Source: Bacillus sp. FJAT-45350
GTDB taxonomy: Bacteria; Bacillota; Bacilli; Bacillales; NISU01
Assembly: GCF_002335805.1 (NCBI RefSeq)
Contig: NZ_NISU01000001.1
Location: 3,046,079-3,110,078 of the forward strand
Direction: 5' to 3'
DNA: 64,000 bases
Part shown: positions 1 to 64,000 of the stretch, piece by piece
Numbering within the stretch: the first letter of the stretch is position 1
Layout: each line of letters starts with the position of its first letter
Notes under the pieces: generated by a model
What the model saw: the letters and a program-made list of their open reading frames with translations, nothing else
Databases searched by the model: none
Told to the model about the DNA's origin: nothing
Made by a program: the position numbers and the translations under genes

Positions 1-1
1 A

Positions 2-241
2 GAAAGGACCAGCATTGAAAAACATGCTACTCCTCATATCTTTCGTCATACACATATTAGTATGCTCACAGAGGCTGGAGTTGACCTTCCTACCATCATG
101 GAACGAGTTGGACATGAGGATATTAAGACAACGATGAAGATTTACACACATGTAACAAATAAAATGAAAAAGGACGCTTCTGATAAAGTGAGAACTTTAT
201 ACCAAAACGCCCTTTCAGATATAAATTTAAAAATTATGTGA
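2..241 (+). CDS. Tyrosine recombinase/integrase, C-terminal fragment (cut by window edge)
   Basis: The open frame enters from the left edge and gives 79 residues ending in TGA. It holds the C-terminal catalytic core of a tyrosine recombinase: the H-x-F-R-H-T-H box, the segment VDLPTIMERVGHEDIKTT with the last catalytic histidine, and a tyrosine in KIYTHVT that would attack DNA. This pattern is typical of phage and ICE integrases (Tn916/ICEBs1 type). It converges on groEL and stops 79 bp from the groEL stop codon, so it probably belongs to an element integrated at the 3' end of groEL. In B. subtilis a prophage-like region also lies beside groEL. Whether the rest of the gene is intact cannot be seen. 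Confidence 0.85.
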   Translation, partial: ERTSIEKHATPHIFRHTHISMLTEAGVDLPTIMERVGHEDIKTTMKIYTHVTNKMKKDASDKVRTLYQNALSDINLKIM

Positions 242-247
242 GAAGTA

Positions 248-277
248 TGTGAGGTTTTTCTGAAAAACAACCTCACA
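248..277. terminator. Hairpin between integrase and groEL
   Basis: Arms TGTGAGG and CCTCACA, extended by TTTTT/AAAAA around a CTG loop, lie between two convergent genes. There is no clear U-tract on either side, so this is a probable bidirectional terminator or a structure at the element end. Confidence 0.45.
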
Positions 278-320
278 TCACTCACTAAACCTTGACACAT
301 CAGGGTTTATAGAGCATGAA

Positions 321-1964
<1,644 letters not shown>

Positions 1965-1999
1965 TCAACCTCCTGGATTTATATATCGTTTACGTATAA

Positions 2000-2284
2000 T
2001 TAACCGATGATTGCTAGTACATCAGTTTCGCGCAGAATTAAATATTCTTTACCTTCGAACTTGACTTCTGTTCCAGCATATTTCGAGAAGATTACAGTAT
2101 CACCATCATTCACTTCAAGAGCTACACGCTCACCATTTTCTGTTACACGGCCAGTTCCAACTGCAACAACTTTACCTTCTTGAGGCTTTTCTTTCGCAGA
2201 ATCAGGAAGAACAATCCCACTTGCTGTTTTTTCTTCAGTCTCAACTAACTCAATTACAATACGATCACCTAATGGTTTTAACAT
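2000..2284 (-). CDS. groES: Co-chaperonin GroES (Hsp10)
   Basis: Seven-subunit lid of the GroEL chamber. The protein begins [15 protein letters not shown] and has 94 residues, the usual length. An in-frame TTG three codons upstream is possible, but the AAGGAGG is correctly spaced (9 nt) for the ATG at 2284, so that start is preferred. The mobile loop region [19 protein letters not shown] is present. First gene of the groESL operon. HrcA regulation is indicated by the CIRCE element at 2375-2401. Confidence 0.98.
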
Positions 2285-2374
2285 GGAAAACAACCTCCTT
2301 ATATTGTGTTAATCAGCCATTTCCTGTTTATGTAAAAGTTATGTAAAGTAGGAAATGATGCTTCAGTTTCTTTG

Positions 2375-2401
2375 TTAGCACTCAACCGACTCGAGTGCTA
2401 A
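2375..2401 (-). promoter_or_regulatory. CIRCE operator (HrcA site) of groESL
   Basis: A perfect inverted repeat, TTAGCACTC (2375-2383), 9 nt spacer, GAGTGCTAA (2393-2401), lies between the groES promoter and start codon. It matches the CIRCE consensus at all 18 arm positions and indicates heat-shock control by HrcA. Confidence 0.97.
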
Positions 2402-2411
2402 CACAATTATT

Positions 2412-2440
2412 ATAATAATCAACTCATTTTCTTTTTGCAA
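2412..2440 (-). promoter_or_regulatory. Sigma-A promoter of groESL
   Basis: On the minus strand, -35 TTGCAA (2435-2440), a 17-nt spacer and -10 TATTAT (2412-2417). CIRCE lies over the start of the transcript, as in other Bacillus groE operons. Confidence 0.75.
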
Positions 2441-2750
2441 GTCTTTTGAAAGATTTTTTTCAAAAAAAATTACCTTCTATATAATAGCCAAGTAATGCTT
2501 GTCTCAAACTACTTTATTCACTTATGTCTTTTATATGATTAAGATATTTCCTTGTATTTATTAACATTCTCAGTAGCTAATCTACATATGGTCTTTCCTT
2601 CTGATTTTTTCACGACCTATGTTACAATATATAGATGGATAAAATCTTTACTAGTACATGTACAATCTTTTACATACACTAACACTAATACATAGAAAAA
2701 ATAGCTCAACGAGACACTTCTACTATATTTATTAAAAAGGGGAATTTATT
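2441..2750. other. Intergenic region upstream of the CPBP protease gene
   Basis: AT-rich, no gene seen. A possible extended -10 promoter for the rightward ydiL/ydiK pair (TG at 2620, TACAAT at 2623-2628) is visible, but no good -35. Oligo-A/T runs around 2440-2470 give a weak hairpin. Confidence 0.4.
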
Positions 2751-3467
2751 TTGACAAAACGATATTGGTGGATACTAGTTGTTTATATTCTCACACAATT
2801 TTCTGCATTGTTGGGCATACCTCTTCTACATTCCTTAGGTGTACCATTAGAACAGATTCCTGGTTTATGGCTAAGCATTAGTTTTACAATTGGACTTATT
2901 ATTATTTTAATATTACTGAAGCCTGATATTGTAAATCGTCGTGAAAACCGTAGCAGAGTAAGTAGATCACAAGCAGCCTTCTGGGCAATTATCGGTATTT
3001 TTATGGCATTTACTGCACAGTACGTTGCAATTGCAATTGAAATGTACGTACTAGGGATTGAACCCGGGTCAGAGAACACTGAACAAATCGTCCAATATGC
3101 TAAAGCTACTCCGATGTTCATCTTTGTCCTTGCGGTAATTGGTCCAATTCTTGAAGAAATTGTGTTCCGTCTTATTATTTTTGGGGCACTCTATAAACGA
3201 TATAATTTCTGGATTGCAGCTTCAATTAGTTCTTTAATATTTGCTGCTGTTCATTGGGATTTTACTCATATCATAATCTATGCTGCAGTCGGCTTTACAT
3301 TTGCTTACCTATATGTAAAAACACAACGAATTATTGTACCTATCATTGCTCACGTAGCAGTAAATACATTTGTCGCTATGGTTAACGTTGTATTTGGGGA
3401 ACGACTCGAAGAACTTCAAAAGCAACTTGAGCAAATACAAGGATTTATCGGAGGATTTCTACTATGA
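2751..3467 (+). CDS. ydiL: CPBP family intramembrane metalloprotease (YdiL-like)
   Basis: Multi-pass membrane protein of the CPBP/Abi (CAAX-processing and bacteriocin-immunity) protease family, 238 residues with about seven membrane segments. The three family motifs are present: EEIVFR (Glu135, Glu136, Arg140), FAAVH (His168) and HVAVN (His201, Asn205), which should form the intramembrane active site. The substrate is unknown. Translation probably starts at TTG after an AAAGGGG site. It is next to groES and overlaps the following small gene by 4 bp, as ydiL-ydiK do in B. subtilis (there on the opposite side of the same groES). Confidence 0.88.
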   Translation: MTKRYWWILVVYILTQFSALLGIPLLHSLGVPLEQIPGLWLSISFTIGLIIILILLKPDIVNRRENRSRVSRSQAAFWAIIGIFMAFTAQYVAIAIEMYVLGIEPGSENTEQIVQYAKATPMFIFVLAVIGPILEEIVFRLIIFGALYKRYNFWIAASISSLIFAAVHWDFTHIIIYAAVGFTFAYLYVKTQRIIVPIIAHVAVNTFVAMVNVVFGERLEELQKQLEQIQGFIGGFLL

Positions 3468-3664
3468 GAACATCACCTACCTTTATGGGTGTCACGTATA
3501 TTTTGATTGGAATCATGTTCGTCTATTTAGCGATTCAAAATGTCCGAGTAGCTTCTTGGAACTTATGGACATTTCTGTTTATCGCACTTGCTGCCATTGA
3601 TATTATGGTCGGGGTTCGCTTTTTCAGAATGCGAAAAGCAATTAACGAAAAGAAAAATAAGTAA
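3464..3664 (+). CDS. ydiK: Small membrane protein YdiK
   Basis: 66 residues with two predicted membrane helices (about residues 8-24 and 33-50) and a basic C-terminal tail. It matches the YdiK family by size, context and the motif FMGVTYILIGIMF. The start ATG overlaps the ydiL stop (ATGA), so the two are translationally coupled. No function is known. It is followed directly by a strong terminator. Confidence 0.8.
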   Translation: MRTSPTFMGVTYILIGIMFVYLAIQNVRVASWNLWTFLFIALAAIDIMVGVRFFRMRKAINEKKNK

Positions 3665-3668
3665 CGTA

Positions 3669-3708
3669 AAGAGGTTTCTCCCAACTTGTAGGAGAAACCT
3701 CTTTTTTT
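3669..3708. terminator. Terminator after ydiK, shared with the facing MFS gene
   Basis: GAGGTTTCTCC and GGAGAAACCTC arms around an AACTTGTA loop, followed by a run of T on the plus strand and preceded by A/T-rich sequence, so it may serve both convergent genes. Confidence 0.85.
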
Positions 3709-3737
3709 GACTTAATTTTATTTAATCAAACGTTTAA

Positions 3738-5153
3738 TTAAGCTGTTTTTGTTGTTTCTACAGGCTCTTTCTCCTTTTTACCAAGTAAATATCCAGCAGG
3801 AACTGCGATTGCCGTTAAGATAGCTACAAGTAAAAATCCTTCATTAATCGCCTGTAGGTTGGCAGCTTCAACCGATAAATCAGTAGCAAACAATGTTGTT
3901 CTACGTACTTCATAATAAATAGAGATAAAGACTATTCCTAAAGCAGAGCTCATTTGCCTGAGGACATTGTTCATTGCAGCTCCTCTTGAAACAATCGACT
4001 CTGGAATCGCATTCATTCCTGCCGTAGTTGCCGGCATGCTACTTAATCCCATTCCCAATCCACGAAGCGCCATGATGATGAAAATAAAAACTAGTGACGT
4101 TTCCATTGTTAAAAAGCTTAAAGCAAAGGTACCTACTGCTGATACGAACAACCCAGTTGTAACAACCCATCTTGCTCCGTATTGATCTAAAATTCTTCCC
4201 CCAATGGTCATGGCAATCCCCATTAATAATGCAGAAGGAAGAAAGACTAAGCCTGTCATAATTGCATCATAGCCATACACATTTTGAACTAGGAAAGGAA
4301 TAAGAAAAATCCCAGAAAAAAGCCCAATTGACGTTATCCCTGCAATTAACACACTATACGTATAAGCTGAAATACGGAAAATTGATAAATCTAATAACGG
4401 ATATTTTTGTGTTTTTTCTATTTTAAAGAAGATAAATAAACTAATTAGTCCAAGAATAATGATAGTCAAATTAAGTGGCTTCACTAAATGTTCAAGCATC
4501 GAAACTCTAGCTAGGGCAAATAATATTAACCCAACACCTATCGTCACTGTAATAAAACCATACTTATCAAATCGTATGTCTTTATTTACTTCTGTCTCTT
4601 TTACATAAATAAAAGCAATCAATAAGCCCAGTAATCCGAAGGGAACATTACACCAAAATAAATAATACCAGCTACCCTTCTCTATTATAAAACCACCTAA
4701 CGTAGGGCCAATTGTTGGCGCCATCATCGCAGCTACACCCCAAATTCCAGTAGCAAGCCCTCTCTCCTTACGTGGAAACGTTTGAAAAATAAGCGCCATC
4801 GATAAAGGCATCATAATACCTCCACCAAGCCCCTGTACTCCACGGAAAAAGATTAAAGAAGATAAATTCCACGAAAATGAACCTAATACAGACCCTAGCA
4901 CAAAGAGAGATAACCCAAACAAGTACACACGTTTCTTGCCAAACTTATCCCCTAAGTAACCTGTAACTGGCATAATCATCCCCATTGTAACCATAAAAAT
5001 GGTGATAACCCATCCAGTAGACACCGCATCAGAACCAAATACCTTCATCAATTGAGGAACAGCAGGATTCAACATACTATTATTTAAAATCATCGTAAAT
5101 GAACCGATCAACACCGCTAAGACGACCATCCACTTATCTGGAACTCTTTTCAT
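3738..5153 (-). CDS. MFS multidrug efflux transporter, DHA2 (EmrB/QacA) family
   Basis: Proton-driven drug exporter with 14 predicted membrane helices. The first signature segment is LNPAVPQLMKVF, motif A is GYLGDKFGKKRVYL between helices 2 and 3, and motif C is GIWGVAAMMAPTIGPTLGG. It resembles B. subtilis LmrB/YhcA-type pumps. An ATG six codons upstream (5171) lies inside a palindrome and lacks a ribosome site. The ATG at 5153 follows GGTGTGGTGAT and is preferred, giving 471 residues. It stands alone, convergent with ydiK. The palindrome at 5170-5186 suggests an inducible repressor. The substrate is unknown. Confidence 0.9.
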   Translation of the reverse strand: MKRVPDKWMVVLAVLIGSFTMILNNSMLNPAVPQLMKVFGSDAVSTGWVITIFMVTMGMIMPVTGYLGDKFGKKRVYLFGLSLFVLGSVLGSFSWNLSSLIFFRGVQGLGGGIMMPLSMALIFQTFPRKERGLATGIWGVAAMMAPTIGPTLGGFIIEKGSWYYLFWCNVPFGLLGLLIAFIYVKETEVNKDIRFDKYGFITVTIGVGLILFALARVSMLEHLVKPLNLTIIILGLISLFIFFKIEKTQKYPLLDLSIFRISAYTYSVLIAGITSIGLFSGIFLIPFLVQNVYGYDAIMTGLVFLPSALLMGIAMTIGGRILDQYGARWVVTTGLFVSAVGTFALSFLTMETSLVFIFIIMALRGLGMGLSSMPATTAGMNAIPESIVSRGAAMNNVLRQMSSALGIVFISIYYEVRRTTLFATDLSVEAANLQAINEGFLLVAILTAIAVPAGYLLGKKEKEPVETTKTA

Positions 5154-5169
5154 ATCACCACACCATTTC

Positions 5170-5186
5170 ATTTCGAACTTCGAAAT
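5170..5186 (-). promoter_or_regulatory. Perfect palindrome before the DHA2 transporter (candidate repressor operator)
   Basis: ATTTCGAA-C-TTCGAAAT, 8-bp perfect arms with a 1-bp centre, just upstream of the transporter start. It resembles MarR-type operators of B. subtilis redox and quinone regulators (MhqR-like TCGAATTCGA cores). The regulator is not identifiable here. Confidence 0.55.
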
Positions 5187-5272
5187 ATATTCTCTCTTTA
5201 CTATATCATGTTTTTGGAAAAAGTCATGGCATTTACACTTTATTTTGTTTTCACCTCATTAAACAGGTAAAG

Positions 5273-5309
5273 GATGTAAAAAGGCAACAATACCTTTTTA
5301 CACCCTTAT
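5273..5309 (-). terminator. Terminator downstream of doxX
   Basis: Arms GGTGTAAAAAGG and CCTTTTTACATCC (read on the minus strand) just after the DoxX stop codon. Confidence 0.7.
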
Positions 5310-5327
5310 TTTTTCTTTGATTAACCT

Positions 5328-5843
5328 TTAAGCAACTTTTACTTTAGAATGATAGCTTTTCTCTTTTTTACTAATAGATTGTCGTAAATATGGTAACACC
5401 CAACGGTCACCACCAAAGCGTCCTGCGTTCGCTCCAGCTGCTAAAATGAACATTGAGAATAGAATCATCCATGGGTTAGTAGAAACAGTTCCAGCAAACA
5501 TAAAGGCAAAGTTCATCATCACTCCAAAGAATGCGGCTGCACTAGTAAATACACCTAAAATAAGTCCTAAACCAACAAGCACCTCGCCCCACGCTACCAT
5601 AACGCTAAATAACTCTGCGTTCGGAAGAGCGAATCTCTCTAAGAACGCTACGTAAGTTGGATACACTAATTGTTCCCCTGACATAACAGGATTTGCAATT
5701 GAGCCATTCAGGTAACCACCAGCATTGAAGTCTCCCATGACTTTACCTAGTCCAGCAGATAACCACATCCAACCTATATATAATCGTAAGAACGTTAAAA
5801 TCCCAGCTGCTATTTTATTAGTACGTAAGAATTGTCCAAACAT
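5328..5843 (-). CDS. DoxX family membrane protein
   Basis: 171-residue DoxX-family protein with four predicted membrane helices. Features include the N-terminal LRLYIGWMWLSAGLGKV segment, and GEVLVGLGLILG and FMFAGTVSTNPWM further on. DoxX proteins are linked to quinone/thiol redox stress (B. subtilis CatD, MhqP), but the reaction is not settled. Codons upstream are open, but AAGGAGG is placed for the ATG at 5843, so that start is used. It is a single gene preceded by a Rex-type operator (5903-5920), which would tie it to the NADH/NAD ratio. Its partner in respiration is unknown. Confidence 0.85.
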   Translation of the reverse strand: MFGQFLRTNKIAAGILTFLRLYIGWMWLSAGLGKVMGDFNAGGYLNGSIANPVMSGEQLVYPTYVAFLERFALPNAELFSVMVAWGEVLVGLGLILGVFTSAAAFFGVMMNFAFMFAGTVSTNPWMILFSMFILAAGANAGRFGGDRWVLPYLRQSISKKEKSYHSKVKVA

Positions 5844-5902
5844 TGTAATTCCTCCTTGTATAATTTTTGTTAGTTTTCTCAGTCGCGACAAGTGAGGTTT
5901 TT

Positions 5903-5920
5903 ATGTGAATCACTTCACAA
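5903..5920 (-). promoter_or_regulatory. Rex-type (or Fnr-type) operator upstream of doxX
   Basis: Inverted repeat TGTGAA (5904-5909), 4-nt spacer, TTCACA (5914-5919). On the minus strand it reads TTGTGAA-N4-TTCACAT, one base from the Rex box TTGTGAA-N4-TTCACAA. It also fits the Fnr/Crp pattern TGTGA-N6-TCACA. rex itself is encoded at 24978-25613. Confidence 0.65.
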
Positions 5921-6016
5921 ACTTATTGTAACTTAATACTCATTCTTTTTCTATAGCTTTAAACAGATGTCACAAGATGCACTTAACTATACTGATATAG
6001 TAAAAAAGAAGGACCA

Positions 6017-7306
6017 CTACGATGTGATCCCTTCCCTTTCCACTTGTTCAACCTTGGACTTCTTATTCTGTTTTTGTTTTAAGTAAACATAAACACAACC
6101 TAAACATCCTAGATAGCATACAAATGCTGATAAATAAAAGGCAATTGTATAACTTTGAGTAGCATCAATAATATAGCCTGTCACAATAGGTGAAAGCCAT
6201 TGACCTATTCCAAAAAAGATAGTAATAAATCCTATCGCAACTGTAGTTTTATCCGCCCTTGTAATTTCGCTCACAGTTGCTACAGTAACAGTTGGTACAC
6301 CCCATAAAGTCAGAGCATAAATTACTGACTGAATATAAAGTATCGTTTGGTGAGTAGTAAGCGCAAACCCTATCAAGATACCCGCTTGTATGAAACAAAC
6401 GATAAATAAAGTGGGCATTCTTCCTATTCTGTCTGAAAGCCCCCCAAGTAAGAATCCACTAACAATACTGACAAAACCAGCACTAGAAAAGAAAAAACCT
6501 GCTGTTTGCTTCTCTAATTGTACAGTATTGATTAAATAGTCAACGAAAAAAGTGGAGAAGATTAAATAACTGAATCCCCATGAAAAGAAAATCAAACCGA
6601 TGACCCAAATCATATTACTTTTATAGACATTTACAATTTTATTTTCTTCTTCTACATTTATCGAACTTTTTCCGCTAAATTTAGGACCTTCCGTTTCACC
6701 AACTGGTTTCAACCCTATTTTCTTCGGATCATCCACTAATAAAAAGAAGTTGATTAATAGAATGATAATTGATAGTACTGCAAGCACTATCCAGCTTACA
6801 CGCCATCCTTCAGAAGGAAACATCGTAATTAAAAAAGGAACTAAGAATCCACTAGCTACCATTCCAAAGCTCGAGCCAGAATTCGTAACACCCAATGCAG
6901 TTCCTCTATATTTAGCCGAAAACCATTTACCTACTAAGCCTAAAGAAGCAACATTAACCCCACCTGATCCAATACCAATTAGAAAACACGTAAGGTATGC
7001 TGTCCAGAAGTTAATGACAATACTACTAAGACCCATACCTAAAATTGTAATGGCAAGAGCAGTAAGGATAACTTTTTTCGCGGAGAAACGACTTACTAGA
7101 TGACCAACAACTGTTGCACTTACTAAATAGCCTAAAAAAATAGCAGAGGCAATAATTCCTGCCTCGCTATAACTTATCGAAAGTCCTTCCCTCATAAAGG
7201 GAATAATCGCAGCAAAGGAGAATCGACCAAAACCTAAGCCTGCCAAAACGTTTAACACTGTGACTACTAGAATAATCCAGCCTCTATGAACCTTACTATT
7301 CTTCAT
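6017..7306 (-). CDS. MFS transporter (YbfB/OFA-like), substrate unknown
   Basis: 429 residues with 12 predicted membrane helices and a cytoplasmic central loop (around residues 195-225). The N-terminus GLGFGRFSFAAIIPFMREGLSISYSEAGII and the GLSDRIGR loop between helices 8 and 9 are typical of MFS carriers for organic anions. Its family is often annotated YbfB or oxalate:formate antiporter-like. Next to a PAA-degradation island, a role in uptake of an aromatic or organic acid is possible but is inference. It is 19 bp downstream of the chemoreceptor gene and in the same direction, so co-transcription is likely. Confidence 0.82.
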   Translation of the reverse strand: MKNSKVHRGWIILVVTVLNVLAGLGFGRFSFAAIIPFMREGLSISYSEAGIIASAIFLGYLVSATVVGHLVSRFSAKKVILTALAITILGMGLSSIVINFWTAYLTCFLIGIGSGGVNVASLGLVGKWFSAKYRGTALGVTNSGSSFGMVASGFLVPFLITMFPSEGWRVSWIVLAVLSIIILLINFFLLVDDPKKIGLKPVGETEGPKFSGKSSINVEEENKIVNVYKSNMIWVIGLIFFSWGFSYLIFSTFFVDYLINTVQLEKQTAGFFFSSAGFVSIVSGFLLGGLSDRIGRMPTLFIVCFIQAGILIGFALTTHQTILYIQSVIYALTLWGVPTVTVATVSEITRADKTTVAIGFITIFFGIGQWLSPIVTGYIIDATQSYTIAFYLSAFVCYLGCLGCVYVYLKQKQNKKSKVEQVEREGITS

Positions 7307-7325
7307 TTATTAAAACCTCATTATG

Positions 7326-8951
7326 TCATTTTGTTAGCTTAAAACGACTCACAATTCGATTAAGAGAAGTTGCCTGTTCTGCTAGTTCAGCCGCTCCATT
7401 TGCTAAGCTTTCAATTCCTTGTACATGCTTATCCACACCATTGACCGTATCTTCTACTTTTAAAGTAAATACTTCCGCAATTTTAGCAACACCACTTACG
7501 GAACTTCCTAATTGCTCACCATTTTGTATAAGCTGATTCACAAAATTTTCATTTCCTGTTACAGATTCCTTTGTATTTTGTGAAGTAACCTTTAAATGGT
7601 TAATTGATTGACCTGCAAGCTGAATCGTATCTAGACCATTATGAATTAAAATGGTATTCTCTTTTACTTGCTCCGCTGATTCATTGATTTCATTTCTTAC
7701 ATTCTCAATTGTCGAAACAATTTCAGTTGCGAAATAATTTGTACTTTCCGCCAGCTTCCTAACCTCGTCAGCAACAACTGCAAAGCCTCGACCGGCATCT
7801 CCTGCCCTACTAGCCTCGATTGATGCATTTAAGGCAAGTAAATTTGTTTGTTCAGCTATTTCAGTAATAGAAGAAATCTTACTCATAACAACATTCGTAT
7901 CCTCAGCAACTTTCATTATCTTATCAGATGCTTCTTCAATTACTTTTTCGACAACCTTCATTTTCTTTTCAAGTGATTGAATGGCCCCTTGTCCTTCGTC
8001 TGCTATTGTTGCTGCATTTTCAGATACATGAACAGAGCCTTGGATTTCTTTTTTCATATTACGTAACCCATTATTCATATTTTGAATCATCGCATCAGCT
8101 GATTGAAGCGCTGACATTTGATGCTCTGCTCCACCACTAAAAACTTGCATTGTTTCAGAGAAATCTTTGAATGTACCAGAGAGTACTTGAGTTTCCTTTG
8201 CCTGCTCTTTACTAACACTATTAAGAGAAGTTACCGAGCGATTTAATTCATCGATTATATTTTTCACACCTAATATAATCTTATTAATCTCAAACCCTAT
8301 TTGATGAAATTCATTTCTCGAGTTGTTTTGAACTTCAACTGTTAAGTCACCAGCACAAACGGTCCTTGTAATGGAGTACCATTTGCGTAGTGCCTTTCGT
8401 ACATTCGTATAAAAAACCAATGCAAGGAAACTTGTTAACACTACACCGAGAATAGCCATTGTTATTAGAAAAGCAGTATTAAGCTGGAGTACGAGCCCTG
8501 TAATTAATGCCCCAGCGATAGGAACTACCGTAATCGAGCCAACCAAAATAGCTAACGATGGTCGATGGCTAATTCTTCCCACCCTTACATTAAGTTGTTT
8601 TCCGTCCTTGTCCATTATGATAGGAACAGTTGCATCAATAATAACTTCGCCCGTATCACGAGAGTACATTTGTGCCAGGGGCTCTTTAGTATTTGCACAG
8701 TTTTGGCTAATTGGGTCTGTGAACGTGCCTCCCTCTCTGAGACGGTTCGTATGTATAACTCCTACGCACTCATCACTTATTATGCCAATATATTCATCCT
8801 GCTCTAATTCCTCATCGAGAATTGAACGAATATATTCCTCTCTTCCATTTAAATCATCAGTTGTTACTAATTCTTTCTGTAAACGTTTGGATACCCGTTC
8901 AGCTTTTTTTAGGATACGCTGAGCCAAGGCTGAATTAACAGTCTGAGTCAA
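7326..8951 (-). CDS. Methyl-accepting chemotaxis protein with an unusual topology
   Basis: 541-residue chemoreceptor. Residues about 360-410 hold the signalling hairpin tip ([34 protein letters not shown]) that contacts CheA/CheW. Residues 50-130 look like a single Cache sensor (IGIISD, the run around [12 protein letters not shown], then NVRVG). Two membrane helices (about 131-153 and 158-182) follow the sensor and precede a HAMP-like stretch. No N-terminal membrane segment is seen, so the sensor may be cytoplasmic. The start is TTG, 8 nt after AAGGAGG. An inverted repeat covers the ribosome site, and a cre site lies further upstream. The ligand is unknown. Confidence 0.92.
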
Positions 8952-8953
8952 TT

Positions 8954-9001
8954 TTCATGCCTCCTTAATTACTTATGATTACCGAACTAAGGAAGCATGA
9001 A
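8954..9001 (-). promoter_or_regulatory. Inverted repeat sequestering the chemoreceptor ribosome binding site
   Basis: Arms 8954-8970 and 8985-9001 (17 bp, 15 identical) with a 14-nt loop. On the transcript the 3' arm contains the AAGGAGG used by the chemoreceptor. The 5' arm contains its own ATG, preceded by CAGGAGG (9003-9009) and followed after three codons by a stop (AUG CUU CCU UAG). Confidence 0.6.
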
Positions 9002-9009
9002 TCGCCTCC

Positions 9010-9023
9010 TGTAAGCGCTTTAA
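9010..9023 (-). promoter_or_regulatory. Catabolite-responsive element (cre)
   Basis: TGTAAGCGCTTTAA matches the CcpA consensus TGWAANCGNTNWCA at 13 of 14 positions. It lies about 60 bp upstream of the chemoreceptor start codon, consistent with carbon catabolite repression. Confidence 0.65.
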
Positions 9024-9067
9024 ATCATTAATATTAAAGTTCTATTATAAAACTATCAATCTATTAT

Positions 9068-9463
9068 TTATACGAAATTCTCATTCTTGCGATAAACCAT
9101 CCCCTCGGATAGTGAGACTAATGTACCTGCTTCGTCCTTCACTTCAATACGATACAATCCTAGACGGCTTGATTTATTATCTTCTGAAGCAACTGCTGTT
9201 AATTTGTCTCCTGATTTTGCTGGTGAAACAAAGTGTGTTGTCATTGTAATACCAACAGCTGTTTGTCCATGTGAATTACTCGCATAAGCAAAAGCAGCAT
9301 CAGCTAAAGAAAAAATAGCTCCCCCATTTGCACTCCCATGGAAATTTAACATATCATCTGTCAATGTCATCTCCACTTCAGCATACCCCTCTGAAACTTT
9401 TGTAATTGACATTCCTAATAATTTTGCATATGTATCTTCTTTAAACTTTTCAAGTGCTTTCAT
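9068..9463 (-). CDS. paaI: Hydroxyphenylacetyl-CoA thioesterase PaaI
   Basis: 131-residue hotdog-fold acyl-CoA thioesterase. The helix motif LNFHGSANGGAIFSLADAAFAYASN carries the PaaI-family catalytic region (residues about 38-62, the Asp in LADAAF). In the PAA pathway PaaI hydrolyses ring-hydroxylated phenylacetyl-CoA and other dead-end thioesters to free CoA. The start follows GAGGTG. It is alone but lies in the PAA island. A TTGACT-18-TATATT promoter and an ACGTA element, shared with paaA and paaK, lie upstream. Confidence 0.88.
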   Translation of the reverse strand: MKALEKFKEDTYAKLLGMSITKVSEGYAEVEMTLTDDMLNFHGSANGGAIFSLADAAFAYASNSHGQTAVGITMTTHFVSPAKSGDKLTAVASEDNKSSRLGLYRIEVKDEAGTLVSLSEGMVYRKNENFV

Positions 9464-9539
9464 ATTGTTTCACCTCATAATTATTATTCTAGTTAGGAAT
9501 TTCATATTCTTCTACCAATTAGGTGATATATTACTAAAT

Positions 9540-9590
9540 TACGTAGTTATAGATAAGCAGAATATATCATAATTTGTATATTATAGTCAA
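9540..9590 (-). promoter_or_regulatory. paaI promoter and candidate PaaX-site
   Basis: Minus-strand -35 TTGACT (9585-9590), 18-nt spacer, -10 TATATT (9561-9566). The TACGTA core at 9540-9545 lies about 15 bp downstream of the -10, in a position comparable to the ACGT dyads at paaA and paaK. Confidence 0.5.
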
Positions 9591-9627
9591 ATAATAGTAA
9601 GAATATTCTGGTTTCAAAACCTATGAA

Positions 9628-9672
9628 GGAGCCCCATAATAAAGCCTTTCTTTTATTTTATTATGGGGCTAA
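9628..9672 (-). terminator. Terminator overlapping the stop of the NMO-like gene
   Basis: Arms AGCCCCATAATAAA and TTTATTATGGGGCT (the plus-strand copy has a small internal difference) around a pyrimidine-rich loop. The stem begins at the stop codon of the gene ending at 9669. Confidence 0.65.
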
Positions 9673-10634
9673 TAATCTATCTTTCTTTGTAACTGATATG
9701 ATGCTTTTCCGCTCATTTCTATTGCCTCATTAACCATACCTTCAAGAAGTTCCGTTACAGTTGGAATATCGTTAATTAAACCAGCAACCTGACCACTATT
9801 TAGATGACCTTGATCGGTTTTCCCTTCAATTGCACCTGTTAGATGACGCACTTCATCTGTATGCTCATTAAACTGCTCTAAAGTAATTCCCTTCTTCTCC
9901 ATTTCAAGAAGTGTTTGAGCATAACTAGTATTTAATAAACGGCGTACACGGCCAACCGTCCTACCTACTATTACCGTGCTAGTATCGTCTGCATTCACAA
10001 TTCCTTCTTTATAGTTTTCATGTGCTAACGACTCTTGTGTAACAATAAAGCGAGTTCCCATTTGAACACCAGACGCACCTAATGAAAGCATCGCTAATAA
10101 TCCTTTCCCATCAGCAATTCCTCCAGCTGCTACAACAGGTACACTCACAGCATTAACTATTTGTGGGATAAGTGTTAACGTTGTCGTTTCAAAATTAGAG
10201 TTAATTCCAGCCGCTTCATATCCTTCAGCAACAATCACATCAGCTCCAGCAGCTTCGGCTTTCTTTGCTTGTTTTACAGAAGCTACAACACAAATGACTT
10301 TAATTCCATGTTCTTGAAACTTTTTAATATACGGTGTTGGGTTCCCTGCCGATAATGAAACAACAGGAACGCTTTGTTTAACAATTAGTTTCATAACATC
10401 CTCTGCATACGGTTGAACAGTTATAGCAATATTCACACAGAAAGGCTTATCCGTTTTTGCTTTGACTGCAGTAATGATTTCTTCAATCTCACCCGGAGTC
10501 ATCGTTCCTGCCCCAATAGTACCTAAGCCACCAGCTTCTGAAACCGCTGCAGTTAACTCTGCATGACTGAAATTCCCCATTCCACCTTGAATAATGGGAT
10601 ATTTCAATGAAAGGCATTCGCATAATATATTCAT
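9669..10634 (-). CDS. NAD(P)H-dependent flavin oxidoreductase: nitronate monooxygenase / FabK-like
   Basis: 321-residue FMN-binding TIM barrel of the 2-nitropropane dioxygenase/FabK family. Visible features are IIQGGMGN at the N-terminus, VPVVAAGGIADGKGLLAMLSLGASGVQMGTRF (phosphate-binding glycines), and the late segment MEKKGITLEQFNEH. It could be a nitronate monooxygenase or an enoyl-ACP/CoA reductase; family members of this length with an NHPSGDxE-like ending are not separable by eye. It is divergent from paaY. A role in the PAA pathway, for example as a flavin reductase, is speculation. Confidence 0.82.
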   Translation of the reverse strand: MNILCECLSLKYPIIQGGMGNFSHAELTAAVSEAGGLGTIGAGTMTPGEIEEIITAVKAKTDKPFCVNIAITVQPYAEDVMKLIVKQSVPVVSLSAGNPTPYIKKFQEHGIKVICVVASVKQAKKAEAAGADVIVAEGYEAAGINSNFETTTLTLIPQIVNAVSVPVVAAGGIADGKGLLAMLSLGASGVQMGTRFIVTQESLAHENYKEGIVNADDTSTVIVGRTVGRVRRLLNTSYAQTLLEMEKKGITLEQFNEHTDEVRHLTGAIEGKTDQGHLNSGQVAGLINDIPTVTELLEGMVNEAIEMSGKASYQLQRKIDY

Positions 10635-10698
10635 AATTTCACCTCACGTAGAAATAGTGTTATACTTATTCTATCTTATAATATTAGGGAGGTCTAGT

Positions 10699-11220
10699 AT
10701 GCTTTATCCATATGGCGAAAAAATTCCGAATGTTTCAAATAGTGTTTTTGTTGCTCCTGGTGCCCGTATTATCGGAGATGTAACGATAGGAGACGAATCA
10801 AGCATTTGGTTTAATGCGGTTTTACGCGGAGACGAAGCACCAATTAAAATAGGGAAACGCTGTAATATTCAAGATAACTCTACATGTCACCTTTACGAAG
10901 ATCAGCCTCTCATTCTTGAGGATGAAGTGTCTGTTGGTCACAATGTAATCCTCCATGGCTGTACAATACGAAAGGGCGCTTTAATCGGTATGGGTGCTAC
11001 TGTATTAGATGGTGCAGAGATTGGAGAATATGCATTTATCGGAGCAAACACACTTATTCCGCCTGGTAAAAAAATACCGCCACGTACAATGGTGATGGGC
11101 TCACCAGGAAAGGTAATTCGTGAACTTACAGATAAGGATTTTGAACTTATCCAACTAACAATCGATACGTATACTCAAAAAGGCAAAGAATTTTTAGAAC
11201 AATTAGGTCGCCCAGAATAG
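10699..11220 (+). CDS. paaY: Gamma-carbonic anhydrase-like thioesterase PaaY
   Basis: 173-residue left-handed beta-helix (hexapeptide repeat) protein. Zinc-ligand histidines are visible in NSTCHLYED, VSVGHNVILHGC (two), and the fold repeats run from residue 15 to 140. PaaY in PAA clusters hydrolyses inhibitory CoA esters such as 2-hydroxycyclohepta-1,4,6-triene-1-formyl-CoA, acting with PaaI. Upstream codons are open, but AGGGAGG is placed for the ATG at 10699. It is divergent from the NMO-like gene with a 64-bp gap and is followed by a terminator. A generic gamma-CA role cannot be excluded, but context favours PaaY. Confidence 0.83.
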   Translation: MLYPYGEKIPNVSNSVFVAPGARIIGDVTIGDESSIWFNAVLRGDEAPIKIGKRCNIQDNSTCHLYEDQPLILEDEVSVGHNVILHGCTIRKGALIGMGATVLDGAEIGEYAFIGANTLIPPGKKIPPRTMVMGSPGKVIRELTDKDFELIQLTIDTYTQKGKEFLEQLGRPE

Positions 11221-11228
11221 GCTCCAAT

Positions 11229-11276
11229 AAAAAATAACCTTTGGCCATGTGCCTTAGGTTATTTTTGTTATTTGTA
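11229..11276 (+). terminator. Terminator after paaY
   Basis: Arms AAATAACCT and AGGTTATTT followed by TTGTTATTTG. Confidence 0.8.
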
Positions 11277-11295
11277 ATAGATTTTTTTAAGTCTA

Positions 11296-12192
11296 TTAAT
11301 TATCTTGATTGACCATCAGTGGATGACTAAAAATATCATAGTCTTTACTCTTTTCAGTAGAGTTATTGCCTTCTTTAAAGATTTCTTCAAAGAATTGATT
11401 CGCAGGCTCTGCAAGTGCTTTATAATAATCAGAGAATAGAGACGCTGCTGAGTCACCAAGCCACTTATTCGGTAATAGTTCAGCTGGTAAACCTGGGTCA
11501 ACAAATAAAAACTTACGGTATTCATGAACAAGAATAGTTCTTTCTACAAAGCACTCCCCTGTTGACATGTCACCTTTTTCAATTTTATTTCTACTAATAA
11601 TATACTTCTGACTATATTCTCTAATAAACTCTTCATAACGCTCATTAATTTCTTCAAGATCCCAGCACTTTGATACTAGATTCTGATTTTCCTCTGGACC
11701 CTCGTAATCTGCTATAAAAAAATTAACATATTGCTTGAGGTCATACTTTTCTATCATATCATATACTTGAATTTCTAATTGATTAGGAGATATCCAACAG
11801 CTATTAAACATTGAACCGAATCCACTCCAGACAAGCTCCTGACGAACTTCATCACGGATACTTCGTTTTTCCTCTGGAATTGTATACATTAAGATTCGCC
11901 ACTTACCATCCCAAGAATGAGGATTTAGCTTAAAAATTCTAGTAGCAGCCTCTTCAATACGATTTTTGCCACGGTTAGTCAAAGAATAATAGCTCTTGTT
12001 CCCTTTTTTATTTGATTGTATCCAGCCCTGCTTGTTCATTCTAGAAATTGCTGCACGAACCGATTGGTCATTATGCCCGAACTCCTGTAATAAACGTATA
12101 AGACTACCAATCCATACTTCATTGCCATAATGACGTATATAATCACCGTACAAGGTAAAAATCATCGACCTCGTGTTAAGGGAATTTTCCAA
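11296..12192 (-). CDS. paaX: Phenylacetic acid degradation repressor PaaX
   Basis: 298-residue PaaX-family transcription regulator. The N-terminal winged helix (residues about 8-75, RSMIFTLYGDYIRHYGNEVWIGSLIRLL and VRAAISRMNKQGWIQSNKKGN) is followed by the central PaaX domain (WRILMYTIPEEKRSIRDEVRQELVWSGFG) and C-terminal domain. It should bind phenylacetyl-CoA and release DNA. Translation starts at TTG after AAAGGAG. Its own promoter region (TATAAT near 12215) carries an AGATT/AATCT dyad at 12242-12256, a possible autoregulatory site. It stands separately between the paaY terminator and the paaHJF operon. Confidence 0.92.
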   Translation of the reverse strand: MENSLNTRSMIFTLYGDYIRHYGNEVWIGSLIRLLQEFGHNDQSVRAAISRMNKQGWIQSNKKGNKSYYSLTNRGKNRIEEAATRIFKLNPHSWDGKWRILMYTIPEEKRSIRDEVRQELVWSGFGSMFNSCWISPNQLEIQVYDMIEKYDLKQYVNFFIADYEGPEENQNLVSKCWDLEEINERYEEFIREYSQKYIISRNKIEKGDMSTGECFVERTILVHEYRKFLFVDPGLPAELLPNKWLGDSAASLFSDYYKALAEPANQFFEEIFKEGNNSTEKSKDYDIFSHPLMVNQDN

Positions 12193-12241
12193 CTATATCA
12201 CTCTCCTTTCACAAATACTTAGTTATTATACTATAATTTCA

Positions 12242-12256
12242 AAGATTCGAAAATCT
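12242..12256 (-). promoter_or_regulatory. Dyad in the paaX promoter
   Basis: AGATT-CGAA-AATCT lies over the expected -35 position of paaX (the -10 TATAAT lies downstream). It could be an autorepression site, but no second copy is seen. Confidence 0.35.
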
Positions 12257-12274
12257 CTAAAGTAGTTAGTAAAC

Positions 12275-12314
12275 AAACAAAGGACTAATACTATAGAGAA
12301 TTAGTCCTTTGTTT
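12275..12314 (-). terminator. Terminator of the paaHJ-hydratase operon
   Basis: A 15-bp perfect stem, AAACAAAGGACTAAT and ATTAGTCCTTTGTTT with a 10-nt loop, lies 100 bp downstream of the enoyl-CoA hydratase. A T-rich tract follows on the minus strand. Confidence 0.75.
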
Positions 12315-12417
12315 ACTATGTGGTCAAACAACTAAGCTACTATATCAATTATATGCGTATTACCCTCATGACATGATATATTATAGCTCATTTTCAATTA
12401 TTTGAAAACTGCTTTTG

Positions 12418-13194
12418 TTACTCACCTTTGAAGTTTGGTTTACGTTTCTCTGCGAATGCTTCCAACGCTTCTAAACGGTCTTTAGTTGGAATGATCATTT
12501 CATACGCTTTTGATTCAATTGCTAAACCAGTTTGTACGTCTACATCCATCCCATGACGAATTGCATGTTTTGCTTGTTGTAACGCTAGTGGTCCATTCTT
12601 AAGCATTTGGCTTGCAAACTCCTCACAAACAGCAAATAATTCGTCTGCTCCTGTTACACGGTTTAAAATCCCTAAATCTAACGCTTCTGCAGCAGGGACT
12701 TTTTTCGCAGTTAAAATTAATTCCATTGCTCTTGATTGCCCGATAAGTCTTGGTAATCTTTGTGTTCCACCTGCACCAGGAATAATAGCCCAACTAAGCT
12801 CTGTTAAGCCCATTTGTGCATCTTGTACAGCAATTCTAAAGTCACACGCTAATGCTAGTTCAAAACCGCCACCAAACGCGTATCCATTAATTGCAGCAAT
12901 AGTAGGCTGTGGTAATGCTTCAATTGCAGAAAAAACGTCTCTAATTGCTTTTACATTTCTTCTTACTTCTTGCTCGTTTAAGTGTTTACGTTCTTTTAAG
13001 TCAGCTCCTGCACTAAACGATTTCTCTCCAGCTCCAGTAATAACGACAACACGCACATCTTTATTAATATGAATATCATCTACTACACTTTGTAGCTCTT
13101 GTAATGTTTCATAGTTAAAGCAGTTTAATGCTTCCGGACGGTTAATTGTTACATAGGCAAGATTATTTTTTATTTCATAGTTAATTGTAGCCAT
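12418..13194 (-). CDS. Enoyl-CoA hydratase/isomerase (PaaF-like)
   Basis: 258-residue crotonase. The oxyanion-hole segments SFSAGADLKE (about residue 62) and AFGGGFELALACDFRIA (about 105), and TELSWAIIPGAGGTQRLPRLIG with the catalytic glutamate position, are all present. Upstream codons are open, but GAGGAG is placed for the ATG at 13194. It lies downstream of paaJ and paaH, so it most likely hydrates 2,3-dehydroadipyl-CoA (PaaF role). It may instead act in ring hydrolysis, and the three hydratases of this island cannot be assigned by eye with certainty. Confidence 0.85.
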   Translation of the reverse strand: MATINYEIKNNLAYVTINRPEALNCFNYETLQELQSVVDDIHINKDVRVVVITGAGEKSFSAGADLKERKHLNEQEVRRNVKAIRDVFSAIEALPQPTIAAINGYAFGGGFELALACDFRIAVQDAQMGLTELSWAIIPGAGGTQRLPRLIGQSRAMELILTAKKVPAAEALDLGILNRVTGADELFAVCEEFASQMLKNGPLALQQAKHAIRHGMDVDVQTGLAIESKAYEMIIPTKDRLEALEAFAEKRKPNFKGE

Positions 13195-13335
13195 TTTAAA
13201 TCTCCTCACTATAATGTATTAAAGCATAGGAAAGGATGATGAAAATTACAACCTCCATCATCCAATCTTTGTATATAACTAGTAAGACTGCACTTTTTAA
13301 AAGCTCTATTAATCAGTCTTTACGTAATAGAGTAA

Positions 13336-14538
13336 TTACTCTACATTCTCTACAATTGTAGCGATACCTTGACCTACTCCAATACACATTGTAGCAAGAC
13401 CATGTTTAACATTACGCTTTTTCATTTCATAGATTAATGTAGTAAGAATTCTAGCACCACTTGCTCCTAGCGGATGACCGAATGCAATCGCTCCACCATT
13501 AACATTCACAATATCAGTATCTAACTCAAGCTGATTGATACATTCTAATGATTGAGATGCAAATGCTTCATTTAATTCAATTAGACCGATATCTTCTTTC
13601 GTTAAGCCTGCACGTTGCATAGCTTTACGAGAAGCGTAGATAGGTCCGATACCCATAATACGTGGCTCTAAACCTGCTGTAGCTGAAACTGTATATTTTA
13701 CTAGTGGTTTTAATCCTAGTTCTTTCGCTTTTTCAGCCGTCATTAATAAAAGTGCACAAGCTCCGTCATTTACACCTGAAGCATTACCAGCTGTTACTGT
13801 TCCACCTTCAAATAATGGACGTAATTTTGCTAGTTTTTCTAAAGATGCGTCATGACGAGGATGTTCGTCTGTATCAACAACTGTTACATTTCCTTTACGG
13901 TCTTTGATTGTAACAGGAACGATTTCTTCTTTAAATCGGTTTTCTTCCATCGCTTTTTTCGCACGCTGCTGACTCTCAAAAGCAAATTTATCTTGATCTT
14001 CTCTTGAGATATTGAATTGCTCTGCTACATTCTCAGCTGTTTTTGGCATCGTATCTGAGCCATACATTTCAGCTAATGCTGGATTCGTAAATCTCCAACC
14101 AATTGTTGTATCGAACATCTTCATGTCGCCACGAGGATAATCAATTTCAGGTTTCCCCATAACAAATGGAGCACGAGTCATGCTTTCTGTACCACCCGCA
14201 ATAAAGATATCTCCTTCACCACAAGCAATTGCTCTTGCAGCATATGCTACTGCATCTAAACCAGAACCACATAAACGGTTAACCGTAGTACCACCAATTT
14301 CAACAGGTAAGCCAGCAAGTAATAGAGACATACGAGCTACGTTACGGTTGTCTTCCCCAGCTTGGTTCGCATTTCCGAAGACAACTTCTTCAATTTGTTC
14401 TGGAGGAAGATTAGGATTTCTTTCAACTAAGGCTTTAAGAACTACAGCTCCTAAATCATCTGGACGTACTGATTTAAAAGCACCTTTATATTTGGCAACT
14501 GGAGTTCTGACTGCATCAACAATTACAACTTCTCTCAT
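13336..14538 (-). CDS. paaJ: Acetyl-CoA acyltransferase (3-oxoadipyl-CoA thiolase, PaaJ)
   Basis: 400-residue thiolase. The acylated cysteine lies in [11 protein letters not shown] (about residue 89). The C-terminal pair is [20 protein letters not shown] with the histidine, and CIGVGQG with the second cysteine. In the PAA pathway PaaJ cleaves 3-oxoadipyl-CoA to succinyl-CoA and acetyl-CoA, and also a 3-oxo-5,6-dehydrosuberyl-CoA intermediate. The start follows GGGAGAG. It is 28 bp downstream of paaH. A general beta-oxidation thiolase is possible, but the cluster supports PaaJ. Confidence 0.9.
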
Positions 14539-14566
14539 GCTTTATCTCTCCCTTAATTCTTTTTAC

Positions 14567-15418
14567 TTATTTAGTATAGTCGTAAACGCCACGACCTGAT
14601 TTACGGCCTAATCTTCCTGCTTTAACATACTTTTCAAGAAGTGGGCAAGGTCTGAATTTTTCACCAAGTGTCGCATGTAAATATTTTAAGTTATTTAACC
14701 TAGCATCTAAACCAACTAAATCACCTAATTCAAATGGACCCATTGGGTAGTTTAGTCCTAACTTAATCGCTTTGTCGATTTCTTCTGGAGTACCTACACC
14801 CTCTTGAAGCATATAGAATGCCTCATTACCAACCATTGCACTAATACGGCTAGTAACGAAACCAGGGAACTCATTAACAACAACTGTTTCTTTACCCATA
14901 TTTGTTGAAACTTCTTCAACAACTGCCACTGTTTCATCAGATGTTTCTAATCCTCTTACGATTTCAACTAAAGGCATTTTATGAACAGGGTTAAAGAAAT
15001 GCATCGCAATTACTTTTTCAGGACGCTTTGTATATGAACCAATTTCAGTTGGACTCATTGTAGAAGTGTTTGTAGCGAAATAGCAGTTTTCAGAAGCATT
15101 AGCATCTAATGTTTCAAATACACTTTGCTTGATTTCTTTTTTCTCTGGAACAGCTTCAATTACTAGATCAGCTGTTTTCGCAGCTTCACCGATATCTGTC
15201 CTGTACGATAGGTTCGCTTTTCCTTTTGCAGCTTGCTCTTCCGTTAATTTATTACGCTCTACACCTTTATCAAAAATCTTTTCGATTTCTACTTGTGCAC
15301 TTTTAATCGCTTGCTCATTAATATCAACTAATGTTACATCATAGCCTCCAGTAGCGGAAACATATGCAATCCCTCTTCCCATAACACCAGAACCTACAAC
15401 CGTAATACGTTTAACCAC
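14567..15418 (-). CDS. paaH: 3-hydroxyacyl-CoA dehydrogenase (PaaH)
   Basis: 283-residue short-form 3-hydroxyacyl-CoA dehydrogenase. The N-terminal NAD site is ITVVGSGVMGRGIAYVSA (residues 4-21). FFNPVHKMPLVEIV holds the catalytic histidine, and NEFPGFVTSRI and YPMGPFELGDLVGLD the C-terminal domain. It should oxidise 3-hydroxyadipyl-CoA with NAD. Translation starts at GTG (15418), 7 nt after AGGAGG; an ATG just before it is out of frame. It opens the paaHJ-hydratase unit, after a hairpin that separates it from the aldehyde dehydrogenase. Confidence 0.92.
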   Translation of the reverse strand: MVKRITVVGSGVMGRGIAYVSATGGYDVTLVDINEQAIKSAQVEIEKIFDKGVERNKLTEEQAAKGKANLSYRTDIGEAAKTADLVIEAVPEKKEIKQSVFETLDANASENCYFATNTSTMSPTEIGSYTKRPEKVIAMHFFNPVHKMPLVEIVRGLETSDETVAVVEEVSTNMGKETVVVNEFPGFVTSRISAMVGNEAFYMLQEGVGTPEEIDKAIKLGLNYPMGPFELGDLVGLDARLNNLKYLHATLGEKFRPCPLLEKYVKAGRLGRKSGRGVYDYTK

Positions 15419-15505
15419 AGCATTTCCTCCTATAACATTCCTTATTTATATCCTACCGACTATCAAAAAAGGTAAAAACAACCTATTTTATATTTATAAC
15501 AGAAG

Positions 15506-15541
15506 GCGAGCACTCCCTTTTATTCAAAGAAGAATGCTCGC
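15506..15541 (-). terminator. Hairpin between aldehyde dehydrogenase and paaH
   Basis: Arms GCGAGCACTC and GAATGCTCGC (one GU pair). The U-tract is weak, so it may be an attenuator or processing site rather than a full terminator. Confidence 0.55.
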
Positions 15542-15552
15542 TATAATCGAGA

Positions 15553-17076
15553 CTATACGCCAAATGGATTAATTGGACGGCTACCAAAGTACGAAAGAAT
15601 ACTCTTATCCTCTGTATATAAATCTAACGTTTCAATACAAAGCTCACGACCAAAACCTGATTGCTTATAGCCACCAAACGGTGTACCAGGGAATGCTGAG
15701 AACGGACAATTAATCATAACAATCCCAGCTTGAATTTGGTTAGCCACACGCTTAGCGCGCCCTTGGTCTGTAGTCCAGATTGCTGAACCTAAACCAAACT
15801 CTGAATCATTCGCATGTTGAATCGCTTCTTTTTCGTCACTAAACTTCTGAACAACGACAACTGGGCCAAAGATTTCTTCTCTAACTACCTTCATGTCTGG
15901 TGTTACATCTGTAATGACTGTTGGTGCATACCAATGTCCATTTTCAAATCCTTCAATCTTAAGCTCTTCTCCACCAGTTGCAATAGTTGCTCCGTCTTCA
16001 ATAGCAGACTTTACGTAACCATCAATTACTTCAAGCTGCCCACGGCTAATGATCGAACCAACATGCGTTTTCGGATCAAGTGGATTACCTAGCGTTAATA
16101 GCTTCGTTTTCTCTATGAATTTTTCCATGAACTCATCATAGATGTCTTCATGAATATATAATCTAGAACGCGCTTCACAAGACTGTCCAGTATTATAGAA
16201 TATTCCAAATAATGAACCTGCAACCGCACCATCAATATCAGCATCAGGGAATACTAGATTCGGAGATTTCCCTCCTAATTCTAATGTTACACGCTTAAGT
16301 GTTTTTGATGCTTTTGCCATAATATCTTTCCCAGTTGGTGTTGAACCAGTGAAAGCTACTTTATCAACACTTGGATGCTCAACTAAATGGTCACCAATTG
16401 TTGAACCAGGTCCTGGAACAATGTTAACAACACCTTCAGGAACTCCAGCCTCATGACAAATTTCAGTTAAAACAATTGCAGTTAATGGAGTTAAGCTTGC
16501 AGGCTTGATAATTACAGAACATCCTACTGCAATGGCAGGTGCAATTTTCCAAGCTGCCATCATCATTGGGTAGTTCCAAGGAATGATTTGTGCACAAACC
16601 CCAACAGGTTCTTTTTCTGTATAGTTAAAGAACGGTCCAGGTACATTATTAACTGTTCCACGATGACCTACAATTGCTCCTGCATAGAATTCAAAGTCTT
16701 CAATTGATTGAGTAACTTGTCCTTGAGCAGCAGTTAATGACTTACCACTGTTCAATACTTCTAACTCAACTAATTCATTAAAACGAGAACGCATAATTGA
16801 AGCAATTTTATTTAACACACGTGAACGTTTATTTACAGGGTAATGGCGCCACTTACCATTGTCAAAAGCGTTTCTTGCTGCTATTACAGCACGCTCCGCA
16901 TCTTCCTTAGTTGCTTTTGCTACCTTTGCCAACGGCTCTCCAGTTGCAGGATTATACGTAGTGAACGTTTCTCCAGAAGAACTATCAACTCTTTCCCCAT
17001 TAATGACTAGTTGATAAGACTCACGTTTCACTTCCATTGGTTCAAATTGATTTTTCTTCTGTGCAACTTTTGACAT
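15553..17076 (-). CDS. Aldehyde dehydrogenase of the PAA cluster (PacL/PaaZ-N-type)
   Basis: 507-residue NAD(P)-dependent aldehyde dehydrogenase. Catalytic features are TLELGGKSPNLVF (general-base glutamate), NTGQSCEARSR (nucleophile cysteine), and PWNYPMMMAAWKIAPAIAVG in the cofactor site. In PAA degradation it would oxidise 3-oxo-5,6-dehydrosuberyl-CoA semialdehyde. E. coli PaaZ fuses this activity to a C-terminal MaoC-type hydratase, which is absent here. The ATG at 17076 follows AGGAG, and a GTG three codons upstream is less likely. It is 34 bp downstream of paaG. A betaine- or phenylacetaldehyde-type substrate cannot be ruled out. Confidence 0.87.
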   Translation of the reverse strand: MSKVAQKKNQFEPMEVKRESYQLVINGERVDSSSGETFTTYNPATGEPLAKVAKATKEDAERAVIAARNAFDNGKWRHYPVNKRSRVLNKIASIMRSRFNELVELEVLNSGKSLTAAQGQVTQSIEDFEFYAGAIVGHRGTVNNVPGPFFNYTEKEPVGVCAQIIPWNYPMMMAAWKIAPAIAVGCSVIIKPASLTPLTAIVLTEICHEAGVPEGVVNIVPGPGSTIGDHLVEHPSVDKVAFTGSTPTGKDIMAKASKTLKRVTLELGGKSPNLVFPDADIDGAVAGSLFGIFYNTGQSCEARSRLYIHEDIYDEFMEKFIEKTKLLTLGNPLDPKTHVGSIISRGQLEVIDGYVKSAIEDGATIATGGEELKIEGFENGHWYAPTVITDVTPDMKVVREEIFGPVVVVQKFSDEKEAIQHANDSEFGLGSAIWTTDQGRAKRVANQIQAGIVMINCPFSAFPGTPFGGYKQSGFGRELCIETLDLYTEDKSILSYFGSRPINPFGV

Positions 17077-17118
17077 GATTACCACTCCTAATTATCGAAT
17101 ATATTATTCCAGTTTAGA

Positions 17119-17892
17119 TTACTCTCCAGTAAACTCTGGTCTTCTTTTTTCAATAAAAGCTTGGACTCCTTCACGATGGTCCTTAGATAATCCTGCTGTT
17201 CTTTGTCCATAGGCTTCTTTTTCTAGCATTTCTGTCAACGTAGCAGTTGAACTTTCATATAGATACCTTTTGATTAATCCAATTGCCTTTGTAGGCATGT
17301 TCGCAAGTCTTTCCGCGAACTTTGTAATTTCGTTATCCCACTCTTCAACAGTGACCTTTTTCGTAATTAAACCTAAAGACAATGCTTCGTCAGCAGAAAT
17401 TTTTTCGCCAAGGATTGCTAATTCTACTGCTTTGGCATGACCAACAATTCGCGGTAAGTAGTAAAGGCTACCAGAATCGGGAATTAACCCAATATGAATG
17501 AATGCTTCTATAAAACTAGCTTTTTCTGACGCGATGCGGAAGTCACACGCAAGGGCTAGGCTCATACCTGCTCCTGCAGCTACACCATTTACCGCAGCAA
17601 TAATAGGCTTCTCAATCCCTGCAATCTTCTCGATTAATGGATTATAGCGTGTACGCAAAAATTCAGCATGGTCAGTACTTTCATCAACATCAACAAGGTC
17701 TTGTCCTGAACAAAATGCACGTCCAGCCCCAGTAATAACAATACATCGAACATTCGCATCTCTTTCAGCTTCACGAAGGACTTTAATCATTTCTTTATTC
17801 ATCACTTCAGTAAAAGCATTTAGCTTATCCGGTCGATCCATTGTAATCCAACCTACTAAATTCTTAACCTCGTACTTTATTGTCTGATACAT
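17119..17892 (-). CDS. paaG: 1,2-epoxyphenylacetyl-CoA isomerase PaaG
   Basis: 257-residue crotonase-fold isomerase. The motifs ITGAGRAFCSGQDLVD (oxyanion hole, about residue 60), GVAAGAGMSLALACDFRIA (about 105), and FIHIGLIPDSGSLYYLPRIVG are diagnostic of PaaG, with the Asp in PDSGS as the expected acid. It converts ring-1,2-epoxyphenylacetyl-CoA to oxepin-CoA. It is 16 bp downstream of the second hydratase, with a strong AGGAGG. This is the clearest of the three crotonases. Confidence 0.92.
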   Translation of the reverse strand: MYQTIKYEVKNLVGWITMDRPDKLNAFTEVMNKEMIKVLREAERDANVRCIVITGAGRAFCSGQDLVDVDESTDHAEFLRTRYNPLIEKIAGIEKPIIAAVNGVAAGAGMSLALACDFRIASEKASFIEAFIHIGLIPDSGSLYYLPRIVGHAKAVELAILGEKISADEALSLGLITKKVTVEEWDNEITKFAERLANMPTKAIGLIKRYLYESSTATLTEMLEKEAYGQRTAGLSKDHREGVQAFIEKRRPEFTGE

Positions 17893-17908
17893 AGATTACC
17901 TCCTTCCT

Positions 17909-18685
17909 TTACTCCCCAGTAAAGTTCGGCTTTCTTTTTTCGATAAACGCTTTCATCCCCTCTTTTTGATCCTGAGAACCAAAAAGTAAGTAGAAATTTT
18001 TACGCTCTAGTTGTAAACCATCTACTAAAGGAGAATCGACAGCTTTATTAACAGCTTCTTTAATTAGCCTTAAAGATAGTGGAGCTTGATTAGAAAGACG
18101 TTTCGCAAACTTCATTGTTTCTTCAAACAAGACTTCTTTTCCTACTAATCTATTAACTACTCCATAATCATAAGCTTCTTTTGCTGGCATAGGAGCACCA
18201 AGCCAAAGCCATTCAAGTGCTTTCGCCTTACCCATTATCTTTGTTAGTCTTTGCGTACCGCCAGCACCTGGCATAACTCCAATGTTTACTTCTGGAAAGC
18301 CAAATTGTGCTGATTCTGCAGCAAACAAAATGTCACAATTCAAAGCTAGTTCAAATCCACCACCAAAGGCATAGCCATTTACTGCCCCAATAATTGGTTT
18401 CTTAATAAGAGCGATACGATCCCATACAGCAAACTGATCTAACTTCTCAAGAGAAATTGGAGTATCTTCTGCCATCTCATCAATATCAGCTCCAGCAGCA
18501 AATGCTCGATCATTACCTGTTACGATGATAATACGAACTTGTTCTTCCTGGTCAAACTGCTCAAGAGCTGCTACGATCTCATCAACCATCGGACGGTTTA
18601 AAGCATTTAAAACCTTAGGGCGGTTGAGTTGAAGAACACCAACCGCATCTTCCGTCCAGGTTTTGATAAACTCATAATTACTCAT
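17909..18685 (-). CDS. paaF: Enoyl-CoA hydratase (PaaF/ECH-type)
   Basis: 258-residue crotonase. It has DRAFAAGADIDEMA (oxyanion hole) and AFGGGFELALNCDILFA, then FPEVNIGVMPGAGGTQRL with both catalytic glutamates, as expected for a true hydratase. The start ATG at 18685 overlaps the EthD-like stop by 8 bp (ATGAGTAA) and uses GTGAGG. It could be the PaaF hydratase or the separate oxepin-CoA hydrolase that some bacteria use instead of a PaaZ MaoC domain. The symbol is tentative. Confidence 0.82.
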   Translation of the reverse strand: MSNYEFIKTWTEDAVGVLQLNRPKVLNALNRPMVDEIVAALEQFDQEEQVRIIIVTGNDRAFAAGADIDEMAEDTPISLEKLDQFAVWDRIALIKKPIIGAVNGYAFGGGFELALNCDILFAAESAQFGFPEVNIGVMPGAGGTQRLTKIMGKAKALEWLWLGAPMPAKEAYDYGVVNRLVGKEVLFEETMKFAKRLSNQAPLSLRLIKEAVNKAVDSPLVDGLQLERKNFYLLFGSQDQKEGMKAFIEKRKPNFTGE

Positions 18686-18983
18686 TGATTTCCTCACCAA
18701 TTAGTAATGTAACAATATCACCAGCAAAGCTCATTACATCTTTACCAGATGCTTTTGCTTCGTCTGTTTTCATCGCTTCTTTAAAAGCGTCCATGTTATC
18801 GTAGTACATTTCACATTGTAGGTAGTAATCTGTTTTCCCCATTGGAGAACCAACGATTTTTGTTACTTCCATTTTTCTTAGACCAGGAATTTTTGCTGTA
18901 AGTGGAGCATGAACGTTAAAGTAATGATCATCGAACGCAGCCTTATCTGCAGGTTCTTTGTATAAAGCAATTAGTTTTAACAT
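18678..18983 (-). CDS. EthD-family small protein in the paa operon
   Basis: 101-residue ferredoxin-like (dimeric alpha-beta barrel) protein of the EthD family. It shows LIALYKEPADKAAFDDHYFNVHAPLTAKIPGLRKMEV at the N-terminus, with the conserved histidine of HAPL, and a final acidic tail. EthD proteins assist or degrade in aromatic and ether metabolism, and their exact reaction is not settled. It is cotranslated with the following hydratase (8-bp overlap) and lies in the position where paaE is found in Proteobacteria, though it is not homologous to that reductase. A GCGGAGGAATT site precedes the ATG. Confidence 0.8.
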   Translation of the reverse strand: MLKLIALYKEPADKAAFDDHYFNVHAPLTAKIPGLRKMEVTKIVGSPMGKTDYYLQCEMYYDNMDAFKEAMKTDEAKASGKDVMSFAGDIVTLLIGEEINE

Positions 18984-19030
18984 AGGAATAATTCCTCCGC
19001 TTCCATTAAGTATAGGTTATATTGATTTAA

Positions 19031-19078
19031 AAAAATCCGGGAACGAAAATTATTTCGTTCCCCTCTTTTTTTATCATA
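19031..19078. terminator. Terminator after paaD (bidirectional)
   Basis: A 10-bp perfect stem, GGGAACGAAA and TTTCGTTCCC with an ATTA loop (19039-19062), flanked by A-runs and T-runs, so it works on either strand. It should limit read-through from paaABCD into the EthD-hydratase-paaG unit. Confidence 0.88.
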
Positions 19079-19080
19079 TG

Positions 19081-19587
19081 TTATTGATGTGAAGCAACTG
19101 GTTTCATTGCCTCAAACGGATTTTTGCAAGATTTACAATACAAAATACTTCTACAGGCAGCCGGGCCAAAAATATTTTCCAATGTTGTGTAAGTTGACCC
19201 ACAGTACGGACAGTCAACCTCCCACGGATCTCCTTCTTTGTGGTTAGCTGGAGGAGGAGCAACACCGTATTCTTTCAACTTCTCTCTACCTTCTTCTGAG
19301 ATTCGGTCTGTTGACCAACTGTCATCAAAAACATACGTAACCTCTAAAGTTCCGGTAACATCAATTTGATTGTTTACAGCATTTTTTACATCACGAGAAA
19401 TGATATCTAACGCAGGACAGCCAACAAATGTAGGTATTAGCTTAATATGAATATTATTATCTCCATCTAAGATAATGTCATATATCATCCCTAACTCTCC
19501 AATACTCACTGAAGGAATCTCTGGGTCCTTTACGTCATGTAGTGCTTTCTCTATTGCTTCTACTGATACTTTCATTTTCTCAGTCAT
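19081..19587 (-). CDS. paaD: PAA oxygenase maturation protein PaaD
   Basis: 168-residue PaaD/SufT-like protein. The N-terminal MIP18/DUF59 domain has DVKDPEIPSVSIGELGMI (residues 16-33), and the C-terminal part is a zinc ribbon, DCPYCGSTYTTLENIFGPAACRSILYCKSCKNPFEA (CxxC and CxxC pairs). PaaD is thought to help assemble the metal or iron-sulfur centre of the PaaABCE oxygenase. The start follows GGGGGAAC. It lies 55 bp after paaC, in the paaABCD unit. The full two-domain form matches the usual PaaD length. Confidence 0.92.
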   Translation of the reverse strand: MTEKMKVSVEAIEKALHDVKDPEIPSVSIGELGMIYDIILDGDNNIHIKLIPTFVGCPALDIISRDVKNAVNNQIDVTGTLEVTYVFDDSWSTDRISEEGREKLKEYGVAPPPANHKEGDPWEVDCPYCGSTYTTLENIFGPAACRSILYCKSCKNPFEAMKPVASHQ

Positions 19588-19642
19588 GTTGTTCCCCCCA
19601 CTTCTAAAATCCCACTAAAGAAGTTGCTTTTTCTTTACTGGC

Positions 19643-20461
19643 TTACCATGCAGCTGCACGGTCAATATTGTAAACTTCAGATAATGTGTCAATTGCAGTT
19701 TTTAACGCTTCTGTGTGTTCCCCTGCTCTTCCATCACCTTGTACTAGCTTAGGCTTTTCAGATGGCTTCTTCAAGTTAAGCTCATTGAAAACTTGCTCCA
19801 TCTTGTCTAACCAACGTTGAGTTAGTAGCTCTTCGCCTTCGATTAATCCAAATTCAGCCATTGGAATTCCTTTAGAACCTAGAGTTAATACTCCACCAAA
19901 ATCATTCCAAACTCTCTCAACTTGTTCTACCATTCTATCACGTGCAGAACTATCAACTAATTGTTTGAACCATACATCCCAGTGCATAACATGGTAGTAT
20001 TGTTCTCCACTAATTGATCTAGCAGCTTGTGCTAATGGCTCATATGAAGAGTTTTTAAGAGAATCTAAACGGATTTTCTTAGCTACATCATAGAAGTAGT
20101 TTCTTACTACGGTGAAAGCCCAATCATATTCTGGCTCAACTAGGTAAGTCCCTGGTCCATTAACTTCTTCTAGTAAAATAGCATTCTTTCTTTCTTCAGG
20201 AGTACGTGCGTGTGCAAGAGCATTTGCATCTCCTTCACCCATTTGCTCAAGAAGCTCATAATATAGTGTAGCATGACCCATTGTATTTTGGTTAACAGAT
20301 GAGTAGGCAACATCTTCCTCGATATGAGGGCAAAGACCTAACCATTCCGTTCCTCTAAAAGAAGTAAGGAAGTCATCATCAGCTAATTGGAATAATAGTT
20401 CTTTTAATGCTTCTTTATATTCTGGTTGTTGGTTTAACTCTTCAACTGTAGTTATTTTCAT
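19643..20461 (-). CDS. paaC: PAA-CoA epoxidase structural subunit PaaC
   Basis: 272-residue ferritin-like subunit of the phenylacetyl-CoA 1,2-epoxidase. It pairs with PaaA, and in PaaC the diiron ligands are degenerate, so it is structural. Helical segments such as VRNYFYDVAKKIRLDSLKNSSYEPLAQAARSISGEQYYHVMHWDVWFKQL are recognisable. It overlaps paaB by 4 bp (ATGA), indicating translational coupling and fixed stoichiometry. Length agrees with the family. Confidence 0.93.
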   Translation of the reverse strand: MKITTVEELNQQPEYKEALKELLFQLADDDFLTSFRGTEWLGLCPHIEEDVAYSSVNQNTMGHATLYYELLEQMGEGDANALAHARTPEERKNAILLEEVNGPGTYLVEPEYDWAFTVVRNYFYDVAKKIRLDSLKNSSYEPLAQAARSISGEQYYHVMHWDVWFKQLVDSSARDRMVEQVERVWNDFGGVLTLGSKGIPMAEFGLIEGEELLTQRWLDKMEQVFNELNLKKPSEKPKLVQGDGRAGEHTEALKTAIDTLSEVYNIDRAAAW

Positions 20462-20814
20462 TTTTTATGACCTCCAGCCCATGAAAGGATTTCTTCCTCA
20501 TCTAACATTCCTTGTTCTTTTTCACGCCATTTTTTTCTTAAATAACCATAACCTTTAGTCTCACGGAAATCTTTGTTATCAAGACGAGTAACGCTATTTC
20601 TTTCGTCCGAGCTTAATGTACGGATATCTGAACATTTCACTACCCATACATCATATACAGGTTCACGTCTCATGAAGTTCTCCTGCGCCATAACTAGTGC
20701 TACTTCTTGGTTTGGTGCTAACAGAGTGAATTGCTCTTGCATTGGTGCTGTTGCTGTTCTACGACTAAACACTTGATACTCATCATAAAATTTATCGATA
20801 TTTTCTCTTGTCAT
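20458..20814 (-). CDS. paaB: PAA-CoA epoxidase subunit PaaB
   Basis: 118-residue PaaB with the family features YDEYQVFSRRTATAPMQEQFTLLAPNQEVALVMAQENFMRREPVYDVWVV and a C-terminal K/R-rich tail. PaaB bridges PaaAC heterodimers and forms the larger PaaABC(E) complex. It is 31 bp after paaA and overlaps paaC by 4 bp. No oddities. Confidence 0.93.
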   Translation of the reverse strand: MTRENIDKFYDEYQVFSRRTATAPMQEQFTLLAPNQEVALVMAQENFMRREPVYDVWVVKCSDIRTLSSDERNSVTRLDNKDFRETKGYGYLRKKWREKEQGMLDEEEILSWAGGHKK

Positions 20815-20845
20815 TCCGATATACCCCCTGACTATTTTCTTTAAA

Positions 20846-21823
20846 TTATACTGCTGAACCTTCAGTTGCTTTTTGTCCTAATGCTTCACGAACCCATGCG
20901 TTCTTATCATAAGAAATTTTTCTTAGTCGAATACGCTCTTGTGACATTGGTCCATTATTAGAAATGATTTTCTTGAACTCATTCCAATCTGGTTGTTGAT
21001 AAGTCCAATCTTTTGTTTCTTCATCGAATTTAAGTGTTTCATCAGGAATTGTGATTCCTAGTGATAAGATTCTTGGAATATATTTAGTAAAGAAATACTG
21101 ACGTAATTCTTCGTTTGTATTTTTACGGATAACATACTTAATCATTGTATCCTGCTTTGATGCACCAGTTGTAGCCGGGCTTGGTGGTCCAAAGAACATT
21201 AATAATGATGGCCACCAGCGATCGAACGCATCCTGTACCATTGCTTTTTGCTCTTCAGTTCCTTCAGCTAATTGCATGATAATAGCTTCACCATGTTGTG
21301 CATGGAATACTTCTTCAGCTGCGATACGCTTTAATGCACGTGCATATGGTGCGTATGAAGCATCTAACATGTTTGTTTGTGTAATAATAGCTGCTCCATC
21401 AACTAACCAACCAATTAGACCAGCATCTCCCCAAGTTTCCGTTTTCATGTGGAATACATTGTGGAATTTTAAATCTCCAGTAAATAAATCTTGCATTAAG
21501 TCTTCACGGTTTCTTCCAAGAGGTTTGATTAAGTCTTCAGCAACACGTAATAAAAGTTGTCCGTGACCCATCTCATCTTGTACTTTCGCCATAATCCCTA
21601 ACTTACGACGTAATGTTGGTGCTTTAGGAGTCCACTCTTTCTCTGGAAGCGCTCCCATAATTTCACTCATGCCGTGCATTGAGATTAGTTTAATTAGTGC
21701 CATACGGTAATCTTCTGGCATCCAATCATCAGCCTCAACTTTTCCACCTGCTTGTATATGTGCCATAAAATCTTCGTATCTTTTTTGTTCAGTAGGATCA
21801 TTATATTTAACTTCTACACTCAT
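20846..21823 (-). CDS. paaA: PAA-CoA epoxidase catalytic subunit PaaA
   Basis: 325-residue catalytic diiron subunit of phenylacetyl-CoA 1,2-epoxidase. Ligand motifs are seen at AKVQDEMGHGQLLLRVAEDL (ExxH type) and AAEEVFHAQHGEAIIMQLAEG (second ExxH, near residue 180). It introduces molecular oxygen at C1-C2 of the CoA-activated ring. It is the first gene of paaABCD, with a strong TTGACA-17-TATAGT promoter and a dyad downstream of it. No PaaE-type ferredoxin-NADPH reductase follows, so the electron donor is not in this window. Confidence 0.95.
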   Translation of the reverse strand: MSVEVKYNDPTEQKRYEDFMAHIQAGGKVEADDWMPEDYRMALIKLISMHGMSEIMGALPEKEWTPKAPTLRRKLGIMAKVQDEMGHGQLLLRVAEDLIKPLGRNREDLMQDLFTGDLKFHNVFHMKTETWGDAGLIGWLVDGAAIITQTNMLDASYAPYARALKRIAAEEVFHAQHGEAIIMQLAEGTEEQKAMVQDAFDRWWPSLLMFFGPPSPATTGASKQDTMIKYVIRKNTNEELRQYFFTKYIPRILSLGITIPDETLKFDEETKDWTYQQPDWNEFKKIISNNGPMSQERIRLRKISYDKNAWVREALGQKATEGSAV

Positions 21824-21853
21824 TATTTAAACTCTCCCTTCGTCTTTTGTATG

Positions 21854-21898
21854 ACGTTGTTATAACGTAACTATAAATTATTGTCATACTAATGTCAA
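21854..21898 (-). promoter_or_regulatory. paaA promoter and ACGT dyad (candidate PaaX operator)
   Basis: Minus-strand -35 TTGACA (21893-21898), 17-nt spacer, -10 TATAGT (21870-21875). Immediately downstream, ACGTT (21854-21858) and AACGT (21864-21868) form an inverted repeat centred on the expected start of transcription. Confidence 0.7.
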
Positions 21899-22258
21899 CT
21901 TATTTCTAAAAATAAAAGTAATTTTCTAAAAATTTCTTTTTATAGCAGCTACCTTCTATTATATGAAAGAAATAGTCTCTATGGTGATTATTCTTGTATA
22001 AACGAATAAATCGATTATTAAACGGAACAGCTATTTTTCGTAATGAAAGCAGCAAATAAAATAATTCTTTTCCTATTATACATACACCTATAATTCTTAT
22101 TGAAATACTAAATGATACTGTCCACTGCCTGTCCAATTTTCTATTATTCATTTTATGGTAAAAATGATTTAAATTACTATTATTGAGCGTATTTATAGCA
22201 AATTCAGCTCATTATATATTATATTATTAAAAAGAAGTACAATTTTCTGAATTTTGTA

Positions 22259-22317
22259 TTGACTTTTTCATGGCACCGTTTTACCCTTGTCTATGTAACG
22301 TATTAAAATTCATACGT
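22259..22317 (+). promoter_or_regulatory. paaK promoter and ACGTAT dyad (candidate PaaX operator)
   Basis: -35 TTGACT (22259-22264), 17-nt spacer, a weak -10 TACCCT (22282-22287). ACGTAT (22298-22303) and ATACGT (22312-22317) form an inverted repeat with an 8-nt spacer, close to the transcript start. Confidence 0.55.
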
Positions 22318-22396
22318 AAATAATTCGTCAGTTTATTAGAACATCTAACAATATAGTCAACTTTTACTATATTAAAATTAAATAGGGGGAATAAAC

Positions 22397-23731
22397 ATGA
22401 GTTTTTACAGCGAGATTGAATCTGCACCTCAGTCAGAAATACAGGAGGTACAAATAAAGCGTTTACAAGAAACAACACAACGCGTTTTTGATAATGTGCC
22501 TTTCTATCAACAGAAATTTGCAGAGCTAAACATAACTCCAGATGATATTAAAACTCTTGAAGACGTTCAAAAGTTACCATTTACTCAAAAACATCATTTA
22601 CGTGAAAGCTATCCTTTCAAACTATTTGCAGTACCTACTACAGAATTAGTTAGAATTCACGGTTCATCTGGTACAAGTGGTAAACCAACAATTGTTGGAT
22701 ACACTCAAAACGATATTGACATGTGGGCTGAATGTGTAGCACGTGCAATCGTAGCTGCCGGTGGTAAGAAAGGTGATATTCTTCATAATGCATATGGTTA
22801 CGGTTTATTTACAGGTGGTCTTGGAGTACATTACGGGTCTGAAAAACTAGGCTGTGCTACTGTTCCAATCTCAGGCGGAAACACAGATCGTCAAATTACG
22901 TTAATTCAAGATTTTGAACCAACTGTGATTACTGGTACACCTTCTTATGTACTTAATATTGCTGAAAAAATGGAAAGAATGGGTATTAACCCAGCTGAAA
23001 CCAGCTTAAAATATGGTATCTTCGGAGCTGAACCTTGGTCAGAAGAAATGCGTGCAACTCTTGAAGAGAAACTTGGCATTAAAGCCGTTGATATTTACGG
23101 TTTAAGTGAAGTAATGGGACCTGGTGTTTCTATCGAGTGCCACGAAGCACAAGACGGACTTCACATTGCTGATGACCACTTCTTAGTTGAAGTTATCGAC
23201 CCTGAAACTCTACAACCGGTACCTGAAGGTGAAGACGGAGAATTAGTATTCACTAGCTTAAGTAAAGAAGCACTACCAATTATCCGTTACCGTACTGGTG
23301 ACATCGCTTCAATTACTAGAGAAAAATGTAAGTGCGGACGTACAACTACAAGAATGTCTCGCGTTAAGGGTCGTATTGACGACATGATTATTATCCGTGG
23401 CGTTAACGTATTCCCTTCTGAAATCGAGCGTTATTTATTACAAATTGATGAGCTAGTACCTCATTATCAAATTCACCTAGTGAAGTCTGGTACAATGGAC
23501 GCTGTTCAACTTCACGCAGAAATGAAGGAAGAATTCTTTAACAATATCCCAGGTCAAGACATGGAGCACGAACTTGTCCTTAACCTAAAACGCAAAATCC
23601 AAAACTCTATGAAAAACAACTGCCTAGTTACTATGGACATCCATGTTGGTGCTCCTAACTCAATTCCTCGTTCAGAAGGAAAAGCAGTTCGTCTAGTAGA
23701 TAAGAGAAAAGAAACAGCACCAGCTAAATAA
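22397..23731 (+). CDS. paaK: Phenylacetate-CoA ligase PaaK
   Basis: 444-residue AMP-forming ligase that activates phenylacetate to phenylacetyl-CoA, the entry step of the pathway. The ATP-binding loop SSGTSGKPTIVGY starts at residue 90. DIYGLSEVMGPG is the A5 motif, and YRTGDIASI and KGRIDDMIIIRGVNVFPSEIE are the A7-A8 region. ATG follows AGGGGGAATAAAC. It is divergent from paaA and ends in a terminator. Identification is firm. Confidence 0.96.
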   Translation: MSFYSEIESAPQSEIQEVQIKRLQETTQRVFDNVPFYQQKFAELNITPDDIKTLEDVQKLPFTQKHHLRESYPFKLFAVPTTELVRIHGSSGTSGKPTIVGYTQNDIDMWAECVARAIVAAGGKKGDILHNAYGYGLFTGGLGVHYGSEKLGCATVPISGGNTDRQITLIQDFEPTVITGTPSYVLNIAEKMERMGINPAETSLKYGIFGAEPWSEEMRATLEEKLGIKAVDIYGLSEVMGPGVSIECHEAQDGLHIADDHFLVEVIDPETLQPVPEGEDGELVFTSLSKEALPIIRYRTGDIASITREKCKCGRTTTRMSRVKGRIDDMIIIRGVNVFPSEIERYLLQIDELVPHYQIHLVKSGTMDAVQLHAEMKEEFFNNIPGQDMEHELVLNLKRKIQNSMKNNCLVTMDIHVGAPNSIPRSEGKAVRLVDKRKETAPAK

Positions 23732-23738
23732 TAACGAT

Positions 23739-23805
23739 GAAAAGCAATGTGTGGATCCACTTGAACTACTAGTTCAGTGTGTGAAGCCATTGCTTTTCTT
23801 TTTCT
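23739..23805 (+). terminator. Terminator after paaK
   Basis: Outer arms GAAAAGCAATG (23739-23749) and CATTGCTTTTC (23788-23798), an inner stem around ACTACT, then TTTTTC. Confidence 0.8.
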
Positions 23806-23865
23806 ACTAGAAGCTATTTCTCTTCTACACTATATAACAAAACCACTGGTCGGTTATATGAAAAA

Positions 23866-23901
23866 AATCACAGTATCGGAATTATTCCAACACTGTGATT
23901 A
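23866..23901 (-). terminator. Terminator after tatC
   Basis: Arms AATCACAGT and ACTGTGATT; on the minus strand the stem is followed by a run of eight T. Confidence 0.85.
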
Positions 23902-23913
23902 CTATGAATACTT

Positions 23914-24711
23914 CTATTTACTATCTGCATTATTTTGCTGCTCTCGTTCAATACGCTCTTGCTCTTCTAAATCCTTTTGTCGCTGCGCTTCCGCCTTCAA
24001 CACTTTGTGATAGGTTATTTTCGATACCCATATACTTACCTCATATAATAGTAACAAAGGCACCGTTACCATTAAATGCGAGACTATCTCTGGAGGAGTA
24101 ATAAAGCCAGCTATCACTAACAAAATAAAATAAGCAAATTTTCTAATTCTTGATAATAATTCTGGAGTAACAATCCCAAGCCGCGTTAAAAACATGATAA
24201 TAACAGGAAGTTGAAATAGAAATCCAAATGGAATTGTTAATTGAAACAAGAATGAAAAGTACTCATTAATACCGTATTGCTCAGTGATATTTAACTGTTC
24301 AGCCAGTGTTCCCATAAACTGTATCAAAAAAGGGAAAATAATAAAATACGAAAAAGAAATCCCTAATAGAAACAATCCAAATGCTAATGGAATATAAGAT
24401 AACGTTACCCTTCTCTCTGTATGGTGAAGTCCTGGACTAATAAAAGCCCAAAACTGATACAAAATAACAGGAGAAACAAGTAATATTGCACTAAAAAATG
24501 CAAAAGTCATATAGACCTTTAAAGGGTCTGTCAATTTAAAAGCATTCATCGGCAGATTCTGAGCTTCTGGTGCGCTCTGTAAATACGTAATCATTGGTCC
24601 TGCCAGAAAGAAACCACCTATCATCGCAAATACAAAAAAGACAAGCACGATGATTATTCTCTTTCTTAATTCACCAATATGATCATAAAGGGACATATCA
24701 TTTTGCTTCAT
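23914..24711 (-). CDS. tatC: Twin-arginine translocase subunit TatC
   Basis: 265-residue, six-helix TatC that recognises twin-arginine signal peptides and forms the receptor part of the export channel. The N-terminal DHIGELRKRIIIVL motif and the FGLFLLGISFSYFIIFPFLIQF region are typical, and the charged tail (about 25 residues rich in Glu, Gln, Arg) is longer than in many TatC. It is 17 bp after tatA in the B. subtilis tatAy-tatCy arrangement. A terminator follows. Confidence 0.96.
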   Translation of the reverse strand: MKQNDMSLYDHIGELRKRIIIVLVFFVFAMIGGFFLAGPMITYLQSAPEAQNLPMNAFKLTDPLKVYMTFAFFSAILLVSPVILYQFWAFISPGLHHTERRVTLSYIPLAFGLFLLGISFSYFIIFPFLIQFMGTLAEQLNITEQYGINEYFSFLFQLTIPFGFLFQLPVIIMFLTRLGIVTPELLSRIRKFAYFILLVIAGFITPPEIVSHLMVTVPLLLLYEVSIWVSKITYHKVLKAEAQRQKDLEEQERIEREQQNNADSK

Positions 24712-24728
24712 TTGACTACCCTTCCTAA

Positions 24729-24908
24729 CTAATTCTTATCTTCATTATTTTTCTTTTTATCATCGTCGTCCATCATACCTTTAGTTGCCTTTTTAAATTC
24801 TCTTAAAGTATTCCCTGCTGCTCTTCCTAGCTCAGGTAACTTTTTTGGTCCAAATATAATTAGCGCTACAATTGCTATTAACAATAGGCTCCCAGGTCCT
24901 ATGTTCAT
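24729..24908 (-). CDS. tatA: Twin-arginine translocase subunit TatA
   Basis: 59-residue TatA. It has an N-terminal membrane helix ([20 protein letters not shown]), the [14 protein letters not shown] hinge and amphipathic helix, and an acidic/lysine-rich tail. The ATG at 24908 follows AGGAGGTGAGCTAT; a GTG three codons upstream is inside the ribosome site and is rejected. It forms the pore with TatC, with tatC 17 bp downstream. Confidence 0.95.
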
Positions 24909-24977
24909 ATAGCTCACCTCCTACTTTCTCTTTAGTAACATCTATTAAATACATACAGAACTTTTCCACGTTAGACT

Positions 24978-25613
24978 TTAGAGAGGGTAATGTTTCAAGA
25001 AATAACTCAATGCCTGTAATTCAACTGATAAATCAATATGATGAACTCTAACATTTGAAGGTACTGTTAATCGAGCTGGTGTAAAGTTAAGAATTCCTTT
25101 AATCCCTGCCTTCACTAGTCGGTCCGCAATTTTTTGTGCTGCAGCTACTGGCACAGTAAGAATTGCCACCGTTACCTCTTCATCTAAGCATTCTTCTAGA
25201 TTATCGAGATTATATATTTTAACTCCGCCTATATCCTCACCGATTTTATCCTCAGACACATCAAAAGCCATCACAATTTGTGTGTTGTTATTTTTTGCAA
25301 AGTTATAATTTAAAAACGCCGTTCCTAAATTCCCTACACCAATGAGGGCTACTTTTGTAATTTCATCTTGATCAAGTGTCTTTCTAAAAAAAGATAGGAG
25401 ATAATTAACATTATAGCCATACCCCTTCTTCCCTAGCGCTCCGAAATAAGAAAAGTCTCTTCGAATTGTAGCGGAATCTACTTTAACAGCTTCACTTAAT
25501 TCTGATGACGATACACGTTGTTTCCCTGAGGCGTGCAGGTTTTCTAAAAAGCGATAATACAAGGGCAATCGTTTTGCCGTTGCTTGTGGTATCTTATTTT
25601 GCTCGATATTCAT
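24978..25613 (-). CDS. rex: Redox-sensing transcriptional repressor Rex
   Basis: 211-residue NADH-sensing repressor. The N-terminal winged helix ([37 protein letters not shown], residues 34-70) is followed by the Rossmann fold, where [14 protein letters not shown] binds NAD(H). It represses respiration and fermentation genes when NADH is low. It is a single gene, upstream of tatA in the same direction. A Rex-like operator is seen in this window upstream of doxX (5903-5920). Confidence 0.95.
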
Positions 25614-25809
25614 AAATCGCCTCCGCTATTAGCCATGTCCATTACCACCAATAAGTAGTGATAGGACAAACTCTATACCTATATTGTACAACATTTTATC
25701 ATGTATGTAATCGTATTAACCTATTATTCATCAAGTTGTTGATTGTATGGGAATCGGTTACACTTAAGGTAGTAAAATATCATAATATTAGAGCATATTC
25801 AAAAATAAT

Positions 25810-25855
25810 AGCAATGAGTTTGCTCATTGCTTAACGTTTGTTCAATTGAACAAAC
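25810..25855 (+). promoter_or_regulatory. Tandem hairpins in the ABC-F leader
   Basis: Stem-loop 1: AGCAATGAG (25810-25818), TTTG loop, CTCATTGCT (25823-25831). Then a 20-bp perfect palindrome (25836-25855) with half-site GTTTGTTCAA, ending 29 bp before the start codon. This arrangement suggests attenuation. Confidence 0.6.
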
Positions 25856-25884
25856 TCTATTCTTACATAAGAAAGGGTTATTAT

Positions 25885-27819
25885 ATGATTTTATTACAAT
25901 GTGTAAACCTAACAAAATCATTTGGTGCTGAACCAATTTTATCAAATATCAAATTAGAAATACAGTCAAGGGAACGAGTTGCTCTTGTAGGTAGAAATGG
26001 TGCTGGTAAATCAACTCTATTAAAAATTATTTCTGGACAAACTTCATATGATTCAGGAGAAATTGTTACACCTAAAGGAATTAAGCAAGGTTATCTAGCA
26101 CAGGATACAGGACTTGAATCGTCTCTCTCTATATGGGATGAGATGCTTACTGTGTTTGAACCACTAAAGAAAATGGAGAAGCAACTCAGACGATTAGAAG
26201 AACAAATGGCAAATCCGGATACCTTAGCTGATGAAACAGCATATAGCAAATTACTTAACGAGTATGACAAGCTACAGATTACCTTCAAAGACCAAGGTGG
26301 ATATCAATACGAAGCAGATATCCGCAGCATATTATCTGGTTTAAACTTCGGCTCATTTGATTACTCTACAAAAGTTTCTACTCTAAGCGGAGGACAGAAA
26401 ACTCGTTTAGCTTTAGGTAAGCTTTTACTGACAAAGCCCGAACTGTTAATACTTGATGAGCCAACCAACCATTTAGACATTGAAACGTTAACATGGCTTG
26501 AACAATATTTATCTAATTATGACGGGGCCGTACTTATTGTCTCACATGACCGCTATTTCCTTGATAAAATTGTCACGATTGTGTATGACCTATCAAGAAC
26601 AAAGGCAACAAAATACCACGGTAACTACAGTGCTTATTTAGAAGAAAATGCAAAACGCTATGAAATGGAGCTAAAGCAATTCGAGAAACAGCAAGGTGAA
26701 GTCGCTAAGCTTGAAGATTTCATTCAGCGAAACATTGCAAGAGCCTCTACTACGAAACGTGCACAAAGTCGTAGAAAGCAATTAGAACGAATGGATTTAC
26801 TAGATAGACCATCTGGAGACAGTAAATCAGCTTCCTTCTCCTTTCAAATCTCAAAACAAACAGGTAATGATGTATTGAAAGTTGACCATGCTTCTATTGG
26901 ATACGATGGACAGCCTGTATGCTCGAACATCACCTTTGAAGTAAAAAAAGGCGAAAGTGTCGCGCTCATTGGTCCTAATGGTATCGGAAAATCAACTTTA
27001 CTTAAGGCAATTACCAAGCAACATCCATTCTTAGATGGTGACGCTCGATTAGGTAGTAATGTCATGATAGGATACTACGACCAGGAACAAGCGAATCTAA
27101 ATACAAGAAAAACAGTTTTACAAGAATTATGGGATGAATATCCACTAACTCCAGAAAAAGAGATTCGCACCGTTCTCGGCAATTTTCTCTTTAGTGGTGA
27201 CGATGTGTTAAAGACAGTTTATGATTTAAGTGGTGGCGAAAAGGCTAGATTGGCACTAGCAAAGTTAATGATGCAAAAGGCAAACTTCCTTATATTTGAT
27301 GAGCCAACAAACCATCTTGATATTGATAGTAAGGAAGTATTAGAATCAGCATTAATCGATTATCCTGGTACATTGCTTTTCGTCTCACATGACCGTTACT
27401 TTTTAAACAGAATTGCGACTCGAATTATCGAGCTCTCTTCCACTAGTATGACAAACTACCTTGGAGACTATGATTACTATGTTGAGAAGAAAGAAGAAAC
27501 TAAGCAGTTAGCTGAGTTACAGAATGAAGGAGAAGCTGATCGCAATTCAACAGAAAAAGAAAAATCTGATAAAGTTGGGTTTCAACTTGATAAAGAAGCA
27601 AAACGTAAAGAACGACAACGGATACGACGAATTGAAGAAATTGAACAAAAGATCGAACAACTAGAGACAAGTATTAGTGAAAACGAAGAAATATTGTGTG
27701 ACCCTGATGTGTTTCAGGATCACGAAAAAACCCTCTCAATCCAAGGGCAGATTGACGAGGCAACTAGTGAACTAGAGAATTTAATGGAAGAATGGGAAAC
27801 ACTACAACTTGAAGAATAG
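25885..27819 (+). CDS. ydiF: ABC-F family ATPase (YdiF)
   Basis: 644-residue soluble twin ATPase of the ABC-F type, acting on ribosomes. Domain 1 has Walker A GRNGAGKST, signature LSGGQKTRLALG and Walker B LLILDEPTNHLD. Domain 2 has GPNGIGKST, LSGGEKARLALA and FLIFDEPTNHLD. A basic linker of about 80 residues separates them, and a coiled-coil tail (about residues 560-640) ends the protein. The ATG at 25885 follows GAAAGGG; upstream TTG codons lie in the hairpin leader and are rejected. In B. subtilis ydiF lies in the same order with rex and tsaD. Confidence 0.93.
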   Translation: MILLQCVNLTKSFGAEPILSNIKLEIQSRERVALVGRNGAGKSTLLKIISGQTSYDSGEIVTPKGIKQGYLAQDTGLESSLSIWDEMLTVFEPLKKMEKQLRRLEEQMANPDTLADETAYSKLLNEYDKLQITFKDQGGYQYEADIRSILSGLNFGSFDYSTKVSTLSGGQKTRLALGKLLLTKPELLILDEPTNHLDIETLTWLEQYLSNYDGAVLIVSHDRYFLDKIVTIVYDLSRTKATKYHGNYSAYLEENAKRYEMELKQFEKQQGEVAKLEDFIQRNIARASTTKRAQSRRKQLERMDLLDRPSGDSKSASFSFQISKQTGNDVLKVDHASIGYDGQPVCSNITFEVKKGESVALIGPNGIGKSTLLKAITKQHPFLDGDARLGSNVMIGYYDQEQANLNTRKTVLQELWDEYPLTPEKEIRTVLGNFLFSGDDVLKTVYDLSGGEKARLALAKLMMQKANFLIFDEPTNHLDIDSKEVLESALIDYPGTLLFVSHDRYFLNRIATRIIELSSTSMTNYLGDYDYYVEKKEETKQLAELQNEGEADRNSTEKEKSDKVGFQLDKEAKRKERQRIRRIEEIEQKIEQLETSISENEEILCDPDVFQDHEKTLSIQGQIDEATSELENLMEEWETLQLEE

Positions 27820-27837
27820 TCATTCCCATCCTCATAC

Positions 27838-27885
27838 ACAAAGCTGAAAGACATCTAAGTTTGATGACTTTCAGCTTTTTTTTCT
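27838..27885. terminator. Terminator shared by ydiF and the facing gene
   Basis: Arms AAAGCTGAAAG and CTTTCAGCTTT followed by a long T-run on the plus strand; bidirectional by symmetry. Confidence 0.85.
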
Positions 27886-30005
27886 ATCATCCAATAGTAA
27901 CTAGCAGCTACTATTAGAAACATTGAGGTCGCAGCAGCTACTACTCCTGAATCATTTAAAAGTAATAACGCTACAGACGCAACAATACTTCCTTGTAACA
28001 CGTTCTTCTCTGCTGTCTTTGTTACGATTCTCTTTTGCATCCAAAGAACAAACCCCACTAATATATAGCTTGTCACAAAGAGCTGAGTCCAATTTGAATA
28101 CTTGAATATCTTCCAGTTCATCGCTAGCTTTCTTTTTATTACATCAAAAGCATAATAGAAATCCCCAGAAAAAATTCGTTCAAATGCATATCCGATATGT
28201 GTCATCTTTCCAGTCACTTGCAACAGAAAAAGAAAACCAATCAAAGCTACTAGTGTTGTTCCTCCCAAAATCATGAGAAAAAAAAGCTTTTTGTTTGCAA
28301 ACGTTCGATAAAGCATGAAGCCACCTGTGATACCAGCTGCTAACGTCGCCCCAGCATTTGTACCTAGCTGACTTGATCCTAAAAGAAGTAAAGTAACGAA
28401 AGTCCAAACAATAATTACTACGCGCTTTATCCATACATTCTTTTGCCTTAGTATCGGTAATAGCATGAGAATACCCGATACTATAAATACACCTGCATAT
28501 TCGTTCCCGATACCATAATATCTTGCACCAATGATGGGATCATAGCCTAAGTAGGATCTCTGCATAAAATACGAGCCATTCATTAAATCAATTGTAATCA
28601 ATAGAAATGTAAAAGCACCGAGATAGGTTAATGGAGTCTTTAAATACCTAACAAAAAGATAACCTGTTATTAGGGATGCAAGCGTCATAACCCAAAAGTA
28701 AGCGCCTACTTGTATGTACTTAAGAAGGTGAGGTGTTACAAGTAACCATATAGGAGAGCTTATCGCAGCTACCAATAAAATTCTTGCAACCCCTTTCCAC
28801 CTTTCACTTGATTTGTTTCTCCAAATAAATAGGCTCGTACCGACTAATAAAATCACTAACAACGTAATATAACTAGGTAAGACAATCCCTCTAGTTCGAA
28901 AAATGGTGAAAATCCAATCCATCTGCTCAACAATTTCTGTTTGTGAATAAGTTGGAGAACTTTCATGAACAATAGGCTGTCCAATCATCTCAAGTGGTGT
29001 TGTTATTCCAAAATAAGATAGGATAAAAGGTGCTACATCCACATTACTCACAACAGAGCTCTGTCGTGTAGTATTTGAAGTGAGAAAAGTTCGCTCCCCC
29101 TCATATCGATTATCCCAAATCCAGATTGGTGCTAGCCTTTTCTTTTGTTGATAAGCCTGTTGATTCATCATCGGAGACAGAAATAATACTGTACGCGAAG
29201 AAGTAACTACTTCGGATAAAAAATTCTCTAAGTGTAAGAGACGCTCCTTATATTGTGTTTGGAATTGACCTTCTGTCATATTCTCCTTTTCCTGATAAAG
29301 ACGGTGGAAGTCTCCCCACTCAAGAACAAAAAAAGACGAATCATTCTCTCCTTCAACAGCTAATAATGTATCAATAATGACCTGTTCATTCATTTCAACT
29401 CCCATTGGCGCATGAGTGTTATCCCTAACCCCTTCTTGTAATTGCCCCAATGTGTTTCCCTGTGTATCTATTGTAAAAAGTGAACCGTATCTTACTTTTT
29501 CTGTCGATAGATCACTATTCCCCATAACAAAAGGGGCAACACCATACTCTTTTAAGTGTTCTCCTACTAACCCAATTTCCGCTCCGTAAGTAGTGAGATG
29601 ATTTTTTTCTCTTAACTTGTGAAAAAGAGGATGAATAATATCTGTCTGTGGATAATCCCCTGTCCATTGAAGATAAACTTCATCCACAAGTCGCTCATTA
29701 AAGTATTCACCCTTCATAAAGGCATTCCAGTCTTTAATTCCTGTACCTCTTGAACCGGAACTAAGTGAGACTACGCTATTTATGTAAGAATAGGCTCCAT
29801 CCGGTCGTATATTCACACCTGCTAAAGAACCTTTATCCCAAATCTCTATCTCTTCCCCTTCATTTAATAGCCACTCTACTTCTTCAAAGGAGAATTCTGG
29901 TACTAAAATGAGAAGAAAGTGTTCCTTTTCTACTTCTGCATACACATTTTCCACAACTATATATGAGAAGAATAAGACTAATAGAAACAATAATCGCTTC
30001 TTCAA
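27855..30005 (-). CDS. Large membrane protein with an extracytoplasmic alkaline-phosphatase-like domain (unknown function)
   Basis: I do not recognise this gene beyond its fold. 716 residues: a signal-like N-terminus (MKKRLLFLLVLFFSYIVV), then about 350 residues outside the membrane resembling alkaline phosphatase superfamily proteins (VVSLSSGSRGTG, a conserved DSSFFVLEWGDFHRLY, and DVAPFILSYFGI near the end), followed by roughly ten membrane helices. The start is chosen at TTG 30005, where GGAGAGG is well placed; two upstream ATGs lack a site. It is inserted between ydiF and tsaD, with the DnaA-box cluster directly upstream. Possibly a phosphotransferase or a sensor of phosphorylated envelope substrates, by inference only. 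Confidence 0.72.
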   Translation of the reverse strand: MKKRLLFLLVLFFSYIVVENVYAEVEKEHFLLILVPEFSFEEVEWLLNEGEEIEIWDKGSLAGVNIRPDGAYSYINSVVSLSSGSRGTGIKDWNAFMKGEYFNERLVDEVYLQWTGDYPQTDIIHPLFHKLREKNHLTTYGAEIGLVGEHLKEYGVAPFVMGNSDLSTEKVRYGSLFTIDTQGNTLGQLQEGVRDNTHAPMGVEMNEQVIIDTLLAVEGENDSSFFVLEWGDFHRLYQEKENMTEGQFQTQYKERLLHLENFLSEVVTSSRTVLFLSPMMNQQAYQQKKRLAPIWIWDNRYEGERTFLTSNTTRQSSVVSNVDVAPFILSYFGITTPLEMIGQPIVHESSPTYSQTEIVEQMDWIFTIFRTRGIVLPSYITLLVILLVGTSLFIWRNKSSERWKGVARILLVAAISSPIWLLVTPHLLKYIQVGAYFWVMTLASLITGYLFVRYLKTPLTYLGAFTFLLITIDLMNGSYFMQRSYLGYDPIIGARYYGIGNEYAGVFIVSGILMLLPILRQKNVWIKRVVIIVWTFVTLLLLGSSQLGTNAGATLAAGITGGFMLYRTFANKKLFFLMILGGTTLVALIGFLFLLQVTGKMTHIGYAFERIFSGDFYYAFDVIKRKLAMNWKIFKYSNWTQLFVTSYILVGFVLWMQKRIVTKTAEKNVLQGSIVASVALLLLNDSGVVAAATSMFLIVAASYYWMIEKKAESHQT

Positions 30006-30042
30006 TAGTAAACCTCTCCAGTTTTTATTAAAATTTTCTGAC

Positions 30043-30225
30043 ATATCCACAGTATCCACATAGATATCCACAGTCTATTTGCCTATTTTTACGCTAAAAT
30101 AAAAGTTATCCCCTTTATCCACAGATTTGTCCACATTTATTTATAAACAAATAAAATAGCTTTATATCAGTCTTAATTTAAGTTATTCACATTATCCACA
30201 ATAAGTGTGTGGAGTGTTCTCCACA
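30043..30225 (+). promoter_or_regulatory. DnaA-box cluster
   Basis: Eight boxes with the same orientation. Two are perfect TTATCCACA (30115-30123, 30192-30200) and one is TTATTCACA (30183-30191). Five have one mismatch: ATATCCACA (30043-30051), GTATCCACA (30052-30060), ATATCCACA (30064-30072), TTGTCCACA (30127-30135), and TTCTCCACA (30217-30225). The pairs at 30043/30052 and 30183/30192 abut each other without a gap. Confidence 0.8.
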
Positions 30226-30227
30226 AC

Positions 30228-30277
30228 ATAAAAAAAACCTTCTCTCATCTTTTCCGTGAGAGAAGGTTTTTAAACGC
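30228..30277. terminator. Terminator after tsaD (bidirectional)
   Basis: Arms AAACCTTCTCTCA and TGAGAGAAGGTTT, followed by T-runs on the minus strand and preceded by A-runs. Confidence 0.88.
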
Positions 30278-30280
30278 TGA

Positions 30281-31291
30281 TTACGCTAATTCTAAGCCAG
30301 GCTGACCATTTAGACGATAATCAGCAAAGTCCTTTTTATTAAATTGAATGCTGGCAGCAGCTCCTATCATAGCTGCATTATCTGTGCATAACGATAGCGG
30401 AGGAATAACTAGATCAATGTCAGTATCTTTAAATGTTTCTTCTAACTTGTTTCGTAGCCCTTTGTTAGCAGCCACTCCCCCTGCTACTAGTAGTTGCTTC
30501 ACACCGTATTCCTGTACTGCTTTTTCTGTCTTTGTAACAAGTACCTCGATTACACTCTCTTGAAAACTAGCTGCCAGGTCTTCTTGGTTTATTACGTTAC
30601 CTTTTTGAGCAGCATTATGAAGAGTATTTATAACAGCCGATTTCAATCCACTAAAACTAAAATCATAGGAATCCTTTTCTAGCCATGCTCTCGGTAAATC
30701 TATAGTCGCTTTCCCTTCATGAGCCAAACGATCTATATGAGGACCTCCAGGGTACGGAAGCTTAAGAGTACGCGCCACTTTATCATATGCCTCCCCTACA
30801 GCATCGTCACGAGTTTCACCTATGACTTCATAATCTCCGTGCTCTTTCATAAATACTAGTTCTGTATGTCCCCCTGAAACAACAAGAGCTAATAAAGGAA
30901 ACTGTAACTCCTTTACAAGTCGATTCGCGTAAATATGCCCCGCGATATGATGAACCCCAATAAGAGGCAGGTCATGTGCATAAGCAAGAGCTTTTGCTGC
31001 ATTAACACCTATTAACAAAGCACCTACTAATCCCGGTCCATGTGTTACTGCTATTGCATCTAAATCTTCAAATGTGACTTCAGCCTTATTCATTGCTTCT
31101 TCAATGATATATGTAAATTGCTCCACGTGGTGTCTAGAAGCTATCTCCGGTACAACACCACCAAAGCGTTTATGGCTTTCGATTTGCGACGCTACGACAT
31201 TAGATAAAATTTCTTTACCATCTTTAATTATCGCTACAGAAGTTTCATCACAACTCGTTTCAATAGCTAATATTTTCTCTACTTTCTTCAT
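30281..31291 (-). CDS. tsaD: tRNA N6-threonylcarbamoyladenosine synthase TsaD
   Basis: 336-residue TsaD/Gcp, the catalytic ATPase of the TsaBDE complex that makes t6A at position 37 of ANN-decoding tRNAs. The metal-binding histidines are in [12 protein letters not shown] (about residues 110-121). ATP-binding glycines lie in [11 protein letters not shown], and [11 protein letters not shown] is a family motif near the end. It overlaps rimI by 32 bp. The DnaA-box cluster and a terminator follow. Confidence 0.97.
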
Positions 31292-31739
31292 TTAATACCA
31301 CCCACATCACTAACGCATCTTCAAAGTTATCCGTGTAATACTTTTTTCTGATTCCACCTGGTTTAAAGCCTAATTTTTCATATAGCTTCTGTGCAACCAC
31401 GTTCGAAATCCGGACCTCAAGCGTCATTTTTTTTGAACCGTACACTTTTGCAAGCTCCATCGCATGTAATAATAATGCTTCACCAAGCTTTTTGCCTCGA
31501 TACTTAGATAAAATCGCTATATTTGTAATGTGGGCTTCATCTATCACTATCCACACACCACAATAGCCGATAATTTCACCATCAGCTTCGATAACTAAAT
31601 ACTGCGCAAACTGATTATTTGTCATTTCATTATAAAAAGCCGTCCTACTCCAAGGTACAGTGAACGAATCTTCTTCGACAACTAAGACTTGGTCGATATC
31701 ATCAACCGTCATTAGTCGAATTGATACTTCCTCAGTCAT
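31260..31739 (-). CDS. rimI: Ribosomal protein S18 alanine acetyltransferase RimI
   Basis: 159-residue GNAT acetyltransferase. The acetyl-CoA site is [24 protein letters not shown] (R-x-x-G/K-x-G type). The start ATG at 31739 overlaps the tsaB stop by 8 bp (ATGACTGA) after GGTGGG; an upstream in-frame start inside tsaB is rejected. The gene order tsaB-rimI-tsaD is the typical one. Confidence 0.93.
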
Positions 31740-32445
31740 TGCTGCCCACCTTGCCCTCTTGTTCAGCAAGCCAGTTCGCTTCTGCCTCAGCTAACCTCAA
31801 ATATTTTGGCACAAATTGGTGGACATCACCTGCTGGTTCACGTTCTAGTGCAAGCATTGCAATTTCAGAAGGGCGCGGGTTTCTTTGACTTCCTACACCA
31901 AACTTAGCTTGGTCACCAAGTACGTCTTGTATCGTCTGCTGATGAATTGATAGGTCATTTCCTAAGAATAATACTTGCTCTTCTTGTTCCTTTATTTGTT
32001 GAAGCCAATCCTCTAATAAAACCAATCTATCTTCCCACACTTGAGTCACTTGATTCCCTATGGAACGATATAATCCAGTAAAGACTTGTCCTCGTCTAGC
32101 ATCAAAAATAGGTGAAACACTACCTTGAAAGTAACGACCATTTTGAGCGAGGGTTTCAAGACTTGAAACACCAACAATGGGAATATTTAACGACCACGCT
32201 AATGTTTTCGCTGTAGTCACCCCTATCCTGACTCCTGTGTAGGAGCCTGGCCCTTCAGCTACAACAATCCTTTCTAAATCCTTTGGCTTCATCCCTACTT
32301 CTCTCATTAATTCGTCAATAGCAGGCATTAATCGTAGGGAATGATTTTTCTTTATGTTAGTAATCATTTCCCCTAGCACATTTTCCCCATCAACGACAGC
32401 CACTCCCATAATGAGATTTGATGTATCAATAGCTAACGTCTTCAT
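31732..32445 (-). CDS. tsaB: tRNA t6A complex dimerisation subunit TsaB
   Basis: 237-residue TsaB, an inactive TsaD paralogue that dimerises with TsaD. The N-terminal MKTLAIDTSNLIMGVAVV segment and VAEGPGSYTGVRIGVTTAKTLAWSL (residues about 64-88) are diagnostic. It overlaps tsaE by 4 bp and rimI by 8 bp. Confidence 0.95.
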   Translation of the reverse strand: MKTLAIDTSNLIMGVAVVDGENVLGEMITNIKKNHSLRLMPAIDELMREVGMKPKDLERIVVAEGPGSYTGVRIGVTTAKTLAWSLNIPIVGVSSLETLAQNGRYFQGSVSPIFDARRGQVFTGLYRSIGNQVTQVWEDRLVLLEDWLQQIKEQEEQVLFLGNDLSIHQQTIQDVLGDQAKFGVGSQRNPRPSEIAMLALEREPAGDVHQFVPKYLRLAEAEANWLAEQEGKVGSND

Positions 32446-32897
32446 TTTTCTAACTCCTTACATAACATAATGTAACGAGAACCTACAGGCTCTATCGTTA
32501 TAATTCGATTTTCCTCTCCTTGATGACTTATTTCTATCATTAGACGTTCCTTTGGTAACTGGTCTTGAATCATACTTGGCCACTCAATAACGGTTACTCC
32601 TTCTCCTTCAAAGTATTCATCAAACCCTAAATCCTCATCACTGTCCTCAAGACGGTACACGTCCATATGGTACAGAGGCATTCGTCCTTTGTATTCTTTT
32701 ATAATTGTAAATGTTGGGCTATTGACTACTCTCTTTACACCTAGTCCTTTAGCTAGACCCTTTGTGAAGCTTGTCTTCCCTGCTCCAAGGTCACCTTCAA
32801 GAGTAATTACATCATTTGGTTCTAGTAACCCTGCTATTTTTGTTGCTAACGCCATTGTCTCCTCAGGAGAGTGACTTTCAATTTGTAGTTTTCCCAT
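32442..32897 (-). CDS. tsaE: tRNA t6A complex ATPase TsaE
   Basis: 151-residue P-loop ATPase needed to regenerate the TsaBD complex. Walker A is LEGDLGAGKTSFTKGLA (about residues 32-48). SPTFTIIKEY and LYHMDVYRLED are the family motifs. It overlaps tsaB by 4 bp and is 17 bp after thiL. Confidence 0.95.
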   Translation of the reverse strand: MGKLQIESHSPEETMALATKIAGLLEPNDVITLEGDLGAGKTSFTKGLAKGLGVKRVVNSPTFTIIKEYKGRMPLYHMDVYRLEDSDEDLGFDEYFEGEGVTVIEWPSMIQDQLPKERLMIEISHQGEENRIITIEPVGSRYIMLCKELEK

Positions 32898-32914
32898 TTT
32901 TCCACCTATCCATA

Positions 32915-33901
32915 TTAACGATTAAAATGATTATAACCTTTTTTCTCTAGCAATAATAACTTTTGATTATGTTTTAGTTTTACTTGAGCTTTTCCTTTTT
33001 GGACTTCACCAATTTTTGTAATTTTAAAATTTGCAGTTTCAATTTCGTTCTTTACTGATTTCCAATCACTTGAAGACATTGCCCCAATCAATTGAAAATC
33101 TTCTCCTCCAAACAACGCATATTCCATTCGTTGTTCGAGGCTATATGTAGATAGTTCCTTGCTATATGGAAGCTCATCTGAATCAATGACAATTGTTACA
33201 TTACTTTCTTCAGCTATTTCGTTTGCCTCACTAGCGACACCATCACTGACATCATTAAGAGCTAACCGAATGTCACTTTTCGCTAAAATTCTCCCAATTT
33301 CAACTTGAGGTCTAGGCTTTTGATGAGCTTTAACCAGGTTTTTTTGTTCAGTAGTAAAATCACCACTTATTCCATTTTCTAAAAGGAGTTCTAATCCTGC
33401 ACTAGAATCACCTACTGTCCCTGTTACAAATACGATATCTCCAGGTTTCGCCTCTTTACGTAGCAGTCTACGCTCTTTTTCCACCTGCCCTACTACCGTT
33501 ACACTAATCACCAGGCTATCTTTTGTGGATACTGTATCTCCACCAATTAAATCTACCTTATGCTGATGAGCAAGCTCAGACATTCCTTGATATATTTCCT
33601 GTAATTCTTCCTCACTCCACCTTTTTGGAATCGCAATTGAAACGAGGTAATAGAGAGGTATTGCTCCCATTGCAGCTAAATCACTAATATTAACAGCAAG
33701 TGCTTTGTAGCCAATGTGAGTTGGCTCCATCGTATCTTTACGAAAATGGACACCTTCCACCATTGTATCCACACAAATGACTTGATCATAGTCTTCACTT
33801 GTATGGTAAACTGCTGCATCATCGCCTATCCCAACACGTAACCCTTTCTGGTACGTTCCTTTGGGCACTATGCTTTGTATAAAGGCAAATTCATCTTTCA
33901 T
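32915..33901 (-). CDS. thiL: Thiamine-monophosphate kinase ThiL
   Basis: 328-residue kinase that phosphorylates thiamine monophosphate to thiamine diphosphate. The AIRS-type motifs are GIGDDAAVYH (about residue 25), the DTMVEGVHF segment, YKALAVNISDLAAMGA and LVISVTVVGQ. The ATG at 33901 follows TAGGTG; a TTG codon just before it is less likely. It is the first gene of the thiL-tsaE-tsaB-rimI-tsaD operon. Confidence 0.94.
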   Translation of the reverse strand: MKDEFAFIQSIVPKGTYQKGLRVGIGDDAAVYHTSEDYDQVICVDTMVEGVHFRKDTMEPTHIGYKALAVNISDLAAMGAIPLYYLVSIAIPKRWSEEELQEIYQGMSELAHQHKVDLIGGDTVSTKDSLVISVTVVGQVEKERRLLRKEAKPGDIVFVTGTVGDSSAGLELLLENGISGDFTTEQKNLVKAHQKPRPQVEIGRILAKSDIRLALNDVSDGVASEANEIAEESNVTIVIDSDELPYSKELSTYSLEQRMEYALFGGEDFQLIGAMSSSDWKSVKNEIETANFKITKIGEVQKGKAQVKLKHNQKLLLLEKKGYNHFNR

Positions 33902-33950
33902 CAAAACACCTACTTATCTCATCTCTTGTATCTATCATAGCGTATTTCTT

Positions 33951-33986
33951 TAAAAAAATAAAAAAACCTTAGGAAGTTTTCCTAAG
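33951..33986 (-). terminator. Terminator after 5S-tRNA-fMet unit
   Basis: CCTTAGGAA and TTCCTAAGG with a GTT loop (33966-33986), then a T-rich tract on the minus strand. It lies about 90 bp downstream of tRNA-fMet. Confidence 0.85.
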
Positions 33987-34022
33987 GAGTATGTGTGTAA
34001 TTTGGTTTTAGAAGCAGATTGA

Positions 34023-34046
34023 TTCTGCGGTTACTCGTCACAAAAC
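34023..34046. repeat. Copy of the repeated element downstream of tRNA-fMet
   Basis: Contains CTGCGGTTACTCGTCACA, one change in the shared core compared with the 42407 copy. Confidence 0.65.
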
Positions 34047-34074
34047 CTAATAGTAGATTACTCGAGAATTGTTT

Positions 34075-34151
<77 letters not shown>

Positions 34152-34372
34152 TTAGTATTATTGAAAAATAGATGACTCTTTGTAGGTTTAGTATGCCTCA
34201 ACCTTTTCAAGATTATTCATTGAAGATTTTGCATCGAGACAACTCGAAGTTTTTTCAACGGTGCTTTGCTTGTTGCTCCACTCCGTGTTAAATTTTGATA
34301 ATGTCTCTTCCTCAACTCTACAATACTTAGTATAGCCATTATGATAATGTTTATACATTAAAGATAAAAAAA

Positions 34373-34487
34373 TATGGCAACGTCCTACTCTTGCAGGGGG
34401 AAGCCCCCAACTACCATCGGCGCTGAAGAACTTAACTTCCGTGTTCGGCATGAGAACGGGTGTGACCTCTTCGCTATCGCCACCATA
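34373..34487 (-). rRNA. rrf: 5S ribosomal RNA (second copy)
   Basis: About 115 nt with the 5S core (GAACACGGAAGTTAAG, CGCCGATGGTAGTTGGGG). It begins TATGGTGG and ends CCATA. It differs from the other copy (37085-37200) at several positions, mostly C to T or G to A. It precedes tRNA-fMet and is separated from the rRNA operon by two protein genes. Boundaries are approximate. Confidence 0.95.
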
Positions 34488-34585
34488 TTTCATTACTAAT
34501 TAATAATAACATGAAAGGATAAATTATGCAAGTGATAGCCGCTTATAAATATGCGGCTATGCTACTTCTATGATCTTATACCATT

Positions 34586-35725
34586 TTATTTTGCTTCTTC
34601 AATTGACCGATTGATTTCATCAATAATATCCTTTTCATCCTCTAAGCCAATTGAAATTCTCACTAATTGCGCTGTAATGCCGAGTCGATTACGTATCTCA
34701 TCTGGAACTGTTCGATGGGACGTACGTAATGGATAAGTGACTGTTGTCTCTACTCCAGCTAACGTTGGTACAATTTTTATCCAATTAAGTGCTTGATAAA
34801 ATTTTTCGATATCAACATTTTCTCCAAGTTCAATTGATACCATCGCTCCATTGCCTTTTTCACTTACTTCAGAAGGATAGTACACTTTTTCTACATACTG
34901 ATTTGATTGTAAAGCTTCTGCTACTGCCTTCGCATTACGGGATTGTCTATCCATTCTAACACTTAATGTTTTTAATCCTCTGCATGCTAGCCAAGCCTCA
35001 AAAGGGCTAAGATTTGCTCCTAGATTGACAACCTTTGTTTTTGCTTTAGCGACTAGCTCTTCTTTTCCTACTAGTACACCCGCAGTTACATCACTATGAC
35101 CACCAATATATTTTGTTGCACTATGGATAACTAAATCAGCTCCAATAACAAACGGCTGTAACAGATAAGGTGTAGCAAACGTATTGTCAATCATTGAATA
35201 AATCCCATGTTCTTTAGCTAATTGAATTACTTCCTGTAAATTCTCCACTCGTAATAATGGATTTGTAATTGATTCTGTATAAATAAGTTTAGTGTTATCT
35301 TTGATTTCGTTACGAACAGTTTCTATCTCTTCAAATGATACAAAGCTTACTTCAATCGCAAAGCTAGGTAGTTCTACTGCAAATAACTGGTATGTACCAC
35401 CGTATAAATCTTCTGAGGCGATGATATGCTCACCTGAGCTAACAATCCCTAGTACTCCTGCCAATATTGCAGACATACCTGAAGAAGTAGCAATTCCTGC
35501 TTCAGCTTCTTCCAGAAGTGCTACCCCATATCCTAAATCATCTGTATTAGGATTACTGAATCTTGTATATAAATATTCCTTTTCTCCACGGTAAAAGCTT
35601 TCCATATCATCTAAGTCATTAAAAGCAAAAGCTGATGTTTGGTAAATCGGTTTATTCTTACTTTTGTTTCGTCCATCTTCGTGTTTTTGAAAATGTACAT
35701 TACGCGTATTAAATCCTAACTTCAT
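34586..35725 (-). CDS. Cys/Met metabolism PLP-dependent transsulfuration enzyme
   Basis: 379-residue member of the cystathionine gamma-synthase/lyase fold. The PLP lysine lies in IHSATKYIGGHSDVTAGV, and phosphate-binding residues in EYLYTRFSNPNT and ATSSGMSAILAGVLG. It could be a cystathionine beta/gamma-lyase, cystathionine gamma-synthase or methionine gamma-lyase. The family is clear but the substrate is not. Of the upstream in-frame codons only the ATG at 35725 has a good ribosome site (GGAGG). It lies between the two 5S rRNA genes, in the same direction as the ribosomal RNA. Confidence 0.9.
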   Translation of the reverse strand: MKLGFNTRNVHFQKHEDGRNKSKNKPIYQTSAFAFNDLDDMESFYRGEKEYLYTRFSNPNTDDLGYGVALLEEAEAGIATSSGMSAILAGVLGIVSSGEHIIASEDLYGGTYQLFAVELPSFAIEVSFVSFEEIETVRNEIKDNTKLIYTESITNPLLRVENLQEVIQLAKEHGIYSMIDNTFATPYLLQPFVIGADLVIHSATKYIGGHSDVTAGVLVGKEELVAKAKTKVVNLGANLSPFEAWLACRGLKTLSVRMDRQSRNAKAVAEALQSNQYVEKVYYPSEVSEKGNGAMVSIELGENVDIEKFYQALNWIKIVPTLAGVETTVTYPLRTSHRTVPDEIRNRLGITAQLVRISIGLEDEKDIIDEINRSIEEAK

Positions 35726-35864
35726 ATTATTTCCTCCAATTGCTGATTTCGTCCTCAACACCATTTATTTTATCTTAACAATTTTTCTGACAATTTGGAA
35801 TAACTTTAATCTTAATATGGTATTCATTTAGACAAGGTCAGTAAAATAATGCTTATTTAATGAG

Positions 35865-35893
35865 GAGTTGATCTTTAAACAGATTAACTCCCT
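35865..35893 (-). terminator. Hairpin at the end of the MFS gene
   Basis: Arms GGAGTT and AACTCC around the MFS stop codon; weak, no U-tract. Confidence 0.35.
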
Positions 35894-37020
35894 TTCCTAT
35901 TTTTATTAACGAATATTGAAAGAACTAAGACAATAGTTGCAACAATAAATGCACTAATAAAAAACAATATAGATGGTGTAATGTCTACCGCTCCAGCTAG
36001 AAAGGAACCAGCTATAACGCCTAAGGAGAAGAATGCATAAAAGAAACCAAAAGATTTACCACGTTCTTCTTCCTTTGAATTTTCTATCACGGTGGCACTA
36101 GCTGAAGGAAATAAGAATGCAAACCCTACTCCATAAACCGCCATTGCTACAAAGGCAAGGGAAATATCAAAAGAAATAGATAACAATAATAAAGACGATA
36201 CGATAATAAGAAGCCCTATCTTTAATAATGTAGATTTATTTTTCTTATCAAATAACCGGTTGGTCGGTAATACGAAAAAAAGTATAGCTACTAACCCAAA
36301 AGTACTTAGTAATAGCCCAGTTATATGAGTTTCTGCTCCAAGCTCTTGAACTTTTAAAGGCAGATTGTAAGTTAACATTCCTAAGGTTAACATTAAAGAA
36401 AAAATAGCGATATAAGCTTCTACTAACCTCTTGTTCCTAAAAATCGATGAAATACTTCCCTTTTTTTCAGACTTTTCATTTATCTTCTCTTCTTTTTCAA
36501 TACCGATTATAGCTAATAAACCAAACAATAACATGAATGTAGCTACAATATAAAATAACCAGACAATATCAAACCTTGCACTAATAATACCTCCAAATGC
36601 CGGCCCAACAATAGCAGCAATCCCGACAGCGGCCCCGGAGAATGCCATTGTTTTTCCGGATGTCCGTTCTTTACCTTTAGCTCCTAATAGCGTAAAAGCT
36701 GCAGGCACAATTAATCCACCACCAAGCCCATGTAAAAAACGTACAAGTAAAAGTTCTGTTGGATTTGTTACAAATGTATACATGAAAAGAAACAAACTAA
36801 CGGTAATCATGCCAATAACTAAAATCAACTTCCCGCCAATTCGATCAATCCATTTTCCTGCAAGCATGTTTCCGAGCATATTTGAAAATGAATACATACC
36901 AATGATTAATCCGACTATTAATGGACTTGCTCCTACACTTTGCGCAAAAGGAGCGATTATTGGCAACTGAGAAAAAGTATCTATAAAAGCTACAATTATA
37001 ATAATATAAAGTATGAACAA
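35884..37020 (-). CDS. MFS transporter (tetracycline/multidrug-like), substrate unknown
   Basis: 378 residues with 12 predicted membrane helices. Motif A is GKWIDRIGGKLILV, and motif C-like AAVGIAAIVGPAFGGIIS is characteristic of 12-helix drug exporters. It begins only 29 bp beyond the rRNA terminator, and no strong ribosome site is visible at MFILY, so the true start may be a nearby codon. It lies between the 5S gene of the rRNA operon and the transsulfuration gene, an unusual insertion into an rRNA locus. Confidence 0.85.
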   Translation of the reverse strand: MFILYIIIIVAFIDTFSQLPIIAPFAQSVGASPLIVGLIIGMYSFSNMLGNMLAGKWIDRIGGKLILVIGMITVSLFLFMYTFVTNPTELLLVRFLHGLGGGLIVPAAFTLLGAKGKERTSGKTMAFSGAAVGIAAIVGPAFGGIISARFDIVWLFYIVATFMLLFGLLAIIGIEKEEKINEKSEKKGSISSIFRNKRLVEAYIAIFSLMLTLGMLTYNLPLKVQELGAETHITGLLLSTFGLVAILFFVLPTNRLFDKKNKSTLLKIGLLIIVSSLLLLSISFDISLAFVAMAVYGVGFAFLFPSASATVIENSKEEERGKSFGFFYAFFSLGVIAGSFLAGAVDITPSILFFISAFIVATIVLVLSIFVNKNRKGS

Positions 37021-37048
37021 TGTATCTACTCCTATTTAATTGAATATA

Positions 37049-37079
37049 CGAAAAAAGCACCCTCTTAAAGGATGCTTTA
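37049..37079 (-). terminator. rRNA operon terminator
   Basis: AAGCATCC and GGGTGCTT arms (one GU pair) followed by T-run on the minus strand, directly after the first 5S gene. Confidence 0.88.
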
Positions 37080-37084
37080 CATTT

Positions 37085-37200
<116 letters not shown>

Positions 37201-37277
37201 TTCTCTGAGAGTTGTTCTCTCAAAACTAGATAGTGTTATATATGCAGGTCGTCGAATTCATTTCAACCTTAGAAAAT

Positions 37278-42118
<4,841 letters not shown>

Positions 42119-42221
42119 AAGTGTGATATAAGCTCACTGTCACAAACGTGACGTTTCGATTTTAAAAAATCGAGAAAATTAACGAGATGTGTTTACATCT
42201 CTTTTACGCTTGGCTTTTGTC

Positions 42222-42243
42222 TTGTTCAGTTTTCAAAGAACAA
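42222..42243 (-). promoter_or_regulatory. boxA-like antiterminator of the rRNA leader
   Basis: Minus strand TTTGTTCTTTGAAAACTGAAC, about 100 bp before 16S. A copy lies in the ITS near 40390. It is the rRNA antitermination element conserved in Bacillus leaders. Confidence 0.65.
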
Positions 42244-42270
42244 ATAACTTGTCTTAAATGCAACTTCTTC

Positions 42271-42299
42271 ATCTTATCAGTTCGAAAATACAAAGTCAA
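42271..42299 (-). promoter_or_regulatory. rRNA operon promoter
   Basis: -35 TTGACT (42294-42299), 17-nt spacer, -10 TAAGAT (42271-42276), about 150 bp upstream of 16S and directly downstream of tRNA-Ile. Confidence 0.8.
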
Positions 42300-42320
42300 C
42301 ACTTATTTTAAATTATTTTA

Positions 42321-42397
<77 letters not shown>

Positions 42398-42406
42398 ATA
42401 AACTAT

Positions 42407-42432
42407 GCTCCTGCGATTACTCGTCACAAAAC
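42407..42432. repeat. Copy of a repeated element between tRNA-Gly and tRNA-Ile
   Basis: Contains GCTCCTGCGATTACTCGTC, also found (direct) at 34023-34046 and (inverted) at 40437-40459. Confidence 0.7.
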
Positions 42433-42485
42433 TGCATGTAGCTACTTCTTCAAGATTAACATGACATTATTAAAGTTAGTAGTTT

Positions 42486-42559
42486 TGGAGCGGGTGATGA
42501 GAATCGAACTCACAACATCAGCTTGGAAGGCTGAGGTTTTACCATTAAACTACACCCGC
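42486..42559 (-). tRNA. tRNA-Gly (TCC)
   Basis: 74 nt with encoded CCA and anticodon loop CTTCCAA. Confidence 0.97.
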
Positions 42560-42568
42560 AAAATATGA

Positions 42569-42645
42569 TGGTCGGGAAGACAGGATTTGAACCTGCGACC
42601 CCTTGGTCCCAAACCAAGTGCTCTGCCAAGCTGAGCTACTTCCCG
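42569..42645 (-). tRNA. tRNA-Pro (TGG)
   Basis: 77 nt with encoded CCA and anticodon loop TTTGGGA. Confidence 0.97.
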
Positions 42646-42700
42646 ATACTGTTTCAATTATAAAACAAAATAAAAATGCTAGCCTTAACCATAAATGGCT

Positions 42701-42786
<86 letters not shown>

Positions 42787-42799
42787 ATTCGGTTTAAAG

Positions 42800-42884
42800 T
42801 GGTGCGGGTGAAGGGACTTGAACCCCCACGTCATAAGACACTAGATCCTAAGTCTAGCGCGTCTGCCAATTCCGCCACACCCGC
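42800..42884 (-). tRNA. tRNA-Leu (TAG)
   Basis: 85 nt with a long variable arm, encoded CCA, and anticodon loop CTTAGGA. Confidence 0.96.
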
Positions 42885-42892
42885 AAAGATGA

Positions 42893-42969
42893 TGGCGGTC
42901 CGGACGGGACTCGAACCCGCGACCTCCTGCGTGACAGGCAGGCATTCTAACCAACTGAACTACCGGACC
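42893..42969 (-). tRNA. tRNA-Asp (GTC)
   Basis: 77 nt with encoded CCA and anticodon loop CTGTCAC. Confidence 0.97.
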
Positions 42970-42980
42970 ATTAGTATATA

Positions 42981-43056
42981 TGGTGGAGGATGACGGGATC
43001 GAACCGCCGACCCCCTGCTTGTAAGGCAGGTGCTCTCCCAGCTGAGCTAATCCTCC
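42981..43056 (-). tRNA. tRNA-Val (TAC)
   Basis: 76 nt with encoded CCA and anticodon loop CTTACAA. Confidence 0.97.
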
Positions 43057-43059
43057 ATA

Positions 43060-43134
43060 TGGTGACCCGTACGGGATTCGAACCCGTGTTACCGCCGTGA
43101 AAGGGCGGTGTCTTAACCGCTTGACCAACGGGCC
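43060..43134 (-). tRNA. tRNA-Glu (TTC)
   Basis: 75 nt with encoded CCA and anticodon loop CTTTCAC; one GU pair in the acceptor stem. Confidence 0.97.
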
Positions 43135-43149
43135 ATTACATAAAATAAA

Positions 43150-43240
43150 TGGCGGAGAAGGAGGGATTTGAACCCTCGCGCCGCTTACACGACCTACACC
43201 CTTAGCAGGGGCGCCTCTTCAGCCACTTGAGTACTTCTCC
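43150..43240 (-). tRNA. tRNA-Ser (GCT)
   Basis: 91 nt with a long variable arm, encoded CCA, and anticodon loop CTGCTAA. Confidence 0.97.
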
Positions 43241-43243
43241 ATT

Positions 43244-43318
43244 TGGCTCCACAGGTAGGACTCGAACCTACGACCGATCGGTTAACAGCCGATTGCTCTA
43301 CCACTGAGCTACTGTGGA
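43244..43318 (-). tRNA. tRNA-Asn (GTT)
   Basis: 75 nt with encoded CCA and anticodon loop CTGTTAA. First tRNA of the cluster; the order Asn-Ser-Glu also starts the B. subtilis cluster next to ydcK. Confidence 0.97.
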
Positions 43319-43350
43319 ATAATTAAACTTTATCTTATTCGACTTTGTTT

Positions 43351-43379
43351 ATAATACAAGCTGTTGGTTATTATGTCAA
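43351..43379 (-). promoter_or_regulatory. Promoter of the tRNA cluster
   Basis: Perfect -35 TTGACA (43374-43379), 17-nt spacer, -10 TATTAT (43351-43356), 33 bp upstream of tRNA-Asn. Confidence 0.85.
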
Positions 43380-43482
43380 CAACTTTTTAATAGTTAAAGC
43401 TAGAAGTCATTATAGTTTTGTTGCAGTCACTATCAAAGCGACTTCTACAATATAGCATAACAAAATTTACGAGTCAACAAAT

Positions 43483-43935
43483 TCAGTTAATTTTTTTCAA
43501 CTTTCCTCGACAACGACCACATACATATTTTTTTGTATCCATCCGTCGCTTTCTTTCATACGTAAACTGACAGCTTGTACATTGATAATGATGAATCGTC
43601 GTTATCGTCCTTCTAGCTCCAGGAAGCATTTCACAATATCTCGAGCCACCAACTTTTTTTAGCAACTCTTTAAAGTCTCGGTCTTTATGTTTATAACCTT
43701 TATTTTGAATATGCAAGTGATAATGACATAGTTCATGTTTAACAATGCCTATTAATGCTTCTTCTCCAAAGACTTCAAGTTGCTTTGGATTAAATTCAAT
43801 ATCATGCGATTTAAGCAAGTAACGACCACCTGTTGTACGTAACCTCAGATTAAACCTAGCTTCGTGAAGAAAAGGACGACCAAACTCGTTTTTAGATATA
43901 GTTTCTACTAATTCTTGAAGCTCCTCTTGTTTCAC
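43483..43935 (-). CDS. ydcK: SprT-like zinc metallopeptidase family protein (YdcK)
   Basis: 150-residue SprT family protein. The zinc-protease motif is [10 protein letters not shown] (HExxH, about residues 66-70 with an additional histidine), followed by a C-terminal zinc ribbon (CTSCQF and CGRCRG). Length and position next to the tRNA cluster match ydcK of B. subtilis. Translation probably starts at GTG after AAGGGG. The substrate is unknown; SprT/Spartan proteins act on DNA-bound proteins in eukaryotes, but a bacterial role is not established. Confidence 0.88.
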
Positions 43936-44077
43936 CGCAAATTCCCCTTACATCCTAAGAATTTCTTTAACTACTACTACTACTAAACTCTATCTTTTTT
44001 TAGAAAATCATCAACTCTGACAACCCCTCCTACATATAATGATAATAGTACCATATCAAATAAGGAGATGGCTACGA

Positions 44078-44206
44078 ATGCCTAATTGGCTAAAAATGCA
44101 ATTAAAAAGAGCTTACATGCAAAAAGATAGGTATCAGATTCTTTTATTAAATCAGTGCTGGTTTTATTACCACACAAAATCTGAAAAGACCTGCCAATCA
44201 GAATGA
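44078..44206 (+). CDS. cmpA: Cortex morphogenetic protein CmpA
   Basis: A 42-residue peptide beginning MPNWLKMQLKRAYMQKDRY, with NQCWFYYHTK near its end. It closely resembles B. subtilis CmpA (37 residues), which controls spore cortex and coat coordination through SpoIVA and ClpXP. The ATG follows TAAGGAG with correct spacing. It lies between ydcK and tex, as in B. subtilis. A CATATAAT box upstream resembles a sigma-E -10, consistent with mother-cell expression. The tail is a few residues longer than in B. subtilis. Confidence 0.88.
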   Translation: MPNWLKMQLKRAYMQKDRYQILLLNQCWFYYHTKSEKTCQSE

Positions 44207-44225
44207 CAAGTCCCCTTATAACAAG

Positions 44226-44290
44226 AATAAGGCTGTTTAGTTACTCACCTTATAAATAAGGAGAGCAACTTATAACAGCCTTATTTATTC
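44226..44290. terminator. Terminator between cmpA and tex (convergent)
   Basis: Outer arms AATAAGGCTGTT and AACAGCCTTATT with an inner short stem; serves both convergent genes. Confidence 0.75.
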
Positions 44291-44349
44291 CAACAAAATA
44301 GTCGAATAAAAATTAAAATTAACACACATGAATCGATTCTATATGAAAC

Positions 44350-46542
44350 TTATGCCATGACAGTTTGTTTTTCCGGCTGCAGCATTGTTAATGCGACTCT
44401 TTCTTTTTTTGCATCGATACTATCAACCCATACAGTTACTACATCCCCTACTGACACAACCTCCATTGGATGTTTTACGAAGCGGTTCGTCAACTTGGAA
44501 ATATGAACTAATCCATCCTGCTTCACACCAATGTCGATAAAAGCACCAAAGTCAACAACATTACGAACTGTTCCTTGAAGTTCCATACCTACTTGTAAAT
44601 CTTCTAGCTTTAAAACACCTTTTTTCAATAAAGGCTTTGTCAGCTCGTCCCTTGGATCACGACCCGGTCTTACTAGGGCATCAATAATATCTTTTAATGT
44701 AGGTTCCCCTACTTCCATTTTCTCTGAAAGCTCTTTAAGATTTGTTGTACTTAATTTTTGCTTTAATTCATCTGTCCCTAGCGTAGACAGATCAGCTCCA
44801 ATCATCTCTAGAAGTTGCTTTGTCACTTTATAGCTTTCTGGATGAATTGCCGTTCCATCGAGTGGATTCTTTCCATCTTGGATTCTCAAGAATCCAATAC
44901 ATTGCTCATACGTTTTTGCACCCAAGCGAGGAATTTTCTTTAATTGCTCCCTTTTTCCAAACTTGCCTTCTTCTTCTCTCTTCTTAATGATATTATTCGC
45001 TACAGACTTTGATAAGCCAGCAACATATTGTAATAGAGAGCTTGAAGCAGTATTTACATTAACTCCAACTTGGTTAACTACTGTTTCGACAACAAACGTT
45101 AATGATTCATTTAGTCGTTTTTGAGTTACATCGTGCTGATACTGCCCTACACCTACTGATTTCGGGTCTATTTTTACAAGTTCAGCTAGAGGGTCTTGAA
45201 GCCTCCTTGCAATTGAAACAGCACTTCGCTCTTCTACTTGTAAATCAGGAAATTCCTCTCGCCCTAAATCAGAAGCAGAATAAACGCTAGCCCCAGCTTC
45301 ATTTACAATTAGGTAATAGATATCTCTATCTAACTCCTTAATCGTGTCAGCAATGAACTGCTCCGTCTCCCTTGACGCTGTACCATTTCCTATCGCAATA
45401 ACATTGACTTTATGTTCTTCAATTAGTTTGATTATTACTTTCTTCGCTTGCTCAACTTTATTATGAGGAGCCGTTGGATAGACTACATCAATTGCGAGTA
45501 CTTTACCTATTTCATCAACTACCGTTAACTTACAACCTGTTCGAAAAGCAGGGTCCACCCCTAGAACAATTCTGTCTTTAATCGGTGGTTGAAGTAACAG
45601 ATTACGAAGGTTTTCTGAAAAAATATGAATTGCTTGCTCTTCCGCATTCGTCGTCAACTCATTACGGATTTCCCTTTCAATAGAAGGCTCGATTAGTCGT
45701 TTATAACCGTCTTCAATCGCCGCTTCCACATACTCAACAGCAGATGAACCATGATGCTTAATATATGCTCTCATAATTAGTTGTAAACTACGCTCAGTTG
45801 GTGGAACAACCGCAACACGAAGAATCCCTTCTTTTTCGCCGCGGTTCATAGCAAGTACTCGGTGAGGAACCACTTTTTTTAATGGCTCTTCATACTCATA
45901 ATACATTTCATAAACACCTTTTTCATCTTCTTCCTCTTTCTTAACTTTTGTTGTTATCTTCCCGTCCCTTTGTGTTAATTCACGTATTTTCTTACGAATG
46001 TCAGCATCGTCAGAAACCCACTCAGCAATAATATCTTTCGCTCCTTGTATCGCATCCTCAACAGAAGCTACTTCCTTTTCTTCATTTATGTATTTTTCAG
46101 CTTCCTTAACAGGATTCCCTTCTTTAGGAAGAGAAAAAATCCATTGTGCAAGAGGTTCCAATCCCTTTTCTTTTGCTACTGTTGCCTTTGTACGTCGTTT
46201 TTGTTTATAAGGACGGTATAGGTCCTCCACCTCTTGTAGCTTCAATGATTTATTAATTGCTGATTTTAATTCCTCTGTTAGCTTCCCTTGTTCATCTATT
46301 AGGCGCAAAACCTCTTCTTTACGTGAATGTAAATTTAAAGCATACTGCCACTTTTCTGTAATATCACGAATCTGCACTTCATCAATTCCACCTGTTAGCT
46401 CCTTTCGATAACGAGCAATAAACGGAACCGTGTTTCCATCCTCTATTAAATCAATTACATTATTAATAACTTTCGTTGAAAGCTGTAGCTCCTGGCTAAT
46501 CTTTTCAATCATTTTATTTTGCATTTCATTTTTATCCATCAA
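44350..46542 (-). CDS. tex: Tex family transcription accessory protein (S1 RNA-binding)
   Basis: 730-residue Tex (B. subtilis YdcI). It has an N-terminal helix-turn-helix region, a YqgF/RNase H-like domain in the middle (VLGVDPAFRTGCKLTVVDE, about residues 327-345), a helix-hairpin-helix segment (KIPRLGAKTYEQCIGFLRI), and a C-terminal S1 domain (VGMELQGTVRNVVDFGAFIDIGVKQDGLVHIS, about 650-682). It is a nucleic-acid binding protein linked to transcription and toxin expression. All domains are present and the length is usual. Confidence 0.95.
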   Translation of the reverse strand: MMDKNEMQNKMIEKISQELQLSTKVINNVIDLIEDGNTVPFIARYRKELTGGIDEVQIRDITEKWQYALNLHSRKEEVLRLIDEQGKLTEELKSAINKSLKLQEVEDLYRPYKQKRRTKATVAKEKGLEPLAQWIFSLPKEGNPVKEAEKYINEEKEVASVEDAIQGAKDIIAEWVSDDADIRKKIRELTQRDGKITTKVKKEEEDEKGVYEMYYEYEEPLKKVVPHRVLAMNRGEKEGILRVAVVPPTERSLQLIMRAYIKHHGSSAVEYVEAAIEDGYKRLIEPSIEREIRNELTTNAEEQAIHIFSENLRNLLLQPPIKDRIVLGVDPAFRTGCKLTVVDEIGKVLAIDVVYPTAPHNKVEQAKKVIIKLIEEHKVNVIAIGNGTASRETEQFIADTIKELDRDIYYLIVNEAGASVYSASDLGREEFPDLQVEERSAVSIARRLQDPLAELVKIDPKSVGVGQYQHDVTQKRLNESLTFVVETVVNQVGVNVNTASSSLLQYVAGLSKSVANNIIKKREEEGKFGKREQLKKIPRLGAKTYEQCIGFLRIQDGKNPLDGTAIHPESYKVTKQLLEMIGADLSTLGTDELKQKLSTTNLKELSEKMEVGEPTLKDIIDALVRPGRDPRDELTKPLLKKGVLKLEDLQVGMELQGTVRNVVDFGAFIDIGVKQDGLVHISKLTNRFVKHPMEVVSVGDVVTVWVDSIDAKKERVALTMLQPEKQTVMA

Positions 46543-46756
46543 ACCGCTCCTTCATTAACGAATCCAATTACATTATTGCCATATACCCTTCGACATACCC
46601 ACACAAAATCCCTTGTTAATGGAATAATTGCTAATGGCTAGTGGATAATTGTTAGTTGTTAATTTATGAAAATCCAAGAACAACTACCTGAAAAATTAAT
46701 TTCTCGATTCTCTTTTACTCTTCTAAATTAATCATTATCAATTAACCATTGCTCAT
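46543..46756. other. AT-rich repeat-like gap between tex and rsbX
   Basis: Degenerate copies of ATTGCTAAT/ATTGTTAGT/TTAACCATTGCTCATTA, similar to words in the ITS at 40230-40262. No gene is visible. Confidence 0.5.
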
Positions 46757-46801
46757 TAAAAAAAGGTAGTATAGAACTAAGTCCTACACTACCTTTTTTA
46801 A
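46757..46801 (-). terminator. Terminator of the sigB operon
   Basis: Arms AAAAAAAGGTAGT and ACTACCTTTTTT around an inner imperfect stem; follows rsbX. Confidence 0.85.
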
Positions 46802-47397
46802 AGGGTTGCAAATAGAAATGTCACATCGTCATTACTTGTGTCTACATTATCAACAATTTGTTCGACTGCGTATTTTGGGTTATCGACGTAAGAATCAACA
46901 ACAGGCTTTATTGAGGAGAAGTTAATCCCATCAGAGTACATTAGGATAACACTTCCTGAAATATACGGAAAGATTTCTTCCTTTACACGTACCTTCTTAC
47001 CTGATAGAAAACCTCGTACCGGTACTGGACGTACAACTTTCCCACATGGTGGGTAAAGGATAAATGTGATATTCCCTACATTACTATACGAAACAGTCCT
47101 CTTCTCATAATCAACCTTTATTACTGTCAGGACTGCTCCACGACTTTGAAACAATGCCTTATTACATAGCACGACGATTTCTTTCACACTTAAATGGTGA
47201 TTGTTTTCAATCGTTTCGATCGCTTTTGCAGAGGCACATTGTGCACCTTCACCACTCCCTAAACCATCAGCCATTGCACAGATAAAATACTGATCAGTTT
47301 CTAGAAAGAAATACGTATCTCCATTACAATCATTGCCCTTTTTCGCCTGTTGGTACGCTGCTACTTTAATTGTTTGGTTTTCTGTATACGTAATCAT
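46798..47397 (-). CDS. rsbX: Phosphoserine phosphatase RsbX (sigma-B feedback)
   Basis: 199-residue PP2C-type phosphatase that dephosphorylates RsbS and RsbR and resets the stressosome. Metal-binding aspartates are in ICAMADGLGSGEGAQCASAKAI (about residues 34-55) and VILMYSDGINF. It immediately follows sigB (stop and start abut), as in B. subtilis. The protein ends within the terminator. Confidence 0.92.
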   Translation of the reverse strand: MITYTENQTIKVAAYQQAKKGNDCNGDTYFFLETDQYFICAMADGLGSGEGAQCASAKAIETIENNHHLSVKEIVVLCNKALFQSRGAVLTVIKVDYEKRTVSYSNVGNITFILYPPCGKVVRPVPVRGFLSGKKVRVKEEIFPYISGSVILMYSDGINFSSIKPVVDSYVDNPKYAVEQIVDNVDTSNDDVTFLFATL

Positions 47398-48180
47398 CTA
47401 TAAACACTCCGATGGTTCTACTTTGATTGAATCTCGCAATTTATCTAATGCTCTTCTTTGCAATCTAGACACATGCATTTGAGAAATCCCTAGCTTTTCC
47501 CCCGCTTCCTTCTGACTCAGATTATCATAGTAAGTAAACTGTAAGATTTGCTTTTCCCTCTCTGTCAGCACAGCGAACGCCTTTTCTAAAAGGATTTGCT
47601 GGTCTGTCTGCTCGTATCCTTCTTCCTTTTTCCCAACTAAGTCAAGTAAGGTCACTTCTCCACCTTCTTGATCAGCCTCTAAGGAGCGATCAACAGATAA
47701 GGCCTTATAGCTCATCCCCATCTCCATCGTCTCAAGAACTTCTTCTTCCGTTACCCCTAAGTAATCAGCAATTTCAACAACCTGTGGTGACCGATGGTTT
47801 TCGCTTGTTAAATAGTCAACTGCCTTTTTTATTTGGGGGCCTAATTCCTTTACTCTTCTAGGTACGTGAACACTCCATGTTTTATCACGAAGGAAACGTT
47901 TAATTTCACCTACAACTGTAGGAATAGCATAAGACTCAAAGTTTTTCCCCATTTCTGCGTCAAATCTATGCATCGCAGCAATTAAACCGACCATTCCAGC
48001 TTGAGAGAGATCTTCACTCTCATATCCTCTTGAGAATTTTTTTGCCAACGAACGTACCAAGGGTTGATAATGTTTGACTAGTTGTGTCTGAATTTCTTCA
48101 CTACCATCCTTTTGAAACTGAACGATCCAGTCATTCACTTTATCCTTGTCTTTGTACAATTGTTGAGGCTTCCTGCACAT
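47398..48180 (-). CDS. sigB: RNA polymerase sigma factor SigB
   Basis: 260-residue general stress sigma factor. Region 2 is QAGMVGLIAAMHRFDAEMGKNFESYAIPTVVGEIKRFLRD, and region 4 is LTEREKQILQFTYYDNLSQKEAGEKLGISQMHVSRLQRRALDKLR. The ATG at 48180 follows GGGGTGG; an upstream start inside rsbW is less likely. It overlaps rsbW by 41 bp, as in B. subtilis. The operon has the usual internal sigma-B promoter before rsbV. Confidence 0.96.
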   Translation of the reverse strand: MCRKPQQLYKDKDKVNDWIVQFQKDGSEEIQTQLVKHYQPLVRSLAKKFSRGYESEDLSQAGMVGLIAAMHRFDAEMGKNFESYAIPTVVGEIKRFLRDKTWSVHVPRRVKELGPQIKKAVDYLTSENHRSPQVVEIADYLGVTEEEVLETMEMGMSYKALSVDRSLEADQEGGEVTLLDLVGKKEEGYEQTDQQILLEKAFAVLTEREKQILQFTYYDNLSQKEAGEKLGISQMHVSRLQRRALDKLRDSIKVEPSECL

Positions 48181-48628
48181 GCTGTTCCACCCCATCCCTT
48201 TGTAGGAACTTTGTCATTACTAAGACTACACCGGACTCATCATCAATCTCCACTTTGTCCATGAGTGTATTGATTAAAAAGAGGCCAAGCCCCCCTTCCT
48301 TCAACTCTCCTATTGGCTTAGAAGAGTCAAGAGGTCCTAGCTTTTTCTTGATATCATTTGAGTCAAAGCTCATGCCATTGTCAGCAATCATCATTTCAAG
48401 ACGGTCGGGATACGCCTTAAAGGAAAGAGAGATCGACCCCTCTAGTTCATAAGCGTGGTCTACTACGTTCGTACAAGCTTCTGCAACAGCAATTTTAATG
48501 TCTTCTATATCATCGTAAGTATAACCAAGTCGATTTGCAATTCCAGAAACTGTCAAACGGACTACTCCAACATACTCTGGTTTAGCAGGAACCTTCATTT
48601 CAATGTAGTCACAGGCATGTTGTTTCAT
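48140..48628 (-). CDS. rsbW: Anti-sigma-B factor / kinase RsbW
   Basis: 162-residue GHKL-type serine kinase that holds SigB or phosphorylates RsbV. ATP-binding motifs are VAEACTNVVDHAYE (N box), IADNGMSFD (G1) and EGGLGLFLINTLMDKV (G2). It overlaps rsbV by 4 bp (ATGA). Confidence 0.96.
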   Translation of the reverse strand: MKQHACDYIEMKVPAKPEYVGVVRLTVSGIANRLGYTYDDIEDIKIAVAEACTNVVDHAYELEGSISLSFKAYPDRLEMMIADNGMSFDSNDIKKKLGPLDSSKPIGELKEGGLGLFLINTLMDKVEIDDESGVVLVMTKFLQRDGVEQHVQEASTIVQRQG

Positions 48629-48957
48629 TGTGCACCCTCCCTCTCTATTTCATCTATATCCATTACTTCATCTAATCCAGTGATTGAGAATAACCGCTGA
48701 ATCTTAGTAGATAAACAAGTAAGTTTAATTGAACTATTATGACTATGAGAAGACTTTAATGCACCAATAAACACACCCAAGCCTGTACTGTCAATGTATG
48801 AAACATCAGCTAAATTCACGATAACAACTACTTCATTCTGCTCTGTTAAAGGAAGTAACTCATCTCGTAGAACTGGTGCAGTGTATGCATCTATCTCACC
48901 TGTTAAGTATAAAATTTTATTATTATTTTTCTGCTCTAGCTTTATATCTAAGTTCAT
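48625..48957 (-). CDS. rsbV: Anti-anti-sigma factor RsbV
   Basis: 110-residue STAS-domain antagonist. The phosphorylatable serine is in DVSYIDSTGLGVFIG (residue about 57), equivalent to B. subtilis Ser56. When unphosphorylated it binds RsbW and frees SigB. It is preceded by the sigma-B promoter at 48994-49018 and a CAGGAGG site. Confidence 0.96.
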   Translation of the reverse strand: MNLDIKLEQKNNNKILYLTGEIDAYTAPVLRDELLPLTEQNEVVVIVNLADVSYIDSTGLGVFIGALKSSHSHNSSIKLTCLSTKIQRLFSITGLDEVMDIDEIEREGAQ

Positions 48958-48993
48958 TGTAAGCCTCCTGTTTGAACAAGCATATAATGTTAG

Positions 48994-49018
48994 ATACCCA
49001 TTTCTATAAAATCAAAAC
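48994..49018 (-). promoter_or_regulatory. Sigma-B promoter of rsbV-rsbW-sigB-rsbX
   Basis: GTTTTG (49013-49018), 13-nt spacer, GGGTAT (48994-48999) matches GTTTAA-N13-15-GGGTAT. It lies in the rsbU-rsbV gap, giving autocatalytic induction. Confidence 0.9.
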
Positions 49019-49026
49019 ATACTTTT

Positions 49027-50040
49027 TTACTCTACTCGGCGAATAACAATTAATGAAAAATCATCTCTTAGTTTGTACTCTTGCAACTTTGCTAATTCAT
49101 GATAAACATTATCGACTATTTCTTGTGCTGATAAATGAATATTAGCACGGATGATTTCTACCACTTCATCCCGCTCAATGAAATCGCCTCCTTTGCGACA
49201 CTCTGTCACACCATCAGAAAGTAGAATAATAGCATCTCCTGGTTCCACATCTTTGCAGTACTCCCTATACTTTGTCTTACGCTGTAGACCTAAAACAAGC
49301 CCTTTTGCATATAAATCGTTCATCGCACCCGTTTTTGCCTCATAATAAAATCCAGGTTCATGTCCAGCTCCAGAATAATAAAATTGATTCTCTTTAGGAT
49401 CGTATGAACCATACATCATTGTAATGAACATACTATCATCGACATTTTGTTCAACAACTCGATTTAAACTTTCAAGAACAGCCCGTGGCATCATTCGCTG
49501 CTCAGGCAAACTATCCATCGCGTATTTAATCATCGACATACACAATGCTGCCGGAATTCCTTTACCGATAATATCAGCTATTGCAACCCCTAAACAATTA
49601 TTATCATCCTTTATAAAATGATAATAATCTCCACTCATTTTATAGGCAGGAATATTAATAACACCTATATCTAAGCCTTGTATAATCGGTACAACAGTCG
49701 GTAATAACGTTTGCTGCATACTAGCAGCTACCTCCATCTGAGATTCAAGTTCTTTCTTTTCGTCTCTTAAGGTTAAATGTTCTTGATATGCAAGACCATA
49801 ACCAATCATTACTTCTAGTAAAAATTCAAAGGAATCATGGACTTCTGGCGGCATATCAGGATAAACCTTTTCTAGAGTACTATAATGAATACTAACTATT
49901 TCTTCTGGTGAAATTTGACTTTCCAACAGCCTTCTTGTCATCTGTTGAGCTTCATACAACCCCTTCTCGCTTTTAACTGATAAGAAGGATTCAAGAATAT
50001 GTCTATAATGAGTTTCTAATGACAACGTAATATCCTTCAA
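49027..50040 (-). CDS. rsbU: PP2C phosphatase RsbU (environmental signalling)
   Basis: 337-residue phosphatase that dephosphorylates RsbV-P when activated by RsbT. The N-terminal RsbU_N domain (about residues 1-85) binds RsbT. The PP2C domain has DIGVINIPAYKMSGDYYHF, VAIADIIGKGIPAALCMSMIK and IILLSDGVTE with the metal-binding aspartates. Translation starts at TTG 7 nt after AAAGGAGG. It is 13 bp downstream of rsbT. Confidence 0.95.
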   Translation of the reverse strand: MKDITLSLETHYRHILESFLSVKSEKGLYEAQQMTRRLLESQISPEEIVSIHYSTLEKVYPDMPPEVHDSFEFLLEVMIGYGLAYQEHLTLRDEKKELESQMEVAASMQQTLLPTVVPIIQGLDIGVINIPAYKMSGDYYHFIKDDNNCLGVAIADIIGKGIPAALCMSMIKYAMDSLPEQRMMPRAVLESLNRVVEQNVDDSMFITMMYGSYDPKENQFYYSGAGHEPGFYYEAKTGAMNDLYAKGLVLGLQRKTKYREYCKDVEPGDAIILLSDGVTECRKGGDFIERDEVVEIIRANIHLSAQEIVDNVYHELAKLQEYKLRDDFSLIVIRRVE

Positions 50041-50053
50041 TAATAGTCCTCCT

Positions 50054-50467
50054 TTAACGAGTCCATTTTGTTGTAATGATTGTTGTACCTTGTTCAGGGT
50101 TGGAATCTATAGAGAATTCATCCATCAAACGCTTAACACCAGGCAATCCAGCCCCTAAGCCACCAGAGGTAGTAAAGCCATCCTCCATTGCTTGACGTAT
50201 GTCTTCAATTCCTGGACCTTCGTCTGTAGCCGTGATTTTAATTCCCTTTTGCACCTTATAGAGCCCAGTTTTCTCTACAGACTCAACACAGATCTTTCCT
50301 TTACCTGCGTATAAGTATATATTTCTTGCAATTTCAGAAATAGCAGTCGTTACCCTTGCTTGATCAACTGTACCAAAACCTAATTCCTTGGATAAATCGC
50401 GGCCTGCTTGCCTTGCAGCAACTATATCCCACTCACTACTTACTTCAACACAGGAATGGTCATTCAT
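50054..50467 (-). CDS. rsbT: Switch kinase RsbT
   Basis: 137-residue serine kinase of the stressosome. It has CVEVSSEWDIVAARQAGRDLSKELGFGTVDQARVTTAISEIARNIYLYAGKG and the G2 segment TTSGGLGAGLPGVKRLMDEF. It phosphorylates RsbS and RsbR and, once released, binds RsbU. The ATG at 50467 (MNDHSCVE) follows GGAGGG and matches the B. subtilis start; an ATG two codons upstream overlaps rsbS and is less likely. Confidence 0.95.
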   Translation of the reverse strand: MNDHSCVEVSSEWDIVAARQAGRDLSKELGFGTVDQARVTTAISEIARNIYLYAGKGKICVESVEKTGLYKVQKGIKITATDEGPGIEDIRQAMEDGFTTSGGLGAGLPGVKRLMDEFSIDSNPEQGTTIITTKWTR

Positions 50468-50469
50468 CG

Positions 50470-50826
50470 TCATCCCTCCAGTTCCTGCTTTAGTTTCTCA
50501 AGACCTTGTTCAAGATCAAGAGCTGTCGGAACATCATTTAAAACGATTCCCATATCAATCAAGGTTATCGCTACAGCTGGTTGAATTCCAGTTAATACTA
50601 CTTTGGCTCCCATTAAATTTGACATATCAACAACATCACCTAATACTTTAGCAATATATGAATCTATCATATCAACTGATGTTAAATCTATGACAACACC
50701 ATGTGAAGCTTCCTTATGAATTTTACTAAGTAAATCCTCTTGAAACTCTAAAGCAGTGTGATCATCAAGCTCAATTTGTACACTAATAAGCAAATACTGA
50801 CCTAGTTTTAAAATGGGTATTCTCAT
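50470..50826 (-). CDS. rsbS: Stressosome protein RsbS
   Basis: 118-residue STAS protein. The serine phosphorylated by RsbT is in [18 protein letters not shown] (residue 56 here, B. subtilis Ser59). ATG 50826 follows GGGGGG; a GTG three codons upstream is in frame and less likely. It ends next to the rsbT start. Confidence 0.95.
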
Positions 50827-50846
50827 AAATTTCACCCCCCACTTAC

Positions 50847-51665
50847 TTATATTTCTGTAATCTTTTTATTTGTTAGTTCAAGTGCTGTTTCAATTCCCTT
50901 ACGAAGCGAACTCTTTGTTGGAAATCTACTTAAATCAATTCCTAGATTTACAATTGTTTGTGCTATTTCCGGGCGTATACCAACAAGAATACACTGGGCA
51001 CCAACAAGCCTTACCGCTTCCGAGGCTTGAATAATATGATTTGCAACCATCGTATCAACAACAGGGACTCCCGTTATATCTATTAATACAACTTGTGAAC
51101 GATGTTTAATCACACCTTCTAATAAATTCTCCATGATTAATCGCGCTCTACCTGTATCTATCGTCCCAATTAACGGCATTACACTGATGTGCTCAAATAC
51201 AGGAATTAGTGGTGCTGATAACTCTAGTAGTGAGAGCTTCTGCATTTCAAACGTCGACTCCCAAGAACCAGAATAGGTATGCACTAGCTGATTAATAAGA
51301 CCATCAATCCAGTTTTCAACCTCATAGTAACTTTCAATTAGGGGGCGTTCACTTTTTTCCTTCTCAGACATTACCTCAAATATAACGCGACGAAACGTTT
51401 GAAGACCTTGAGTAAAGTAAACAAGGGGCCAACCCTTTTTAATGTACCGATCGGCATAATCAGTCAATTGTTCATTAGCCTTCTCTTGACCATACTCAAC
51501 ATTATTAATAATTATCTGCATAAATTCCTTCGTAGTAGATACATAGTCTGTATCCGAGATTTTTTGCATATGCTCTTCCCTACGTACGTCTTTTACTTCC
51601 TCTAACCACCTCTCCCTTAATGACTCCTTATGCTCATAGATAAAGTCTATAACCGATAATTCCAT
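50847..51665 (-). CDS. rsbR: Stressosome co-antagonist RsbR (RsbRA)
   Basis: 272-residue stressosome scaffold. The N-terminal globin-like RsbR_N domain covers about residues 1-135. The C-terminal STAS domain has [48 protein letters not shown], with threonines in the positions of the B. subtilis RsbT targets. It is the first gene of the stressosome operon, 11 bp upstream of rsbS. Confidence 0.95.
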
Positions 51666-51806
51666 AGTTCCCCTCCATCGTACTAATTATTTTTATATGA
51701 CAAGTTTCCAACAAAGATATACTATCATAGTGTAAAAGAAAATAAATCTCACGACCACTAACTAGCCCTATAGTGATAGTTGTACTTAGTTAAGGTATCT
51801 AATTAA

Positions 51807-51853
51807 TAAAAAAAGTCGCTTCTATTTTTCACATAGGAGCAACTCTTTTTAAA
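51807..51853 (-). terminator. Terminator after mazEF
   Basis: Arms AGTCGCTTCTAT and ATAGGAGCAACT (few mismatches), followed by T on the minus strand. Confidence 0.8.
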
Positions 51854-51880
51854 TTTCAATATTCGTTTCATCACAACTTA

Positions 51881-52231
51881 TTAAAAGTCAATTAAACCTA
51901 AACTGATTTGCAGGGCATCATCAACACGACTCATCATATCATCATCCAAGTGTGTAATCTTATCAGTTAGCCGTTGCTTATCAATTGTACGGATTTGTTC
52001 TAACAAAATCACCGAATCTCTGTCAAAGCCATACCGCTTTGCATTGATTTCAACATGTGTCGGTAACTTTGCCTTTTGGATCTGAGCTGTAATCGCTGCG
52101 ACGATGACGGTTGGGCTAAACCGATTCCCTATGTCATTTTGAATAATAAGAACAGGTCTAACTCCCCCTTGCTCTGAACCAACAACAGGAGATAGGTCAG
52201 CAAAGTAAACATCGCCACGTTTAACAATCAA
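51881..52231 (-). CDS. mazF: Endoribonuclease toxin MazF (NdoA/EndoA)
   Basis: 116-residue MazF-type RNase that cuts mRNA (B. subtilis EndoA cleaves UACAU). Conserved features are [32 protein letters not shown] (active Arg of GVRPVL) and [24 protein letters not shown]. It is 3 bp downstream of mazE. The pair sits between alr and rsbR, as in B. subtilis. Confidence 0.96.
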
Positions 52232-52234
52232 ACC

Positions 52235-52513
52235 TTACACCCCACTAACTAAGCGGTCCAAGGTATGCTCTGCTTCCTCCTCAGCAACGAAAGCTTCCGA
52301 CGCAATGTTTAAATTAATTTTTGCCATCTCCATATAGCCTTGTCGCATTGTTTCGCGAATCTGACGCTTTTTCCGCTCTCGAAGGTACATTTTTGTTGCT
52401 TGAGAAATGAACTCGCTACGGTTGACATTCTCTTGCTTGATGATTCCATCCATTTCATTTACCAAATGCTGTGGTAAAGTAATCATGATTCGTTTTGTGT
52501 TCTGATTAGACAC
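52235..52513 (-). CDS. mazE: Antitoxin MazE (EndoAI)
   Basis: 92-residue ribbon-helix-helix antitoxin (MITLPQHLVNEMDGIIKQENVNRSEFISQATKMYLRERKKRQ). The C-terminal tail wraps around MazF. GTG at 52513 is placed 7 nt after GGGGGTG and gives MSNQNTKR; a TTG two codons upstream is less likely. Confidence 0.92.
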   Translation of the reverse strand: MSNQNTKRIMITLPQHLVNEMDGIIKQENVNRSEFISQATKMYLRERKKRQIRETMRQGYMEMAKINLNIASEAFVAEEEAEHTLDRLVSGV

Positions 52514-52796
52514 AAACAAACACCCCCAACGTACACCTATCGACCTTATTTACTTCACAGAAATATAATAGCACTACGCCTAGAGAATTGCAAAGGCGTT
52601 CTTGTAAAACACACTAACTATTATTCGCCAATTTTTTTATTTTACCTTCTAATTTCTCCAAAAAAAGCAATATTTTTATTGAAATATGTTAACTTCAGGG
52701 AATACTGCTCCTTCTTAAGCTGTTTAGACTTATTATTCTCCACCATTTCAGCTTATTTTTTGTTCACACGTTTTAGAACTAAAAGTTATTTCAACA

Positions 52797-53969
52797 CTAA
52801 TAAATTCGATTTCTAACAGACACTTCATGACCATTCTGGTAATACTTCCTTGGTACGCGATAACTAATCATACAGGGGATTTCATAATTAATTGTCCTTA
52901 AACGACTCGCTACATCGTCCATTCCTATCATTGAACCTCCGTCAGCTCCAATCAATGTTACTGTCGTTCCAACTTCAACCTGATACGGAAGCTTTACCAT
53001 ACATTGATCCATGCAGATACGTCCGATAAACGGTGCTTTCTTTCCATCAATTAATACATAACCACCACTAGTTGAATGATAACGATACCATCCATCTGCA
53101 TAACCAATAGGAATTGTTCCAACCCATTCCCATTCTTTCGTCTCATACGTTTTGCCGTAACTTATTCCTTCACCTGGTGGAACCTGCTTCACTTGTACAA
53201 GCTTGCTTCTTAGTGAGAATGCTTCCTTTAGGTGCACTGGTAGCTCAGCTTTTATATCGATAGATGGGGTCAAACCGTACATAGATATCCCTAAGCGAAA
53301 CATATTAAATGCCTTGTCTGGAAAGCGTAGACCTGTTGCACTATTTCCACAGTGAATAAATCGAACGCTAGCGCCCCAATCATTCAACCATGAAAGAACG
53401 TCTGTAAATCGTTCATATTGCTTATCAAAATAAGAAAGGTCAAGTTCATCAGCTGTTGCAAAGTGTGTAAATACACCTTCTAATATGAACTTTGAACTTT
53501 CTTTTATACACTTAATTACATCTTTTCCTTCTTCTTTAGTGGTTATACCAATTCTACCCATACCTGTATCAAACTTCACATGGACAAGTAGCGGTTTCTC
53601 CTCTTCACTTTCCTTATTTGCTTCAATTAGCCATTCTTTTTGAAAAACAGTTACCGTTATTTCATTCCGAATAGCTAAATCAATATCCTTAGGTCGTGTA
53701 CGCCCAAGCACGAGAATCGGTACAGTTACTCCATCCTCTCTTAGTTGAAGTGCCTCATCTAAAAGCGCTACTCCAATATAAGAGGCTCCAGCCTTTACCG
53801 CTGCGTTTGCAGTAGCCGTTGCTCCATGTCCATATCCGTCTGCTTTCACTACAGCCATTACATGGATATCCCTCTGAAAATTGGCTTTGATTGAGCGAAT
53901 ATTCTCTTCTATATAATCAAGGTTTACTTCAACCCAAGTATCCCGATAATATCCTTCCACTATCTTCAT
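52797..53969 (-). CDS. alr: Alanine racemase Alr
   Basis: 390-residue PLP-dependent alanine racemase producing D-Ala for peptidoglycan. The N-terminal lysine is in VMAVVKADGYGHG (about residue 43). The C-terminal tyrosine region is FRLGISMYGLTPS, and ICMDQCMVKLP is another family motif. The ribosome site at the first ATG is weak. It sits between ydcC and mazEF, as in B. subtilis. Confidence 0.95.
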   Translation of the reverse strand: MKIVEGYYRDTWVEVNLDYIEENIRSIKANFQRDIHVMAVVKADGYGHGATATANAAVKAGASYIGVALLDEALQLREDGVTVPILVLGRTRPKDIDLAIRNEITVTVFQKEWLIEANKESEEEKPLLVHVKFDTGMGRIGITTKEEGKDVIKCIKESSKFILEGVFTHFATADELDLSYFDKQYERFTDVLSWLNDWGASVRFIHCGNSATGLRFPDKAFNMFRLGISMYGLTPSIDIKAELPVHLKEAFSLRSKLVQVKQVPPGEGISYGKTYETKEWEWVGTIPIGYADGWYRYHSTSGGYVLIDGKKAPFIGRICMDQCMVKLPYQVEVGTTVTLIGADGGSMIGMDDVASRLRTINYEIPCMISYRVPRKYYQNGHEVSVRNRIY

Positions 53970-54279
53970 CCACTTTCTACTACATTTTTATCGTCTTCCC
54001 TTGATTATGAAATTCGTATTGCGGAATGTCAATTAACAAATAATATAAAGACAGAAAACTCTAAAAAGGACCTCATTTAGAAAAAAAGCGGACCTGAAAA
54101 AGTCCAATCTAGACCATTCAAGAAGTGGTAATGGCTCTGCACGTTGCGCGCTTGCTATGAGAAGAGGCAACGGCTTCGCGCATTACTTAAACGCCGCTAA
54201 AAAAGTGAAAATTAAACTTTTTTAGCAACCTTTAGAAAAAAGGCTCAGAATTTTAATCTTCTGAGCCCAAAAATTAATG
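53970..54279. other. Intergenic region between alr and ydcC
   Basis: 310 bp, no gene seen. It contains a GC-richer stretch (54128-54197) with related words TTGCGCGC and TTCGCGC, a weak hairpin CTAAAAAAGT / ACTTTTTTAG (54199-54226), and the ydcC terminator. Confidence 0.5.
54236..54275 (-). terminator. Terminator after ydcC
   Basis: GGCTCAGAA and TTCTGAGCC with a TTTTAATC loop, then T-run on the minus strand. Confidence 0.88.
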
Positions 54280-55293
54280 TTATTTTTCAGTTGTACCATA
54301 TACTGAGCGTGCAATAGCCATCATTTCTTCTTTGTGTAAATCATTCGATGCTAAGTAGAAATCTACTCCTTCGTATGACCACATAATTTCATTCTCGTTC
54401 ATAACTCCTACCGTAAATCCTAAATCAACTGGTTCACCATTACTTAACGTCATTGGTGTGCTAGCTGTTACAACACGACTCTTTTGTTGAATTAGAGTAA
54501 ATGAGTTTTCACCTGTATAAGAAAGCACAACTCTCTTACCATCCTCTGTACTAATCTCCTTAGAGTCTGTTAAAGACGTTCCTTGAGGCTCATACATCGG
54601 GAAGTAAACTGTTAATGGCTCATCCATTTCTGGCTCAGCCATTGTCGGTACTTCCATTTTTGCTCCTGTCATATTTCTCTCCATGTCAAAGTCACCTTCG
54701 TTAAAGCTCGGGTTCATTTCAAACGAGTTGAAATTCACTTGAACAAGAACTTCAAAATCAGGGTTCATGATTTTAACTGAAGCTGGAGCTAAGTCCTTTT
54801 TATTTAACGTAATTTCTTGGCTACTTAAGTTTTTGTTTTGATAGTTTGTATTCGTTTGGAATACATAATGGTCCTCACTAGCTGAAAACTGACGCTCTGG
54901 GTCCATTAAGATATCTGTGATTAACGAATCGTATAAATAAACTTGGCTATTGTTATTTGGCCAGTCACTTTGGAAACGGAAACTCTTATTTAATGCTGGT
55001 GTTAAAACAAATACTCCGTCATCGTTTCTTAAAATGATTTGGCTTTGGTCTTTGTTTTCATTTTTCAATGCTACACGGAAATAGTTTTCCTTTTGATGCC
55101 AGATTTCTACCTCATAATCTTGAGGGTCTTTCCCTGTTTGTAGTGTCATTGTTGCATTCGCTTTGTACCCTGTCATCTCACCAAGTTTTTTATCTAAATC
55201 CTCAATAATGTCTTCCTGTGTTTTTTCGCCACAACCTACTAATAAAATTGTCAGAAGCAAGCCGACAAATAATGTCATTAACGCTTTTCGCAT
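54280..55293 (-). CDS. ydcC: Outer-surface lipoprotein, LolA-like sporulation protein YdcC
   Basis: 337-residue lipoprotein: signal peptide MRKALMTLFVGLLLTILLVGCG with the lipobox LVGC (acylated Cys, about residue 21), then a LolA/DUF4367-like beta fold. B. subtilis YdcC is sporulation-associated. The ATG at 55293 follows GGGGTGACACG; an ATG seven codons upstream is rejected. It is between acpS/nnr and alr, same order as in B. subtilis. Confidence 0.85.
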   Translation of the reverse strand: MRKALMTLFVGLLLTILLVGCGEKTQEDIIEDLDKKLGEMTGYKANATMTLQTGKDPQDYEVEIWHQKENYFRVALKNENKDQSQIILRNDDGVFVLTPALNKSFRFQSDWPNNNSQVYLYDSLITDILMDPERQFSASEDHYVFQTNTNYQNKNLSSQEITLNKKDLAPASVKIMNPDFEVLVQVNFNSFEMNPSFNEGDFDMERNMTGAKMEVPTMAEPEMDEPLTVYFPMYEPQGTSLTDSKEISTEDGKRVVLSYTGENSFTLIQQKSRVVTASTPMTLSNGEPVDLGFTVGVMNENEIMWSYEGVDFYLASNDLHKEEMMAIARSVYGTTEK

Positions 55294-55362
55294 CGTGTCA
55301 CCCCTTTGTCTCATTTCAACGACAAAGGAGGGAACCTTTCTTAAAGCAAGTGAATATCACCA

Positions 55363-56898
55363 TTAACCATTCACTACTGTCCGTAGTGCCTTCGGAAGGA
55401 ATTGGATTAAATCGGAAGAAAGTATATCAAACTCAGTTCCCTCTTTTTCCACTAGTAGTTCCGCTGTTTTTCCATGAAAGTATACAGCATTACTTAGTGC
55501 CTCTTGAATCGATGTGTGTTGCATGATAAATGCCAGAATCATTCCTGTTAACACATCACCAGAACCACCTTTTGCTGGTGCAGGAGTACCAGTCGTATTA
55601 ATAAATTGCCTTTCATCAGGCGTAGTAACAATCGTATAGGGTCCTTTAAGAATGAGAAAAACACCATACTCTTTAGCGAATTGCTTAGAGAGTGAAAACC
55701 GATTTTCTTCTACATCCTTTACTTGGCAACCTAATAGTCGTGCCATCTCTCCTGTATGAGGAGTTAAAATAGTCTCCCCTTGACGAGATTTCAGCTGAGG
55801 TAATAAAGCGTGCAAATGGTACAGTCCATCTGCATCTATCACTAACGGACATTGAGTATTCTCCAGAAAATCGGCAATGACTGGCTCTAGAGAGGATTTT
55901 CTACCAATGCCTGGGCCGACTCCAACCCCATTATACTCACTCAAAGATAATAAAGAGGCGCAGTCATTGAGGTGAAAAGAGCCGTCTTTTGATGGACATA
56001 TTGAAAAAGTCGCTTCTATTACATTACTTGCAACTATTGGATGAATTTCCTCAGGTATAGCAAGTGTAACAAGACCAGATCCTGCTCTATGACAAGACTT
56101 CGCTGCCAGAATAGCTGCACCTGTCATTTCTCTAGACCCTGCTAGAATCATAGCTTTTCCATAGGTCCCTTTATGAGAATTTTCCATTCGAACAGGAAGA
56201 GTCCTCTTCACGTCATTTTCTTTCCACAAAAAACAATTAGATTTGATTACTTCATGTGACTTATCTGGTATTCCAATATCGACAATATCAAGCTGACCAT
56301 AATAATCAGCACTTGGATACGTATAAGCACCTATCTTTGGAAGGTGTAATGTAACGGTGTTCTCAGCTCTAACAGCATCTTCAAAGTTCATTCCCCCATC
56401 ACTTGGTAAACCACTTGGGATATCTACCGAGATAATCTTAGCTGATAATCGGTTTATCATTGGGATGATTTCTTTGTACGGAGAACGAAGCGGTCCTTCT
56501 ACCCCAGTTCCTAGTAAAGTATCTATGATGACTGTATAAGTGGGTAAACATGAGACAAGCGCTTTTTCACTATATTGCTGTAGTTGGAAACCTGAACGTT
56601 CAAATACATTCATATGATAGAGTGCTTCTCCCTTTATACGGTTTTTACTTGGAATTAACCAGACGTCCACAAAGTACCCTAATTCTAATAGCCCTCTAGC
56701 AATGACAAATCCATCTCCACCATTGTTCCCTGAACCAATTAAAACCGTAATCTTATCACCCATACTCAGCTTCGATGTAAGACTTGCTACAACAGCTCGA
56801 CCAGCATTCTCCATTAATACTTCTCCTGCCAATCCAATCTCCTTCATGGTAAAACGGTCAATTTGGCGCATTTCTTCGCCAGATACCACTCGCATCAT
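55363..56898 (-). CDS. nnr: Bifunctional NAD(P)H-hydrate epimerase / ADP-dependent dehydratase (Nnr)
   Basis: 511-residue repair enzyme for damaged NAD(P)HX. The N-terminal YjeF_N epimerase half (residues about 1-215) has VLIGSGNNGGDGFVIARGLLELG. The C-terminal carbohydrate-kinase-type dehydratase half has GVGPGIG, ILTPHTGEMARLLG, KGPYTIVTTPD and TPAPAKGGSGDVLTGMILAFI. The start follows AGGAGGG. It is directly downstream of acpS. Confidence 0.95.
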   Translation of the reverse strand: MMRVVSGEEMRQIDRFTMKEIGLAGEVLMENAGRAVVASLTSKLSMGDKITVLIGSGNNGGDGFVIARGLLELGYFVDVWLIPSKNRIKGEALYHMNVFERSGFQLQQYSEKALVSCLPTYTVIIDTLLGTGVEGPLRSPYKEIIPMINRLSAKIISVDIPSGLPSDGGMNFEDAVRAENTVTLHLPKIGAYTYPSADYYGQLDIVDIGIPDKSHEVIKSNCFLWKENDVKRTLPVRMENSHKGTYGKAMILAGSREMTGAAILAAKSCHRAGSGLVTLAIPEEIHPIVASNVIEATFSICPSKDGSFHLNDCASLLSLSEYNGVGVGPGIGRKSSLEPVIADFLENTQCPLVIDADGLYHLHALLPQLKSRQGETILTPHTGEMARLLGCQVKDVEENRFSLSKQFAKEYGVFLILKGPYTIVTTPDERQFINTTGTPAPAKGGSGDVLTGMILAFIMQHTSIQEALSNAVYFHGKTAELLVEKEGTEFDILSSDLIQFLPKALRTVVNG

Positions 56899-56952
56899 CG
56901 TTCCCTCCTACCGCACTACAACTATATGAGACAAACTAACACAATATGCAGA

Positions 56953-57312
56953 CTAGCTTGACGAGCTTTCAATAATTACTTGTGCTACCGCATATTCTTT
57001 ACTGTGAGAAATCGAGACATGAAGCCTTCCAGCAACACCTGCCACTAGTATCGGCTTCCTATTTTCATTATGTAAAATTTCAACATCATGCCAACTATAT
57101 TTCTTTGAAATTCCAGTTCCCATTGCTTTGACAAAGGCTTCCTTCGCTGCAAAACGACCAGCAATATATTCAACCTGTCTACCTTTAGATAAAGCATGAA
57201 AAACATTCAATTCATTTACAGTTAAAATTTTTTCAACAAACCGAGGTTGTCTTGCGATTGTTTTTTCTATACGAGATAGTTCAACAATATCAATACCAAT
57301 TCCTTCTATCAT
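56953..57312 (-). CDS. acpS: Holo-ACP synthase AcpS
   Basis: 119-residue phosphopantetheinyl transferase that activates acyl carrier protein. Metal-binding motifs are IGIDIVELSRIE (residues 4-15) and AGRFAAKEAFVKAMGTG. The ATG at 57312 follows GGAAGG; longer upstream starts give an unrelated hydrophobic N-terminus and are rejected. It begins the acpS-nnr-ydcC run. Confidence 0.95.
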   Translation of the reverse strand: MIEGIGIDIVELSRIEKTIARQPRFVEKILTVNELNVFHALSKGRQVEYIAGRFAAKEAFVKAMGTGISKKYSWHDVEILHNENRKPILVAGVAGRLHVSISHSKEYAVAQVIIESSSS

Positions 57313-57541
57313 AACTTCTTTCCTTCCTCTCATATAAATATAAAGATTGTTTCTAATGAGCAACCGCACTACTATCTCTTAATGCTTCTATAGGGTTGAT
57401 TTCATCCTAGAAAGTGACAAACCGTACGTGGCCATTGCTACTACTTTGGATTACGCTTATATTAAACCAATCACATTCTTGCTATCTAACATCTTACTTA
57501 TGTTAAAATAGATAGGAAAAATGTACGAAAGGTGGCTAGCT

Positions 57542-58297
57542 ATGTTTATTCGTAATGAAAACTTCTATACTTTTCGTCGGAACTACCCTGTAGTTACAAC
57601 TCTTGTAGCCATTCATCTTATTATATTTCTTTGGATGAACATCTTACCCGGTTTAGGGGGCAACTGGATTTATCAAAACGGCGTAGGCTTCAACCCTGCT
57701 GTAGCCCAAGGGGAGTACTGGCGCTTATTGACTCCCGTATTTATGCATGTTGGAATTGGGCATGTTTTATTTAATTCATTCTCTCTTGTTCTTTTCGGTC
57801 CGGCTCTTGAAAGAATGATAGGGTCTGTGAAGTTTACGATTGTCTATTTATTATCTGGTATTATTGCCAATATTGCCACCTACTATTTAGGGGGGCTAAC
57901 TTATCCACCACACCTAGGAGCATCAGGAGCAATCTTTGGTCTATTCGGAGTGTATCTCTATATGGTTCTTAATAAAAAAGAATTAATTGATCAAGGAAAC
58001 TCACAAGTTGTTATGACTATTATGGTCATCGGTTTAGTTATGACCTTCGTAAATACAAACATTAACATATTTGCTCATCTATTTGGATTACTTGGCGGTG
58101 CTGCTCTTGCACCTATTTTCTTAATGAAGGCAAAGCCATATTCATATTACAGTCACGTTCACGACCCAGATGAAGTAACCTTTAATCCAAATCGTTGGAA
58201 AAGAAGAAGACGGATGAACCCTCAGACAACCCAAAAAATTATCTGGATTGGATTCGGGATTCTTGTTGCTGTCGGTTTAATCGTGAGATTTTTATAA
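57542..58297 (+). CDS. ydcA: Rhomboid intramembrane serine protease (YdcA-like)
   Basis: 251-residue rhomboid protease with about seven membrane helices. The catalytic serine is in LGASGAIFGLFG, and the histidine is in NIFAHLFGLLGGAALAP. An N-terminal HVGIGHVLFNSFSLVLFG segment is also typical. ATG 57542 follows GAAAGG. It is divergent from acpS, as ydcA is in B. subtilis. Substrates unknown. Confidence 0.9.
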   Translation: MFIRNENFYTFRRNYPVVTTLVAIHLIIFLWMNILPGLGGNWIYQNGVGFNPAVAQGEYWRLLTPVFMHVGIGHVLFNSFSLVLFGPALERMIGSVKFTIVYLLSGIIANIATYYLGGLTYPPHLGASGAIFGLFGVYLYMVLNKKELIDQGNSQVVMTIMVIGLVMTFVNTNINIFAHLFGLLGGAALAPIFLMKAKPYSYYSHVHDPDEVTFNPNRWKRRRRMNPQTTQKIIWIGFGILVAVGLIVRFL

Positions 58298-58302
58298 ATA
58301 CG

Positions 58303-58344
58303 CAAAAAAGCTTTACCTTTAGAGATGTAAGGTAAAGCTTTTTT
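58303..58344. terminator. Terminator between the rhomboid and ABC permease genes
   Basis: AAAAAAGCTTTACCTT and AAGGTAAAGCTTTTTT around a 9-nt loop; bidirectional. Confidence 0.9.
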
Positions 58345-58353
58345 CTGTTCCTA

Positions 58354-59241
58354 TCATCCTTGGCTACCTTCTTCATTCTTCTTAAGAAAGAACTTTTGCC
58401 TAATCCCTCGAACGACAATACCATACTTCGGAGAGAACAAGAATGCTAGAACAAATAAGATCGATGCGACAAGTACAATTGATGCACCTGTTGCTACATC
58501 GTAAATGAAGGAGTAATACACACCTACAATCGCAGAAATGACTCCAAAGACAGCTGAAAGAACAATCATCGTTGAAAGACGATTTGTTAATAGATACGCT
58601 GTTGAACCCGGGGTGATTAACATTGCCACAACTAAGATAATCCCAACTGATTTTAACGAAGCTACTGTTACTAATGCCAAAACAAACATTAGCAAATAGT
58701 GAATTAGTTTTGTTGGTAAGCCTATTGCCTGTGCCATAATTGGATCAAATGTACTAACTAATAATTGCTTATAGAATAGAGCAATTAATATTAGTACAAG
58801 TACACCAATGCCAATCGTTAACTGTAAATCAGCAGTTGAGACAGCTAATACGTTACCGAATAAAATATGCCATAGATCGACCCCAGTCCCTCTATTAAAG
58901 GTAATGAGGATAATACCTAGAGCAAATGCAGCTGTAAACATAATTCCAATCGATGAATCATGCTTTATTCGACTGTTTTGCGACACATAACCAATCGCTA
59001 AAGCAGTAATAATACCGGTAAACACCGCACCAATAAAATAACTCGTTCCAATCATATAAGCGATTACGACACCTGGAAGAACGGCGTGAGAAATTGCATC
59101 CCCCATAAGAGCCATTCCCCTTAAAATTATAAAACATCCGACAACGCCACAGATAATACCTACAAGAATACCTGCTAACATAGCATTTTGTAGATATTGA
59201 TATCGACCAAGGGCGTCTAAGAAGAATGAAATGTTTTCCAT
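58354..59241 (-). CDS. Metal ABC transporter permease (ABC-3, Mn/Zn type)
   Basis: 295-residue membrane permease of the manganese/zinc/iron ABC-3 family, about eight helices. The MGDAISHAVLPGVVIAYMIG motif (about residues 46-65) is characteristic. It is translationally coupled to the ATPase (stop and start share one base). The partner binding protein has Mn-type ligands, so manganese is the likely cargo. A single permease is used, not two. Confidence 0.92.
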   Translation of the reverse strand: MENISFFLDALGRYQYLQNAMLAGILVGIICGVVGCFIILRGMALMGDAISHAVLPGVVIAYMIGTSYFIGAVFTGIITALAIGYVSQNSRIKHDSSIGIMFTAAFALGIILITFNRGTGVDLWHILFGNVLAVSTADLQLTIGIGVLVLILIALFYKQLLVSTFDPIMAQAIGLPTKLIHYLLMFVLALVTVASLKSVGIILVVAMLITPGSTAYLLTNRLSTMIVLSAVFGVISAIVGVYYSFIYDVATGASIVLVASILFVLAFLFSPKYGIVVRGIRQKFFLKKNEEGSQG

Positions 59242-59999
59242 TAGCCACCCACCACCATTGTTTCACCATCATTAGAGACAAATGTCACTTTTCCCTTATA
59301 GGCTTTTTCAAGGTTTTTCATATGAAAAACCTCATCAGTTTTTCCATAATCAATAAGCTCTTTGTTTATAATAATGAGACTATCAAAGTAATCCTTCACT
59401 TTATTTAAATCATGGTGTACAACAAGTAACGTTTTCCCTTGCTTTTTTAAGTCTTTTAATATGTTAATAATGATTTTTTCAGAGGTCATATCAATACCCG
59501 CAAATGGTTCATCTAAGAAGAATAAATCTGACTCTTGTGCTAGCGCTCTTGCTAAAAACACGCGCTGTTGCTGTCCTCCTGATAATTCACCTATTTGCCT
59601 TTTACTAAAGTCGAGCATTCCTACTTTCTCTAAACAATTACGTGCGATTTCACGGTCGTTGTTTCCAGGGCGTCTCCACCAAGATAAATGTGGGTACCTT
59701 CCCATAACAACAACGTCCTCTACCAAAACAGGAAAATCCATATCTATGTTACTACGCTGTGGTACATATGAAATTCTCTTTCTAGATTTTTTTATAGAAT
59801 TACTAAAGATTTTCATTTCTCCACTTTTAGTAGGAATAATCCCCATAACTGACTTTATAAATGTCGATTTCCCTGCACCGTTTGGTCCAATAATTCCTAT
59901 TAATTCTTGATTAGGTAATGATAAGGAGCTAATATCAAGTGCTTTTTCATCATAATAGTAAACTGCTAAATTGTTAATCTCCACACTATGATTTGTCAT
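59241..59999 (-). CDS. Metal ABC transporter ATP-binding protein
   Basis: 252-residue ATPase. Walker A is IIGPNGAGKSTFIK (about residues 32-45), the signature is ELSGGQQQRVFLARAL, and Walker B is LFFLDEPFAGID. ATG 59999 follows AAGGAG. The gene lies between the solute-binding protein and the permease, in one operon. Confidence 0.93.
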   Translation of the reverse strand: MTNHSVEINNLAVYYYDEKALDISSLSLPNQELIGIIGPNGAGKSTFIKSVMGIIPTKSGEMKIFSNSIKKSRKRISYVPQRSNIDMDFPVLVEDVVVMGRYPHLSWWRRPGNNDREIARNCLEKVGMLDFSKRQIGELSGGQQQRVFLARALAQESDLFFLDEPFAGIDMTSEKIIINILKDLKKQGKTLLVVHHDLNKVKDYFDSLIIINKELIDYGKTDEVFHMKNLEKAYKGKVTFVSNDGETMVVGG

Positions 60000-60026
60000 T
60001 TCTTTCTCCTTTCTCAAGAAGTGCAA

Positions 60027-60051
60027 TAAAGGTGCCTATCAGGCACCTTTA
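60027..60051 (-). promoter_or_regulatory. Intercistronic hairpin of the metal ABC operon
   Basis: TAAAGGTGCCT and AGGCACCTTTA with a very short loop, between the binding protein and ATPase genes. It probably tunes the ratio of their messages rather than ending transcription. Confidence 0.6.
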
Positions 60052-60063
60052 TATATCATATGC

Positions 60064-61023
60064 TTATCGGGCTAATCCTGCAACAAACACTTCTACATTA
60101 CGCTTTGTCATTTCAATATACGTCTCAGCACCACTTCCCGCAGCACCTACCGCATCCGTATAGACTTCCCCTGCAATTGGAATTCCTGCTTCATTTGCTA
60201 CAGTCTCCATATAGCGTTTGTCTACAGTTGACTCTACAAATACCGCATGAACGTTACGTTCTTCTACTAACTCTACAATACGTGATATTTGTTGAGGTGT
60301 ACCCTCTTCACTTGAATTAATTTCCCATACACCTTCTGTTTCAAAACCATAGCTTTCTCCAAAGTACTTAAATGCATTTTCTGTTACAACAATGACACGT
60401 TGCTCTTCTGGAATTTGTTGTACTTGCTCTTCAATCCAAGCATCTAGTTCTTCTAATTCCGCAATATATGCATCTGCATTTTCACGGTATGTTGCTTCAC
60501 CATCAGGATCTCTTTCTATTAGGTCACTTACAATGTTTTCTACATAGATTATTACATTCTTAGGACTTAACCAAGCATGAGGATCGTTCTCATCATCACC
60601 AACTAGCGGGATTGGTGTCACTCCATCAGAAACAGTTACGATATCGGTGTCTGAAACATTTGATACGACTCTCTCTAACCATTCCTCCAAATCTAAACCA
60701 TTTACATAGAATACATCTGCGTCACTTAGCTTTTTAAAGTCACTAGGAATCGGCTCATATTCATGTGGTTCTTCTCCAATTGGTACTATATACTCAACTG
60801 TTCCACGGTCACCAACTACTTGTGAAATGATATCCCCTAAAACTGAAAAACTCGTAGTAATCTCTAGACCTTCATTACTTACCTCAGTAACCACTTCTTC
60901 ATTGTTTGTGTTTGCATCTTCGTTAGTTGTTCCTTCATTTGATGTTTCCTCAGAACCGCACGCAGCCATTAGAAATCCTAAAACTGCCACTACACTAATC
61001 ATTGTTAACATTCTTTTCAACAT
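60064..61023 (-). CDS. Metal ABC transporter substrate-binding lipoprotein (manganese type)
   Basis: 319-residue lipoprotein: signal MLKRMLTMISVVAVLGFLMA-AC with acylated Cys22, then a short Asn/Glu-rich linker and the ZnuA/MntC-type fold. Predicted ligands are His87 (EEPHEYEP), His149 (NDPHAWLSP), a glutamate in VVTENAFKYFGE and the aspartate in EVYTDAVG. Two His plus Glu and Asp fits Mn/Fe binders (PsaA, MntC); zinc binders usually have a third histidine. The start follows GGAGGAG. Two TTGC-N6-GCAA dyads upstream may be MntR sites. Confidence 0.88.
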   Translation of the reverse strand: MLKRMLTMISVVAVLGFLMAACGSEETSNEGTTNEDANTNNEEVVTEVSNEGLEITTSFSVLGDIISQVVGDRGTVEYIVPIGEEPHEYEPIPSDFKKLSDADVFYVNGLDLEEWLERVVSNVSDTDIVTVSDGVTPIPLVGDDENDPHAWLSPKNVIIYVENIVSDLIERDPDGEATYRENADAYIAELEELDAWIEEQVQQIPEEQRVIVVTENAFKYFGESYGFETEGVWEINSSEEGTPQQISRIVELVEERNVHAVFVESTVDKRYMETVANEAGIPIAGEVYTDAVGAAGSGAETYIEMTKRNVEVFVAGLAR

Positions 61024-61118
61024 GTAATTTCTCCTCCATTCATTTAATTAAATAAAATAAGTAGATTCATTGACTGTTACCTCAATAATACCTCCTTATT
61101 TGTCCACTACTAATTCTT

Positions 61119-61132
61119 TTGCACTTAGGCAA
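61119..61132 (-). promoter_or_regulatory. TTGC-N6-GCAA dyad 1 upstream of the metal importer
   Basis: TTGCACTTAGGCAA, about 100 bp upstream of the start codon. It is related in form to MntR boxes (TTTGCCTTAAGGCAAA-type). A second copy lies at 61274-61287. Confidence 0.45.
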
Positions 61133-61273
61133 CTTTTAGGGCAAAAAAATAACTCTTTACTATTTATTCGTCTTTAATAAAAATTGTGCCTACTCATTCT
61201 TTAAAACTGCTAATTTTTTAAACTACTGGTAATAGTTTCTCTTGTAAAAATATTTTTAGACGAGCTAACTTTA

Positions 61274-61287
61274 TTGCCCTTGTGCAA
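61274..61287 (-). promoter_or_regulatory. TTGC-N6-GCAA dyad 2 upstream of the metal importer
   Basis: TTGCCCTTGTGCAA, the same arms and CTT core as dyad 1, 155 bp further upstream. Confidence 0.4.
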
Positions 61288-61358
61288 CTTCTATTCTTTC
61301 ATAGATAGTTTCATTTGTCTAGATATTTTTCAATTAAAAAATCGACAAAAATTCACAG

Positions 61359-61402
61359 AAAAAAGAGGCGTAGATATTACAATATCTTATCACCTCTTTT
61401 AC
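61359..61402 (-). terminator. Terminator after the Fur-controlled pair
   Basis: AAAAGAGG and CCTCTTTT arms with an inner ATATT/AATAT stem, then T-run. Confidence 0.75.
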
Positions 61403-61404
61403 AA

Positions 61405-62085
61405 TTATTCATTTTCAAAACATGCATTTTGATTATTGCATGTAAAACAATTAGATAGCATACTACTACGTAATTCGCTCTCCCTTGGTGTATACGTATA
61501 GCGGATACCATTTTCTAACGAGATTACTTCAATTCTCTCTGGCACCTCTCCAAAAGCCAACTTTGAGAAATATGTAATAGTACTCCAATAGGAATCAAGC
61601 ATGTCCTCTTTTACTTGAACTAAGTATTTCTTAACAACATAAGAATTTGGAGACCATGAAGCCACATCAATTGTTAAATTAAAAATACGATTAAGCTTCT
61701 TATGACAGGCAGTCACTTTCTCGAATAGAAACAAGGGTGGTGTAGACTCGCATTCTTGCATTAAAAACTGAATTAAGTGATCAATCACTTTGGCGACCGT
61801 TGTATAGTAATGTCCCACTGAATTAAACGAACCTTTATCAACATTACCCCAATAATGATTAAATAACTGTAACACTTTCAAAGAAGTACGTTCATGAACA
61901 TTTAACATGAAAAAATCTGACACTACTTTATTAATAGCTTGTTGTGTAGTTAGAAGCCAGTTATATTGGTTGTCTTCATGATCTAGCTGATTATGATAAT
62001 AGAAACGGTAAGGACAGGTAATGTAACTGCTAATTGACTCATAATGCAATGCATTTTCTGATAACTCCTGAAGTGAATTTAACAA
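61405..62085 (-). CDS. Small PD-(D/E)XK-like iron-sulfur protein, probably catalytically inactive (unknown function)
   Basis: 226 residues. The N-terminal ESISSYITCPYRFYYHNQL is the usual first strand/helix of RecB/AddB/Cas4-type PD-(D/E)XK nucleases. Four cysteines match the AddB cluster pattern: Cys24, and C-terminal Cys213-x2-Cys216-x5-Cys222 (B. subtilis AddB has CxxCx5C after a distant Cys). The middle part (TIDVASWSPNSYVVKKYLV, residues 138-156) aligns by eye with the catalytic strands, but the acidic residue of (D/E)xK is replaced (VVKK). Translation starts at TTG after AAAGGAGG. It follows the DUF2325 gene by 16 bp, and both share Fur boxes. Function is unknown; Fe-S sensing or a DNA role are guesses. 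Confidence 0.7.
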   Translation of the reverse strand: MLNSLQELSENALHYESISSYITCPYRFYYHNQLDHEDNQYNWLLTTQQAINKVVSDFFMLNVHERTSLKVLQLFNHYWGNVDKGSFNSVGHYYTTVAKVIDHLIQFLMQECESTPPLFLFEKVTACHKKLNRIFNLTIDVASWSPNSYVVKKYLVQVKEDMLDSYWSTITYFSKLAFGEVPERIEVISLENGIRYTYTPRESELRSSMLSNCFTCNNQNACFENE

Positions 62086-62101
62086 CTTCCGTCCTCCTTT
62101 C

Positions 62102-62434
62102 CTAACAATTCATGTTGTATTTACTACAGTTATTTCTAGAAGCACATTGATGCTGTTCACACTTTCCTATTGCCTGATAGATTGAACACCATGAACGCTT
62201 AGCGTAACAAATAGGAATCTCTTGTTCACTCGCTTTCTTTTTTAATACTGTCGATAAATTATGATTAATGTAATCCGTTAATACTAAAATTAAATCAATA
62301 TGATTCGGAATTTCCTTCTTAACTTGCTGTACCTTTCTACCATTGATATGTATAATTTCCCGAAAACCGATCCCCTCTAATTTACTTGGGATTTTCCCTA
62401 AGTGATCCGCTCCAACAATAAGTAATGATGACAT
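62102..62434 (-). CDS. DUF2325 protein with cysteine-rich C-terminus, Fur-controlled
   Basis: 110-residue DUF2325 family protein. The N-terminal part (LLIVGADHLGKIPSKLEGIGFREIIHINGRK) and LILVLTDYINHNLSTVLKKKASEQEIPICYAKRS are family features. The last 35 residues carry six cysteines (76, 83, 92, 97, 103, 110), more than is usual as far as I know; this could be a metal or Fe-S site. The start follows GAGGAGG. Two Fur boxes and a promoter lie directly upstream. The domain has no proven function. Confidence 0.8.
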   Translation of the reverse strand: MSSLLIVGADHLGKIPSKLEGIGFREIIHINGRKVQQVKKEIPNHIDLILVLTDYINHNLSTVLKKKASEQEIPICYAKRSWCSIYQAIGKCEQHQCASRNNCSKYNMNC

Positions 62435-62471
62435 AACTCTTCCTCCTCGTATAAATCATCTCCCTAAAGTT

Positions 62472-62490
62472 GAAAATGATTATCATTTAT
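62472..62490 (-). promoter_or_regulatory. Fur box 1 (downstream of the -10)
   Basis: TGAAAATGATTATCA (62471-62485) matches the 7-1-7 Fur consensus TGATAAT-N-ATTATCA at 13 of 14 positions. It lies between the -10 and the DUF2325 start codon. Confidence 0.88.
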
Positions 62491-62496
62491 AATTAC

Positions 62497-62526
62497 ATTT
62501 TAATTGATACTAATTATCAATGTCAA
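62497..62526 (-). promoter_or_regulatory. Promoter with Fur box 2 in its spacer
   Basis: -35 TTGACA (62521-62526), 18-nt spacer, -10 TAAAAT (62497-62502). Fur box 2, TGATACTAATTATCA (62505-62519), has one mismatch to the 7-1-7 consensus and lies inside the spacer, ideal for repression. Confidence 0.88.
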
Positions 62527-62632
62527 TGATTCATTTTAAAATTTTCAATATTTCTTTGTCTAAAATAAGAAAAATCCCCACTATGAACGGAGGCCACTGA
62601 AAAACTTCCGTTTTTTGAGACGAAAGAATGAG

Positions 62633-62691
62633 AAATAAAAAAGAGACGAAATTATATCCATTAAATGGGTGTATTCGTCTCTTTTTTATTT
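62633..62691. terminator. Strong symmetrical stem-loop at the end of the IS
   Basis: 18-bp perfect arms, 62633-62650 and 62674-62691, with GAGACGAA at the tip of each arm, and a 23-nt loop that itself has a small CCATT/AATGG stem. It acts as a bidirectional terminator 27 bp after the transposase. Confidence 0.85.
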
Positions 62692-62717
62692 TATGTAGAG
62701 CTAAATTTTTCATTTAG

Positions 62718-64000
62718 TTAACCTATTAACTTCAAAATCCTTTTCAAATTAACTGTAAATATCGACATAGCTCCTTGTAGTTCCATGCCAATAAGACCCG
62801 AAGATGATGCTACATCATACCCGTGTCGGTGTTTTAATTCACTGTTTTTTGCTTCAATTTTATATCTTTCTTTTGATTTTTCTTTAAAATAATCGCTTTC
62901 TTGAAAGGCTATTTGTTCTTTGTGTATATTCGATTTAATGCTCACAGAATAAGTCTTACTTTTAGCTCCATCTTTATAACATCCTTCTTTTATAGGACAT
63001 ACCTTACATTTTTCTACATTAAAGTAATATGTGTGTGTTTGATTTGTGGCTACACCTTTTTTTCCAGTTCGTGCTTTCCTAATAGCCATATGTCCAGCCT
63101 TACAAACATACATACTAGCATCTTTATTAAACTCAAATTCGTCTTCTTTTTTTCGGTTACCTTGTGTGACAACAGGGTTGAGTTTAGCTATTAACTTCAT
63201 TTCGTTTGTTTTTGTATATTCAATATTCCCTTTTTCTGAATAGGCGGCATCACCAATCACAGTATCAACTTCCATACCAGCTTCCATACTTTTTTCAATT
63301 AAGGTTTCTAATTGCTTTCCGTCATTCTTTTCTCCAGTTGTAACAACAGCCGCAGTAATAATTCTTTCTTCGCTTAAGGCTATGTGTGTTTTGTAACCAA
63401 AGAATGAGGAGTCCACTGTTTTATGTCCTGTTTTTGCGTCTTCATCTTTGGATAATTGTAGATGTTCAATATCATCAGCCACAGTTTCTTTAAGCAGGTT
63501 TAATTTTTCTTTTACTTTGGGGAATTCACAAATAACCTCTTCTTTTTCAATGACTTTAATCAGCTTTTCACAGTATTCAATTTGATCTTCTAATACATCT
63601 GATGTTGTCTTGGTTGGAAATTTACTTTTCATTGTTTCATCTACTTGATAAATCGTCTTTCTTAGGTTTTTAGACCGATCAACCAGCACTTCTTTGGCTG
63701 ATTTTTGATTGTAACGAGACTGGGTATGGGTAGCATCTACAATAATAGATTTGCTTTTTATAATTTCTTTTTCGATTGCGATCTCAACCGTTTTATTGAT
63801 TAGCATGTCTAATAAATTTACATCCTTTAATCGCAGTTTTCGAAACTTCGTTAAGGAACTTGGCTCAATAACTGGATCTTCTGGCGCCATATCTAAAAAA
63901 TATTTGAATGACATATCATATTTTGAGCGTTCGACAATATCAACATCGGATACGTTGTGGATACATTTTAATAATAAGTATTTGAACATGCGAATAGGAT
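62718..64000 (-). CDS. IS1182 family transposase, N-terminus outside the window
   Basis: 427 residues visible, continuing past the right edge (the frame is open at 64000). The N-terminal segment PIRMFKYLLLKCIHNVSD and VDATHTQSRYNQ (first catalytic Asp), VVIGDAAYSEKGNIEY (second Asp), and the zinc finger region CKVCPIKEGCY, then AKNSELKHRHGYDVA with the Glu (residues about 385), fit the DDE catalytic triad of IS1182/IS5-like transposases. Seems intact within the window. Confidence 0.92.
   Translation of the reverse strand, partial: PIRMFKYLLLKCIHNVSDVDIVERSKYDMSFKYFLDMAPEDPVIEPSSLTKFRKLRLKDVNLLDMLINKTVEIAIEKEIIKSKSIIVDATHTQSRYNQKSAKEVLVDRSKNLRKTIYQVDETMKSKFPTKTTSDVLEDQIEYCEKLIKVIEKEEVICEFPKVKEKLNLLKETVADDIEHLQLSKDEDAKTGHKTVDSSFFGYKTHIALSEERIITAAVVTTGEKNDGKQLETLIEKSMEAGMEVDTVIGDAAYSEKGNIEYTKTNEMKLIAKLNPVVTQGNRKKEDEFEFNKDASMYVCKAGHMAIRKARTGKKGVATNQTHTYYFNVEKCKVCPIKEGCYKDGAKSKTYSVSIKSNIHKEQIAFQESDYFKEKSKERYKIEAKNSELKHRHGYDVASSSGLIGMELQGAMSIFTVNLKRILKLIG

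Follow-up and report, generated by a model that had tools for sequence, protein, structure and literature searches.

A candidate iron-responsive gene pair in Bacillus sp. FJAT-45350 joins a probably nuclease-dead AddB-like protein to a DUF2325 protein

Two adjacent genes of Bacillus sp. FJAT-45350, called here D and A, are probably switched on by iron shortage. They lie near one end of a 64,000-nucleotide stretch of contig NZ_NISU01000001.1, and this whole stretch is referred to below as the window. In the explanation that fits the evidence best, to which about an even chance can be given, the two genes form an accessory module for iron starvation that is linked to flavodoxin, the substitute for ferredoxin, with the product of A as a binding adaptor and the product of D as its partner. 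The best reading of A is that of a domesticated AddB-like domain within an accessory module of the flavodoxin regulon, with the nuclease/Fe-S domain of an enzyme of the AddB/Cas4 type as its ancestor. Judged from its residues, A is probably a dead nuclease that is likely to bind an Fe-S cluster. No publication on A was found in a literature search. The features of the region are listed below in window coordinates.

58354..59241, minus strand: metal ABC permease (ABC-3), from profile matches
59241..60026, minus strand: Mn/Fe-type ABC ATPase, from profile matches
60064..61023, minus strand: Mn/Fe/Zn-type ABC substrate-binding lipoprotein of the ZnuA/EfaA/MntC family (PF01297, 297 bits; NCBIfam)
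61118..61132, unstranded: MntR-like box (presumed) TTTGCACTTAGGCAA, upstream of the metal ABC operon
61274-61287: second MntR-like box (presumed) TTGCCCTTGTGCAA
61361..61400 (about), minus strand: terminator hairpin of the D-A unit, then U-runs (-18.8 kcal/mol, z -3.6)
61405..62085, minus strand: gene A, 226 aa, AddB/Cas4-type PD-(D/E)XK-fold protein, TTG start
62102..62434, minus strand: gene D, DUF2325 protein, 110 aa, 6 Cys, PF10087 match, Rossmann-like model
62471..62485, unstranded: Fur box 2, just downstream of the -10 hexamer, 1 mismatch to TGATAATNATTATCA
62497..62502, minus strand: -10 hexamer TAAAAT, 18-nt spacer to the -35 hexamer
62505..62519, unstranded: Fur box 1, inside the promoter spacer, 1 mismatch to TGATAATNATTATCA
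62521..62526, minus strand: -35 hexamer TTGACA, from the promoter scan

The D-A unit is read from the minus strand and contains a promoter, two Fur-like boxes, two genes close together and a terminator. The promoter, TTGACA-18-TAAAAT (62526-62497), scores 11/12, and both its sequence and the coordinates of the unit agree with an earlier note made on this DNA. The two Fur boxes described in that note were also recovered, each with a single mismatch to the 7-1-7 consensus TGATAATNATTATCA against which Fur-like sites were scored. Such sites are rare. Under a Markov-1 model of the window, 0.03 sites with at most one mismatch are expected per 64 kb, pairs of Fur-like sites within 60 bp appeared in none of 100 Markov-1 trials, and the whole 4.3-Mb genome has only ten places that match this well. 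The boxes stand 34 bp apart, which is also their distance in the closest relative (L105). D begins with ATG behind a GGAGG Shine-Dalgarno sequence, and after a gap of 16 nt A begins with TTG, preceded by AAAGGAGG. The terminator, which together with the close spacing of the genes had been noted before, is a hairpin that a simple terminator scan did not list.

The regulation is conserved in relatives. In 21 of 28 loci, a Fur box with at most one mismatch lies 5' of the gene that heads the cluster, as compared with 10 of 296 control genes (p = 8e-20), and such a box is found in 40 of 49 A loci, among which loci of one genus are not independent. The proposal of Fur control is thus supported both by the two boxes and by their conservation, which places D and A in the Fur regulon at the level of sequence.

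The surroundings of the unit are richer in metal transport genes than had been thought. The earlier note had stated that no iron transport gene adjoins it; in fact, a Mn/Fe/Zn-type ABC operon (61023-58354) starts 381 nt downstream of A on the same strand. These genes are cut off from A by the terminator hairpin, and the unit does not form an iron-uptake operon with them. The operon is preceded by two boxes that we take to be MntR-like from the MntR consensus, suggesting that the transporter may carry manganese. On the other side, about 6.5-10.6 kb upstream of D, outside the window and beyond IS elements, there is an ABC transporter of the ferric type (Fbp/Phn superfamily; L104:6953-11134 = G000:C1:3114952-3119133). 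Fur-like sites accompany it at L104:9910 and 11176. Its family profiles include aminoethylphosphonate transporters, and its substrate assignment is uncertain. An IS1182-family transposase (window 62718-63989) is found directly upstream of the D-A promoter. In one relative (L106), a Fur-boxed ferric-type ABC transporter precedes D. There, D has two Fur boxes and, instead of A, its direct follower (the two at L106:6452-7959) is a Mn/Fe-type substrate-binding gene of the same family as the one at 60064-61023. It seems that the transposase and further insertions split D from the ABC transporter that is adjacent to it in this relative.

The pairing of D and A extends beyond a single genome. Among 299 genomes of the host's order, A was found in 46, D in 107 and both in 33, so that 33 of the 46 A genomes also hold D (Fisher p = 8e-8). 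The two genes are adjacent in 24 of these 33 genomes, as counted from coordinates and with some weak matches included. A survey of co-occurrence, named in the earlier note as a check on the pair, therefore speaks for the association. Short A proteins devoid of cysteines come after several D genes, and many D genes have no recognisable A. The hosts of A include Metabacillus, Litchfieldia, Peribacillus, Priestia megaterium and Aneurinibacillus, and in a 398-genome sample of the phylum its clear homologues beyond the host's order belong to one family from another order of the same class.

The commonest neighbour of A is flavodoxin, which lies at most 1.5 kb away in 28 of 49 loci, with the reservation that loci of one genus are not independent. 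D is near A in 15 of the 49 loci and a small IDEAL-domain protein in 17, while 9 loci have none of these three genes nearby. The IDEAL-domain protein (PF08858, 23.2 bits; for example, L050:8856-9281) is a recurrent companion of A. The five loci examined in the other order of the class all have a Fur box followed by flavodoxin and then A, which has lost the Fe-S cysteine pattern there. The gene order in Priestia is ribonucleotide reductase (RNR) alpha, RNR beta, D, A and flavodoxin, and class I RNR genes adjoin in Aneurinibacillus as well. In the genome studied here, flavodoxin is not part of the D-A operon. It sits at G000:C1:2031726-2032154, downstream of paired Fur-like sites (two mismatches each) and beside a Peripla_BP_2-type (siderophore/B12 family) ABC system. 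The same genome has a second flavodoxin gene, located after the class I RNR beta gene (L122, L073; G000:C1:1049822-1051268). A role in defence was considered and dropped, as there were no PADLOC matches and no defence neighbours. Because D-A is located near metal transport genes and flavodoxin is the commonest partner elsewhere, the pair appears to belong to the set of genes for adaptation to iron starvation.

These associations could also mean that A and D serve flavodoxin more directly, as accessories of electron transfer or Fe-S maintenance. They might dock flavodoxin on a target, such as the ribonucleotide reductase in Priestia, or pass electrons or iron through the cluster. The frequent adjacency of flavodoxin, the class I RNR genes in Priestia and Aneurinibacillus, and the cysteine-rich C-termini that both D and A have in this genome are all in keeping with such a role. 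However, A proteins without cysteines still accompany flavodoxin, so there is no need for A itself to carry electrons, and the RNR-associated flavodoxin of this genome is a different gene. We consider this explanation unlikely.

D is a member of the DUF2325 family (PF10087; 55.8 bits against a gathering cut-off of 33.6) and the sole copy found in the genome. Its predicted structure is a Rossmann-like alpha/beta fold (pLDDT 78). The fold search returned just generic receiver and Rossmann matches (Z at most 9.6) that indicate no specific function, and weak rows for Argonaute were judged to be chance. Both proteins had been described as unusually rich in cysteine, which is true of D, with 6 cysteines in 110 residues, and only mildly so of A, with 6 in 226. 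Four of the six cysteines of D are in a C-terminal tail that is missing from most relatives. Basic and histidine residues are conserved in D. Some D proteins (L094, L095, L099) have a CxxCP tail similar to the Fe-S motif at the C-terminus of A, and they occur where A is missing or free of cysteines, as though the motif had passed from one protein to the other.

The nature of A is less easily seen. Taken alone, it gave nothing significant in profile searches of Pfam, NCBIfam, PADLOC and PHROGs, the RecB/AddB-type nuclease families of Pfam included, and its sequence found only chance hits in the PDB. The profile search proposed in the earlier note was therefore productive for D and failed for A itself, although a relative of A (L050) reaches PDDEXK_1 (PF12705) with 24.4 bits at a cut-off of 22. 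A relative also scored weakly against the Cas4 profile (TIGR00372), with 21.4 bits, below the cut-off of 65 bits, and no cas genes are among the recurrent neighbours. The fold was recognised from a structure model built from 30 homologues (pLDDT 75, with much of the core above 90). The model has the RecB-family nuclease fold, with the nuclease domain of AddA (Z 12.2), ACE1 (Z 12.1) and Dna2 (Z 11.7) as matches, and Foldseek relates it to PD-(D/E)XK nucleases of the RecB/AddB type (E 2e-5). The N-terminus of A aligns with AddB of the same genome, including the first Fe-S cysteine (hhalign E 1.4e-5), and in direct alignment the C-terminal C-x2-C-x5-C falls on that of AddB. Both the PD-(D/E)XK-like fold and the AddB-type cysteine pattern proposed before were borne out by these comparisons. 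Of the six cysteines, the four at conserved positions make up the predicted Fe-S ligand set, Cys24 and Cys213-x2-Cys216-x5-Cys222, and 25 of 27 long homologues have all four. The geometry of the cluster is outside the model because the cysteine-bearing ends have a pLDDT below 50.

The active site is altered. The acid two residues before the lysine, which belongs to the DYK motif in AddB, is replaced at position 151 of A by valine, and all 30 homologues have V, I or L there. Lys153 is invariant among the 30, and 27 of them have Asp or Glu at position 140. Since a metal-ligand acid of the active site has been lost, A most likely no longer cuts DNA. The cluster is also not a fixed property of the family. 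The Fe-S ligands have been lost in several lineages that keep the A gene and its Fur box, so the cluster must be dispensable there. For this reason, it is probably a lineage-variable refinement and not the functional core, and the sensing of iron through the cluster, as suggested in the earlier note, cannot be the whole or the ancestral function.

A protein that has kept the fold of a nuclease and lost its catalysis might still hold nucleic acid. A, with D, could be a nucleic-acid-binding regulator whose dead nuclease groove holds mRNA or DNA; the loss of the cluster in iron starvation would alter its affinity, and the pair would be a protein counterpart of iron sparing of the FsrA/FbpABC type. 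The fold itself is that of a nucleic-acid-binding domain, in which the catalytic acid is lost while Lys153 is invariant, and the conserved basic and histidine residues of D could contribute. No copy of the small RNA FsrA turned up in this genome, and strong matches are confined to 7 of 299 genomes of the order, all of one other genus. Nevertheless, the absence of FsrA is not peculiar to genomes with A, and FsrA is too narrowly distributed to be informative about complementarity with A. Furthermore, no target sequence or RNA partner was found, and switching through a cluster is impossible for homologues without cysteines. Such a regulator seems improbable, to about the same degree as the flavodoxin accessories discussed above, which are the other main rival explanation. 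A bolder version, in which nuclease-dead, Fe-S-binding A and the DUF2325 protein act together as a switch set by iron status, binding nucleic acid or protein and directing iron sparing in Bacilli, is somewhat less probable still; if real, it would be a bacterial functional analogue of the iron-regulatory proteins. Retained nuclease activity of A, through a shifted metal ligand and in the service of DNA repair during iron starvation, would suit the fold, the invariant lysine and the acid at position 140, but the loss of the acid before the lysine in every homologue and the absence of repair genes from the recurrent neighbours make it very unlikely.

The regulatory sites with their conservation, the gene pair, the fold, the cysteine pattern, the altered active site and the gene associations are results of computation, from which a function can only be proposed. 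The accessory module tied to flavodoxin could work as follows. When iron becomes scarce, Fur would leave both boxes, and D and A would be made together. A, with the fold preserved and the four Fe-S cysteines still present in this lineage, would act as a binding adaptor and not as a cutter, and D would be its Rossmann-like partner. We infer that the two proteins form a complex in which the occupancy of the cluster reports the supply of Fe-S. By binding a protein or nucleic-acid partner, the complex may ease the replacement of iron enzymes by flavodoxin and manganese substitutes. The pair is assigned to the flavodoxin arm of iron sparing because relatives carry A directly beside flavodoxin.

Across a large class of bacteria, two protein families without an assigned function are now connected with the response to iron starvation. 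The results suggest that the Fe-S nuclease domain of a DNA-repair enzyme was recycled into an accessory of the iron response. With its conserved promoter, its link to flavodoxin and its homologues in Priestia megaterium, the D-A pair is directly testable.

Among known systems, the nuclease/Fe-S domain of AddB (PF12705, AddAB) shares with A the N-terminal LESxxxCPxxF, which includes the first cluster cysteine, the C-terminal C-x2-C-x5-C and the fold. A differs from it as a stand-alone protein of 226 aa that has no helicase, is missing the catalytic acid and has Fur boxes at its promoter. Cas4 and Cas4-like proteins such as the Argonaute-associated ACE1 (PDB 9iac) resemble A in fold (Z 12.1) and cysteine layout, whereas A has no CRISPR or Argonaute partner and its active site is dead. 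There is a precedent for the reuse of such a domain, as an inactivated Cas4 derivative serves as a viral nucleocapsid protein (PMC5704561). The loci of A also recall ykuNOP of the B. subtilis type, a flavodoxin operon with a partner gene of unknown function (L124). The identification of A with YkuO, which accompanies the Fur-regulated flavodoxins of B. subtilis, was rejected, since in genomes of that genus the protein at the YkuO position is unrelated (best hmmsearch E > 0.1). On the side of D, the closest likeness, in both the DUF2325 protein and its regulation, is to the Cj1383c-Cj1384c pair of Campylobacter jejuni, which is Fur-repressed and highly iron-responsive (PMC4491227, PMC3815106). 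Cj1384, a small cysteine-rich DUF2325 protein of 104 aa with 7 cysteines, is induced 352-fold by violet-blue light and has been reported to be under PerR (PMC9426514). Unlike D-A, the C. jejuni pair lies beside katA, and PerR control is reported in addition to that by Fur. Since a DUF2325 protein is thus Fur-repressed in a distant phylum too, solving one case may explain both.
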